Part shown: positions 1 to 64,000 of the stretch, one piece after another
Layout of the letters: every line of letters begins with the position of its first letter
Numbering within the stretch: position 1 is the stretch's first letter
Notes under the pieces: model-generated
What the model saw: the letters and a program-made list of their open reading frames with translations, nothing else
Database searches by the model: none
Told to the model about the DNA's origin: nothing
Position numbers and translations under genes: made by a program
Source of the DNA: Hyperoplus lanceolatus
Lineage: Eukaryota > Chordata > Actinopteri > Uranoscopiformes > Ammodytidae
Length of the DNA stretch: 64,000 nt
Direction: 5' to 3'
Assembly (NCBI GenBank): GCA_026929865.2
Contig: CM049402.1
Coordinates: forward strand, 10,815,001 to 10,879,000

Positions 1-1696
1 AACTTCAAACATTTACTTGGGGAGGTAATTGAGGATGACATATGAAGAGAGGCTAGACTGTTCGCAGAGTGTAATTGGAGGTTAATATTCTGTAATTTGT
101 CTCATCTCAATATGGGACAGATTGGTGGCCAGGGGAGGGGAGATAATCAGGTGAACCAATCACTGTAGTCTGTCTTTAAATTACTGTTGAACTGCTGGGC
201 GTGATAAGAAAAGCTGATGTGTAGATGAGAGCAGCACAACATTACTAAATGCAACACCTTTGATTGTCTTTCTTTATTTTGTATTCATTTGTAGATCAAA
301 AGCCATGTCAGTCAGGCAATTAAATTATCATGCAGTGTGCATGCCTATATTCCTATCCATATACTATATAGATGGATGGATAGATATATGGATGGATGAA
401 TGTCAACGTTATATGGGGCTAATACTCTAAGGAAAGCTATAGTTGTGACAACATGTTGAATAACAGGTAGAACTACCACCTGGTTTTGTTAACTAGACAA
501 CACTTTTATTCCAAAAGTTTACAGTAAACATTATTAAAATGGTAACAGGATACTGACAAAAACTTTTCAGGAGTTTTATTCCCGTGGCAAAACTAAATTC
601 TGCAGAATGCAACTTTCTCCTCCGCCCACAGTAGTGGACGGGGGAGAAAAGTCACCACCCTGGAGAGCTCCATAGCTGCTCCCAGCAGCAGGATCAGGAC
701 CTCTGTGCAAAGTTTTCACAACACTACAGCTAATGTAAAACAGAGCTGGAAGCCTGCAATTTATTTGAGTCATCACAAAACTGTAAAACGGTCCCTGCAG
801 CAAAAGCGAACACTGGCATTAAATGTGTGCAGTTCAATATTTGGTTCTCTAAATGTGCTCAACTGAATTTGCTGTTGTGGACAAAATGATCAAACCATAG
901 ACAATGTTATGGTTTGTACTCTTCTACGTTTATGGTTTTTTGAATGATTTAGAAATGGAGAATAGAGCAAAAGATTTAAGGAGAAGGGAATACGATTCAG
1001 TGATGTGTTGACTTGCCAGTGATTATAAGGTTAAGTCTTTTAGGCTTTTTCCTGTAGGAGTCTAGAATGGTTTAAATGAAATTGACATGAGGAGGAGCTG
1101 AAGCAAACGAGGAGACTGAATGAAAAAAAGCAGATGATTTGGACCATTATCAATGTCTACCCTTTTGTCCCTTCCCATGATTCCTCTCTATAGTAGATAT
1201 ATGGGAGGTCTTTAAGAGCTCCTCACCAATCAAAGCAGTGTTCAGTGTGGTGAGAGTAAAGATGGAAAAGTAGTGCAGGGGTTTGTTACTACAGAACAAC
1301 ACTGTGGCCCGTAGTGACAGATCTATCAGCTGTACGGACTGTTTGAAAGCTGCAGAGGTGCCAAAATACAGACAAACAGATTTAGCCACTAGCTGGTGAA
1401 CATTTGGAGCATTCAGAAGAAGAGAGACATATGTATTTCAAATGTTAGTAAAAAACAAAAAAAGAGCTAAAGGACGAGTGCATATTGGATCTGTGACTTC
1501 ACAGGAAGACAGACAGCGCCTTCTGTTGTCGAGATATAACGATTGTGACAACCAACCCGTGTAACATATAACCCCTTTCTCCCCTACGTGGTAGCTAAGA
1601 AGAGCCATTTATGCCTCTTTCTACAACCCTGGCAGCAAGAATGGCTATTGGAAGATTTGTTGTCAAGCGGACGGTGATGTGTTTCTGTATTCACCT
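1..1696. other. No gene seen
   Basis: I see no coding signal, RNA gene or transposon end in this stretch. Reading frames are short and without recognisable motifs. The only structure is an imperfect GATG/GATA tetranucleotide run at about 371-402. Confidence 0.6.
371..402. repeat. Imperfect (GATG/GATA)n microsatellite
   Basis: GATG and GATA tetranucleotides alternate over about 32 bases, interrupted once by ATAT. This is a short simple repeat. Confidence 0.7.
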
Positions 1697-1744
1697 ATTG
1701 CATGTACAGTACACTCTCAGATTGCATGTACAGTACACTCTCAG
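1697..1744. repeat. 24-bp tandem duplication
   Basis: Two identical adjacent 24-bp units occupy 1697-1720 and 1721-1744. Each starts ATTGCATGTACAG and ends CTCTCAG. They abut the GTACC-palindrome repeat immediately downstream. Confidence 0.9.
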
Positions 1745-1757
1745 AAAATAAAGGACA

Positions 1758-1858
1758 TCTTTGTACCTTTAGAGGTACAATGGCATGTCACTGAGGCAGT
1801 ACCCTCAAAAGGTACAGCTGTTGTAGCCTTGATCTTGGGTACAAATTTGTACCTTATA
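1758..1858. repeat. MITE-like repeat with GTACC/GGTAC palindromes
   Basis: Three near-palindromic blocks follow one another: GTACCTTTAGAGGTAC (about 1763), GTACCCTCAAAAGGTAC (about 1799) and GGGTACAAATTTGTACC (1837-1853). I recognise this GTACCTTT/AAAGGTAC pattern as recurrent in fish genomes. No terminal duplication can be identified, so the boundaries are approximate. Confidence 0.45.
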
Positions 1859-1960
1859 TTGTTCTGCCTGTTTCAATATGTCTGTAAGCTGGTTCAATAA
1901 CATGCTCATCCAAGCAGGAATCACACAAACATGCCCATTTAAGCACAACACTCTCTCTCT

Positions 1961-1961
<1 letters not shown>

Positions 1962-2031
<70 letters not shown>
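1962..2031. repeat. (CA)35 microsatellite
   Basis: Uninterrupted CA dinucleotides. The reading frames crossing it on both strands are artefacts of the repeat. Confidence 0.98.
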
Positions 2032-2033
<2 letters not shown>

Positions 2034-4063
2034 TTACAATCACACATACAAGCGGTTGGCCTTGCTCCCTGCCTGCCAGGTTTGACTGACTGCAGTAATC
2101 TCAGGTTGGAGCAGCTGCCTTGTAGTCATTAAAATGTCAGCCGTGTCCTGACATTTACTTCAGTTCTCAAATATGTGGATGAGGGAAACAGACCAATTCT
2201 CTAACAAGCAAATCCAATCACTGCAAAGAGAGAAGTGCAAGGACGCATACAACGTCACTGTTCTGTACCCACTCCCTTACAAGGTCCCATGTTGTATGGA
2301 TTCCAGTCCAGCTTACAATGTCCTTGAGGTTTGAGCAGCCTTCTTCTAAAATAAGCTCTGATTTTTTTTTTCTTCGTCATTTCCATTATTCTCTGCTCCG
2401 TCTCATATGTAATGGTTTTGGGGAGCTGCCCAGAGATACAAGAGGGAAAGAAGACTCCTTGGGAGCAGATAAGAGTTCAGCTGTCGGCGAGGACAATTTC
2501 CTTCTTTGGGTCTTGTCTATCGCTGTGCCCAACAGATTTTTGAGGTTGTGATTGTAATGCATAATCTGGTGAAGACAGTCAATGGGAGGATTACATATGG
2601 CAGGCAGCGCCACATTATCACAGGCAGTCCAGAGGGGCACAGGGGAATCGGACTGGCAAAGTATCACAACCAGTGCAGACAGTACCCAGATATTGGCACA
2701 TTTAGTCCCCAAATCGGAATTTTCAGAGTTGACTCTTCTAACTGATGCATCAACCTGTGTGCTCAAGGATAATGTTTTTCCTTGTTTAGCTTCCCAGCCG
2801 CCACATTATACACTCCAAAAACATTCTTCATTCTACAGGTTTTGCTACAGTTTTAATTTCATTATGAATTCCACACTGGCAGTGAAATAAAGTTTCCTGG
2901 GTCATAGGTCATATATCATGAAGTCATTGCACACCTAAAGCCTCTCTCCTGCTGTTAAGCCAAACACTCCAGTCAAAATGGACGATTGGAGGAGATTGTA
3001 CCAGTATCTGGTCCGAAAGAAGATAAGCAAACTTACCTTACAATTCATCAACAGAGCTGAGAGCGTTGAAGCAGCAAATGGTCACGCTGCCCTGAGACAG
3101 ACTGTTATGTGTACTGTAGCTCAGCTAAAAAGAAAAAAAAAACTGTGGTTTTAAGACTTACAAAATGCAAGTCGAGTTGGGGTCCTTCCCAATGATGACT
3201 TGAATCATAGACATTTGGGGAAATGTCCTACTGCAGTCACTGTAGAGCTAGAGTTTATTCTTGGTAAATATTCATCAATCACCATATATGAAACGTGTCT
3301 CGTTTGGCAGGCAGGCAATGGTTGCTACAGCGAGGCATCGTTAAATTGTGGTCAATCTTGCTGATGGCAGAAGAAACCATTATTGTGCAACTGGATTGTA
3401 ACAAACACTGGATTGTAACACACACTAACAAGACATGACTTGCATTTTAACTAACAAGACATGACTTGCATTTTACCTACGTCTGCATTGACTGAATGTC
3501 AAGGGAAAACTGGATGGCTTTATTTGAATGTGAATGGTGGAAAACTTTGATTTGTTCATGACATATCTATTCTTATTTCTTCTTTTATTTGTTTTGTATG
3601 TCTTTTTTTGTTTGTGATATACAGTATGTATTTATATTTTAGCTAGCAAATTCTCCCAACAAAAATTGTAACATGAACAGAAATCCATGGATCCTTAAAA
3701 AAATTGTAAAAGGAAGTGCTTCTTTAAAAACATCTTAAACAAAAGGTAGTTTTGAAAATGTGCATGGAATCATCAACTGAATTTTGTAGAATAAACACAC
3801 ATTATAGGTATATACCTTCATATCTTTTCACTGAAAAGCAATCACCCACAGCACATTACCCTGCCACGTATAATCATTACTGCAATATGGAGTCTGCTGA
3901 CACACACTGAAACAATGGTGAGAAAAGGAAGAAAATAGAAGCAATAAGGCATTGTTCAATTGAGCCAGCAGACTGCTCAAGGGAGATAAAGTCAATTAGA
4001 ATCTAATCAAACCAAGAGGATGCCATGCATTTGATTATGGGAGAGCAGAGAAGTATGTGCATG

Positions 4064-4066
<3 letters not shown>
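2032..4066. other. No gene seen; one 26-bp tandem duplication
   Basis: No convincing gene. A 126-codon minus-strand frame at 2386-2766 needs a TTG start and has no recognisable domain. A perfect tandem duplication sits at 3424-3475. Confidence 0.5.
3424..3475. repeat. 26-bp tandem duplication
   Basis: Two identical adjacent units occupy 3424-3449 and 3450-3475. Each starts ACTAACAAGACATG and ends GCATTTTA. A shorter duplicated motif, CTGGATTGTAACA, lies just upstream at about 3391-3419. Confidence 0.9.

Positions 4067-4095
<29 letters not shown>
4067..4095. repeat. (GT)n microsatellite
   Basis: About 14 GT units. The short frame across it is spurious. Confidence 0.95.
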
Positions 4096-4097
<2 letters not shown>

Positions 4098-4887
4098 GGT
4101 ATGTTTGTGAGAGAGAGCGATGTAAAGCTTCAAATTCAGTTGATTTAGTACCACCATGCACTAAGGCACAGAACCAAAGTCAACAACAAAAAGCAGTCCT
4201 AAATGAAGCTGTGCAGCGATAGTGGTGTCTAAACAATGCTGAGCCAGGCCTTTTAGGAGGTAAACAACACACACATTCTGGTTCATAAAACAAAGAATAA
4301 AGGGTAAGTGTCTGTTGAAGAGATTGCCATTGCTAATTACCTGTATATTAACTTATAAATCGAGTGGAACACTGTCTAAAGAAAATAAACAGACTAGAAG
4401 TTGTATTAAAGAGATATTTACAGTCAGTTGTAAATCTGCATTGGGTTTGGAGGCCGGCCGTAAATCCCTGGCCTGCATATCTCTGGAAGAAACAGGGTGC
4501 CTGCAGCCAGAATGGCTTCCCAGTCTCATTGCTGTGTTAAAATGAACAGAGGGCGGAGTTAAATCATGGTGTCTAGCTACATGCCAAACTCCAGCGGCAA
4601 TCGGGACATTTACATCTGTGCCAAAGAATCAGTCTTATGTACCATTGGCGTTGTGTTTTCCAGCTGCTGGTTAACATTATGTAAATCAAATTAAATTTTC
4701 CCTAAAGATTGAGATGGTGTTTGTTTCCGGCAAGGTGGCTCACAATGAACATTTAATACTGTAGGAAACCCTTCAATGTTTTCCAAAACCTAGGTTATGT
4801 TAGAATTAATTTATTATAAGGGCAGGCATCTCCTCAGCTGGTATAACTCATCTGTATTCCAGAAAGGAATAAAACATATATATCATA
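4096..4887. other. No gene seen
   Basis: No coding, RNA or transposon-end signal was found up to the 9-bp target duplication at 4888. Confidence 0.5.
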
Positions 4888-6546
4888 TAGCAAAACTAGC
4901 CTGGTCCAACCAGACCATCGTACTTCATTTTATTTGTACAGAAGGTCTGGAAGTGCTGTAATTGGCAAACGTTCACTCACTTGGAGGCGGGTGTCTGTCG
5001 AAGTTTAAAACTATTGGATCTGCCAATCTGGATTAGCCAACCAATCGCATCACGTTTGGTCGTCACGCGTGTCATGAGCCGGCTTCTGACGGTGCGTTCC
5101 AGTTGCACGGGGAACTCGGAAATTTCCGACTTCACTACATATTGTAGTCTATGAATCTACCGGTACCTGGCAACCAGTAGCGTTTTCTCCCGGAGGCCAA
5201 GGGAAGCCAGGCTTCCCTGTTTTTTAGGCTGTAGTTGTCATCCAATAAACACATTTATATTAACAGTTTCGGTAATTATTTGGTGCTGTGTTCCTGTCAT
5301 TTCTTCCCCATTTTTCTCCTCTCATTGAGCATTTCACAATGCGCGAAACAGCGGCCCTTTAAAGTTACATACTGAAGACGCGGCGAAACACGACACTGCA
5401 CACTGTATGTCCGCGAGGAAGCCAGCCCGAGCTGGCATCCCTTAGTGAAAAAAAGAAAGAAGGATTGACCAATCAGGTGAGGCTGTTGTCTTGACACTGC
5501 CCTCCTGTGATTGGTCAGGAGGGTGTCATGAGGGTGCCAAGGGAAGCCACTCGGCCTTTGGCTTCACACCAATCAAATCAAATCCAAGCATCATTATCAA
5601 CGTCACTGAAATTTAACAACAATAACAATAGCGGGAGACAGGGCCGTTGCAAGGAATTCTGGGCCCCCTGAAAGAATATCGGTGTGGGCCCCTCTACACC
5701 ATTCATTGCCACCTTCAATTTTCTAGTTTTTTCAGTGTTCTTGACGGTGCCTGGTACACACAATTTGTTTATTTTTTTACAATTAACGACAAGTCAGAGT
5801 ATTATTATGTAAATTATGTATTATTAGTTGTCTTATTCTAGGAGTGATGGTAAGTGATTTGCAACTGTTTAAACAGCCACTATACGGGCACTCCAACGGG
5901 TATCAGACATGTGGTGAAGGGAGCAGCAGTGTTTTCTGCTAGTGCCTCCAATGTTCCAGTGCTGGGAAAAAATAGTAGCCAGCAGTGACCCTCCTAGGGG
6001 GGTCCGGGGGTATGCCCCCCCGGGAGATTTTTTTTACCTTTTTAAAGTGAAATGCATGAATCTGGTGCACTTTGAGAGGAACATTATGAGGCAAAATCTG
6101 AGGAATTTTGTGTGAACAACTTTTTTCTGTGTACTAGGCCTACTTATTTTTGAAATAATTTGGAGACCCTGAGTCAGATGAATGAAATGAAGCTATTGAA
6201 GAAAGACACCATACAAATATTAATATGAAATAGAATATTATGCAAATAAACATCCACAAAGTTGTAATCTTTCTATATTATTTTCTAAAGAAACCACTTA
6301 AAGCAGCAACGAGTAACATTTAAATATCTTTTAAACAGCCTCATGTTTCCTCTCATAATCATAAATTACCTTTAACAGCAAACGAGACCATCTGTGCAAA
6401 GAAATACTTTTTTATATAGTTTTTATTACTGCATTTGATCTGGTCGTACACCCAGTCCGATTTTCGGTTCACGCGTGCATGCTCTATGGCAGTGGTTCTC
6501 AACCTTTTTTGAGCAAACGCCCCCCTAACCTTACCGAGATACTCTC

Positions 6547-6607
6547 GCCCCCCCCCCCCCCCACAAACACACACACACACACACACACGCACGCGCGCAC
6601 ACACACA
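6547..6607. repeat. C-tract plus (CA)n microsatellite
   Basis: About 16 C residues are followed by imperfect CA/CG dinucleotides. The run lies within the left subterminal region of the ZBED5-like hAT. Confidence 0.9.
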
Positions 6608-6782
6608 TGTTCATATATTAGCCAAAGAGATACTGTATTAAATGCACATTCATCTGTTAAACTAGTTCAGGCAAGGCAACTATTTAAGTACATTTCTTGG
6701 TGCATAAATATTATTTTTACTTTGGGAAGACAAATACAGTACAGTAAGAAAATCGTTTAGAAAATGATGAATGTGAATTATT

Positions 6783-7139
6783 CTAAGCTGCAGAGTTCTT
6801 GAACGGTAAGACAGACTTAGCAATTAATAAAGCGATGTTGTAGGACGCCACCAACCCGCTTTCGCTTTGATTGACGTTCCGGGCGAACAGAGAGTTGATG
6901 GTGGGCCGTCTTGAATGTTGATCCCTCAGAGACTTAAAGTAGGATGGATCTTTAGCTGATTTTTCGGGATGTTTTTTCACTAAATGTTCCTGTAGTCGCG
7001 AGGGTTTCATGGCCTCATTAGAGAACACCTGATCGCAGAGCAGGCACATTGGTAAACTGGTGTTCATCGGTGACGGGATAAATCCATAACTAATGTAATT
7101 GGCATTGTATTGCCGGCACTTTTTCTTGCTATCCGCCAT
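6783..7139 (-). CDS. Truncated ZBED5-like hAT transposase, N-terminal part
   Basis: 118 codons from an ATG at 7139. The protein starts MADSKKKCRQYNANY, then has the block GFIPSPMNTSLPMCLLC and the BED-type zinc-finger pattern C-x2-C followed by H-x4-H (CLLCDQVF ... LQEHLVKKHP). This opening is characteristic of ZBED5 and related domesticated or active hAT transposases, which bind DNA through the BED finger. The frame ends at a TAG about 60 residues after the finger, within YNIALLIAKS. The family normally continues for several hundred residues into the RNase-H-like catalytic domain, which is absent. The frame is uninterrupted, which suggests youth or chance rather than proven function. It could only encode a DNA-binding fragment. 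Confidence 0.75.
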   Translation of the reverse strand: MADSKKKCRQYNANYISYGFIPSPMNTSLPMCLLCDQVFSNEAMKPSRLQEHLVKKHPEKSAKDPSYFKSLRDQHSRRPTINSLFARNVNQSESGLVASYNIALLIAKSVLPFKNSAA

Positions 7140-7503
7140 GTTTGTTTATGTTATGTTATTAAAGTTGAATATGTTAATGAATTGTGTACGTTTTCATTGG
7201 TTTTTGAACTGTTATCCCGCGAACTAGCGCTCATGACGTAGCTGTGCTTTGCTGCTGTCATAGGGCTGCTGTACAGGGCTTCAGTGAGCCTCTCGCGGTG
7301 CACAGCGTTTAGTATATCGTCCCTCTCCAACATATGAGGGTTGTGTCTTTAACATGGTTCTGCTTGTGTGTTAGTTAACTCCATGCTTTGGCTGATTACT
7401 CTGTGTTTTCTCCACCTCAGAGACAATAGTTAGTTTAAGTTTGAATCTCGCTGCGCTAGCATTAGCATTAGCAATATCAGTAAACGTCATTATACTAGTC
7501 TGT

Positions 7504-7575
7504 GATTGGCTGATTCCTCTGCCGCTAAGACGTTGATTGGCTGGTTGTTCTGACTCAAAGACCTCTGATTGGCTG
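7504..7575. promoter_or_regulatory. Three evenly spaced GATTGGCTG (inverted CCAAT) motifs
   Basis: GATTGGCTG occurs at 7504, 7535 and 7567, spacings of 31 and 32 bp (three DNA turns). ATTGG is the reverse complement of the CCAAT box. The cluster lies about 370-430 bp upstream of the ATG of the minus-strand ZBED5-like frame, so it could be the element's promoter. This is inferred from motif and position only. Confidence 0.35.
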
Positions 7576-7611
7576 TCTGCAGAGCCTTCTCTTTTCTAAG
7601 GCTGTGACAGT

Positions 7612-8350
7612 CAGGTCGGCAATACGTCATCTGGACTGAACTCTCGTGACCACGCCCCCTTTGGGGGGAAAACAATACGGCTTACTCCATAGACATAGAC
7701 AGCGCGATCATTCAAAATAAGCCGTTATAGCTAAAATCTCCAATGTCCTGAGCTGTTGTGTGGTTTACATAGTAAAAAACAAACATCATGGTTTTATTCT
7801 TTCGCCATGCCCCCAAAAATTCCCCTAAATAATGTCTGTATGACAGCAGGAAGCTCCCGGCTTCCCCCGTGCTCTGCATTTCAGTGGGAGTTTGCTATCG
7901 TAATGAGCCGTTAGGACCGTTGGTACAGTCTAGTCAAGGCATAGCGCTATACTATTAACATAGTAAGCATTATTACAGACAACAAAGCTTAAAATAACAA
8001 TTATTTCAGGTGTAATCAGCTTACATAGAGACTCAGTGAGGTGAAGATATATATCAGGTCATGATATCTCTGGCCAATGGGTCGGATCATTGCGCCAGCT
8101 TGATGCTGAGAGACTAAAAAGACATGGTTTTAGGTTGACCAAATTAATCATTTATAAGTGTCTTTAACGTTATCCAGCCAGCAGAGTTGTTGTAAAGGAT
8201 TTTGACATTGTTTCGGTCGGTCAAATTTTAACTTATTTACCTCTGATCGTTTTCTTTTTGTGCTGTTTTGGACCGCAATTTTGCATTATAGTCAATGGCT
8301 CGTTCGGTTTGTTTTCCCCCCAAAGGGGGCGTGGCCTGATTGCCGACCTG
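7612..8350. mobile_element. Inverted-repeat segment, possible decayed MITE
   Basis: The left arm (7612-7680) starts CAGGTCGGCAAT and contains CCACGCCCCCTTTGGGG. The right arm (about 8305-8350) is its reverse complement, lacking about 22 bp. The arms enclose about 620 bp of non-coding DNA. No matching flanking duplication is visible (GTGACAGT left, ATGTATTG right), so insertion as a unit is likely but not shown. Confidence 0.5.
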
Positions 8351-8688
8351 ATGTATTGGAGAGAATAGTTAAAAAGAGGTTGAGGGGTTAGAAACATGAA
8401 AAGTTAAAATAGGCTGTTTATTTCAGGTAACCTATTTTAACAGTCAAAAGATGTATAAGATTTTTAAGAAAGTTTAAAATATAGGGGAAGGTGGGGTGAT
8501 TTGTGCAACTTTTTACTCAAAGTGATTTTAAAGTGAGGCCTTGACAGTTATGTCTCCAACTCAAATATGTACATATATTTCAGGATGTTGTGCATCCCTG
8601 GCAATAAAAACTTTGGATCTGGAATAAACTGTTTAAGAAATATAGCTTTCGGAAAAAAAGTTGTCTTGTACGTGGGGTGATTTGTGCG

Positions 8689-8865
8689 TCATTGTGTCAC
8701 AATGACAAAGTCACCATCATCATCTTTCTGGCCATCTGAACTCTCATCAGTGGTGTCGTTAAGTGGAATTGAGATGTCACTCTCTTCTGAGCTACTGTAG
8801 ACAATCACTTTCTTTTGGTGACCAGCGTATACAGCCATGCCACTGGCACAACTCTCAGAAATGTA
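8689..8865 (-). pseudogene. Acidic C-terminal fragment of a possible transposase
   Basis: The minus-strand frame ends in a serine/aspartate/glutamate-rich tail (SSSEESDISIPLND, then DESSDGQKDDDGD). Acidic tails of this kind close many pogo/jerky-like DDE transposases. The same frame is recognisable in the copy at 50125-52524, split there by a MITE. The upstream part runs into the LINE fragment, so the catalytic region is lost. The functional assignment is an inference from composition. Confidence 0.35.
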
Positions 8866-8872
8866 CTTTGCA

Positions 8873-9186
8873 CTAGTTGCTCCGTGCTTGTGGAACCAAC
8901 TGCCACCTGACAAATGTGATTCCCCCTACATTTCTGCCTTTAAATCAAGGCTCAAAACCCATATGTACACCCTGGTGTTTCCTCCCCATTAACCTCTGCA
9001 CTACTTACTTACCTCTGCACTACTATCTGTGTTTATGTGGATGTATGGGCTTTACGTCTTTTATTTTGGTTATTGTTATTGTACCTTCATTGTTTACCTA
9101 CTGAATGCACTATGTACAGCACTTTGGACAGTGCAAACTGTCATAAATGTGCTTTTATAAATACATTTTACTTACTTACTTACTTA
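8873..9186 (+). mobile_element. 5'-truncated L2/CR1-like LINE 3' end
   Basis: Codons 8879-8992 read APCLWNQLPPDKCDS then AFKSRLKTHMYTL and a stop. The LWNxLP and FKSRLKTH motifs are the usual last residues of L2/Rex-type ORF2. A 3' UTR with GCACTTTGGACAGTG follows, then a (CTTA)n tail at 9169-9186. The identical junction occurs inside the second copy of the host element, so the LINE fragment inserted before that family spread. Confidence 0.8.
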
Positions 9187-9598
9187 TAACTCACCCAGGC
9201 CCTTGCGCACAAATCACCCCATCCCCAGAATTTTGGATAATAGGCATGATGCAGCAATTTAGGGTTGACATTGTGCTAACTATATAGACTCAAAGTGTAG
9301 CATACCAAAGCACTAAAACATGTGTCAAATGTTTTCAAACGTGTCTATAATTGTTCAGACACAATAATCAAAAAACCTTGATCATGGAAATTTTACTTTG
9401 AAAGGCAAAACACAGTTTTTTGAGCTTAAATGTGCTTATATTTTATTCCTTGTGTCTCCCTTCTTTACAGGATGAGTCAAATGGATGGCTCTTCTTAAAT
9501 ATGTGCTCACATTTCCAATTTCTTCCACGGTTTTCTAGAAACAAGGGGTTTTGCAACTTCCAAAACGCACAAATCACCCCACCTTCCCCTATTTATTA

Positions 9599-9616
9599 AA
9601 AAAAAAAAAAAAAAAA
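9599..9616. repeat. Poly(A) tract
   Basis: About 18 A residues just right of the TA-flanked element, within the ZBED5-like hAT. Confidence 0.9.
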
Positions 9617-9826
9617 CGTGTCCCAGCCTGGTCCCAGCGCCCCCCTAGGTTGTACGAACGCCCCCCAGGGGGCGGTACCGCCCCCGTTGAGAAACCCTGC
9701 TCTATGGTCACATATCCGTATTGGTCGCAGATTTCAGTGCGGCGCAGGAACGCGATTTGAGAAGCCTATGGCTCCAGGTGAGGGAAGGGGAGCGGGAGCC
9801 TTGTTTGAGACAGTTGTTTGTTCATA

Positions 9827-9877
9827 ATGACTGATAACGGGGCTGAACCATCAAAGAAAAAAAAGAAAATGCAATGA
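9827..9877 (+). pseudogene. Possible hAT transposase start, broken
   Basis: An ATG opens MTDNGAEPSKKKKKMQ and meets TGA after 16 residues. Short, basic, lysine-rich openings are common in hAT transposases, and its position within the 5639-11415 hAT fits. There is too little sequence for certainty. Confidence 0.3.
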
Positions 9878-10645
9878 AGAAAAGCTAAAAGGGAGAGTGA
9901 TAGGCGGGCGGGAGGGCGTTGCCAAGCAACGTATACACAATTTCACGCAGCGAACCTAGACTGCAGTGTTTACTCCTAAATGAATGAGCGGTAGCCTACT
10001 AAAACAAAGTTTACTTTGCCACACCAGCATCATCAGATGACCATTATTCATCTGAAATAGTCATTATTTACAACATAAACACATTACCTCATCGTGATCC
10101 ATACTAACTAACTGCCATCTCTCGTTCATTCGCTTGGTGTGAAGACACGGACTCGTTCAGCTCCGTGAGAGGTGACAATGCATCAACTCATTGCAATCAG
10201 GTGTGTTTAGCACTTACTGCCATTAGTTGATGCTGTGTCACCCATGGACTCACAGAGCCGAAAAGAGCGGTGCCCTCCACACTTTCAACACACGGACACG
10301 CACCATATTGCTTCCTGATTATTTGAATCTTGCACTCCCTGCACGAGCTAGAAAACAGCTTCACGACAGCTGGCGTCGTTAAAATACTACCGCTTTTGTT
10401 CAAAGGTGTCGCCAACGTGCCGACTTAATCGTAGTGGCTTTAACTTTACATGAATAACTCTGTTGTCCAGCTATCTTTTTGTTCACAGATGAGGGTGAAG
10501 TAAACTATAGAATATACACATACACAATATACACAGTGCATGGGCAACTGAGGGCATTTTTTCCAAATGTTTTTAAATAAACTCAATAATGTCCAAATAG
10601 ATTAAATCATAGTCTGTTTCTGACATCAGAATACAGAGGAAAGTT

Positions 10646-10669
10646 AAAAAAAAAAAAAAAAAAAAAAAA
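10646..10669. repeat. Poly(A) tract
   Basis: About 24 A residues inside the right half of the 5639-11415 hAT. The rest of 9878-11415 shows no gene. Confidence 0.85.
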
Positions 10670-11463
10670 CATGGTTCAGTGACAGTAGGCCTACCTCTCC
10701 TCTCTGTCTGTATGTGACTGCTATAGGGAGGAGGGTTTGCTACACTAGTCTCAGTCAGCAGCGCTCTATGCATTATTTTATGATTCGTGGCAAACTAAGC
10801 TGAACGATTAGAAGATAGACAGCTTTATTTTTTTAGCTAGTTAACTACTGAGCTAGCATGCTGTACTTCTCTGGACAGACAGAACAGATTCAAATATCAC
10901 GTGCTCACGTTGAATGCAGGTGGACAGATGAAGCCTACTCATGGGACAATGTTGGGTTTTATAACTTGTGTTTTATTTCACTTACTTGCAGTAACAACCA
11001 CCGTAATTCACGTCTATTCTGGTCCGACCGTTATTAGCGTAAACAACGTCTGAACGTTATTTAACCGAAACGCTCGTCCGCCGCATCACTCAGGATAGTT
11101 TGTGTATTTGTGCACCGGCGCTGAGACACACTGACAGACAGCGCAGCGAGGAGCTGGCAGATTCTTCAGAGACGCGAGGTCGGGTGGACCAAACCATTTT
11201 TAAAGAAGGGGCTAAGGGGGTTATTGAAATTATTGAAATTAGAATATTGTAAGACTTGTGGCTTTGTTTTGATTCGAATTCATTCGTATGAATATTTAAA
11301 AGTTCAGCGTATGCATAATCATTGTCATAGAGGCTACTGGGGGGTTTGTGTGGGCCCTAGCGGGCTGTGGGCCCTTATAATTGTCATAACTTACCCCCCC
11401 TATACGACGGCGCTGGCGGGAGATTAGCATGTTTGCATTGTTATCGTATTAGCAAGAACAGTT

Positions 11464-11670
11464 ATGGAGGGTGGAGATTTTGAGTATTTAGTAACAAATT
11501 ATTTTACCAAACTGCCAATTGAGAAGCCATTAAAAATCAAATCTGACGGCAGGCCAATGCGTGTGGAGAGACAGAAAGTTTATCGCACTTTCCGTGAGGA
11601 GAACTATGTCCGCACCGAGTGGCTAGCTGGTAGCGGCAAACTTCAGCTAATGGCCTTCCTCTACAAATAG
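11464..11670 (+). CDS. TTF-type N-terminal fragment of a hAT transposase
   Basis: 68 codons from an ATG. The second half, RTFREENYVRTEWLAGS, resembles the TTF-type (ZMYM1/DUF4371-like) opening of hAT transposases, where a basic aromatic stretch, then W-L-x-G-S, precedes the zinc ligands. It is native to the 14.45-kb hAT and the frame is intact, but it stops at TAG after LQLMAFLYK. The expected CxxC cysteines are missing, and the LINE insertion follows within about 30 bp. It may be a first exon whose continuation has been deleted. The match is by pattern only. Confidence 0.5.
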   Translation: MEGGDFEYLVTNYFTKLPIEKPLKIKSDGRPMRVERQKVYRTFREENYVRTEWLAGSGKLQLMAFLYK

Positions 11671-11820
11671 TGTGTAAAATACACACCTTCTCCCGGCGCG
11701 GGTTCATTTCATTTCATTTTCCTTTATTTAACCTCGAAAGAATAATTGAGGGGTGACCCTCTTTTACAATGACGTCGAGTTTGTACAGATACACAATATA
11801 CAATGAGAATACATAACAAG

Positions 11821-11823
<3 letters not shown>

Positions 11824-11862
<39 letters not shown>
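11824..11862. repeat. (CA)n microsatellite in LINE 3' UTR
   Basis: About 19 CA units have expanded within the 3' UTR of the inverted L2 copy. The plus-strand copy lacks them. Confidence 0.95.
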
Positions 11863-11866
<4 letters not shown>

Positions 11867-14049
11867 ACAACAATTTAAAACATTCAGATCAATTGAATGA
11901 AAGAGACAATAGCCTAATTAAAACAGTTACACGTGTAGAGGGGCTGATTCAAAATAATGTTTTTAAATTGGTTAACAGTTATGAGTGTATTTATTTTAAT
12001 TGTATGTTGTAGGCTGTTCCAGGAGTCAGGGGCACTATGGCTAAAAGCGGTTTTACCAAGCTCAGACCGGGCATAGGGAAGATATAACATGAGCATGTCA
12101 GTTAAGCGGGTTTGATAAAGCCCATCTGAAATAACCAGCATTTCTGTCAAATAGAGTGGTAGCTTTCCAGTCAGAGCTTTATATATAAAAATATGCCAAT
12201 GTGCATCACGTCTCTCCTTAAGGGAGGACCACCCAACCTTTTCATATAAAACACAATGGTGTGTATCATAAGCATCTCCTGTAATGAATCTCAAAGCAGA
12301 GTGAAATACAGAGTCTAGGAGTTTAAGGCATGAACGAGATGCATGCCGATAAACCACATCACCGTAATCAAGGACAGACATAAAAACTGCCTCAATAATC
12401 CTTTTCCTACTGAACAACGGGAAGGTGGCTTTATTCCTATAAAAATATCCAATCTTTTGTCGCAGACGACAGACAATATTTTTTATGTGATATGTAAAAG
12501 AGAGTTTTTCATCTATCCAGATGCCAAGATATATTCAGTGACTCTTTCAATATGAAATCCATTATTTGTGTGAATAATAAGATCATTAAAATGTGTAATT
12601 CTTGCTCTGGAAAAACACATATATTTTGTTTTTTCTGTATTAAGGACAAGCCTGAGATCCACTAGACAGTTCTGCAGGGTGTTAAAAGAGCTCTGTAGGT
12701 TCTGAACAGATTGTTGCACTGAATCAGAAATGCAATACAGTACAGTGTCGTCCGCATACAAATGGGCATGGCAGTTTTGTAGTGATGAAACAATGTTATT
12801 AATGTAAATTGTGAAAAGGACTGGACCTAAAATTGAGCCCTGCAGAACACCATTTGTAACTGTTAAAAACTCAGTTTGGTAGCTTCCCAGTTTTACTGAC
12901 TGCTGTCTATCAGAGATATAGTCCCTAAACCAGCTACATGCAGAATAATCAAAACCAATTTCATGCAGCCTCTCTAAAAGCAAATGGTGATCTAAAGTAT
13001 CAAATGCTTTTGACAGATCAACAAAAAGTGCTACACAGTGCATTTTGTATCGATAGCTGTAACAATGTTGTCTAAGACCAAAGTGACAGCAGATACGGTA
13101 CTGTGGCCTGCCCTAAAACCAGATTGAAATGGACTCAAAATGGAAGCACTGGATAAAAAGGTTTTCAACTGAGTATTAATGACTGATTCTAGAATTTTTG
13201 CCAGGCATGGGAGTTTGGAAATTGGCCTGTAATTATTGAGATCACTTTTGTCACCCCCTTTATGTAATGGAATGACGTGAGCTTTTTTCCAGACTTTAGG
13301 AACAATACCAGAGGAGATGGAAAGATTAAAAATATGGGTTATTTGTTTTGATATGATAAGTGCAGAGAGATTTATTGAAAATGGGTCCAAATTGTCCTCT
13401 CCCATGTACTTCCTGGGGTTGATGGCAAGAAGCGCATCTACAACAATACTTGTTGGAACTTGAACAAGGCTGAAAAGAGGAGTTTTAGAGACAGGTTGTA
13501 TGTTATTTTTATTTCTGGTGGTGGAAGGCGTAGATACTCCATTGTGAAAGAGTTTACCAGCAGCTATAAAGTGTTTATTGAAAGCTAAACCAATTCTGAT
13601 CATTTATTTTTAATTGACTGGGAACAGTGCTAGAATTATTTTTGTTATAATTCACAGCCTTCCAAAATAGTGCAGGGTTGGAGTAGCAGTTGGAAATTAG
13701 TTTGAGGTAGTAATCTGATTTAGCTTTCCTAACCATGGATATGCACCTATTTTTGATTTGTCTGAAAGCAGTCCACTTAGAGTTTTCACCAGAGCGTCTA
13801 GCTAGGGACCATGCTTTATTTCTCTCTGCAAATACAGTATCTCACAAAAGTGAGTACACCCCTAACATTTATTCAAATATTTCATTATATCTTTCCATGC
13901 GACAACACTGAATACATGACACTTTGATACAATGTCAAGTAGTCAGTGTACAGCTTGTATAACAGTGTACATTTACTGTCCCCTCAAAATAACTCGACAC
14001 ACAGCCATTAATGTCTAAACTGCTGGCAAGAAAAGTGAGTACACCCCTA

Positions 14050-14898
14050 AGAAAAAAATTCCAAATTGGGCCCAAAGTGTCAATATTTTGTTTTGCCATC
14101 ATTATTTTCTAGCACTGCCTTAACCCTCTTGGGCATGCAGTTCACTAGAGCTTCACAGGTTGCAACTGGAACCCTCTTCTACCCATTCATGACGACATCA
14201 AGGAGCTGGTGGATATTAGAGTCCTTGCGCTCCTCCATCTCCCGTTTTAGGATACCCCAAAGATGCTCAATAGGGTTTAAGATTGGAGACATGCTTGGCC
14301 AGTCCATAACCTTTACCCTCAGCTTCTTTAGCAAGCCAGTGGTCTTTCGGAGGGGTGTTTGGGGTCGTTATCATGTTGCAGTACTGCCCTGCGGCCCAGT
14401 TTATGAAGGGAGGGGATCATGCTCTGCTTCAGTATGTCATAGTACATGTTAGAATTCAATGAACTGTAGATCCCCAGTGCTGGCAGCACTCATGCAGCCC
14501 CAGACCATGACACTCCAACCACCATGCTTGACTCTAGGCAAGACACACTTGTCTTTGTACTCCTCACCTGGTTGCCGCTCCACACTCTTAACACCATCTG
14601 AACCAAATAAATGTATTTTGGTCTCATCAGACCACAGGGCATGGTTGCAGTAATCCATGTCCGTAGTCTGTTTGTCTTCAGCAAACCTTTTGTGGGGTTT
14701 CTTGTGCATCATCTTTCGAATAGGCTTCCTTCTGGGACGACAGCCATGCAGACCAGTATGATGCAGAGTGCGGCGTATGGTCTGAGCACTGACAGGTTGA
14801 CCCCCCACCCCTTCAAGCCCTTCAGCAATGCTGGCAGCACTCATACGTCTATTTTCCAAAGCCAACCTCTGTGTACGACGCTGACCATGTGCACTCAA
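14050..14898 (-). pseudogene. Tc1 transposase, lacking the N-terminus
   Basis: Read on the minus strand, it starts abruptly at the arm boundary with the second half of the DNA-binding domain (ALENRRMSAASIAEGLEG, SAQTIRRTLHHTGL, GCRPRRKP). The first catalytic aspartate follows in HALWSDETK. The frame is open to a stop at 14449. The rest (second aspartate, NPIEHLWG glutamate) continues in other frames into the left arm, with stops. The first roughly 60 residues, including the primary helix-turn-helix, are absent. Confidence 0.8.
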
Positions 14899-14920
14899 CC
14901 TTCGTAAACTGGGCCGCAGG

Positions 14921-15301
14921 GTGGTATTGCAACATGATAACGACCCCAAACACACCTCCAAGACGACCAGTGGCTTGCTAAAAAAGCTGAGGGTAAAGGT
15001 TATGGCCTGGCCAAGCATGTCTCCAGACCTAAACCCTATTGAGCATCTTTGGGGCATCCTCAAATGGAAGGTGGAGGAGCGCAATGTCTTTAATATCCAC
15101 CAGCTCTGTGATGCTGTCATAAATGGGTGGAAGAGGGTTCCAGTTGCAACCTGTGAAGCTCTAGTGAACTACATGCCCAAGAGGGTTAAGGCAGTGCTGG
15201 AAAATAATGGTGGCCACACAAAATATTTACACTTTGGGCCCAATTTGTACATTTTTTCTAAGGGGTGTATTCACTTTTGTTGCCAGCAGTTTAGACATTA
15301 A
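14921..15301 (+). pseudogene. Second, inverted Tc1 transposase C-terminal half
   Basis: This open frame reads LQHDNDPKHTSK (second catalytic aspartate), then SPDLNPIEHLWG (catalytic glutamate), and ends within the terminal repeat after VLENNGGHTKY. It is the same protein region that lies on the minus strand in the left arm. The two copies differ at several codons, so the palindrome is either old or was built from two different Tc1 copies. It lacks the first aspartate and the DNA-binding domain. Confidence 0.8.
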
Positions 15302-16203
15302 TGGCTCTGTGTCGAGTTATTTTGAGGGGACAGTAAATTTACACTGTTATACAAGCTGTACACTGACTACTTTACATTGTATCAAAGTGTCATTTATTCA
15401 TTGCTGTCCCATGAAAAGATATAAAGAAAAATGTGAAGAAATGTGAGGGGTGTACTCACTTTTGTGAGATACTGTACATTGGACAATTCATTTGTGAACC
15501 AGGGGTTTGATCTATTTTTTACTCTGTGCTTTTTAAGGGGTGCATGCTTGTTCAAAATGGAGGAGAAAGTTTTGGTGAAAAATTCTAAGGCCAATTCCAC
15601 ATCAGATATTTCACTTGTGAGATGAATGTCACTTTGATAGAGTTCATTTAAAAATGCTTGCTCGTTAAAACCTTTAAAATTACGCTTAATAATGATTTTG
15701 GGTTGAGATTTTTTCAGATGAATACTTCTGATACAGGCCACCGGGCAGTGATCACTGATTCCAAGCTCAAAGACACCAGCAGAAACTATTTTGTTGCTTT
15801 GATTTGATAATATTAAATCGATCAAAGTTGATTTTGCTGGGTTTTTTAGATTAGGTCTTGTGGGCTCTGTTATTATTTGTGTAGGGTTTAGGTTGCTACA
15901 GATTTCTTTAAAAGGTTCAGAGGCACCAGAAAGCCAGTCAATGTTACAATCACCCATCATAATGACCTCTCTATTTACATATGGAGAGATTAAATGTGCT
16001 AGCTCACTCAAGGAGCTAGTTACCGCTGAAGGGGGCCTGTACACACCAATTACAATAACACAATCATTGGACAATAAAGACAATTCCAAAGCAATTAATT
16101 CAAAGCAGCTTCGAACAGAGACAGCATGTAGTAATGATACAGAATAATGTGATTTAACATAGACAGCCACTCCCCCACCCCGTGTGGTCCTGTCTATTCT
16201 GAA

Positions 16204-17098
16204 TAGGGTTGCAAAGGGGTGGAAAGTTTCCGGTAACTTACCGGAAAGTTTCCAGAAACTTTCCATGGGAACTTTCGCTCGGGAATTTTGGGAATATTCA
16301 AAATTGGAAATTATAGGAATTAACAAAATGGCGGTAATTTAAATGATTTTTTTTCATAACCAACCATAAATCTAAACTTTTAAACACTATGTTTGGTCAT
16401 AGGCAGATATCCATGCAAAATAATACAATCAAAAAACATTACATTTGAACAGATTTATTTGTAAGAAGAACTTTATCAAGTTGATTATTTTATGAACAAT
16501 CAATAATTTCACTGAACAACAAAAAGATGAATGTTGAGTAAATTATTACTCATCTGTCTGACCCCACCCATTCAATAAATAAAGTCAAATGCCCCCCCCC
16601 CCCCCCCGCCCCACCATGTGATGGAGGAATGCACAGAGCATGTAGGGGACGTGGCCTCAGTACCCCTGCAGTAGAATGTGCTATGTGCAATTTGCCAAGT
16701 GTACTTGCATAAAATCTGGTTGTTTTAGTCAAGATTATGCTAAAATATATTGTCCCCAACTATATTTAAAATCAAAGCTTAAGCCTCTGTAAACCTGGTC
16801 TAGTAAAAATCAATTTATGATATCAAGTTGGGTATCTCAATAAACTTAAAAAAAAATGTGATTTGAAATTAAATGTTCATAAATATATTAAAACTTAGTT
16901 GAAAAAACTGCTTTTTACAGTCTAGAACGTTTGCCTGGACTGAAAATTTAGAACTGAACTGAGAATTTAGTGCATTTGGGCTGCTTTAAATTGAGTAAAT
17001 TCCCGTTTATTCCCGTTAATTCCCAAAATTCCCTTAATTCCCGTTAATTCCCATGGAAAGTTTCCAACTTTGAAAATTCCCGGAATTTTGCAACCCTA
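16204..17098. mobile_element. Non-autonomous hAT (MITE)
   Basis: The terminal repeats are TAGGGTTGCAAA and TTTGCAACCCTA, with the exact 8-bp duplication ATTCTGAA at 16196-16203 and 17099-17106. The subterminal regions are full of GGAAAGTTTCC and AATTCCC motifs, plausible transposase-binding repeats. A C-tract of about 15 lies near 16592. It has no coding capacity, and it interrupts the inverted LINE endonuclease. Confidence 0.92.
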
Positions 17099-17480
17099 AT
17101 TCTGAATAAACTATAATCATGTATTGCCACCATAGAGTCATGTGTACTGCTCTTCAACCATGATTCAGTCAGAACCAAGACATCTGGGTCAGCCTGGGAT
17201 ACTAAGATGTTAATATGGTCTAATTTATTGTGCTGAAGCAAACTTCTTATGTTTAAGTGAAGAAAACCCAAACCCTTTCTTGATTTGAGGATGTTTGGTG
17301 GGTTAACTGTTCCTGTAACTGTCTGTGTAGCTATGTGTGTTATGGTTTGTGTTATTTTATTGCTAATTATGCCTTGATTGCCTGGATTAAGTTGCATTGG
17401 TAGGCGTACTGTATATCCACTGAAGTTGTTCTGGGTTGTCTTAAGTATAGTGTTGTAATGAACATTTGGCGTAGTTCTTA

Positions 17481-17801
17481 AACGAAAAGGATGTATAGAA
17501 AGTATGTGTGTATGTCAAGCACCTACAACTGATTGTGTGAGTCGTGTCTCACGTGAACGTGAAACTTAAAATAGCCTAAAACGTCCCCTAATTGTATTGT
17601 GAATGAATTGGAATCTGCATTGGGCATTAAGCGGCTAGTTGTGCATTCCGGTTGGGGTGGAGGGTGCATTTATAATAAAATGTATAATTTAATAAAACGA
17701 TAAGGAGGTGTGTGAGTGAGAGAGTGAGTGAGAGAGAGAGAGGGAGAGCGAACGAGCGGTGTCGGACAGATTACAGGCGTGTGTAAGTCCTGGTAAAGTG
17801 A
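17481..17801. other. Native remnant of the 14.45-kb hAT
   Basis: No gene seen. It contains a (GAGT/GAGA)n run at about 17708-17752. It joins the segment 19486-19626 once the hAT at 17810-19477 is removed. Confidence 0.5.
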
Positions 17802-17809
17802 CCAGGCGC

Positions 17810-19477
17810 CATTGGCGTGCACAGGTAGACCTGAAGTGGTGCTGAAGCACCTGCCCTTTTCCCCTGGACCATCAAGTGCCCTTTTGGAAATAAAATAAAA
17901 AAAAAAATCTGAAAGTCTGTTTTTTTTTTTTTTTTTACAGTGTATGTGGCCCATGCCGACATTATCATCTATAAATGCTCAACGATTAAAAACGTTTGAC
18001 AATAATGCCCCAATAAATATGCCCCCCCCTCCTCCTCCGCACACACTTCCTTTGTCAGCGTGAACGCGCAGAGTGGACACAAACGGAGGCACGTTGCAGC
18101 AGCAGTTCACAGCTGCTGCACACACACACACCTACTCCCCGGCCTGCCCTGCCCCGCCCCACCAGCGAGGTTACACATACATGAATGGAGTCAAGAGAGT
18201 ATTGTTTGCCCCCTAAGCCTCAGTTGCCAAGCTATAACTTGCATTTATTTGTCTCTGTTTTAAAGTAGCCTCTATCATTCAGCGCCACACAGCTGAGCAT
18301 AAATTAGCCGACTCTCCTGCTAGCCCAAAAAAAAATAGATATAGATAAAAATAGATATGACGTGATGAACACAACTAATGTCGGCGGAGTTTGTCATTGG
18401 TGCAGCATGTGAATTTATCAGCATGCTGAATATGTAGTGTTGTTTAGGTTTACTTTAGGCTATATAATTAATACATACAGTAATTTGCTAAATGACAAAC
18501 AGGCAATTCCCAATTGCCTGCAGAAAAAGTAGCCTTGTGCCTGGTTGTAATGTAACCAAGAAGTCTTATTTTATATCGTTGGTCTCTTTTTATTTACAAA
18601 TTGCAGTATAATGCCTAGAAAGGGGAGGTTAAAAAGGAAAAAGAAAGGGAGCTACAGCAGGCAGCCAAGGGGAGCAGCTCTCTGCTCTCCTGGATGAAAG
18701 CATCTACCAGCAGCAAGGAGGAAGATGAAAGGTCAGAGTCAAGACCAGAGTCATGTTAACTGTTCAGGGCCTTTTAAAGCTCATATTTTAATGTTGAACT
18801 GTTCCTCAAATGTTATTGAAATATCTTAAAAGCTGTCCACACATTTTATTTTAACTACGCAAAGTGTGTTGGAGGTACTAAATCAATCATGAATCTATAT
18901 AAGCTAATTATATTATTTAGTCCCAACCATAAATTATTTCTATGTTACAAAACTTGCAGTAATCTTGTATTTACCTTAATAGGATATTATTAGTACGGAG
19001 ATCAGGGGACTAACAAAGACTTCAAAGACAAAATTCGGGATAAGGGATTATTTAAAAAAATCCAAAGGTGACTTTTTTTTTTCAAACATGTACATTTTTT
19101 TCTTTCTGCTTTTTGGTAATACTGTGTCTCCAAATTATTCCAGAAAATAGTACTAAATAGCCCACATTAACACATGTGATTTAGCCTTAGCTTTCTTCGC
19201 AAAGAGCACCAGATTGATGAATTTTACTTTAAAAGGTTAAAATTTTTCTTCCGGGGGAGCATTCCCCCGGATCCCCCTAAGGTCCAGGGTCCCAAACACA
19301 GTCTCCCAAAATCCTTTGAAAAACACTGTATGTGTGGCTGGGTATTAAAATGAATTAGGCCAGGGGGGGATTTTGTACAAGTACCCTTAAAATGATTTGG
19401 TCATTCATCGATAGATATATTGTGCCCTTTTTTTTGCACTGAGCACCTGCCCCCCAAAATGGCTGTGCACGCCACTG
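17810..19477 (+). mobile_element. Non-autonomous hAT family, copy A
   Basis: The ends are CATTGGCGTGCACAGG (first G mutated) and GTGCACGCCACTG. The exact 8-bp duplication CCAGGCGC lies at 17802-17809 and 19478-19485. It is 1668 bp long and homologous end to end with the inverted copy at 26424-28042. Its only coding trace is a short basic frame at 18611-18697. Confidence 0.93.
18611..18697 (+). pseudogene. Basic N-terminal stub of a hAT transposase
   Basis: ATG opens MPRKGRLKRKKKGSYSRQ and stops at TGA after 28 residues. The matching frame in copy B (27245-27132, minus) starts MPRKERLKRKNKGSK. Conservation of the start in both copies supports a real ancestral coding start, now cut off from any catalytic domain. 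Confidence 0.45.
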
Positions 19478-19973
19478 CCAGGCGCTATAATAGCTCTTGT
19501 AGTTACATTAAATACAAGCTGCGACTTAGCCTACTCTTTTCTTTCCCCCACCTTCCAATAAACATGTAGATTAAAGGTGTTGTCTCACTTGGCTTCCTCA
19601 AAAAAAATCCCCACGCCACGCCACTGCTGGCAACAGTAACTTGTTAGAGCCTACCGTTTAGTTATTTGGACGAGAAAGGTTTTAGGCGTCCATACTTTCG
19701 CGAGCAGATGCACTGGAACACAGACAGGTCGGAACTCGGAACTACCAAGTCGGAAATCTCCTTCTTCCGAGTATAAAGAAACGCAGCATTCAACTGAAAC
19801 TGGAGCGCGACTTCAACGTCATCGTTCTCAGCCACTCGCTCTGTTCTCTGATTGGACGACTGTAGATTCTCCGGAGAATCTGGGAAATGTGCTGTACACC
19901 CAGACTGACTACTGAAGGGAAATAAAATTTGGCCGGAAGTAGGCGGGCGGGCGGAGCCAGGCTATAGCAAAAC

Positions 19974-20249
19974 CTGTTCTGCATGTACATTTATATCAAT
20001 GATGTTGCCAATGTGATTAGGCAGCAGGTTATTGTTATCTTCTCTGCACAAATGTCACTTCACAAAATGTAAAACATTACAAAAAAGCATGTACTGACAA
20101 ATTAAAAAGGCTATCAATGAGGGTAGACATGAACAAAGTTAATGAGTAACGTGGGCTGTATTTCTTTGTGGCAGTAAATAAATCAGTTAGTGGATACAAT
20201 CAGTCATAATTAGTGTTCCTGGTTAACAGATTAACAGGAAGAATATGGG
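19974..20249. other. No gene seen
   Basis: Short stretch between the Mutator-like element and the LINE 5' region. Nothing is recognisable. Confidence 0.5.
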
Positions 20250-20562
20250 GTCCATAGTTCCCCCTTCTCTATAATTCTTCCCTGTCTCCAAAATGGCAGC
20301 CTGAGCCCACTGCTTGTTAGATGATTTTCGCGATCTTTTTCGCGATCTTTTCAACTTCCGGTCGTAACAACATGGACATATACATCTCATAGAGCATAAG
20401 ATTCTGAGCATTTCAAAAAAAAAAGTAAGTCTCTACCCCATTCCTGTGATGAGTTATGGTCGTTTAAAGAAACCACCGAAATTAGCTAAAACGGCTAAAG
20501 CTAGCTAATACTCCGCTAGCTAGCGTTAGCTCTATAGTGTTCTGTCTTTTTTTCACCGCATC

Positions 20563-21050
20563 ATGTCATCGGCACTCACCCAGACAGATCCGGAGCTTCT
20601 CCTCCTGAGATCCGAGCTCAAGTCAGTGGAGAGTCTCATTCACGATCTCCTCCAGCGGCAGTCCTTCCTGGTCTCCAAATTAGCTGTGCTTGAAAAAGCT
20701 CCTCTTTCAAGTTCTCAGGCACCGGTTAGCGGCGTTTCTACTGCTTCTGCTGCTCAGCCTCCCGACGCTGCATGGACGTCTGTTGTGAGGAGGGGCAGAC
20801 GATCTTCTACACGATCTTCTCATCCTCTTCCTCCTCCTCTGCTCTCCTCTCCATCTCCTCCTCTGCTCTCGCTGGATCCTGTGTTGACGCGCAATCCATT
20901 TGCTCCGCTGGAGGTGCTATGTGGAGCTGCTGAACCTGCGGCTCGTGTTGCCGGCTCTCCATCTGCTTCGCCGGTCCAGACCTGCTCCAGGGTGGCACGG
21001 GGACGTCGGGGTTCCACTTCCCAGTTTAGATGTCGAGATCGCCAAGTGGT
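20563..21050 (+). pseudogene. LINE ORF1, N-terminal part
   Basis: ATG at 20563. Residues 10-45 form a leucine-heptad coiled coil (LLLLRSELKSVESLIHDLL), as expected for multimerisation of LINE ORF1 proteins. A serine/proline-rich, low-complexity linker follows. The frame stays open to 21162, but the esterase continues in the next frame from about 21030, so one frameshift separates the parts. ORF1 would total about 365 residues. The protein likely binds LINE RNA in the cytoplasmic particle. Confidence 0.75.
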
Positions 21051-21662
21051 GCCCCCGATGTTGACATCCGCTGTACGGGTGAGGCTCTCTCTCGCGGCTC
21101 TGCCCTGCCCTCACCTCCTCCCCTCTCATCGAAGCTGTCTCTCTACTGTGGGAGCTGCTTGAATCGCCAACCTGAGATCCTCATCATCGGTGACTCTATT
21201 GTCAGATTTCTTTGTCTCCCTGGTGCTTTCACCTACTGCCTCTCTGGAGGAAAATCATCTGACATTATGGAGCTAACACCTGCCCTCGTCGCCCTCCACC
21301 CTACTGCCCACACTGTCATCCTGCATGTTGGAACTAATGATGTAATGGATAAAAGGTCATACCAACTGTTTGACAATCTACAGAGTCTGGCCATCACCCT
21401 GGAGAGCCTGGGGAAATTCTGTATATTTTCCGGCCCCATTCCCACGTCATCCAAAAGCCCTGAGCGCTACAGCCGTCTTCTGGATTTCCATGAACGACTG
21501 GAGTCCTGGTGCTCGGGCAACTCTCTGGGCTATATTAACAACTTTGACTCATTCTCTAGACACACACTTAAATCTGACGGCCTCCATCCCAATGCCAAAG
21601 GTATTAAAGAACTTACTAATCACTACATTCATCACATCGCATCTTGGCATAATTTGGACTGA
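21030..21662 (+). pseudogene. LINE ORF1, SGNH/GDSL esterase domain
   Basis: The domain has GDSI (serine codon 21195-21197), GTND (asparagine codon 21336-21338) and DGLHPN near the end (aspartate 21576, histidine 21585). These are the catalytic and oxyanion residues of SGNH hydrolases. ORF1 esterases of this kind are known from CR1 and L2 LINEs, including zebrafish L2; their cellular substrate is not settled. All four key residues are intact. The domain ends at a TGA (21660) that is in frame with the start of ORF2. The only visible fault is the upstream frameshift. Confidence 0.85.
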
Positions 21663-24600
21663 TATTTACCACAGCACAACCCTACCAAAGCATCCCCCAT
21701 TAAAAAAGATCTCCCCAGGGGTCCTGCTGAAGTATCCCCCAATTTAACTCATATCAACACCTCAAATTGTCCTTCAATCACAGACATCACTAAAAAAGAT
21801 CCCCCCGGGAGCCCTGCTCAACATGAATTATACTCCCCTTCCATCTGTGCTGCAAACCTTCCTCCAGCTCTGGACATCACACCTGACTGTCCTCCCTCAC
21901 TTCCAACGGCCCATCCACCTGCTGCTTCTGACGTTGGCTCCCTCTACAGGCACATACCTGTTTTGTATGACCCTGGAAAACAAGCAATGCTTCCTAGCTG
22001 TAAGCTAAATTCACCACAAATTCTTAAATCAAGAAAGGGCTTGGGTTTTCTACATTTAAATATTAGAAGTTTATTGCAGCATGATAAATTAGACCACGTA
22101 AAGATTTTAGTGTCCCAGGCAGACCCAGATGTTTTGATTCTGACTGAATCCTGGTTAAAGAAGAGTACAGATGACTCTATTGTGGCAATACATGATTATA
22201 ACTTATTCAGAATAGACAGAAACACTAGGGGTGGGGGAGTAGCTGTATATGTTAAATCCTGTTATTCTGTAACACTTTTACATGCCGTCTCTGTTCCAAA
22301 TTGCTTTGAATTTATCGCGCTAGAATCATCTTATCTTATCGTCAAATGATTGTTTTGTTGTAATTGGTGTGTATAGGCCCCCTTCAGCTGTAACTAGCTC
22401 CTTAAACGATCTAGCACATATGCTCTCCAGTTATGTAAATAGAGAGGTAATTGTGATGGGTGATTTTTACATTGACTGGCTTTCTGGTGCCTCTGAATCT
22501 TTCAAAGAAATCTGTAGCAACATTAATCTTACACAATTAATAACTGAGCCCACAAGACCTAATCTAAAAAACCCAGCAAAATCAACTTTAATAGATTTAA
22601 TCTTATCAAATAAAATAAATAAAATAGCCTCAGCTGGTGTCTTTGAGCTTGGGATTAGTGATCACTGCCCAGTGGCCTGTATCAGAAGTATTCATTTAAA
22701 AAGATCTCAACCTAAAATCATAATTAAGCGTAATTTTAAAGGTTTTAACGAGCAAGCCTTTTTAAGTGATCTCCATCATAGTGACATTCAACTGACAACG
22801 CAAATTTCGGATGTTGAGTTAGCCTTAGACCATTTCATCAATACTTTCACCTCACTTATAAACAAGCATGCGCCCCTAAAAAAACATAGAGTAAAAAATA
22901 GATCAAACCCCTGGTTTACAAGTGAACTGTCTGATTTATTTTCCGAGAGAAATAAAGCATGGTCTGTAGCTAGACGCTCTGGAGATAATACCAATTGGAC
23001 AATTTTTAGACACCTTAGGAATAAATGCACAGCCATGGTCAGGAAAGCCAAATCTGAATACTACCTTGAATTAATCTCAAACTGCTACTCTAACCCTGCA
23101 CTATTTTGGAAAGCTGTGAACTATACTAAAAAAAATTCAAGCACAGTTCCCACTCAGATCAAATTAAATGGTCACACTCTCAATGATCAAAAAGAGATTG
23201 GCTTAGCTTTTAATAAACATGTTGTAGCTGCTGGTCAACTCTTTCAGAATGGAGGATATAGGCCTTCTACCACCAGTAGTAACGTACCGCCTGTCTCTCA
23301 AACTCCTATTTTCAGCCTTGATCTTCTTCCCACAAGTGTTGTTGTAGATGCGCTCCTCGCCATCAACCCCAAGAAGTACATGGGAGAGGACAATTTGGAT
23401 TCGTTTTCAATCAAGCTTTCGACACATATAATATCAAAACAAATTACCCATATTTTTAATCTTTCCATCTCCTCTGGAATAGTTCCTAAAATCTGGAAAA
23501 TAGCTCATGTAATTCCTTTACATAAAGGTGGTGACAAAAATAATCTTAATAACTACAGGCCAATTTCCAAACTCCCATGCCTGGCAAAAATTCTAGAATC
23601 ACTTATTAATAATCAGTTAAAAACATTTCTAACTAGTGCTTCCATTTTGAGCCCATTCCAATCTGGTTTTAGGGCAGGCCATAGTACTGTCTCTGCTGTG
23701 ACTTTGGTTGTAGACAACATTGTTGCAGCATTAGACAAGAAGAAGCACTGTGCAGCACTTTTTATTGATCTTTCAAAGGCCTTTGATACTGTTGACCACC
23801 ATTTGCTTTTACAGAGGCTTTATGACATTGGCTTTGATCAGTCTGCATGTAGCTGGTTTAGGGATTATCTCTCTGATAGACAGCAGTCAGTTAAACTGGG
23901 AAGATACCAATCTGAATTCTTAACTGTTACAAATGGTGTCCCACAGGGCTCAATTTTAGGTCCAGTTCTTTTCACAATTTATATAAATAACATTGTTTCA
24001 TCGCTAAAAAACTGTCACGCCCATCTATACGCTGACGACACAGTACTGTATTGCATTTCCGATTCGGTGCACCAATCTATTGAGAACCTACAAAGCTCTT
24101 TTAATACTCTGCAGGACTGTCTAGTAGACCTCAGGCTTGTTCTTAATACAGACAAAACCAAATATATGTGTTTCTCCAGAGCAAGAACTACAAATTTGAA
24201 TGATTTTAATGTTTTTACAAAGAATGGATTTTTAATTGAAAGAGTCACAGAGTACACATATCTCGGCATCTGGTTAGATGATAAACTCACTTTTAATTTC
24301 CATATAAAAAATCTTGTTTGTCGACTACGACAAAAAATTGGCTATTTTTATAGGAACAAAACCACCTTCCCTTTATTTAGTAGGAAAAGGATTATTGAGG
24401 CAGTTGTTATGTCTGTCCTTGATTACGGTGATGTGGTTTACCGGCATGCATCTCATTCATGTCTTAAACTCCTAGACTCTGTTTTTCACTCTGCTTTAAG
24501 GTTCATCACAGGAGATGCTTATGACACACACCATTGTCTTTTATATGAAAAGGTTGGGTGGTACTCCCTTAAAGAGAGACGTGATGCACATTGGCATATT

Positions 24601-24876
24601 TTTATTTACAAAGCCTTGACCGGGAAGCTTCCTCGTTATTTAACAGAAATGTTGCAAATTTCAGATGGGCTTTATCAGACCCACTCCACTGACATGCTCA
24701 TGCTTTATGTCCCACAAGCCCGGTCTGAGCTGGGAAAGACAGCTTTTAGCTTCAGTGCCCCTGACTCCTGGAACAACTTACAGCAACAAATTAAACTAAA
24801 TACCTTCATATCCTTTAATCAATTTAAACAAACTATCTTAAATCTGCCAAACTCTACCTGTAACTGTTTTAATTAG
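21663..24876 (+). pseudogene. LINE ORF2, endonuclease and reverse transcriptase
   Basis: The frame opens directly after the ORF1 stop; the first in-frame ATG is at 21984. The APE-type endonuclease covers about 22030-22720: LHLNIRSLL, LTESWL, then a one-base frameshift near 22335, GDFYIDW, and SDHCPVA (22657-22677). The reverse transcriptase covers about 23500-24330, with LHKGGDKNNLNNYRPIS, FIDLSKAFDTVDHH, GVPQGSILGP and YADD (24028-24039). The C-terminus has SAPDSWNNLQ and ends TCNCFN. Together these nick target DNA and copy RNA in the nucleus. The usual asparagine of GDFN is a tyrosine here (22468-22470), expected to harm nicking. After the frameshift, 835 codons are open. Confidence 0.9.
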
Positions 24877-25147
24877 GCTATATTGTACTTTCACCCATTT
24901 AATTTCATTTTAATTGCTGCCACTCTTCACCACTATGTAAATGTTTCAATTGTTTTTTTGCTTTTTGTTTTTATTCTTCTCTTCACCTGTTGTTGTGTAT
25001 TTGATGTATTTGCATTGAATATTGTGTATGCATTGTTGTTTTTCCTTGGAATTTGTTTGAACTCGACACCATTGAAAATGAGGGTCACCCCTCAATTGGT
25101 CTCTCGAGGATAAATAAAAGTTAAATGAAAATGAAAATGAAATGAAA
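24877..25147 (+). other. LINE 3' UTR and repeat tail
   Basis: A T-rich UTR leads to GAGGGTCACCCCTCAATTGG, then the tail of ATGAAA/AATGAA repeats. The same end, inverted, begins the copy at 11703. Confidence 0.8.
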
Positions 25148-26415
25148 TAATGGAGGAATTTAGGGATAATTGGCTGAAAATCACAGGACTAACCTGTTTT
25201 GGATGCACAGTTGCAGAATTAATTTCATAGGCTCATAGTATAACATCCCCAGCTATCAGAATGTGTGTATCCCTGCTGGACACACTGGACACACCTGCTA
25301 TACTGGAGAACTGTTTTTTTTTTTAAATCCCAGGACAGGAATGCACACAAGTAGCCATGTAGATTGCTTCATTTTCTAGATATTAAATGTGTGCTCCTTG
25401 TACTTTCATCATTCCTCTCTGTCATTCTTCACAGCAGGATCTCTCATGGTCAGAGCATTTCACAAAGCAACAAGACAATGTGATTTTATCTCCACCTCTT
25501 CTACCTCTTTGTCTTCAGGTAACACATAAGAAAGGCTATTTAGATTAGTTAATCACAGGCAGAAATGTAAGCTGATTTCTCTAATAACTGTCCGTGACTA
25601 TCATTTGTGAACAACGTTGAAGCTCTAATAGGCTATATTAAATTTCAAACTTGATTGTCTCCTAATCCAAAAATGTTCATTTAATCTAATGTGATAAATT
25701 AATTTGAATTCTCTTGTATACAGACTAGTATTACCCTTTAGGACCATGGTATCTTCCGACTGCTTAACTTTCTGTCTTACTCAGTCTTGTCTGTTTGCTA
25801 TTGGTAGCTGGGTTGACAACACAGGAGAGGAATGAGCAAACACAAAACTAAGTTGTGCCCTTTTACTTCAACCCTAACAAAGACCTTTCACTGTCAACAC
25901 CTGAACATGTAGTACTGGTCAAAGTGACCTCAGAGCACTAAAAATATCCTCACTCTGGAAGTCTGAAACTAAACGATCTGATCCTCATAAAGATAGACGT
26001 ACAAACAACACAGACAGAGTGTAAACAAATAAAAATCCATTCCATTCCGCTGAGCAATGTCCAGTTCTGTAGCAATTAATTAGAGGCCACCTTCTCTCTC
26101 TGAGAGGGCTTGTTGACAAAATGGCCTGTTCTCTTGCACTCTTGACAATCTTTATTATCCAGGAAGGGTGTTTCATCTTATCCTCCTCTTGTTGGCTCAC
26201 TTTTTTTTCCCAAGGCACATTAGGTGTCAAATAAATAAAGAAATACACAACGGCAGTTTCCGGGGGAAGAAAAGGTTGTTTCACACTTAACCTTTCTTGT
26301 GATGACATTTTTGAACTCCGGCTGTAATGTTATTTTCTGCCAGAAGCCTATTTAAGAGTGTTGCTGCAACTAAAAAGGTGAGATAGGATCATCGTGGAGC
26401 TTGAAATGGGGTTCA
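25148..26415. other. No gene seen
   Basis: Single-copy-looking DNA. A minus-strand frame at 25985-26308 has no recognisable domain. Confidence 0.5.
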
Positions 26416-26423
26416 GTCTACAC

Positions 26424-28042
26424 CAGTGGCGTGCACAGACATTTTTGGGGGCAGGTGCCCAGTGCAAAAAAAAAGGGCACAATATATTCTATCGATGAAT
26501 GACCAAATTATTTTCAGGGTACTTGTACAAAATCCCCCCTGGCCTAATAACTTTTAATACCCGGCCACACAGAGTGTTTCTCAAAGGAATTTGGGAGACT
26601 GTGTTTGGGATCCTGGACCTTCTAGGAGGGTCCCCCGGAAGAACAATTTGAACCTTTTAAAGTAAAATTCATCAATCTGGTGCACTTTGAGAAGAAAGCT
26701 AAGGCTAAATTACCTGTGTCAATGTGGGCTATTTAGTACTATTTTCTGGAATAATTTGGAGACACAGAATTACCAAAAAGCAGAAAGAAAAAATGTACAT
26801 GTTTGAAAAAAAAAAACAGTCAGCTTCGGATTTTTTTAAATAATCCCTTATCCCGAATTCTCTCTTTGAAGCCTTCGTTAGGCCCCTGATCTCCGTACTA
26901 ATAATATCCTATTAAGGTAAATACAAGACTACTGCAAGTCTTGTAACATAGAAATAATTTATGGTTGGGACAAAATAATATAATTAGTTTATAAAGATTC
27001 ATGATTGATTTAGTACCTCCAACACACTTTGCATAGTTATAATACAATGTGTGGACAGCTTTTAAGATATTTCAATAACATTTGAGGAACAGTTCAACAT
27101 TAAAATCTGAGCTTTAAAAGGCCCTGAACAGCTAACATGACTCTGGTCTTGACTGACTTTTCATCTTCATCTTCATCTTCCTCCTTGCTGCTGGTGGATG
27201 CTTGCTCCCTTTATTTTTTCTTTTTAACCTCTCCTTTCTAGGCATTATACTGCAATGCGTAAATAAAAAGAGACCAACGATATAAAATAAGACTGCTTGG
27301 TTACATTACAACCAGGCACAAGGCTACTTGTTCTGCAGGCAATTGGGAATTGCCTGTTTGTCATTGATTTAGCAAATACATTACTGCATTTTTTAATTAT
27401 ATAGCCTAAAGTAAACCTAAACAACACTAAATATTCAGCGTACTGATAGATTCACATGCTGTACCAATGACAAACTCCGCCGACATTAGTTGTGTTCATC
27501 ACGTCATATCTATTTTTTTTTGGGCTAGCTTGTTAAGCAGGACAGTTGGCTAATTTAAGCCCAGCTGTGTGGCGCTGCATGATAGAGGCTACTTTATAAC
27601 AGAGACAAATAAATGCAAGTTATAGCTTAGCAAATGAGGCTTAGGGGGCAAACAATACACTCTTGACTCCATTCTGTATGTGTTACCTTGCTGGTGGAGC
27701 AGGGCAGGCCGGAGAGCAGGTGTGTGTGTGCAGCAGCTGTGAACTGCTGCGGCAACGCGCCTCCGTTTGTGTCCACTCTGCGCGTTCACGTTGACAAAGG
27801 AAGTGTGTGCGCAGGAGGAGGGGGGGGGCATATTTATTGGGGCATTATTGTCAAACGTTTTTAATCATTGAGCATTTATAGATGATAATGTCGGCATGGG
27901 CCACATACACTGTAAAAAAAAACAAAAAAAAAACAGACTTTCAGATTTTTATTTTTTATTTTTTCAAAAGGGCACTTGATTGGGCCAGGGGAAAAGGGCA
28001 GGTGCTTCAGCACCACTTCAGGTCTACCTGTGCACGCCACTG
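26424..28042 (-). mobile_element. Non-autonomous hAT family, copy B
   Basis: The ends are CAGTGGCGTGCACAG and CTGTGCACGCCACTG. The exact 8-bp duplication GTCTACAC lies at 26416-26423 and 28043-28050. It is 1619 bp, inverted relative to copy A at 17810-19477. A CATCTT trinucleotide-like run (about 27162-27182) and a small deletion separate it from copy A. Confidence 0.95.
27132..27245 (-). pseudogene. Basic N-terminal stub of a hAT transposase
   Basis: 37 residues starting MPRKERLKRKNKGSK, then a KMKMKMK repeat from the expanded codon run, stopping at TAG. It is the counterpart of 18611-18697. Confidence 0.45.
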
Positions 28043-28050
28043 GTCTACAC

Positions 28051-31000
28051 CTTGAGTCTGGACAAACACATGTATTTGTAAGTAAAGCACTCCACCACCA
28101 TTAATGAGCATGGTCCATACTGCTTTATTTTATGATTTAATGACTGTGCCGACTCTTTCTGTGCAACTACCTTACTGTGTTTTTCATTGTTTACATAAAA
28201 CTATGTTAAATGTGATGGATTTACATTTTACATGACTGCCCTTTTAAAAATCCAATATAGAAAGTGCATGATTGGCAGATTCAATCATCATCATAACTGG
28301 AGCGGGTCTGCTGTAAGCTGCTTAACGTCAGGAACAATACGCACAGTCAAGCACACCTCCATTCGATACACAGTTTTTGTATCACATAATGTTTTTTTCC
28401 AGCACAAAGACACACCAAACTCAAAGAGCTCAAAACACAAACTGCAAATTGTAAGTATTGTACAAAATAGTCAACACGCCGAAGACAATGAAGCTGGATT
28501 TCTATTTTTTAAAATATAAGCTTTCCAATTACTACCTCCCAGCTTGAGTATCCCAGTGGCACACATTCAAAGACACTGTTTACTTATAAACAGCAATGGA
28601 AACATGCTGTTCTAATTGCAGCCACACAAAAATGAATACATAATGACTACATACAATCTATTGTTGCATGGAAGACTATGACAAATATTTTACTTTATAA
28701 ATCATTATAATGTTACCAGGGAAATACACAATGTACCCTGACAATTACCATTGCAAATCCAAAACGTTTTATCCTGTCAGTCCGCACACAGTCACCCTGT
28801 GTACACAACAGTAACACTCTTTAAAGCCAGTATCCCTCTTTTATTGAGCCTGTGACCCTTTTCCGCATATTTTACTTTGCAGATTGTTCTCATCTATCAG
28901 CAAAAGCATTAACCACCATCGTCCTAGAAAGCTATTACCGGAAATCTGTTATGCTGCTGCATTTGACAATGGTAATAATAATGGCACAATGTCAGGACAC
29001 TGTTGACGATTTGTTTTTTTCCTGAATAAGAAAATAAAAAGGAAGTAAATGGAGGGCACATAGTATTCAGGAAGTTCAAGGTGGCTAAGTGGTTGGGTAA
29101 TCCCTGCATTATCACTGTGTTCTTTTTTTTGTAATTGGATCAAACTTCTCTCATCAGTGGCACTGAATGTCTTTGGAATACTTTATATATGTTGGAATTT
29201 GTCTTTGGGTATGCAGGTGTGCTTGATACATACACCCTCATCTTACATGGCTTATACAACCTCTCCCTCTGTCTCTTATCCCTGTTTTTATTTCTTCAGT
29301 TGAAACCACATTTAAAGTGACAAGAAGTCATACGGGTTACCTCGTAGGCTGATATACAGAACTGAGGCCTAGCCCCAAATTAATCTACCAAAACATCAAG
29401 CGAAGCTTGACGTACCATCTTTGCCACATTCTAGAAAATGAGGCATTTAGCCTGCGTGGAGTTTCGACTTCCTACAACCTACACAGCGTGTCACACAGAC
29501 AAAGGAAATGGCCAATAGTTATTTCCCAGTGGATCTGTTTTTTTTTATTGTACATACAGTAAATATGACTTGACAACTTTATTGCATGTGTGTGGGTTTC
29601 ATCACCTCCTAACATTTTTTCCATCTTTATTCTGCAACAGTACAGTACGGTAATCTATTTTCCCTATGTGTCCCTGTGCCACCCAATACCCAGTACTATT
29701 TTAAACATCACCCTATGCATCAGTCAAGCTAGTATAGTGTATGTTTCTAATCAGAAGTTTTTACTCTATGATGGGACTTTATGAATCCCACTGCACCTTA
29801 CACCACTCATCTGATATCCAGTGTTGTACCATGGCTTCCTCTCTTGAAGTCAATCGTTCATCTTTCTCTGTGGTCTTGGGAGCTGTTACACTCTAAATGT
29901 TGTGCATTGTGTCAGCCATATTTCTATCTGATACACCCTTTTGTCTGTTTAACAGCAAGGGCCTCATTCTCAAAATTCCCACCTTTATTTGTTTTCTGTT
30001 CTTCCGTCTATCACCTGAAAGTAGGTTTTGCTTTCATCCTACTGTAAAATGACTATGAGCTGCTTTGATCTCCGTCACCCGAACAGCAACCTGTTTTCTG
30101 CAATGCCTTCATGCCACATTGATAACATCACCTTGGGGACTGATGTGGAAGAAGGTGCACTGATGTTTCAAAAAAAGTTGTAATTCAATGTCCTTTACCA
30201 CATAAAACTTGTGTCTTATTCCTTTACTTCTAACTTGGTTTCATTTAGTTTTATTGTGCTTTTTAGAAAATCCCCCAGGTGGAAAATGTAAAGGTCACCG
30301 ATTGTGCAAAATGCACTTTATGTTTTTTCAACAGAAATCTTCTTGCCCTTTCTCCTTCTCCACCTTTCTGAAAACATGTGTTCAAAAACCCCAGTCAGAT
30401 GTATCCCCCCTTATGATGTCATATGTGGAACATTATTGGATTATTCCTGCCCTCTACTGGTCAGAAATTGTCCAAGCAAATCAAAGTATGTTCCAAAGAC
30501 AGCATCCCTTTACCCCTTCAGATACCACAGAGTAGAGACTAGTGGGGGTAATCTGTCCTTTCTTGTTCTCTACTCCCCTCTTGGCTGTTACCCCATGAAA
30601 CAGAGTGTTAAACCGCTCTTTCATTCGTACAACATCACACACAAGAGTTTCTCCTTTTTTTACATTGACAATTCAATATGCTGTGACCGGCTCTGTTCCT
30701 TTGTCAACAAATGTAATTAAGCAATATTAGCCAGCACTAAAAGGAGGTGAAGGGCTACAAATTGAATTGGAAGGTTTGAGAAAGCAGAGCCCTTTTTGAA
30801 TATCACGTTTGTGTATAGTAACGCTTGTCTGCCGCTCCTCCCTGGCAGCATTTACATAACCCATCTCAGTTCTCATTATTCTCTTGAAGGAATGTGTAAT
30901 TGGATTTTTCTTTTTCTTTTTTTCTCAGACTAGTCCAAACTATTTATTTGCCCTCAAATACTTGAAACACGATTTATATTGTTAAATTATTACATTCTGA

Positions 31001-31458
31001 AGTAGTACCAACTTGCTTTTTGCTTTGGCTTTGTTTGTAGTGCAGTGTATAGCAGACTGGTACTGGACATCTCTGTGTCTAATGTTGTGTCTATATGGCT
31101 GCTTAATGGGGCAAAGCTTTTGGGCAAAGCTTTTCCTCACCTTGAGTGAGTGAGTGAGTGAGTGAGTGTCAAAGCTGCTGAGTTTTCCCTGATTCTGGAG
31201 ATGACCATCACTTTTTGTATGGCCACTGCATAGCTTTCCCACCTCTGCAATTACACCAGCAAAGCAAAGCAGGTATGTGCCTCTTAACAGTCTAAACTAT
31301 TGAAGAAGTTTAAGGAATGTCAAAAAAAGACAAATTTCCCTTTCAGAACTGGTCTGGTAGATTGTTGTGTGAATTAAATGATTACATTGTAGTTCAATAT
31401 CTTGTTCACAGTTAGTTTTACTCTAGACGCTCGTTTTTTATGTATCTCAGCATCATTA
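28051..31458. other. No gene seen; one (GAGT)n run
   Basis: No domain, RNA gene or transposon end was found. Reading frames up to 138 codons (30304-30720) show no motif. A (GAGT)n microsatellite lies at 31143-31168. Confidence 0.5.
31143..31168. repeat. (GAGT)n microsatellite
   Basis: About six perfect GAGT units. Confidence 0.9.
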
Positions 31459-31764
31459 TTGGAGATGAGAAAGGTTGTAGGCGTCCATACTTTCGCGAGC
31501 AGATGCACTGGAACACAGACGGGTCGGAACTCGGAACTACCAAGTCGGAAATCTCCGAGTTCCGAGTATAAAGGAACGCAGCATTCAACTGAAACTGGAG
31601 CGTGACTTTGACGTCATTGTTCTCAGGCAATCGCTCTGTTCGCTGATTGGACGGCCGGAAATTTTCCTCAGCTAGATCCCACTTATACACTCTAGCCCCA
31701 GACTGACTACTGAAGGGAAAATGAAATTTGGGCGGAAGTAGGTAGGCGGGCGGAGCCAGGCTAA
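31459..31764 (+). mobile_element. 5'-truncated Mutator-like (TAGCCTGG) element
   Basis: It matches the right half of 49476-50078: GAGCAGATGCACTGGAACAC, GGTCGGAACTCGGAACTACC, and the terminal GGCGGAGCCAGGCTA. The left half is absent, so no target duplication can be read. Confidence 0.8.
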
Positions 31765-33397
31765 GTGTTAGCGGCATCAGTGATAAAAAATGTGTTGGGG
31801 TTAGGCATTTAGTTAATGATGGTTATGGTAAGAGGCTAGGGAATGCATTGTCATGTCAGTAAGTGTCCTCACAAGTTTAGAAAGTGTGCCTGTGTGTTTG
31901 TGAGTAACACACATTTGCCTGTTGTGTTTCCTTTGCTTTAACGTATGAAAGACAGGGCAGTGAAGGAGATGGAAGGAAGAAAGTAGAAAGTAAAAGCATG
32001 AGGGTAATTCCCAGCAATGATCCACTGTTTGATTTCTGACTGAGGCTGCAGATCAATAGTGTGTTTGATTTGAAAACACACAGCCTCCCTGCCTGACTGC
32101 TTCTTCCTCCTGGGTGCATGTGTAGCCCTGAGACATGCTAACCAATGTCTTCACACACCCTCACCACTCAATACATACTGTACACAGTGAGTGTATATAT
32201 GACCATTCTCACTTCTCAGTGGCTACTTCCAATGTATTTAAATCGTTCCACAGCTAAAGTGTTATCAGGTGGTCAGAAAACATGATTCAAAAGAAATGCT
32301 GATGTTGGTGTGTGTCTGTTTAGGTACGTGTTCGCTGAAACAGCATTGAAAGTCAGTGAGATGTGTCAGTCTGTGTTGATGTTTTGTACCCTTCATGAGG
32401 CGTTTTGTCATCACTGCAAAAAAATAATTGACGTCTAATACATATTTACAGCAGCATGGTGGAGCACATTCATAGTTGAAATGCCCCAGTATCTGCTAAT
32501 ATGGGCACATCCCACTCAAGCAAAAGTTGTAGGAAAGTGAACAGAGATGGCTAGAGTAGATAGAGACTATTTCTAATGTTTTTTATTTTTATTTAGCCTT
32601 CACAAACTGCTTCGTTTGTTTATGAAAAATAACAGTAAATCATGTATTGAATATTCTAAAAAGATTATTATTATTTATTTTTTCGTGTTTTGGTTTGCTT
32701 TTCATACTCTAATAATATGTCAAACATTTATCCAGAATTCAGATGGAAAAAGAAAAGTTTGTATCAGATAGCCAGCCCTACTCTCTCTGCCCCTGGTTGT
32801 TTAAATCATACTTAAAAACCCATTTTCCTCTCTCTCAGTCTATCCATCTCCATGTCATCCTCTCCCTCCATTTCTCTGCTCCATTCTCATATTTGGTGGT
32901 GATCAGTTCTGCAGAAAGGGTGGATGGAATACCTTCACATCTCGTCTGCAAAGATGAATTACACGCCTCCCCATTTCTCTCTTGCCCTGTCCTATGAAAG
33001 GTCTGTCGCTTATGTATTTTTCTTTCTGTTTGCCTTTTTCTTTACTACCGGCATGGGAAAGCTCTCATGCTTCCATTGATTTACCAAGGACAACTTATTT
33101 GATCATATCCTATTCAAGCAACCTTTGTAATAAGTGACCTGTCCACTTTGAAGTTGATACAAAACAGAATTATTTATTTCAACTGTGCGTGTATGGCCTT
33201 GGATGACTGTCCAACATATGACTATCAGTATGCACTATGATACATGAAGCAGGAGCTTTATCAGCCTCACAATACCCAAGGTAATTTGAGTTAATATTTT
33301 TTGTACTAGGGCCTACAAGTGAACAGTTAAGTTTAAGACTTTGTCAATAGTTAATTTTTCGCTATTAAAATGAGATCTATTTAGATATTTACTTTTT

Positions 33398-33452
33398 TTC
33401 CATCTATCCACCTGTCTGTCTATCAATCTATCCATCTATCCGTCTATCCATG
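33398..33452. repeat. Imperfect (ATCT/ATCC/GTCT)n microsatellite
   Basis: Tetranucleotides CTAT, CTGT and CCAT alternate over about 55 bases. Confidence 0.85.
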
Positions 33453-33467
33453 TCTCTCTCTGGCTGT

Positions 33468-33773
33468 CTAGGTCTGTTTTTTTGTTGTCGTGCACTCTGC
33501 TAGTAATGTAATGTATGTATTGATCCTTGTACATAAGTGCATTCTTACTCTATCATTTCCAGGCTCTTCCACACATAGTATATTCCCCTCAGGGCCAGTC
33601 GACTTTTCATTCAAGATGACTTCAACAGGGTGAATGCTCCCCCTCACAGGGGCCTTTATTGAAGGTCTCTCTTTACCACTGAGCCCCCTTGTGCTCTGGA
33701 TGTACAAGTGTTCTCCGTGTATTCCCAGAGGAATAACTTTGCTGTCAGTTGTGTGGTCGTCTGACTCTGACAT
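33468..33773 (-). CDS. Unassigned 101-codon frame
   Basis: The minus-strand ATG at 33773 has an A at -3 (AAAAGATGT). The frame starts MSESDDHTTDSKVIPLG and ends at a TAG. It is hydrophilic, with no signal peptide, membrane segment or motif I recognise. A frame of this length can occur by chance in 64 kb. I list it only as a candidate because its composition is not repeat-like. Confidence 0.15.
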   Translation of the reverse strand: MSESDDHTTDSKVIPLGIHGEHLYIQSTRGLSGKERPSIKAPVRGSIHPVEVILNEKSTGPEGNILCVEEPGNDRVRMHLCTRINTYITLLAECTTTKKQT

Positions 33774-35899
33774 CTTTTAAGCCGTCCTGACCCTGCTGTG
33801 CTGCTAAAAGAAAAGAGTTAACGGGGACATGTTTTTTCTCTGTGTGTGTGCTGTCCCTTTGCATGCGAGCCTCCGGAGCACTGAGCAAATGTTTTCTGCT
33901 ACAGCTCTCTGACTCACCACCCAGGAAAAAGGAATTCTGTCACACGCAGCCATGCCGTTCCTGTCCTAAACTATTTGGGTCATACCAGGTGAAGTAGAAG
34001 ACAGGGGTCCTTGGAGGTTCACAGCAGGCCACAGTGCACAAGTGTAAAGTGAGTGGAGAGGGAAACATGATAGAGAAGTCAGATTAGCTGACAATATTTC
34101 CCCCCTCCTCAGTGTGTGTATCTTGTTTTCTGAATGCTATTTTTATCTTTTGATATTTAGTATGTTAAGAATCCACAGGGAAAAACATTGGTTGGCATGT
34201 TCAACTCATGTGCATTTTTGCAAAGGAACATGTTGTTGTTGTACATTGAGTTATCTCCGCTCTATTTTGGATGAACCATTGTTACATGGCAAAATACATA
34301 GTTGAACCATACCGCAGGAAGAAGGCCTTTGATTCAGTGTTAAATGAAATAAAAACACTGGTGAGCCACACCTATGGCATTTCACAAGTACAGAACAAGA
34401 ACACACTATTTTATATTCCAAGGAAAACTGTTGTCGCTTTAATCTCAACACTGCTGAAACTGATATGACATGTACTTCCTCTTTTTTGTCACATTTTCAC
34501 TCTCTGCCTTTTATTGTGTCTCCATGTGTCTGAGTGTGTCATGGTGAGTTCCTCTGGTCTCAGTCTGTGAGCCAAGACAATCTTAGCTTACTGTGCGCAC
34601 AAATATTTTATGTTTCTTCAAGGAGGGCCATTTTCTGCCTCTCCTTTCAGACAACCACTTTCTTCTGTGTTCCACCACTGGGCTCCTTCTAAGAGTTTAA
34701 CAGTGCCGATTCATCACTGTCACACACTTTGAGATATGCTAGCAATTTGTTATACTGGAGATATTGAATGGTAGACGAAGTCTAAGAAACAGACAAATGT
34801 AAGATTGTTCTACTGTCGCTGACATTTGAAATTTTAGGTCAGGTTGTGAATATATTTTTCACAACGCATAAGGATAATAATTAATCTCGATTATGAGAGA
34901 TTTCATGATAAAATCATCAAAATATTACCTTTATCACAATGCAGAACATATTCATCCAATGAAACACCCAAGTCAAAATCATCATATCCTCCTTGTCCTT
35001 ATCTCCTGACCGGATGTTGAAGTGTCCTTAAAGTAGATACTAAACTCCAAATTGCTCTAATTGGCTAAGGTTTGCCCTGCCATCACTGTGTGAGTCGGTT
35101 CTTGAACGGTTGAAAAGTGCTTTACATAAATGCACTCTCTTCCCAAGCAGGAGCACACTGCTGGTTTGGTTCAATTAGAAGAGAAGCCTGCAAGAAAACG
35201 AAACAGTTTGTGCTTGTCACAACTTAATTGATTAATGGCAACGATATTGCTTGCATTTATACACCAAAATAGTAGCCATTAGTGAGGGTAAGCCTTAGAA
35301 TATAAAGACATCTCAATTTTCAGTCAGCAGTTTGGTTCAGAATTAAAGTTGTCCAATAAAGTTTGTTTTAAAATATATTACCGTAAACACCACTTCCCAC
35401 CTTCGTAATTCACATTTCTCTTTCCTATCTATGTTGTGGTTTTGTCTCCCTCCTGTTGAGGTTCTCTATCCTAGGCTCACTTACATTTGTTGCAAGGCTG
35501 CTCCTCTTTCACCGCCTCATCCCCAAGTTTACTTTTTGTAATTTTGAATGATATTATAAATATATCTGAGGCAAATACCACGCCAATTCTAAAAAAACAT
35601 TGGCTATACAGTGAATCTGACTGGAGGTGTAGGCACACATGGATATGAGTCTATTCAGTGTCTTCATTTCATCAACAGCAGTCTATGTGTGCTAGCAGAG
35701 CACACACACACTGTACAGCTGACACTTGCATCCATCAGAGCAAAGTTGCATGTGTTGATATGAGCACTTTCCTTAAGAAACACAGCTCAAGTTTTTTTTT
35801 TTTTTTAAATACAACCCACACAATTATTCATTCATACTACAGGGTGAATCTGAATAATTTATATCTATGAATATTCTCACATATCATTTTCTCTATGTA

Positions 35900-37542
35900 C
35901 ACTCAACACAAATATAAATGCAACACTTTTGTTTTTGCTCCCATTTTTCATGAGATGGACTTAAAGATCTAAAATTCATTCCAGATACACAATATTACCA
36001 TTTCTCTCAAACATTGTTCACAAATCTGTCTAAATGTGTGATAGTGAGCACTTCTGCTTTGCTGAGATAATCCATCCCACCTCACAGGTGTGCCACATCA
36101 AGATGCTGATCTGACATCATGATTAGTGCGCAGGTGTGCCTTAAACTGTCCACAATAAAAGGCCACCCTTAAATGTGCAGTTTTGTCTCACATCAAAATG
36201 CCACAGATGCCACAAGCATTGAGGGAGCGTGCAATTGGCATGCTGACAGCAGGAATGTCAACCAGATCTGTTGCTTGTGCATTGAATGTTCATTTCTCCA
36301 CCATAAGCCGTCTCCAAAGGTGTTTCAGAGAATATGGCAGTACATCCAACCGGCCTCACAACCGCAGACCACGTGTAACCACACCAGCCCAGGACCTCCA
36401 CATCTAGCAGGTTCACCTCCAATATCGTCTGAGACCAGCCACTGAGACAGGTGCTGAAACAATTGGTTTGCATAACCAAACAATTTCTGCACAAACTGTC
36501 AGAAATCGTCTCAGGGAAGCTCAACTGCATGCTCGTCGTCCTCATCGGGGTCTTGACCTGACTCCAGCTTGTCGCCGTAACAGACTTGAGTGGGCAAATG
36601 CTCACATTCGATGGCGTCTGGCACGTTGGAGAGGTGTTCTCTTCACGGATGAATCTCGGTTTACATTGTTCAGGGCAGATGGCAGACAGCGTGTGTGGCG
36701 TTGTGTGGGTGAGCGCTTTGCTGATGTCAATGTTGTGGATTGAGTGGCCCATGGTGGTGGTGGTGTTATGGTATGGGCAGGCATCTGTTATGGACGAAGA
36801 ACACAGGTGCATTTTATTGATGGCATTTTGAATGCACAGAGATACCGTGATGAGATCCTGAGGCCCATTGTTGTGCCATACATCCATGAACATCACCTCA
36901 CGTTTCAGCAAGATAATGCACGGCCCCATGTTGCAAGGATCTGTACACAATTCTTGGAAGCTGAAAATGTCCCAGTTCTTGCATGGCCAGCATACTCACC
37001 GGACATGTCCCCCATTGAGCATGTTTGGGATGTGCTTGACGTATACGACATATACGGCGTATACGACAGTGTGCACCACTTCCCACTAATATCCAGCAAC
37101 TTCGCACAGCCATTGAAGAGGAGTGGACCAACATTCCACAGGCCACAATTGACAATCTGATAAACTATGCGAAGAAGATGTGTTGCACTGCATGAGGCAA
37201 ATGGTGGTCACACCAGATACTGACTGGTTCTGAGTCCCCAGACCCCCAATAAAGCAAAAAAATGCACATTTCAGAGTGGCCTTTTATTGTGGACAGTCTA
37301 AGGCACACCTGTGCACTAATCATGATGTCAGATCAGCATCTTGATGTGGCACACCTGTGAGGTGGGATGGATTATCTCAGCAAAGCAGAAGTGCTCACTA
37401 TCACACATTTAGACAGATTTGTGAACAATGTTTGAGAGAAATGGTAATATTGTGTATCTGAAATGAATTTTAGATCTTTAAGTCCATCTCATGAAAAATG
37501 GGAGCAAAAACAAAAGTGTTGCGTTTATATTTTTGTTGAGTG
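35900..37542 (+). mobile_element. Full-length Tc1-like element with 280-bp inverted repeats
   Basis: The ends are CACTCAACACAAATATAAA and its near-complement, with TA at 35898-35899 and 37543-37544. The long inverted repeats run about 35900-36181 and 37263-37542, nearly identical. Inside is one transposase gene on the plus strand with two nonsense codons and a frameshift. This is a common fish Tc1 layout. Confidence 0.93.
36198..37160 (+). pseudogene. Tc1 transposase, inactivated
   Basis: From ATG 36198 the paired-like DNA-binding domain is clear: ALRERAIGMLTAGMSTRSVA, then RPRVTT. The catalytic triad is D in LFTDESRF (36648-36650), D in QDNARPHVA (36912-36914) and E in MSPIEHVWD (37017-37019). 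Thirty-four residues lie between the last two, the Tc1-type D34E spacing. All three are intact. Two in-frame nonsense codons interrupt it: TAG at 36405-36407 and TGA at 36741-36743, where family members usually have arginine, consistent with CGA-to-TGA decay. A run of 9-bp units (37038-37065) then disrupts the frame before the C-terminus. The enzyme cut and pasted DNA at TA sites; this copy cannot. Confidence 0.9.
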
Positions 37543-37544
37543 TA

Positions 37545-39588
37545 TGTCAACCACATGGACTTTTGATAATTCCCATCATCATCCCTCACAGTACGCCCAC
37601 CTCAGCAGACACACCTCTGTCTTCATCTGGTGTGCTGTATTAAATCAATTGTACTGGCAATGCCTTTTCTCCAGTCAATTTGATTAATGCAGTTTGAAGA
37701 AAATCAATTTTCCATTTTTTTTTCTCCCCTTCCCATTCCCTTTTCCCATCTTCCGTCCCTATCAGTCAATCTATGAGGTTCACGGTGGTGGATCAGATAT
37801 GGTTCTTTCTGACTGGTTTGAAGCTGTGCTGCATGAGTGAGGGCATGGATTACTGTATAAACTAGACTCACTGGTATGAAAACTTGTGACACTCAATAAC
37901 TCAACACTTCTGGTGCCCAGAGATACCACTACAATTGTTTCCTTTTCTGCAATGCTTGTCTGGTACCGATTCATCTGAAAACAGCACCAAGCTAATTTAT
38001 AAAAAAATAATCTGACTCACATACACTCTCTATCTGTGTTAATTGTCCCAGAGGATTTCATAAATCTGATGAAACATTGCAGCGCTTACGCTTGTGGCAG
38101 GTGTTAATGGAACAGATGTTCTAGAACAGCTGCATTTTGCTTGGATACATATGCACTTCTCTGAATGTACACTTGCAGATTCATTCTGTTTGCAGGCAAA
38201 AGTGACATACCATCAGGCCCTGGAAAACGTGTGAGATGCATGTAGTAATCTCTCCTTGGGGAGTGATAGGTGGCATCCAGGCTTTATGAACTGGATGTGT
38301 TGACTGCTGCAACACAGGACTATCCTCCAGGCTAGCAGTGACGGGTAGCACATTTGTCTGCACTGCTTTTCTTTTCATATTTAAGAGTCTGCACTACAGC
38401 AACAGAAAATAAAGCAAAGCATTGTTCTAAAATCAAAACTCTGCCGCTCAATCCATTGAATTCCTCACTCCCTGAGGCATGACAAACAATTGGATTATGC
38501 CCGGGGTCAGTGAGTGGTGTTTGAAGGCCAGCTGACCCGTATTACCTTTGAGGTTTAACCCCTTTTCAATTCATCATTAAGATTGACTGTCTGTCCTAGC
38601 CTCTAAATTGAGGTTATTGATCTTAATCCACTGCGCTGATAAACTCCTAATAGCCTACACTGTGTGGACATGCAGCATGTCTCGCTCTATGCCTCAAAAG
38701 ACCTCATTTATATTTATGACAACCCCAACTCTCCATTCCTGATTAATCCACTTAATATCTGGACACAGATCCCTAAATCTCCCTCGGCCTCTGTGGACAG
38801 AATAAAAAGACCCGGGGGTGTGAAAAGAATGTCAACTCAGAGATTCGAGTCTTGTACCCAAACACCCCTGCTTCAGCAATCCCAAATTCTATACACTTGT
38901 CCCAGAACCAAAACAAAAACAGTTGTACATTCTCATACCCACGTCAGAATTCCCGTTGTCCGGTGATTACCGGTCATCGACCGAAAATAAATTATGGTTA
39001 CCGAAAATTCAAATGTCTTGTGTCTTCTGTCTCCGGTCTGAAATAATTCCCTCTGCACACTTTGAATGTGCTAAAATGTGTTATGCTACATTGATTTTAA
39101 TATTTTTAATTCTACTGAAAACAATGAACAATCATGCAAGGCAAAAGAAAAACACAGGACACGCTCTGACTCTGATTGAGTGCAGTGGACTGGTTTACAA
39201 ACTACAAACTGTGACAAGCCAGTGGACAAGCCGGGGAGCCATGGCAGAACAAGGAATTATTGTGAATTACTTTATAATACCAAGCAGCAGCTGGTCTAGT
39301 GTAGGTAACAATAAATATGACTGACTCCGAAAAGAGGGCAGATGCCATGCCCGTGTCTCCAGCAGAAAAAAAAATATACGATTATGCAATTATGCTCTAA
39401 AGAAAACACACTTGTGAGTATTAATAATCCATTCCTACCAAGTCTGTTCTGAAAAAGGACAATTCCCTTTACATCAATGCTTCGTTAGCAGATACACAGA
39501 AAGGCCGGCACATGTAATCAACCCAAAAAACCGCACATGGTATGACTGACAGGCACATGTGTGTTCTCATCATCATTCATCTATAGGT

Positions 39589-39592
<4 letters not shown>
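37545..39592. other. No gene seen
   Basis: No recognisable domain or element. Frames of up to 133 codons (38923-39324) lack motifs. Confidence 0.5.

Positions 39593-39666
<74 letters not shown>
39593..39666. repeat. (AC)37 microsatellite
   Basis: Uninterrupted AC dinucleotides over 74 bases. Confidence 0.98.
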
Positions 39667-39668
<2 letters not shown>

Positions 39669-40508
39669 AACCTATGAAACAAGATTAGCATGAGCCATGT
39701 GTGAGCGTGTCGATACACTTTATTAGTGAGGACTGGCAAACATATCAAGGGTTCTGCTCTCTTTCATGTCCTGGGTAAATCCAGGGGTGTGTGTGAGTAC
39801 CACACACTGAATGTAAGGACACAGCAACAAACACACCTTTTGAACCACATTTACTTCCACTGTACCAAGAGCTAGCTAAAGAGTTGCATCATGTCTTCAT
39901 TGACATTCCATCAGAGCTGGACTAATAATGTTGTTGTAGTTTGGGCACACAAATACTACCACAGCAACACTGTTCCTGGACAAAAAAGTTTTGATGATCT
40001 ATTTTCCGAAACATTTTAACTACTTTTTCTCCCTCACCAAAAAGGAATACATTGGGGTAATTCCGCTTCCTGTGCAAAGTTCCATCAGTAGAAATACTGT
40101 AGCTCAGTTAGATTGGAATCTTTCACCATCTGGAAAGCATTGAAGATTCAGTTTGTTGTTGACTGCAAATTGTCTCAATGCGAACACAGCAGCACAGAAA
40201 CACCGCGCTATCACTGATCAAAGAGGGAAAGATTTCAAAGTCTAATTCCTCCTCTAACACACGTGCACATGCTCAGCTCTCAGACCAACAACAGCTGTGA
40301 TCTCCTTTCACACCTAGAAGAGGCAGAGAGTATTACTTTGGAATAAAGTTAGTGAAGAAAGGGCTGAAGGAAAAAAGACACTGAGAAAAATGAAGGCAGA
40401 TAATGCAGAACGGAGACAATTACAAAGAAAGAAACAGAGAAAATTGAGGACTGGTAATGCAGATAAGCTCCTAAGGGCATTAAAACAGATGGTTAAAATA
40501 TGTGTATA
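39667..40508. other. No gene seen
   Basis: Nothing recognisable between the microsatellite and the SINE. Confidence 0.5.
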
Positions 40509-40509
40509 T

Positions 40510-40697
40510 GGGGGCGCCCTTAGCTCAGTTGGTAGGGCGTCCCCCCCGGGCCTGGCCCAGCAGCAGACCCGGGTTCGATTCCCGTCCGCGATCGTTCTCT
40601 GCATGTCATTCCCCTCTCTGCCCCATTTCACCTCTGTCTCTTCAAACTGTCAAATAAAGCATGATAAATGCGAACAATATCTTTAAAAAATAAATAA
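40510..40697 (+). mobile_element. tRNA-derived SINE
   Basis: The polymerase III A box TAGCTCAGTTGG (40521-40532) and B box GGTTCGATTCC (40572-40582) both fit consensus. A non-tRNA body ends in CTGTCAAATAAAG and an A-rich tail. The region between the boxes is stretched by a C-run, and no cloverleaf anticodon arm can be drawn, so this is a SINE rather than a tRNA gene. Confidence 0.85.
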
Positions 40698-43654
<2,957 letters not shown>

Positions 43655-43680
43655 CACACGCACACACACACGCACACACG

Positions 43681-43734
<54 letters not shown>
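43655..43734. repeat. (CA)n/(CG) microsatellite
   Basis: CA units with scattered CG substitutions in the first third. Confidence 0.95.
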
Positions 43735-43736
<2 letters not shown>

Positions 43737-44680
43737 GTTAATTGTGAACAGAGTGGAGTTCAAAGGGAGTGTAGAGGGAGCTGGCTGAATCAGAGAACAA
43801 TCAGAGTTTGGGGGTCAGTCAATAAGCAGCGTAATGAAAAAAACAATCATTGTTATCATCACAGTTATGATCACCATAATTATAGTGCTGACACAAGTGG
43901 TAATCAAAATGCAGATAGTAATTAAACTTTTTTTAAACATTGTTTCCATTGTTCCTTTTTGACAGAACAAATTGCTGCTTTTATTGACAAACTGGCTCAT
44001 TTTAACATAATGATAGACAAACTCCAGTGAGTGACATGCGTATATAAAATAGAATGGCAGAAGGCAAAATTACAATAAACGCCAGAGCTGGTTAAGGTTA
44101 TCCTGGATGAAAAATGTATAAGTGCCACCTGTAACACATGACAACAGGAACAAAAGAGAATGCAATTTTAAAAGTGTTAGCTATAAAACATTTAGTTATA
44201 TGAAGTCTATCTCCTTCACATCTTTATCCCTGATGAAATGCTTGATGTATACACTGAAGTGGAGCTGAAATGATATGTCAAATTGATAATCGATTAGGTG
44301 AGTGACATTTTAATTTTTAATTAATTTTGCGATGCTTCACGAACACCATGAAGAGTTTAGGTTAGTGATGTTTTTGTCCATAACCTTGTTACTGTTTGTC
44401 TCCCTGTTTCACACACATAGGTGATACACATGAAGATGTGTGTCCATGAGTTATATATTGCCCGCAAGTTTGTAATGTATTTTTACAACATACAATAGCC
44501 AGGTGTAGTGAACCTTAACTTAACTGCGATAGGAAATAGATACATAGTACTTGTATAAAACAAATAAAGGGATAAGTGAATGATTGTGACCGTTGCTAAG
44601 CTAAATGGACCCTTGGTGACAAATAAATTGCCGTTGTAAAATTGTTTTTGAGGCAGCTGCTGCGTTGCCTCTCTAGAGAA
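43735..44680. other. No gene seen
   Basis: Nothing recognisable up to the CAG duplication at 44681. Confidence 0.5.
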
Positions 44681-45430
44681 CAGGGGCCGGTTTCCCGATA
44701 ACATCCTCTCTTAGCGAGCTACGAAGACTCCTACGTTATGACTTACCAAAGTTGTTTACCTCTGTAGTCGTGGTTCCCGAACGGTGTCTTAGGAGAAACA
44801 CTCCTTACGTCGTTCGTACACTGCTGAAATCGGTTGCTCCGAGTTCGATTATTTCCTGCTCATTTCATGCGCAGCTGCATCTGTATGCTGTCTAATCAAA
44901 TCTACCCGTGCATTTCTAGTGTAATATAAAGTCATAAATTAGTTTGTTGAATCATCATCTGTGTTTTGGAACTCTTGTTTTATAATCTAAGTATCTTTAA
45001 GAACACTAATCACGTTACTTGGTGGGTCAGTAATGAAACTGAAAGTAGACATAATATCGCCAATAGCCTATATAAATAAACAGACGGCCCAAACAGCGTC
45101 CAAATGAGCTAAAATCCTAAATACAATAAACAGTAACATGGCACACTTATTTTAAGGTAAGCTCTAATTGATTATTCATTAATTTTTTTGCACGTTTACA
45201 TGTTTTGAGCCTTACATAGCCTATACTAATTTTAAAAAAGATATAGAAAATATAGAAACAGCGGAGGAGATGAAGATTGTTTACAGCAATTATTTTCATC
45301 ATGAATGACTTGTGGCAGTTCCATGCGCAACAGGGATGTGGCTCGTGTCCGTTTTACGCATGGTGCTTTACGGAAGGAAATATGGGGGTTTGTATCTCTG
45401 GCGATGCCACAGCGATCGCAGGGACTTTCA

Positions 45431-46171
45431 CTTGTGTCATTTAACTTATACATCTGACTGTATTTCATATCACAGGGACACAGCGATGACTGTACTTAAT
45501 AACAAACTGATAAAAACGATCCGACTGTAGGCTATAGTGCATCACGTATAAAGTACTTTTTTTTTTTTATATTGAGGGACATCGCATCCATTCAGTTAAT
45601 GCTGATTGTCAAGTCAGTTAGATGACTAAAAAGTAGGCTACTTGTTGATATAGTTTGAACACTTTGTGAATCAGAGTTAATGGTATTCTGCTAAAATATA
45701 TAATAGCCTAAGCCTACTTTAAATGGTAAATGGTAAATGGACTTGTATAGCGCTATATCTCCGTTTATCACAGACTCAAAGCGCTTTACATTGTTTTTGT
45801 ACACATTCACCCAGTCACACACACATTCATACACCGATAGCAGCAGCTACCACGCAGGGTAGGCTTAGCACTAGGGTGCTAAGCTAACTAAGCCAACTAT
45901 CGGGAGCAATTTGGGGTTCAGTGTCTTGCTCAGGGACACTTCGACATGTGGCGGGGAGACGGGGGATCGAACCTCCGACCCTGCACACCAGAGGCGAATA
46001 CCCTACCCACCCCACTTCGAATACCCTACCCACTTCGCCACTGCCGCCCCCAAATATACGTGATATACACTATACAGTTGGATCGTTTTGAACAGTTTGT
46101 TATTAAATACTGTCATCGCTGTGTCCGTTTGATATGAAATACAGTCAGATTTATTAGTTAAATGACACAAG
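45431..46171. repeat. Inverted repeat arms of about 120 bp
   Basis: The left arm (45431-45550) starts CTTGTGTCATTTAAC and holds GACACAGCGATGAC. The right arm (46055-46171) is its complement, with scattered differences. The loop of about 500 bp contains the SINE at 45718-46051. Confidence 0.85.
45718..46051 (-). mobile_element. tRNA-derived SINE with LINE-like 3' end
   Basis: On the minus strand the A box TGGCGAAGTGGG (46040-46029) and B box GGTTCGATCCC (45973-45963) match consensus. The body carries the fish-typical CAATTTGGGG and AAGCGCTTTGAG blocks and ends in ATTTACC-type repeats (45721-45740). The A-box region contains a tandem duplication of GTGGGTAGGGTATTCG. Confidence 0.8.
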
Positions 46172-46377
46172 CGAGAGCTGAAACATCCCTACGGTAGAGC
46201 TAAGAAGGCTCTGCGGGCGCTCCAGACCAACCTTACCAACGTATGACGTACGAAAGAGATTCGTAGCAAAGAACGTTTCGGGAAACAGGCGAAACGTTAA
46301 GTAGGAACTCTACGTAGGGGTTACGAATGACGTAGCGTTAAGAAGGCTCTAAGAAGGCTTTGGGAAACCGGCCCCAG

Positions 46378-46796
<419 letters not shown>

Positions 46797-46880
46797 GCCT
46801 GCATACTCACACTCAAAAAGAAAGAACTGAATTTGATATGATTGTGTGTGTGTGTGCGTGCGTGCGTGCGTGTGCGCGTG

Positions 46881-47964
46881 TATTTTGTTTGTAGGCCTAT
46901 GTGGTCAATCCGCAGGTCATGCCGGTAACTTCTTGTATTACAATTGGATGGAGGTCAAAGGTTCTTGAATTGGCACACATGGCTCTAACATGGTGATTCA
47001 CGGTCATTAAAAGAATAGCAAGACTGGAACAACTCTTTTACCTCCCATATCTTCAATTCATTATTTGCTTACTTCTATGGTACAATCCTAATCAACACAA
47101 TATGGGACACACATTATTCCTCTTTACATTACATGTATGTATATTTACTCGTACAACGTTCAAATGAAAGCCCCTTTGTCTCTATTTAACATTGTCCTGT
47201 TTCCATTCATCTCAGTTAGCCTATGTAGATTTATCGGCACTTTTGAAACAGAGACAGGCACTATCTTTTAGTTGGAGCATAGGAGCAATCTCCTAGCACT
47301 AATTCATTATTTGACCTTAGTGGATGATGGCACAAAGTGATTTCACTTTTAAGACTATCTAAACAATGAAGCATTTAGTGCTATAATAAATGCTACCACT
47401 CCTACACTCTCAGTTTCTCTCTCTCCTTTCACTTGCCTCAAGCCAGCAATGAACTGTTTTTCAAATTATCTTTAAAAAAACAGACTTGCACAGATTGGAA
47501 GAAAAGATGAGGTTATCAAGTTGCACAGTCATATCTTACCGATTACTCTGCCAGCTCCTTATCCATACCTGTGCATGAATATAATGTAACATTTGTATTC
47601 ATAACCACAGTGCTACGAGGATAGAACACACTTATTTACCGTGTAAATCTGTCTTGCTTAGAGACTGTAAGTTACTGTTGGAAGCTAGAGAAAAAAAGCC
47701 ATTGTAATATGCCGTTTCAACCTGCCAATTTTCAGGATAATTAACAACAAGAAATAACAAGAAATAAAAGCTTTGAGTAGATGCAATGAAAATATGATGA
47801 AACAATGGACGAAAACGCTAAGGTCCGCAGAGGATGGACTGTAATAAGTCTGATCCCCTAACGTGTGATGTTACAGTGTTTGTTGTTACTTTTGGCCGGC
47901 CTATCAGCTATCATCATTTGTTATCGCTGTCACTTCTAGAAATTACGACAAATGACAGACACAA

Positions 47965-47966
<2 letters not shown>
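46881..47966. other. No gene seen
   Basis: Nothing recognisable. Confidence 0.5.

Positions 47967-48001
<35 letters not shown>
47967..48001. repeat. (AC)n microsatellite
   Basis: About 17 AC units. Confidence 0.95.
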
Positions 48002-48003
<2 letters not shown>

Positions 48004-48063
48004 GAGTTAGTGTACGTTAAAAGGCACATCTCCTTGAGATGATGATTAATACCTGTAAGTATA

Positions 48064-48938
48064 CACTCACCGGCCACTTTATTAGGTACAGCGGTTCATT
48101 TTTCTTCACATATAACTTATCAGCCAATCACATGAAAGCAACCCAATGCATTTAGGCATGTAGACCTATTGAGGTTGAAACCGAGAAAACAAAATGGGGA
48201 AAAAAGGGATTTTAAGTGACTTTGAACATGGCAATGTTGAGGGTGCCAGGAGGGCTGGTATGAATATTTCAGAAATTGCTGATCTACTGGGGTTTTCACT
48301 CTAACCCATCTCTAGGGTTTACAGAGAATGGTCCGAAAAAGAAAAAAATATCCAGTGAGCGGCATTTGTGTGGCCGTAAAATGCCTTGTTGAAGTCAGAG
48401 GTCAGTGGAGGATGGGCATACTGGTTAGAGATGATAGAAAGGCAACAGTAACTCAAATAACTCACTTACAACCAGGGTATGCAGAATACCATCTCTAAAT
48501 GCAAAACACGTCCAACCTTGAAGCAGATGGGCTACAGCAACAGAAGACCCTACCGGGTGCCACTCCTGTCAGCTAAAAACAGGAAAATGAGGCTACAATT
48601 CTCATAGGATCACCAATATTGGACAATAGAAGATTGAAAAATCATGCCTGGTTTGATGAGTCTCGATTTAAGTTGCGACATTCAGATGTCAGGTTCAGAA
48701 TTTGGCGTAAACAACATGACAGTATGGATCCATCCTGCCGTGCACCATCAACCATGCCATGTTCAAAGTCAACTAAACCCCCTTTCTTCCACATTCTGAT
48801 GCTCAGTTTGACTTCAGTACATTGTCTTGACCACGTCTAAATGCCTAAATGCATTAAATTGCTGCCATGTGATTGGCTGATTAGCCTTTTGTTTTTAAGC
48901 CATTGAACAGGCGTACCTAATAAAGTGGCCAGTGAGTG
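48064..48938 (+). mobile_element. Internally deleted Tc1-like element
   Basis: The inverted repeats are CACTCACCGGCCACTTTATT and its complement, with TA on each side (48062-48063, 48939-48940). At 875 bp it is about half the usual Tc1 length. The transposase is reduced to fragments. Confidence 0.88.
48194..48760 (+). pseudogene. Tc1 transposase relic
   Basis: It opens MGKKGILSDFEHGNVEGARR with the DNA-binding helix region NISEIADLLGF, then a stop. A later frame (48619 onward) has HAWFDESRFKLRHSDVR and RIWRKQHDSMDPSC, which surrounds the first catalytic aspartate. The second aspartate and the glutamate are deleted. Several frameshifts are present. It cannot encode an enzyme. Confidence 0.85.
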
Positions 48939-48940
48939 TA

Positions 48941-49466
48941 TACTAGTCTCTCTATTCTGTTGTAGTTTGTTACTGTCAATGTAACCCTATATCACTGATG
49001 CAAAACACAGCCAGACTGGGCTGCCACCAATAATAAATAAATACATGCTGTTAGGTCCTTAAGATCCTACATGTGAAACTACTGAAGGGAAAGGTTATCT
49101 TTCAAGATGTGTAAAAAATCTTCTTTTAGATGCAACACAGTACTGTGTGTAATAAATATGCCAAATCCACACTGGGCCACACAAAGCCACATGGGAGAGA
49201 CGTTATAGCAATTGGCAGCCCCTGGGACACTGTCAGAGCTTGGCAGAGAAATGACTGTTATAAAAGATGACGATTTCTAATCCTCATCAAGGGACTGAGC
49301 TGAAAGACACTCCCTGTCTCTTGTACACACACAGAGAGCAGACGGAGCTTTTGGAGCTAGTGGTGGCCACACATGAAGGCAACTCAGCATATGATGCTTA
49401 GAAGGAAAACAGATAGAGATGTAGACGGAGACTCTCAAAACATGGCACCTGTTTTCCTTTACAACA
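48941..49466. other. No gene seen
   Basis: Nothing recognisable. Confidence 0.5.
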
Positions 49467-49475
49467 CAACGGCAG

Positions 49476-50078
49476 TAGCCTGGTCCAACCAGACCATCGT
49501 ATTTCATTTAATTTGTACAAAAGGTCTGGAACTGCTGTAATTGGCAAGCGTTCACTCACTTGGAGGCGGGTGTCTGTTGAAGTTCAAAATTATTGGATCT
49601 GACCAGTGCCACTCTGGATTAGCCAACCAATCGCATCACATTTGGTCAGACGTTTGTCATGAGCCGGCTTCTGACGGTGTGTTCCAGTTGTACAGGGAAC
49701 TCGAAAATTTCCGACTTCACTACATATTGTAGTCTATGGATCTACCGGTACCTGGCAACGGTAACTTGCTAGAGCCTAACGTTTAATTATTTGGATGAGA
49801 AAGGTTGTAAGCCGAGCAGATGCACTGGAACACAGACCAGTCGGAACTCGGAACTACCAAGTCGGAAATGTCCGAGTTCCGAGTATGAAGCGACGCATCA
49901 TTCAACTGAAACTGGAGCGCGACTTCGACTTCATCGTTCTCAGCCACTCACTCTGTTCGCTGATTGGATAAACAAAAATCTGGAAGAGCAGAATTCCATG
50001 AACACACCCCAGCCCCAGACTGACTACTGAAGTGAAATGAAAATTGAGCGGAAGTAGGTGGCAGGCGGAGCCAAGCTA
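49476..50078 (+). mobile_element. Mutator-like (TAGCCTGG) element, uninterrupted copy
   Basis: 603 bp from TAGCCTGGTCC to CCAAGCTA. The flanks are CAACGGCAG (49467-49475) and CAAAGGCAG (50079-50087), a 9-bp duplication with one mismatch. Non-coding. Near the middle it contains palindromic TCGGAACTCGGAACTACC and TCCGAGTTCCGAG segments. It serves as the reference for the split copy at 4897-19964. Confidence 0.85.
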
Positions 50079-50533
50079 CAAAGGCAGTAAACAGTACAAC
50101 TCTTTGCCAGCAGCGCACATAATAGGGGAGAGTGGCCTAAATTGTGCCGGTGGGGAAGTTGTGCCACCCCTTGTTTCTAGAAAACCGTGGAAGAAATTGA
50201 AAATGTGACCACATATTTAAGAAGAGCCATCCATTTGACTCATCCTGTTAAGAAGGGAGACACAAGGAATAAGATTAAAGCACATTTAAGCTCATTAAGC
50301 ACATTTATTTGCCTTTCAAAGTAAAATTTCCATGATCAAGGTTTTTTGATTATTGTGTCCGAACAATTATAGACAAGTTTGAAAACATTTGACACATGTT
50401 TTAGTGCTTTAGTATGCTACACTTTGAGTCTATACAGTTAGCACGATGTCAGCCCTAAACTGCTGCATCATGCCTATCATCCAAAATTCTGGGGTTGGGG
50501 TGATTTGTGCCAAAGGGCCTGGATGAGTTATAC

Positions 50534-50805
50534 GTAAGTAAGTAAGTAAAATGTATTTATAAAAGCACATTTATGACAGTTTGCTTTCAGTAGGTAAACA
50601 ATGAAGGTACAATAACAATAACAAAAATAAAAGACGTAAAGCCCATACATCCACATAAACACAGATAATAGTGCAGAGGTAAGATAGTTAATGGGGAGGA
50701 AAATCCAGGGTGTACATGGGTGTTGAGCCTTGATTTAAAGGCAGAAATGGAGGGGGAATCACATTTGTCAGGTGGCAGTCACAAGCACGGAGCAACTAGT
50801 GCGAA
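50534..50805 (-). mobile_element. LINE 3' fragment within copy 2
   Basis: The minus strand matches 8873-9186, including TGACAAATGTGATTCCCCCT and the (TTAC)n tail at 50534-50550, with a small deletion in the WNQLP region. The junctions with the host element are the same as in copy 1. Confidence 0.8.
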
Positions 50806-50938
50806 GTACATTTCTTAGAGTTGTGCCAGTGGCATGGCTGTATACGCTGGTCACCAAAAATAAAGTGATTGTCTACAGTAGCTCAGAAGAGACTTGACAT
50901 CTCCATTCCACTTAACGACACCACTGATGAGAGTTCAG

Positions 50939-52084
50939 TGGCCGTATTCACAAAACATTTTATCTTAGTGCTAAGAGTACTCCTAAGGAGCACTAAAAGT
51001 TCTTAGTAAGGAGTAATTTCTTAAAACCTATTCACAAAGCTGATAAGACCAACTTTTACTAAGGAATGGGAGGGACTCCTAAACTAAGACTAGAGGGCGT
51101 GGTTGACCCTGTTGCTATGGATGATGTCATGTTGATACCTTCTATGCCCACAGTGATTGGCTGAGAGGGAATGAGTCCATAAGAGGGAATTTATGATAGA
51201 ACCACTGTGGGAGATATCCATATTGTGTCACTGTATTAAAGTAAAGAGTTTTTATATACAATTAATGACAAGTGACACTGATTTAACATGAAACCAAGAT
51301 ACTGCAGGGTTTCCCACACCTTTGTTCACAATTAGCCTACAATAACTCCACATAGGCCTATTCATTTTAAATTTGACAATGATTTGAATCGGAAAAAATA
51401 TCCTCATTGAACAGCTGCACACCATGCACTCTCACTGTATTTCTCTCAACGGCGACTATGCAGCAATAGTCAGAAGGGACAAACCAGGAAATTCACAATT
51501 TAGAAACAACAGCCGGCGAAATCGTAAAGTGCATGCGGAAGAAAAAAGGCGAGACGCGCAACTATACAGTGGCGGACCTGTGGAACGGAGGAGATGCTGC
51601 GAAGCGCCACATATAGGCCTACTCTAGTAGGAAATTAAATCCAAATGTGACACCAACAGTAACTTTCAGTGTATAATAAACCCAACGCAACTGCAGGAAA
51701 AGGAACTTAATAAATACTTTTTTATAAAAATGTAATATAAATGTGTCTATACTTTCTAAATATAGCTTTATTAAGATCATTAAACCCTTACAGCTATTGA
51801 AATGTACCTTTTATAAAGCTCACTAGCATTAAATCCCTCCAAAACACCATCAAATGGTTGTCTGTGATTTACTCTTAGTGACTTAGGAGTCCTCTCGAGG
51901 ACTCTTAGCTTTTCATAGATTTAGGAGCTAGTTTTAGCGCTAAAATGCTTTGTGAATAACACTTATCTTAAAAAGTTAGGAGTCCTAAAATTAGGAGTGA
52001 AATGCCCCTTATTTTTGAGAGTTACTCCTAAATCAGCATGTTAGGACCTACTCTTAGCCTTAAAATGTTTTGTGAATATGGCCC
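50939..52084. mobile_element. Harbinger-like MITE
   Basis: The ends TGGCCGTATTCACAAAAC and GTTTTGTGAATATGGCCC are inverted. Copy 1 gives the empty site (GTTCAGATGG), so the insertion is certain. The flanks CAG (50936) and CAA (52085) suggest a 3-bp duplication with one change. Subterminal CTTAGGAGTCC/CTAAGA motifs recur. A 67-codon frame at 51424-51627 has no known domain. Confidence 0.85.
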
Positions 52085-52526
52085 CAAATGGCCAGAAAGA
52101 TGATAATGGTGACTTTGTCATTGTAAGCTTTGCAGGCAAAACCACCTAGATCTGCTAGGCCTTGTTTAAGAAAATTTACCTTCAATCTTTGTAAAAGATT
52201 TACTTTATTTACTTTAAATAAACCTTAAATAAGTAATTGTCTTGTGGATTTGTCTTGCATTACGGTTTATTAGATATATATCAATGGCACAATTTACCCC
52301 ATGGTATTCTCTCTTGTGGCACAACTTACACCACACCGGGGGCAAGTTGTGCCGCAAGACAACTATATTTCTTAAACAGTTTGTTCCAGATCCAAAGTTT
52401 TTATTGCCAGGGATCCACAACATCCTGAAATATATGTACATATTTGAGTTGGAGACATAACTGTCAAGGCCTCACTTTAAAATCACTTTGAGTAAAAAGT
52501 GGCACAACTTAGGCCACTCTCCCCTA

Positions 52527-54349
52527 GAAGGCAACAAGCAAGACTGGAAGAAAACAAAACAGGAGAAACAAAAAATATGCTTAGTGCGATGACAGGATAA
52601 TAATAATAATTTGAAAAAAGTTCTGACAGAATTACACCACCACCTCTACATGAGGAGAGGGGGGCTCCAGTGCCACTTGACTGGTAGTTGCCATCCACCA
52701 TTTAACAGAAGAAGATGAACAGCCAATCATGTCATAAGAACAGAGGAGGGCTTGGCTGACCACTTACAGTAGCTGGACGATAAAAATAATGGCGAATTAA
52801 GTGACAGCAAAACCAAAGTACGTAAATGCAACACCATTGCTCTTGTTGATTATTCGACGCATAAACAAAGCATTGCTGTACCCTTATTATTGACTAAAAG
52901 GCAAGTGTATCCTTGGGCTGCCAACAGTAGACAACTTATCTTCAGTTATCAGTTAACCACCGGACAAGTTTCATTGCGTCCATCATGTGAATACAGTATA
53001 CGGTTCTCAAATCATATCATTATGCTCAAGTTCCAATTGAATACACAATAAATAGAAAAGTATGCTGCAAAATGCTCATTCAAAAGGCCAGTGATAAATA
53101 CATGTATGATTTTCCCAAGGCCACGAGGCTTTGCTCTTTACCCTTAGGTTGGCTGATCACTCCCACTGTGTGAAACAGAGGTCTCCGATCATCTAGCAAT
53201 ATGACAATGAAGGTGTTGTTGATACACTATACCAAATATGGTCTGTTATGTTGTCTGTATGGGTATGTATTGAACTGGATCTGTCCCCACAGCCTTAACT
53301 TGTGTCTTCTCATGTCACTTTCCCAGGGACGGTTGGCATCAGGGTGAGCTGTGTTACCGTTGATCAATACCTGGAGCATATTGAAACTCTAATTGATGCG
53401 GGTCTTTGATTTTTCCTGGGGATTTCAGAGGCTGGGATGGCACAGTGGCTAAGTGATGGGGGGGTCACACAGCTTGTAACCGGTTCACTTGTAACAGCAA
53501 ATAACCATATAGTGTAGCATGGATTTGCTTAATCTGTACTATACATATACATTTAAATATATGTGATTCCAAGAAAATATAAATAATATTACATAATGAA
53601 AAGGGCAGAATTGAACAGAACAGTTTGTCATATTGAATTGAAAGATTCTAACTTTGCATAATCGCTAGTTAAAATGTAAATTTATATTTTGACCAGTCTT
53701 CATAGTAAATACAAGCCTTATGGAATTTGAATCTAAATACAACTCTGCATGAGTTACAATCTTTATTTAAAACTACCATTTTCTACAACTAGTGAGAATT
53801 TCATCCACAGAGGCCTGACTCCTATACTGCGAATCTACTCCATGTTCAATAATCATCAATCCTATATGACACTGAAGTCAGTCTGTGTCATTCCCATTTC
53901 ACAGAGGCACTTTGGGAAATATAGTCCTTTCTTTATTGTGTAGCGTTTCAGCCCTGTCCTATACCCGGAAAAGCTCTCAGGGGCATGATTATCACATGGC
54001 CCGAGGCACATCAACCAGCTCACCGCTGAGAAGCAGCAGCAGCATCGTGGTAACTCACTATTGCAGAGCTCCCCATCCTGTCATGATATCTTAGGACCAT
54101 TGGACTACGAAAAAAAACTCTTTTCATCCACTTGCGTTTGTGGTCTCACACCACTCACGAGCCATGTTTCATCACTGCACTCATTCCCCCAGGAACACTT
54201 TCTGTTGCCCTCTTACCCAGTTCCCATGGTTAAGAAAGAGAGACACAGAGGAGAAAAGTTACAGCCCAAGCTAAAAGCAGAGACCACTCATTGCCCTCAT
54301 TATTAGTACATGGGTATCTTATCTGTCTTCCAAAGTGCCTGGTACAATA
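52527..54349. other. No gene seen
   Basis: Nothing recognisable. Frames are short and without motifs. Confidence 0.5.
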
Positions 54350-54357
54350 GTGTAGTG

Positions 54358-55796
54358 CAGGGCCGGCGGTAGCCAGGGGCCAGGGTGGGCCGTGCCCACC
54401 CAAATGTGAGCTGTGCCCACCCAATCAAAAAAAAAAATCAATTTTTTTTTTTTTTTTTTTTGGAAGTCCAGACCCACTATCGGACGGACCTGTTCATTCG
54501 CTGTACAATAAAATGTCAAATAAAATTCAGACAATTAATTAATACTAAAGAATATACCATTACCATGCATTGGTTCTAATTGTATTATTGGGTGGGCAGG
54601 ACAGCCTGCCTCCGAGTTACCCACCCGCTTACAGTGGTCACTGGCCAGCAGCGCCAGCCCGAGGCATAAGCAAAATGAGCGGTTGCTTAGGGTCCCGACT
54701 GCCAGGGGACCCCCCCCAATTTGTTTTTAGTTTGTGTGTTTGATATCAACATCATATTATGTGAATGTAAATTATCATACAATAAAAGGAATACAATGTT
54801 TTGGTAGATAGTTAATATCTTAATAATTGAATCAGTTCATCTGGGAGGTAATCCGAGGTTAACTGATCAGGTCACGTTCAAGTCCATGGCATGCACAGTG
54901 TGTATTGAGTTTATTTAAAAATATTTGAAAATGGGGCTGCCCTCAGTTGCCCATGCACTGAGTAGGCCTATAGTCTATAGCCTATTTCAGCCTCGTCTGT
55001 GGAACAAAAGATAACTGGACAACAGAGTTCTTCTGCTTCGTTCCTCTCACTGCATTTAAATTAATTCATTATATTACAGAAAAATATGTCCCGTAAAAGA
55101 AAAAGAGCTCCAAGCCCAACCCAGAGGACCCTGCATAATATTTTATTTCTAATTTATATTTCTATGGAAAATCCATGTGTCTTTCTTCAATAGCTTCTAA
55201 TTCATCCGACCCAGTGTCTTCAAATTATTTGTTCACACAAAATTCCTCAGATTTAGCCTCTTAATTTTCCTCTCAAAGTGCACCAGATTCATGCATTTCA
55301 CTTTAAAAAGGTAAAAAAAAAATCTCCCGGGGGGCATACCCCCGGACCCCCTAGCAGGGTCGTGACCTCGGCTGGCTACTATTTTCACCCAGCTGGACAT
55401 CAGAGGCAATAGTGGAAAGTAGTGTGTATACAATATAGCTCTGGACTACCACCATCCAGGTTGCCCAGTCCCAAAGCTTTCTCTTCAATCAGCTCAGGCT
55501 GCCTACAATTTAAAAAAAAGATACATTATGTTGTATATAATGTATATTATATGTTACTCATAAACATTTGGGAAAAAAAACATGCAAGAGTCAAATCTCC
55601 CACACAGCAACACTCAAAGTTAATTTGCATATTGTGTTCTACACAATTCACAGTAAATGTGCCAAAAAGCAGACGCAGAGATCTTACAAGGGCTAAATAT
55701 TTCTGCGCGCGCTCGCATCTTCGGCCTCTCTGCCCGTTGTGCCCACCCAAAATTTCTACAGGCCCACCCAAATCTAACTGTCTAGAACCGGGCCTG
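54358..55796. mobile_element. Non-autonomous hAT element
   Basis: The ends are CAGGGCCGGCGG and GAACCGGGCCTG, with the exact 8-bp duplication GTGTAGTG at 54350-54357 and 55797-55804. Subterminal GCCCACCCAA is repeated near both ends in the same orientation. It includes an A-tract next to a T-tract (54426-54461). It shares a GC-rich block (about 55245-55360) with other hATs in the window. Confidence 0.9.
55087..55191 (+). pseudogene. Possible hAT transposase start, truncated
   Basis: ATG opens MSRKRKRAPSPTQRTLHN and the frame stops after about 34 residues. A short basic opening of this type fits hAT transposases. The rest is absent. Confidence 0.35.
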
Positions 55797-56043
55797 GTGT
55801 AGTGAATGATGTGTATGTGTTTTTTTTTGTGAGAGCATGAGCATGACTGATCGTGTTTTGCACCAGTAATGAAAAGATTAGGTTAGACACATTTGCTAAT
55901 TAGATCTTCTTGTTGAAGCAGACATGAAAAAAGTCCAGCGAATAAAGTTTAGACATTCCAACAGCCCAACACATATAAATTCATTGTAAATATATTAGTT
56001 TGATTAAGTGGATAACTGATTTCCCTTCAGTTCAGGTTCAAAT

Positions 56044-56620
56044 TAGCCTGGCTCCGTAGTCAGTCTGGGGCTGGGGTGTGTTCATGGAATTCTGCTCGTC
56101 CAGATTTTTGGTTATCCAATCAGCGAACAGAGTGAGTGGCTGAGAACGATGACGTCAAAGTCGCGCTCCAGTTTCAGTTGAATGCTGCGTTCCTTTATAC
56201 TCGGAACTCTGAAATTTCTGACTTGGTAGTTCCGAGTTCCGACCTGTCTGTGTTCCAGTGCATCTGCTCGGGAAAGTATGGACGCCTACAACCTTTCTCA
56301 TCCAAATAACTAAACGTTAGGCTCTAGCAAGTTACCGTTGCCAGGTACCGGTAGATCCATAGACTACAATATGTAGTGAAGTCGGAAATTTCCGAGTTCC
56401 CTGTACAACTGGAACACACCGTCAGAAGCCGGCTCATGACAAACGTCTGACCAGATGTGATGCGATTGGTTGGCTAATCCAGAGTAGCACTGGGCAGATC
56501 CAATAATTTTGAACTTCAACAGACACCCGCCTCCAAGTGAGTGAACGTTTGCCAAGTACAGCAGTTCCAGACCTTCTGTACAAATGAAATGAAGTACGAT
56601 GGTTTGGTTGGACCAGGCTA
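56044..56620 (-). mobile_element. Mutator-like (TAGCCTGG) element, exact 9-bp duplication
   Basis: 577 bp between TAGCCTGGCTCCG and GACCAGGCTA. GGTTCAAAT is repeated exactly at 56035-56043 and 56621-56629. It is inverted relative to 49476-50078 and non-coding. Confidence 0.92.
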
Positions 56621-56629
56621 GGTTCAAAT

Positions 56630-57186
56630 AGTCTTCATTTACAGACCTAGAATTGAAAGGGAATTGCCGTTTCTATCAACAAAAAATTGCTTTATTATCA
56701 TTGTATTAGGTTTTTTTTCTCATCTCTATCCACATTTCTGATTTATGTGTCAGATTTTCTCCCTCCTATGACATCACAGCCGGGGAATCATCTGCACGCT
56801 TTTACCGCCCACTAACTTAAAGCACTACCTCCATCTGAGATAAGAATACCTCCAGATACCCCTCAATCTACCCAGCAGTCCCACATATTGATTTCAGTCA
56901 CTCAGTGGCAGCAAGACAGAGGCTTAAAACAAGGTGATTCAGCTATGTGAGAAATATTTCTGAATACACTACACCGTGAAAACAGTTTCTAGTAGTGATA
57001 CCAAATACAAATTTTAACCTGAGAATGATCATTATACTGACTGTCCCTGACCCACTCTTATTCAACTATACTCTACTGTCTCATATCAATTTCTGATTCA
57101 TATATTATTGGACAGATTGACAAGAAAATCATCCTGGAGAAAAAGAAATTACCTTCTCTAAGCTCATAAAAGTTCAAACTCGTCAG

Positions 57187-57188
<2 letters not shown>
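56630..57188. other. No gene seen
   Basis: Nothing recognisable. Confidence 0.5.

Positions 57189-57220
<32 letters not shown>
57189..57220. repeat. (TG)16 microsatellite
   Basis: Perfect TG dinucleotides. Confidence 0.97.
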
Positions 57221-57223
<3 letters not shown>

Positions 57224-57740
57224 ATTTTGTCTGGCAGTGCAGTGAGACCTGCACTCTCTTTAGCAGCTGTGATTTGTAACCGTACCTCAGTTTTTCTCTG
57301 AGGCTCAGCCTGAGTTTCATTTCATCACCGTTTCATATTCACCAAAGAGCATAACTGTTGGTATAACCCTTTAATATTTAAAGCTAAAGTGTGGAGTTCA
57401 GAAAGTCATGATGGTCCCTATTAAACTACAAAATACTATATAGGGAAGTTACAGTAGCTTTATTCACACGCACAGCCAATTCCAGATTTTTTTTTTTTTT
57501 TTGCCACAGTAGCTAAGGGATTACTGCAAAGCAATCCCTTATGCATACAGTTAGCATTCACACAAAGACTGTCTGACCAGCAAAGGTTTAGTTAAATTTG
57601 TTACGCATCATTCTGTTCCACTGTGCCTTCCTCTCTCCTGCTCAGCTCTGTGTCTAAAGAGTCATCCTGGGATTTATCCTTGGGAGGTTTTTCTCCTCAA
57701 CAGCACCTGTGTAACAGACACACAACCCCCTCCCCCCACC

Positions 57741-57741
<1 letters not shown>
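57221..57741. other. No gene seen
   Basis: Nothing recognisable except a T-tract near 57488. Confidence 0.5.

Positions 57742-57794
<53 letters not shown>
57742..57794. repeat. (AC)n microsatellite
   Basis: About 26 AC units after a C-rich run. Frames crossing it are spurious. Confidence 0.97.
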
Positions 57795-57795
<1 letters not shown>

Positions 57796-60462
57796 GGAAG
57801 CAACAACAACAGTGTGAAGATGACTATGATTGATATTGTTTCCGTTCCAAACATTTGCGCAGCGCAGATTCCTGCTCTCCCTTCACGTCTCATTACATTG
57901 TTGCCCGTGACGCTTGTCACAACGACAGAATGTCTGTCACCTTGATAGAACCACTGTTGTTCTGACAGGAGGAGAGGAGAAGGGACACTCCTCCTGAGGC
58001 TTTCCACATGGAGGAGAAACAGTCATCAACCTGGGGCTGGAAAGAGAGACCTGATGTGTTGCTTCAGAAACGTTTTGTTTAAATGTCCATTATAGTCAAG
58101 GTTTCAGGTGCTTTTTTTTTGTTTGATTTTTTTTACAATTGGACTGCTTCCCTTCAAATGGAAGCAACAAGGATCAAAAAAAGCAGATGTATGACACCAT
58201 ATCCCCAACATATCAGCAATATTTTTCTTTCTGATTTGACATTCAATAGACATTTAGCTGTTATTTTGGGTTGTGTTTACTCTCCACCACACCCAATTAA
58301 ATTCAGTAAGGCTCACTCACCCGCTGTGAGTAAGCCAGCAGCCTGTGGCTTTATAGTTCTAATTCCAGCGGGCTGCTGGTGTGAGCCAGTCAGCGTCTTT
58401 TACAGCCACCTATCTGAAGCCAGTTCCTCTTCTAGCTGAATCACCACTCATCTGTCAGACACTATCTGCAGACCACTACCTTTCACATGAACACACAGTC
58501 AGAAAAGAGGACTGGGGTGAAGGTGACGGTGAAAGAATAGGGCACAGTATAGAGCTATGCAGTAAAGGCCAAGCATGTGTCATCCCCTCCTCGCCTTTTC
58601 TTTTCATTATAGAGTGGACATACGGCTTCTTTTCTCTGGAGTTCGGAGGCTGTGGTGATCTAACACAGTCTTATCTAGGTTATTATCAGAAGAGCACAAG
58701 AGGTCATTCACCATCTTATCTCAAATGCTGCTCTGAACCTCATGACTCTTTGTTGCCTGCCTCCCACATAGACTTTCTTGTCACTGATCGCTAAACTGAG
58801 TTTGAAGAAAACTCAAAGCAGTCGTATGTTACCATTGTGAGGAGAAACATTATGAAAGAGACATACAATATGCAATAATTCTCATCACACCATCCTCTAC
58901 ATGTAGTTTCAACAAAAGGCATTTACATTATGTTTTAATAAAAATACTTGGCTATGTATTAAGGAATATTGCATCACAAATATTTAACAATGATTGTTTA
59001 TACCCATTTAGGGACATCATTTAAAAGCATAGCTTGCTACTGCTACTACCATACTAAAAGTTTGTCTACAAAGAAGACTTTTCTGTGAAATTGTTTAAGA
59101 TATACTTCCTTTTTTTAATCAATACAGTGGTTTCCAACACAAGCCAATGCATAGTCATTGTTGCTGCTTTCCGTGTGCAAATACAGTGATTTTGTATTGG
59201 GCTCTGCCAAATCGTGGGTAAGCTACAGCCATAACTGTGCCTGGATACACCCTGTGCTCACTATTCAGTCTATGAAGATGGAAGGAAACACTGGATATTT
59301 GATACAATCAGCCGGACTATAGAGGGTAATAGTGGAAACATTATTCGGTTCTAAATATATGTGCCAACATACTGCAATGCTACAAATGGCTGCTGGAGTA
59401 AAAGAAAAATTTACCATAAAAAGTGTAATTAGCCATTGACACTTTAACATCTTATCTAGAAAATTTGTAAAATCCCATACAAGCTCAATGCCATTCATAA
59501 AGCATTAAGCTGTCGTTGATCAGGCAGACGTCCATCCTTCATGTGTCACGGAGGATGATTTGTCATCATGATTGACAAGCGCTGTTCATGAGCTGATACT
59601 TAATAATTAAGGTTGGATGTTGATGTGTAATGCCTCGTTGACACTGAGCAGCACAGTTCAATTCGGCACAGCACGGTAACCCTAGATCTGACTCGCATTT
59701 CAACTGCCGAAAGTACCCGTACTTGGTTTATGCCAGAAGGTGCAAGCCGCAGTCAGAGTATACAGTATGTACCTATTTTGACATTGTAGCTGCTGGATAC
59801 AGTGTAACCCGTTGATTAACTTAATGAAGAGGAAAAATGCCACCTAACAGACAAAGAGCTGTGTGCCGACATTTTTCTCTAAACACACTGAAGTGATTCT
59901 GGTGACCTGTTGACCAGATTCTGTTGGACTGCAGTGTGAATACAGATAGACTACAGATACGGGGGACTACAGATTACAAATAGCCTTTTGGCTAATTCTG
60001 GCATTTTTAACCCATTTATGATAATGTGTTTTATTCATTTGCACTTTCCCCTTCTTAAATAAACTGAATTTAATTGAATAACTTCTCCCTTTTTGCACGG
60101 CTTGGTACCCCAACGAAAGCAACACAAAAGGGTCACAAAAATAGGTGTGGCTCGGCTATCTTATATTGCTACCCTTTTCAACATTTGACTGTGAAAACCC
60201 AAATACATGCATGCCAAGCTGCACCAAACCACACCGCCCAGTGGAAAGAGGCTTGTGTCTAAATGCTGTGTTGATGTGACATGAACATGTGCTATAATGA
60301 AAATAACCTTACCTGTGATCACATGGGACAGTAACCTTTAACTGTCCTCCAATGTGTGTGTGCCTCCCTCTGCTTTCTCAGGCCCCTATTGATTACATCA
60401 AGGTTCCAATCAAGGCTGTCAGTCAGTACAGATTAAGTAATTGATCAATCCTCCCTGTGGCT

Positions 60463-60465
<3 letters not shown>
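57795..60465. other. No gene seen
   Basis: The longest frame (58381-58794, plus) has no domain and no repeat origin that I can name. Nothing supports a gene. Confidence 0.45.

Positions 60466-60516
<51 letters not shown>
60466..60516. repeat. (TG)n microsatellite
   Basis: About 25 units, 126 bp from a complementary CA array at 60643. Confidence 0.97.
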
Positions 60517-60517
<1 letters not shown>

Positions 60518-60642
60518 TTTGTGTACAGGGAAGAGCAGGGGGTAAGGGGGTAGACCATTTGTATTTGTTCCTCGCTGTTTTATACAGTAGCTTCCACTGT
60601 CCTTTCCTTCGTGTTATCAACTTAATAAGTCACAGCGACCTT

Positions 60643-60678
60643 CACACACCCACGCACGCACACACACGCACACGCACG

Positions 60679-60742
<64 letters not shown>
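60643..60742. repeat. (CA)n microsatellite
   Basis: The first third is interrupted by CG. The rest is perfect CA. Confidence 0.97.
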
Positions 60743-60744
<2 letters not shown>

Positions 60745-60897
60745 GAGACCTTGTTTAATGGGGAAATGTATATTAGCTTCTGTTTGTTCTTGAATTGATT
60801 TCCTGTTGTCCAATTTGCAGACCTAACAGAAGCCTAATGTTGTTGTGTCCCTCTTTGTATTAATGACCATGCTTTTCTTCTCAGCAGGGGTGACAAT

Positions 60898-60930
60898 TGT
60901 GTGTGTGTGTGTGTGTTTGTGTGTGTGTTT
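60898..60930. repeat. (GT)n microsatellite
   Basis: About 15 units with one TTT interruption. Confidence 0.9.
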
Positions 60931-61221
60931 AATTGGACAAGTAAATGGAGGGAGGAAGGATAGCCAGCAGCTGTGTTTTCTTTACCTTGGTTTTTATCTC
61001 CTATATTCTCTATGTGTAGGAAATGTGCGAGAAGGGAATACTGCACTGATAAAAAGCTTTAAGGAATATCTATTATAAATGCAATGCATGATGCATCTCA
61101 TTAGGCAATACACATGCATGTTCTATTATGTATTATAGGATGCATTAGCTCCAAATTGAAAATAAATGACTGGCTATGATTCATTCTGTATCAAGACTAT
61201 TATTGGAAAGCATTTAAAACT

Positions 61222-63110
61222 AGAAATGCAATTCCTTGAAGAAATTGCGGTGTGAATGCTGACGCTGCTGAAGCTGATGCTGAATAAGCTGACGCTTCAC
61301 TGCTGAATGTTGATGAAGAACGAAGGATGAATTGAATATATCTGAATGAACAGAATGGTTGAAAAATAGAATGTTTGAGAAATGTTGAATATTTGGAAGT
61401 TTGAATGGACTTTCTAGTTGAAATGAGGAATTAATTATGACCTTGAACTATGACCTCCAAAATGTAATCATTTCATCTTTGAGTCAGAATCAACATTTGT
61501 GCAAAATGTGAAGAAAAACCGTGGAAGCATTCATGAGATAATGCAGTCACAAAAGGCAATGTCACAGTGACCTTGAAATTTGACCTTTGACCTCTAAACT
61601 CTTGTGATGTCATCCCTGAGTCACTCGACATCTGTGCAAATTTTTAAGAAAATCTGGTGATGTCTAAAATGTTGTGTTGGAACGGGGTTTCGAACCCCCC
61701 CAACCCTGTGTTCAGCTCAATCAGGATACTACCATGTAATGTCCTGAAGGAGCTGAACATGTAAAATGTGGAATGAAGTTTATCGGATGAAAAATGACAA
61801 TGAGTTAACACAATTTGAATTTCCTCCATCCGCTCTGAATGGGGCTGTGGCATAATTTTGGGACACCAACATTTCAGATAAATATACATATTTTCATATT
61901 TTCGGGGTCCTAGAGCACATTCCAGAAGAGGTAATTTCAAACTCCTGAAAAAGTTGAACAATTTGAAAGTTATTAGAGGAAAAGCATTCTCAAACTCTCG
62001 ACTTAGGGAAATTGAACTTGTATTCTGGATGTATCATAAGAGATTGGACTCTTCTCCCATTCTGTGACTTACATTATCCTATGATGTCACAGGCAAGTGC
62101 AGAGGTCTCCATAGTGACTGACAGCTAATCAGTGTCAAGTGAAAACAGCTGGTACTGTACACACTACAGACACTTCTCTCCCAAACAGGATCTCACACAC
62201 AGGCGATTTCAACTGAACGCATAAGCCCAAACTGCTGTTTCTATCTCGCAAACCGTTTGTCTGACAGATAAAATGAACATACCGTGAGAACCAGAAGATT
62301 CCAATTAATATTCAGTGTGAAATTTGGGTCTGTATTGTAAACAATTTGATTAGGCCAGCAAGTTGAAAATGGATTACATGTTGCACCTGGTCTAGGGATG
62401 TGGCTCCATCCACTCACTGTATAAATTTGATTTTGCTTCGCTTCAAACAAGACTGGCTCATGTGAAAACTATACATTTGTTGAAAAAACTGTTCCGATAT
62501 TATAAAAGAGGGAAGTCGGCTGAATATTTATCTGTTTGAATTAAGTTTCTAGGATAAAGTATGAATGAGGAGTAGTGTTTGGTGTCATGTCCAAATGCTT
62601 CGGGTTTGGATCCTTCCTCATTAATTTGCATTGAGAGACTTTTATGTTTAATAAACCTTTAATATCTCTGAAGTTATACATTTTATGAAAAAATAGTGAA
62701 TTATGAAAGTGTGCTCCTGTGCAAGACGAACAGGGAAAACGTTGAATGGAGTTTCTACGATGAAGTATGAACGAGTAGGAACCATCATAATTTTGCATGA
62801 AATATTAAAATTCATAAAAGTTGAATTTCTTTGAATTTTTTCAGTGTGGCAAAACATTCTGAATCATACAAATTAATGTCCTGAAATAGCTGAACAATTG
62901 GAAGGGTATACGAAGTTTCTGGGAATAAGTATGAATGAGTAGCAAGGATTTGAATATTTTTCATAAAACGCTGAAGAAGTATGAAATTATGATTTCTTTT
63001 TTAAATGTTGAAATGGTCCCAAGAAGCCCTTGAAGAGCTGAACATTTTGATATATGGAAGATGTTTGAAGGTTGAAGTATGTTGAAGTTATTGAAGGCCA
63101 AAAAAGTGGC
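61222..63110. repeat. Degenerate long-period repeat region
   Basis: The motif CCTGAANNAGCTGAACA recurs at about 61743, 61944, 62880 and 63028. AAGTATGAATGAG recurs at 62557, 62763 and 62927. The upstream part contains the block TGACCTTTGACCTC that I recognise from fish repeats. The unit is roughly 150-210 bp and highly diverged. No coding potential. Confidence 0.55.
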
Positions 63111-63354
63111 GGAATAAAAATAAGAATAAATACGCAGAATATTAAAGCTGTGAATGCTTTCACCAACAAATAAAGTACACAGTGATACAAACATACAAAA
63201 AGATGCAGACTTCCCTCCAACTCTCCAGTTCCTCCCTGCTTCTTCGCAGGCCCCACCACCACCATACATTCTAGTGGGACATTGAGAGGGATTATTTCTG
63301 AACTACTCTACACTTTTTTTTCCATTGTTTCTTCTTACCAAGTATGCCTTAAGT

Positions 63355-64000
63355 ACTGATGCCTGTTTCAGGTAGCAGGTTTTGAGGCAACCCAGAGTTT
63401 GTTCGCTCTGAGTTAGTGGAAACTCTGGGTTTTCAGTTTCAGGAAGCAGGTTAAGCGCAACCGAGAGTCAGTTACTGCGGCAACATACGCCGTGGGTCTA
63501 ACCTGCTCGGGAGGTGGTTAGACCTACCCTGAGTTTGTTTTCACTTTACGCTGCAGCGCCGACTGAAGAAAGAGTCACTGTCACAACGCGTCCCTGTACA
63601 GTTTGAAGCAAAATCAGTCCATAGAAATCTCCAACGGGATGATTTTATCATGTACTGATGATTTTACGTTTGATCGATAATTTATCTGATCAGTAGCCTT
63701 GTTCTCAGCCTTGTTCTCAGGCTGAGAACAAGGCTACCGTTTATATAGGCGGCCACCTTACACATCGTGAACATGCTCTACATTCAGATTAATAAACCTA
63801 TTTGTATTGTATGCTTTTTAACGTCTGTGTCACTGAACAGATTTATGTCAGGTGGATTCATGTAACGCTGTGGCTGCACGCGATCGTTACTGTTCACTTG
63901 TGCGATCCTAAAGTCACAGACGAGCCTCGTTAAATAGCCTAATATGAATATAAAAATTATATAATAATTTAAACTGTGATCACTTGAGGAAAATGGATCT
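63355..64000. repeat. MITE-like repeat running off the window
   Basis: GTTTCAGGTAGCAGGTTTTG, AACTCTGGGTTTTCAGTTTC and AGGAAGCAGGTTAAG blocks resemble the ends of fish Harbinger-type repeats. The right end is outside the window, so extent and class are uncertain. A perfect hairpin lies at 63694-63738. Confidence 0.4.
63694..63738. repeat. Perfect 17-bp stem hairpin
   Basis: GTAGCCTTGTTCTCAGC and GCTGAGAACAAGGCTAC are separated by 11 bases that repeat part of the stem (CTTGTTCTCAG). It may be the fused ends of a tiny snap-back element. Confidence 0.85.

Follow-up and report, generated by a model that had tools for sequence, protein, structure and literature searches.

The window analysed here (the whole 64-kb stretch of DNA, 64,000 nucleotides) contains a Tc1 element built as a palindrome, which raises the question of whether such a rearranged transposon is an accident of one locus or a form that multiplies in its own right. 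The palindrome proves to be genuine, and it is one of many. With considerable confidence, we regard the window element as a member of a non-autonomous palindromic Tc1 family of high copy number, which arose by inverted duplication of a conventional Tc1, was mobilised in trans and has exchanged sequence between its arms.

The initial annotation placed a palindromic Tc1 element at positions 13835-15474 with a TA on both sides, and these coordinates hold (Table 1). It also described two inverted catalytic halves which face each other. An inverted duplicate is indeed present, but it accompanies one near-complete degenerate gene body rather than a second half: HTH_Tnp_Tc3_2 is found in the loop on the - strand (E 3.7e-13, in frame 14449-15168), so that the middle of the element, 14410-14898, carries this - strand gene onward. 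Loop and left arm together form a single degenerate gene, colinear from approximately residue 65 to its end, with an inverted last third added to it. DDE_3 was identified in the left arm at 14179-14367 (- strand) and, for the right arm, on the + strand at 14885-15301; the right arm also matches Sleeping Beauty SB100X (5cr4, E 8.7e-26). Far from facing each other, the arms both read outward, the left one on the - strand and the right one on the + strand. The duplicated part corresponds to about the last third of the protein (residues ~232-340 of 340). An intact transposase frame is absent, as the first ~64 codons are missing and the frame is broken in the window copy; the PAI subdomain is among the lost codons, in agreement with the reported loss of the first DNA-binding part. 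Of the proposed breakpoints, 14409/14899, the second is close to the actual edge at ~14898/14899, while 14409 is only the end of the left arm's mirror partner. Arm identity, a calculation which had been recommended, amounts to 525 of 577 aligned positions with one 1-nt gap, and the arms can pair over 512 nt with 91% complementarity and over a further 61 nt with 92%. The outer 20-bp ends are perfect, as had been observed, and the identity reaches further, over the outer 31 bp with the TA counted in. An Rfam search of the 64-kb window gave no matches.

Table 1. Features of the palindromic Tc1 element, in positions of the window
Feature	Position	Strand	Remark
Palindromic non-autonomous Tc1 element	13835..15474	-	1,640 bp between TA dinucleotides; strand of the longer gene remnant
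TA target site, left	13833..13834		Basis: sequence and empty-site match
TA target site, right	15475..15476		Basis: sequence and empty-site match
Left arm (original 3' end)	13835..14409	-	Degenerate last part of the transposase gene and terminal repeat
Loop (gene remnant)	14410..14898	-	~Residues 65-231; 11-bp deletion relative to L010 and L016
Breakpoint	14898..14899		Gene body (L010 position 568) / inverted 3' end (L010 position 1069); ~1 bp shared
Right arm (inverted extra copy of the 3' end)	14899..15474	+	~Residues 232-340 and terminal repeat
Terminal repeat region, left	13833..14075		243 bp with TA; length alignable to the L010 terminal repeats
Terminal repeat region, right	15234..15476		243 bp with TA
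Outer 20-bp direct repeat, left	13844..13863	+	0 mismatches to the L010 repeat
Inner 20-bp direct repeat, left	14029..14048	+	1 mismatch to the L010 repeat
Inner 20-bp direct repeat, right	15261..15280	-	1 mismatch to the L010 repeat
Outer 20-bp direct repeat, right	15446..15465	-	0 mismatches to the L010 repeat

Conventional relatives were sought with the N-terminal part of the transposase, which is missing from the palindromes. This query recovered ten places of one family (L009-L018), each of which begins and ends with TA, the other matches having at most 51% identity, short or split matches aside; one of the short matches, L080 on contig C16, is an eleventh conventional copy. By substitution distance to L010, eight members (L010 counted) lie at 0-0.18%, L017 at 0.8% and L016 at 4.6%. 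The full 340-aa frame is intact in four of the ten sampled copies (L009, L010, L012 and L013), open with a short altered stretch in L014, and broken in L011, L015, L016, L017 and L018. The conventional transposase matches SB100X (5cr4, E 9.7e-74), and its residues 5-55 match the PAI subdomain of Sleeping Beauty (2m8e, E 2.9e-05). The 324-bp 5' segment occurs at 15 places in the genome, all of them scored, 11 with 98-100% identity and the rest with 84, 82, 78 and 78%. A closer conventional parent was sought among the four places at 78-84%; the two retrieved, L083 (84%) and L084 (78%), are L010-like with many 1-base gaps and do not provide one.

L010, a conventional Tc1 of 1,646 bp whose frame starts at base 377, provides the frame of reference for the rearrangement. 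The palindrome follows it colinearly from position 568 to the 3' terminus, and the opposite end of the palindrome corresponds to L010 stretch 1069-1646 in inverted orientation. On balance, 567 bp were lost (the 5' terminal repeat and ~64 codons) and 578 bp gained, which gives a length of 1,644 with both TA after an 11-bp loop deletion and a 1-nt gap. At the join the partners have ~1 bp in common, with GAAG one base off on both sides. An inverted internal duplicate has thereby been placed beside the terminal repeat, as in Galileo 2RT or Foldback-like elements. The ancestor would have been a conventional Tc1 bearing both an inner and an outer repeat at either end, in which repair or replication of the 5' end may have switched onto its own 3' end, or onto that of a sister copy; 578 bp including the terminal repeat would then have been copied and joined to the gene, at L010 position 568, with hardly any homology. 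The product kept its usual length and four binding-site-like repeats at the usual spacing, so that a transposase presumably supplied in trans could cut and paste it. It has multiplied to ~1,500 copies that carry the junction and fall into two subfamilies or more, and its two arms exchange sequence in conversion-like tracts.

The extent of the family was assessed in the host genome (806.7 Mb, 527 contigs). A DNA search with the 1,640-base element returned 2,163 first-look candidates, 40 of which were scored; all 40 matches, the window copy included, cover 1,638-1,640 of the 1,640 bases with 98-100% identity, and one additional copy, at 91%, adjoins one of them. A 30-base pattern across the junction, with up to three mismatches, occurs 1,500 times (725 and 775 on the two strands) and its reversed control 0 times, a difference that excludes a chance origin of the palindrome. 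A search for the pattern across the 11-bp loop deletion gave 1,595 matches (control 0), and one for the 31-bp tip, in either variant and with up to two mismatches, 3,311 (control 0); at about two tips per palindrome, a second large family ending in this way can hardly be accommodated. In the viral contigs, neither the junction nor the 31-bp tip was matched. Palindromes thus stand at ~1,500 in this genome, against 15 places for conventional relatives. For closer study, 48 palindromic loci were sampled, namely the eight best of the genome search and 40 of the zero-mismatch junction places on contigs C1 and C2, a choice biased to young copies. Full length was found in 44 of them; the others (L041, L045, L059 and L077) were kept out of the consensus.

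A sister subfamily, B, differs from consensus A by 6.3-8.6%. It is represented by six loci, picked with a variant of the pattern for the 11-bp deletion and hence carrying that deletion by selection, and by the second copy in L079, which came from the genome search. The latter copy was at one point taken as 'old', a reading replaced by membership of subfamily B given L090, which differs from it by 0.1%, and the other copies. Found without such selection, it has both the 11-bp loop deletion and the same junction; five of the six selected loci run through the junction, and L086 is without 85 bp around it. Comparing the arms of the A and B consensus sequences, 10 sites join the arms within a subfamily, 1 joins corresponding arms and 0 support the third grouping; when 10 individual A copies are each paired with 4 individual B copies, the 40 pairs give mean numbers of sites of 13.6, 2.0 and 0.3.

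At the 34 sites where the arms differ, the states of A copies are arranged in blocks, with one arm carrying the other arm's bases. When all 19 distinct state strings are counted, a non-consensus state is common to neighbouring sites 69 times, where permutation gives 20.0 on average (0/10,000), and 28 times, where it gives 8.6 (0/10,000), with the largest related group removed; the strings are related by descent, so that these figures cannot be taken as exact probabilities. With L010 and L016 setting the polarity, runs of derived bases are present on both arms, for example at left-arm sites 259, 261 and 266, in 13 of 44 copies each, and in L064 one block is swapped between the arms. The block patterns are most readily read as conversion or crossover between arms, within or between copies.

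As far as sequence can tell, the palindromic form itself transposes. The 44 full-length copies lie 0.43-1.78% from their consensus, with a median pairwise distance of 2.19% (substitutions only), and five pairs among them are without any substitution; L005/L006 and L052/L055 are letter-for-letter identical at different loci with different flanks. In the 36 full-length copies on C1 and C2, the nearest neighbour is at 0 substitutions for 8 and at no more than 1 for 18. Applying, purely as an illustration which may not fit the host, the zebrafish rate of 4.13e-9 per synonymous site and year given in PMC7913693, 1.2% from consensus corresponds to ~3 million years and an identical pair to less than ~0.1 million years. 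TA flanks both ends in 43 of the 44 copies, the TA target duplication of Tc1/mariner elements. The window copy interrupts a LINE, and when its flanks are joined by one TA, uninterrupted LINE copies match over 302 of 302 bases with 97-99% identity at all 40 scored places (of 719 candidates); because the empty site matches with a single TA, the window copy was not spread by segmental duplication. Some copies are close together (two within L079, two on C1 at 10.18 Mb), as would be expected had they spread by segmental duplication or been artefacts of assembly instead of transposing. Near-identical copies with different flanks, however, stop exactly at the TA, and together with the LINE copies without insertion this leaves that explanation practically no credibility. 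The mobility proposed in the initial annotation is thus borne out by the 1,500 junction copies, the single-TA empty site and the identical copies at different loci. The genome search which it suggested for the same breakpoint gave the 1,500 matches to the junction pattern, none being found for the reversed control, and contradicts the possibility of this being the only copy; an assembly error is contradicted by the junction count, the different flanks of the copies and the empty sites.

With regard to the rearrangement itself, the evidence favours an inverted duplicate from one lineage, formed by snap-back of one element or by repair of the 5' repeat on a 3' repeat with the tract running inward, as put forward for Galileo in PMC3573991. 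The arms differ by 5.9% in consensus A, and by 9% in the window copy, which includes its own changes; this difference could instead reflect two different Tc1 copies joined in opposite orientation, whose two outer 3' ends were then used by the transposase. Against such a joining, a comparison of the arms with L010 and L016 puts the arms together at 24 sites, the left arm with L016 and the right arm with L010 at 2, and the other way at 0 (10, 1 and 0 outside the terminal repeats). The weight of this quartet is lowered because exchanging arms would look like sisters even after two copies had been joined, conversion could have wiped out a larger earlier difference, and two copies from one lineage would look alike. 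Coding changes private to one arm are distributed 8/11/7 over codon positions 1/2/3 (7 of 26 at the third), without a third-position excess, as would be expected had they arisen after the death of the gene. The B copy in L079 also speaks against the joining: of the 29 sites at which the A arms are unlike and a comparison with it can be made, its arms agree at 25, repeat the A difference at 1 and show other states at 3. The joining of two different Tc1 copies is on this evidence unlikely, though two copies of one lineage may have been joined, an origin which exchange would have blurred: the arm difference, which had been taken to suggest it or an old snap-back, does not need two different Tc1 copies, and the snap-back fits at least as well. 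Even less probable, and indeed very much so, is that subfamilies A and B turned palindromic independently, an account under which arms would group within subfamilies without conversion, as they do in both the consensus quartet and the 40 single-copy pairs. It is opposed by the same low-homology junction in A and B, by the 11-bp loop deletion shared by the L079 B copy, which was not selected for it, and by the derived-base runs on both arms within A, which show exchange directly. The duplication of one lineage's 3' end, followed by exchange between the arms, remains our preferred reading.

Palindromic Tc1 relatives without a transposase are known from Caenorhabditis elegans, where Tc6 and Tc7 are believed to be moved by the Tc1 transposase. 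The window family, like them, is palindromic and without coding capacity: the A and B consensus sequences have no transposase-length ATG frame, the longest (223 and 234 aa) being arm sequence read antisense. It differs from them in that its arms and loop hold most of the transposase gene and in its measurable arm exchange, and probably also in its conventional-element length and its ~1,500 copies. Sleeping Beauty-type elements, the end architecture of which is termed IR/DR, share with it the end regions of ~240 bp with inner and outer 20-bp repeats, but the palindrome is without the PAI region and without an intact frame. As regards Tc7, the subject of a work entitled 'Tc7, a Tc1-hitch hiking transposon', its transposition is reported to have been detected.

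In Galileo 2RT of Drosophila mojavensis, PMC3573991 describes internal sequence inverted into the terminal repeats (TIR1-F1-F1-TIR2) in copies without transposase, 38 of 170 being of the 2RT type, and proposes that one TIR is repaired on the other with the tract running inward, along with conversion between copies. The inverted recruitment of internal sequence into terminal repeats is thus common to both. Galileo, however, belongs to the P superfamily, with 7-8-bp target duplications (PMC4168063), and the window family has neither these nor a P-superfamily transposase: its DDE transposase remnant is related to Tc1/Sleeping Beauty (HTH_Tnp_Tc3_2, DDE_3 and the SB100X match), its target is TA and one junction is common to ~1,500 copies. 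MITEs of Tc1/mariner origin are likewise non-coding, palindromic, numerous and moved in trans, but the length of ~80-500 bp given in PMC2642840 is exceeded by the full 1.6 kb (1,640 bp) of the window element, in which a gene remnant is readable. Among the papers listed in searches outside subscription journals, Repbase and Dfam, none describes this family as judged by title and the beginning of the abstract. Palindromic, transposase-less Tc1 relatives in C. elegans and inverted recruitment in Galileo were already known; what differs here is the combination, in that the family has the full length of its parent, contains gene sequence in each arm, shares four end repeats, numbers ~1,500 copies in two subfamilies and shows measurable arm exchange. 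The passage of a conventional transposon into a palindromic parasite can be seen here while the parent gene is still readable. A small number of conventional relatives, part of them with an intact frame, are present in the same genome, and origin, amplification and arm exchange can all be read from it.

The A consensus, the B consensus and L010 agree fully in the four 20-bp repeats (positions 12 and 197, counted from either end), which have the fixed inner and outer spacing of Sleeping Beauty-type ends. Because palindromes and L010 share these repeats, we infer that the palindrome is cut and pasted by a transposase supplied in trans, for which the conventional family is a candidate source, its members being nearly uniform and some of their frames intact. 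Since that family is 7.6-9.2% different from consensus A in the compared regions and differs at one base of the tip (TACAGTATG against TACAGTATC), much of the spread may be owed to a closer relative that is now extinct. Among palindromic copies, variation is lowest at the tips (0.14 and 0.29%), compared with 1.25% for the loop and 1.8-2.4% for the arm bodies, and among the inner repeats the right one varies little (0.77%), which agrees with mobilisation in trans. The left inner repeat, at 2.21%, is not specially conserved, and this, like the one mismatch in each inner repeat of the window copy, counts against that reading. A distinction of both ends as 3'-type was also attempted at 7 sites which separate the 5' and 3' repeats of L010 and L016, and it gained no support: the four palindrome repeats are all 5'-like at 4 sites, all 3'-like at 1 and mixed at 2.

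A further idea, tentative and in our view rather doubtful, is that palindromy is itself advantageous, matching ends together with matching subterminal arms making a better substrate than the parent and conversion keeping the ends matched. In its favour, two identical preferred ends performed best for Mos1 and Mboumar-9 in vitro according to PMC4505599, whose authors mention a similar result for Sleeping Beauty. Against it, PMC2642840 states that full palindromy is not required for MITE mobility, and long terminal repeats are called a handicap for transposition in PMC3573991. The comparison of terminal-repeat ends, in which two 3'-type ends did not appear, also counts against a benefit of symmetry. 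If true, such an advantage would explain ~1,500 palindromes against 15 conventional places, and would suggest a reason for so many Tc1/mariner derivatives being palindromic, a question which PMC2642840 leaves open for MITEs.

Single copies of the palindromic Tc1 family carry traces of exchange between their two mirror-image arms. In a subfamily B copy (L085), the arms are 97.9% identical, compared with 92.9-95.4% in three other B copies, and this high identity is probably the product of recent arm-to-arm conversion. In another palindromic copy, L064, the arm-specific bases are swapped between both arms in one block (left-arm positions ~216-277), a pattern such as would be given by a double crossover or an inversion inside the palindrome. 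At a further locus, L079, a B copy with one end cut off lies 10 bp away from a full-length A copy.

The palindromic element of the window is flanked by the reverse transcriptase (RVT_1) and endonuclease parts of a LINE, one on each side, and a genome search returned at least 719 candidate places for this host LINE.

Features at the palindromic copies and elsewhere in the window
Feature	Location	Strand or orientation	Remarks
LINE interrupted by palindromic element	window 11914-13834 + 15477-16338	-	RVT_1 and endonuclease
Palindromic copies	L079 1500-3049 and 3060-4703	opposite orientations	subfamily B; A, full-length
Second LINE	window 20530-24876	+	850-aa open stretch with endonuclease and RVT_1
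Open stretch	window 36258-36995	-	245 aa; compared with Pfam at E 0.001
Long AC/TG dinucleotide arrays, several	window 39589-60742		

Among the conventional Tc1 copies, two differ from the 1,646-bp reference copy L010 largely by gaps: L083 (C8:26.67 Mb; 19 mismatches, 121 gap positions) and L084 (C20:22.72 Mb; 25 mismatches, 188 gap positions). So many gaps have the appearance either of sequencing errors that were left uncorrected or of deletions by an unusual process. A lone conventional copy, L016 (C4:8047492), is 4.6% divergent from the L010 group and has a broken transposase frame, and its 5' tip resembles that of the palindromes (TACAGTATC).

A frame directly upstream of the second LINE has a weak match to a GDSL lipase family (E 7.1e-07, under the curated score), and the 245-aa open stretch has no match in Pfam at E 0.001. 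The largest AC/TG array, at window 46681-46795, comprises 57.5 copies.
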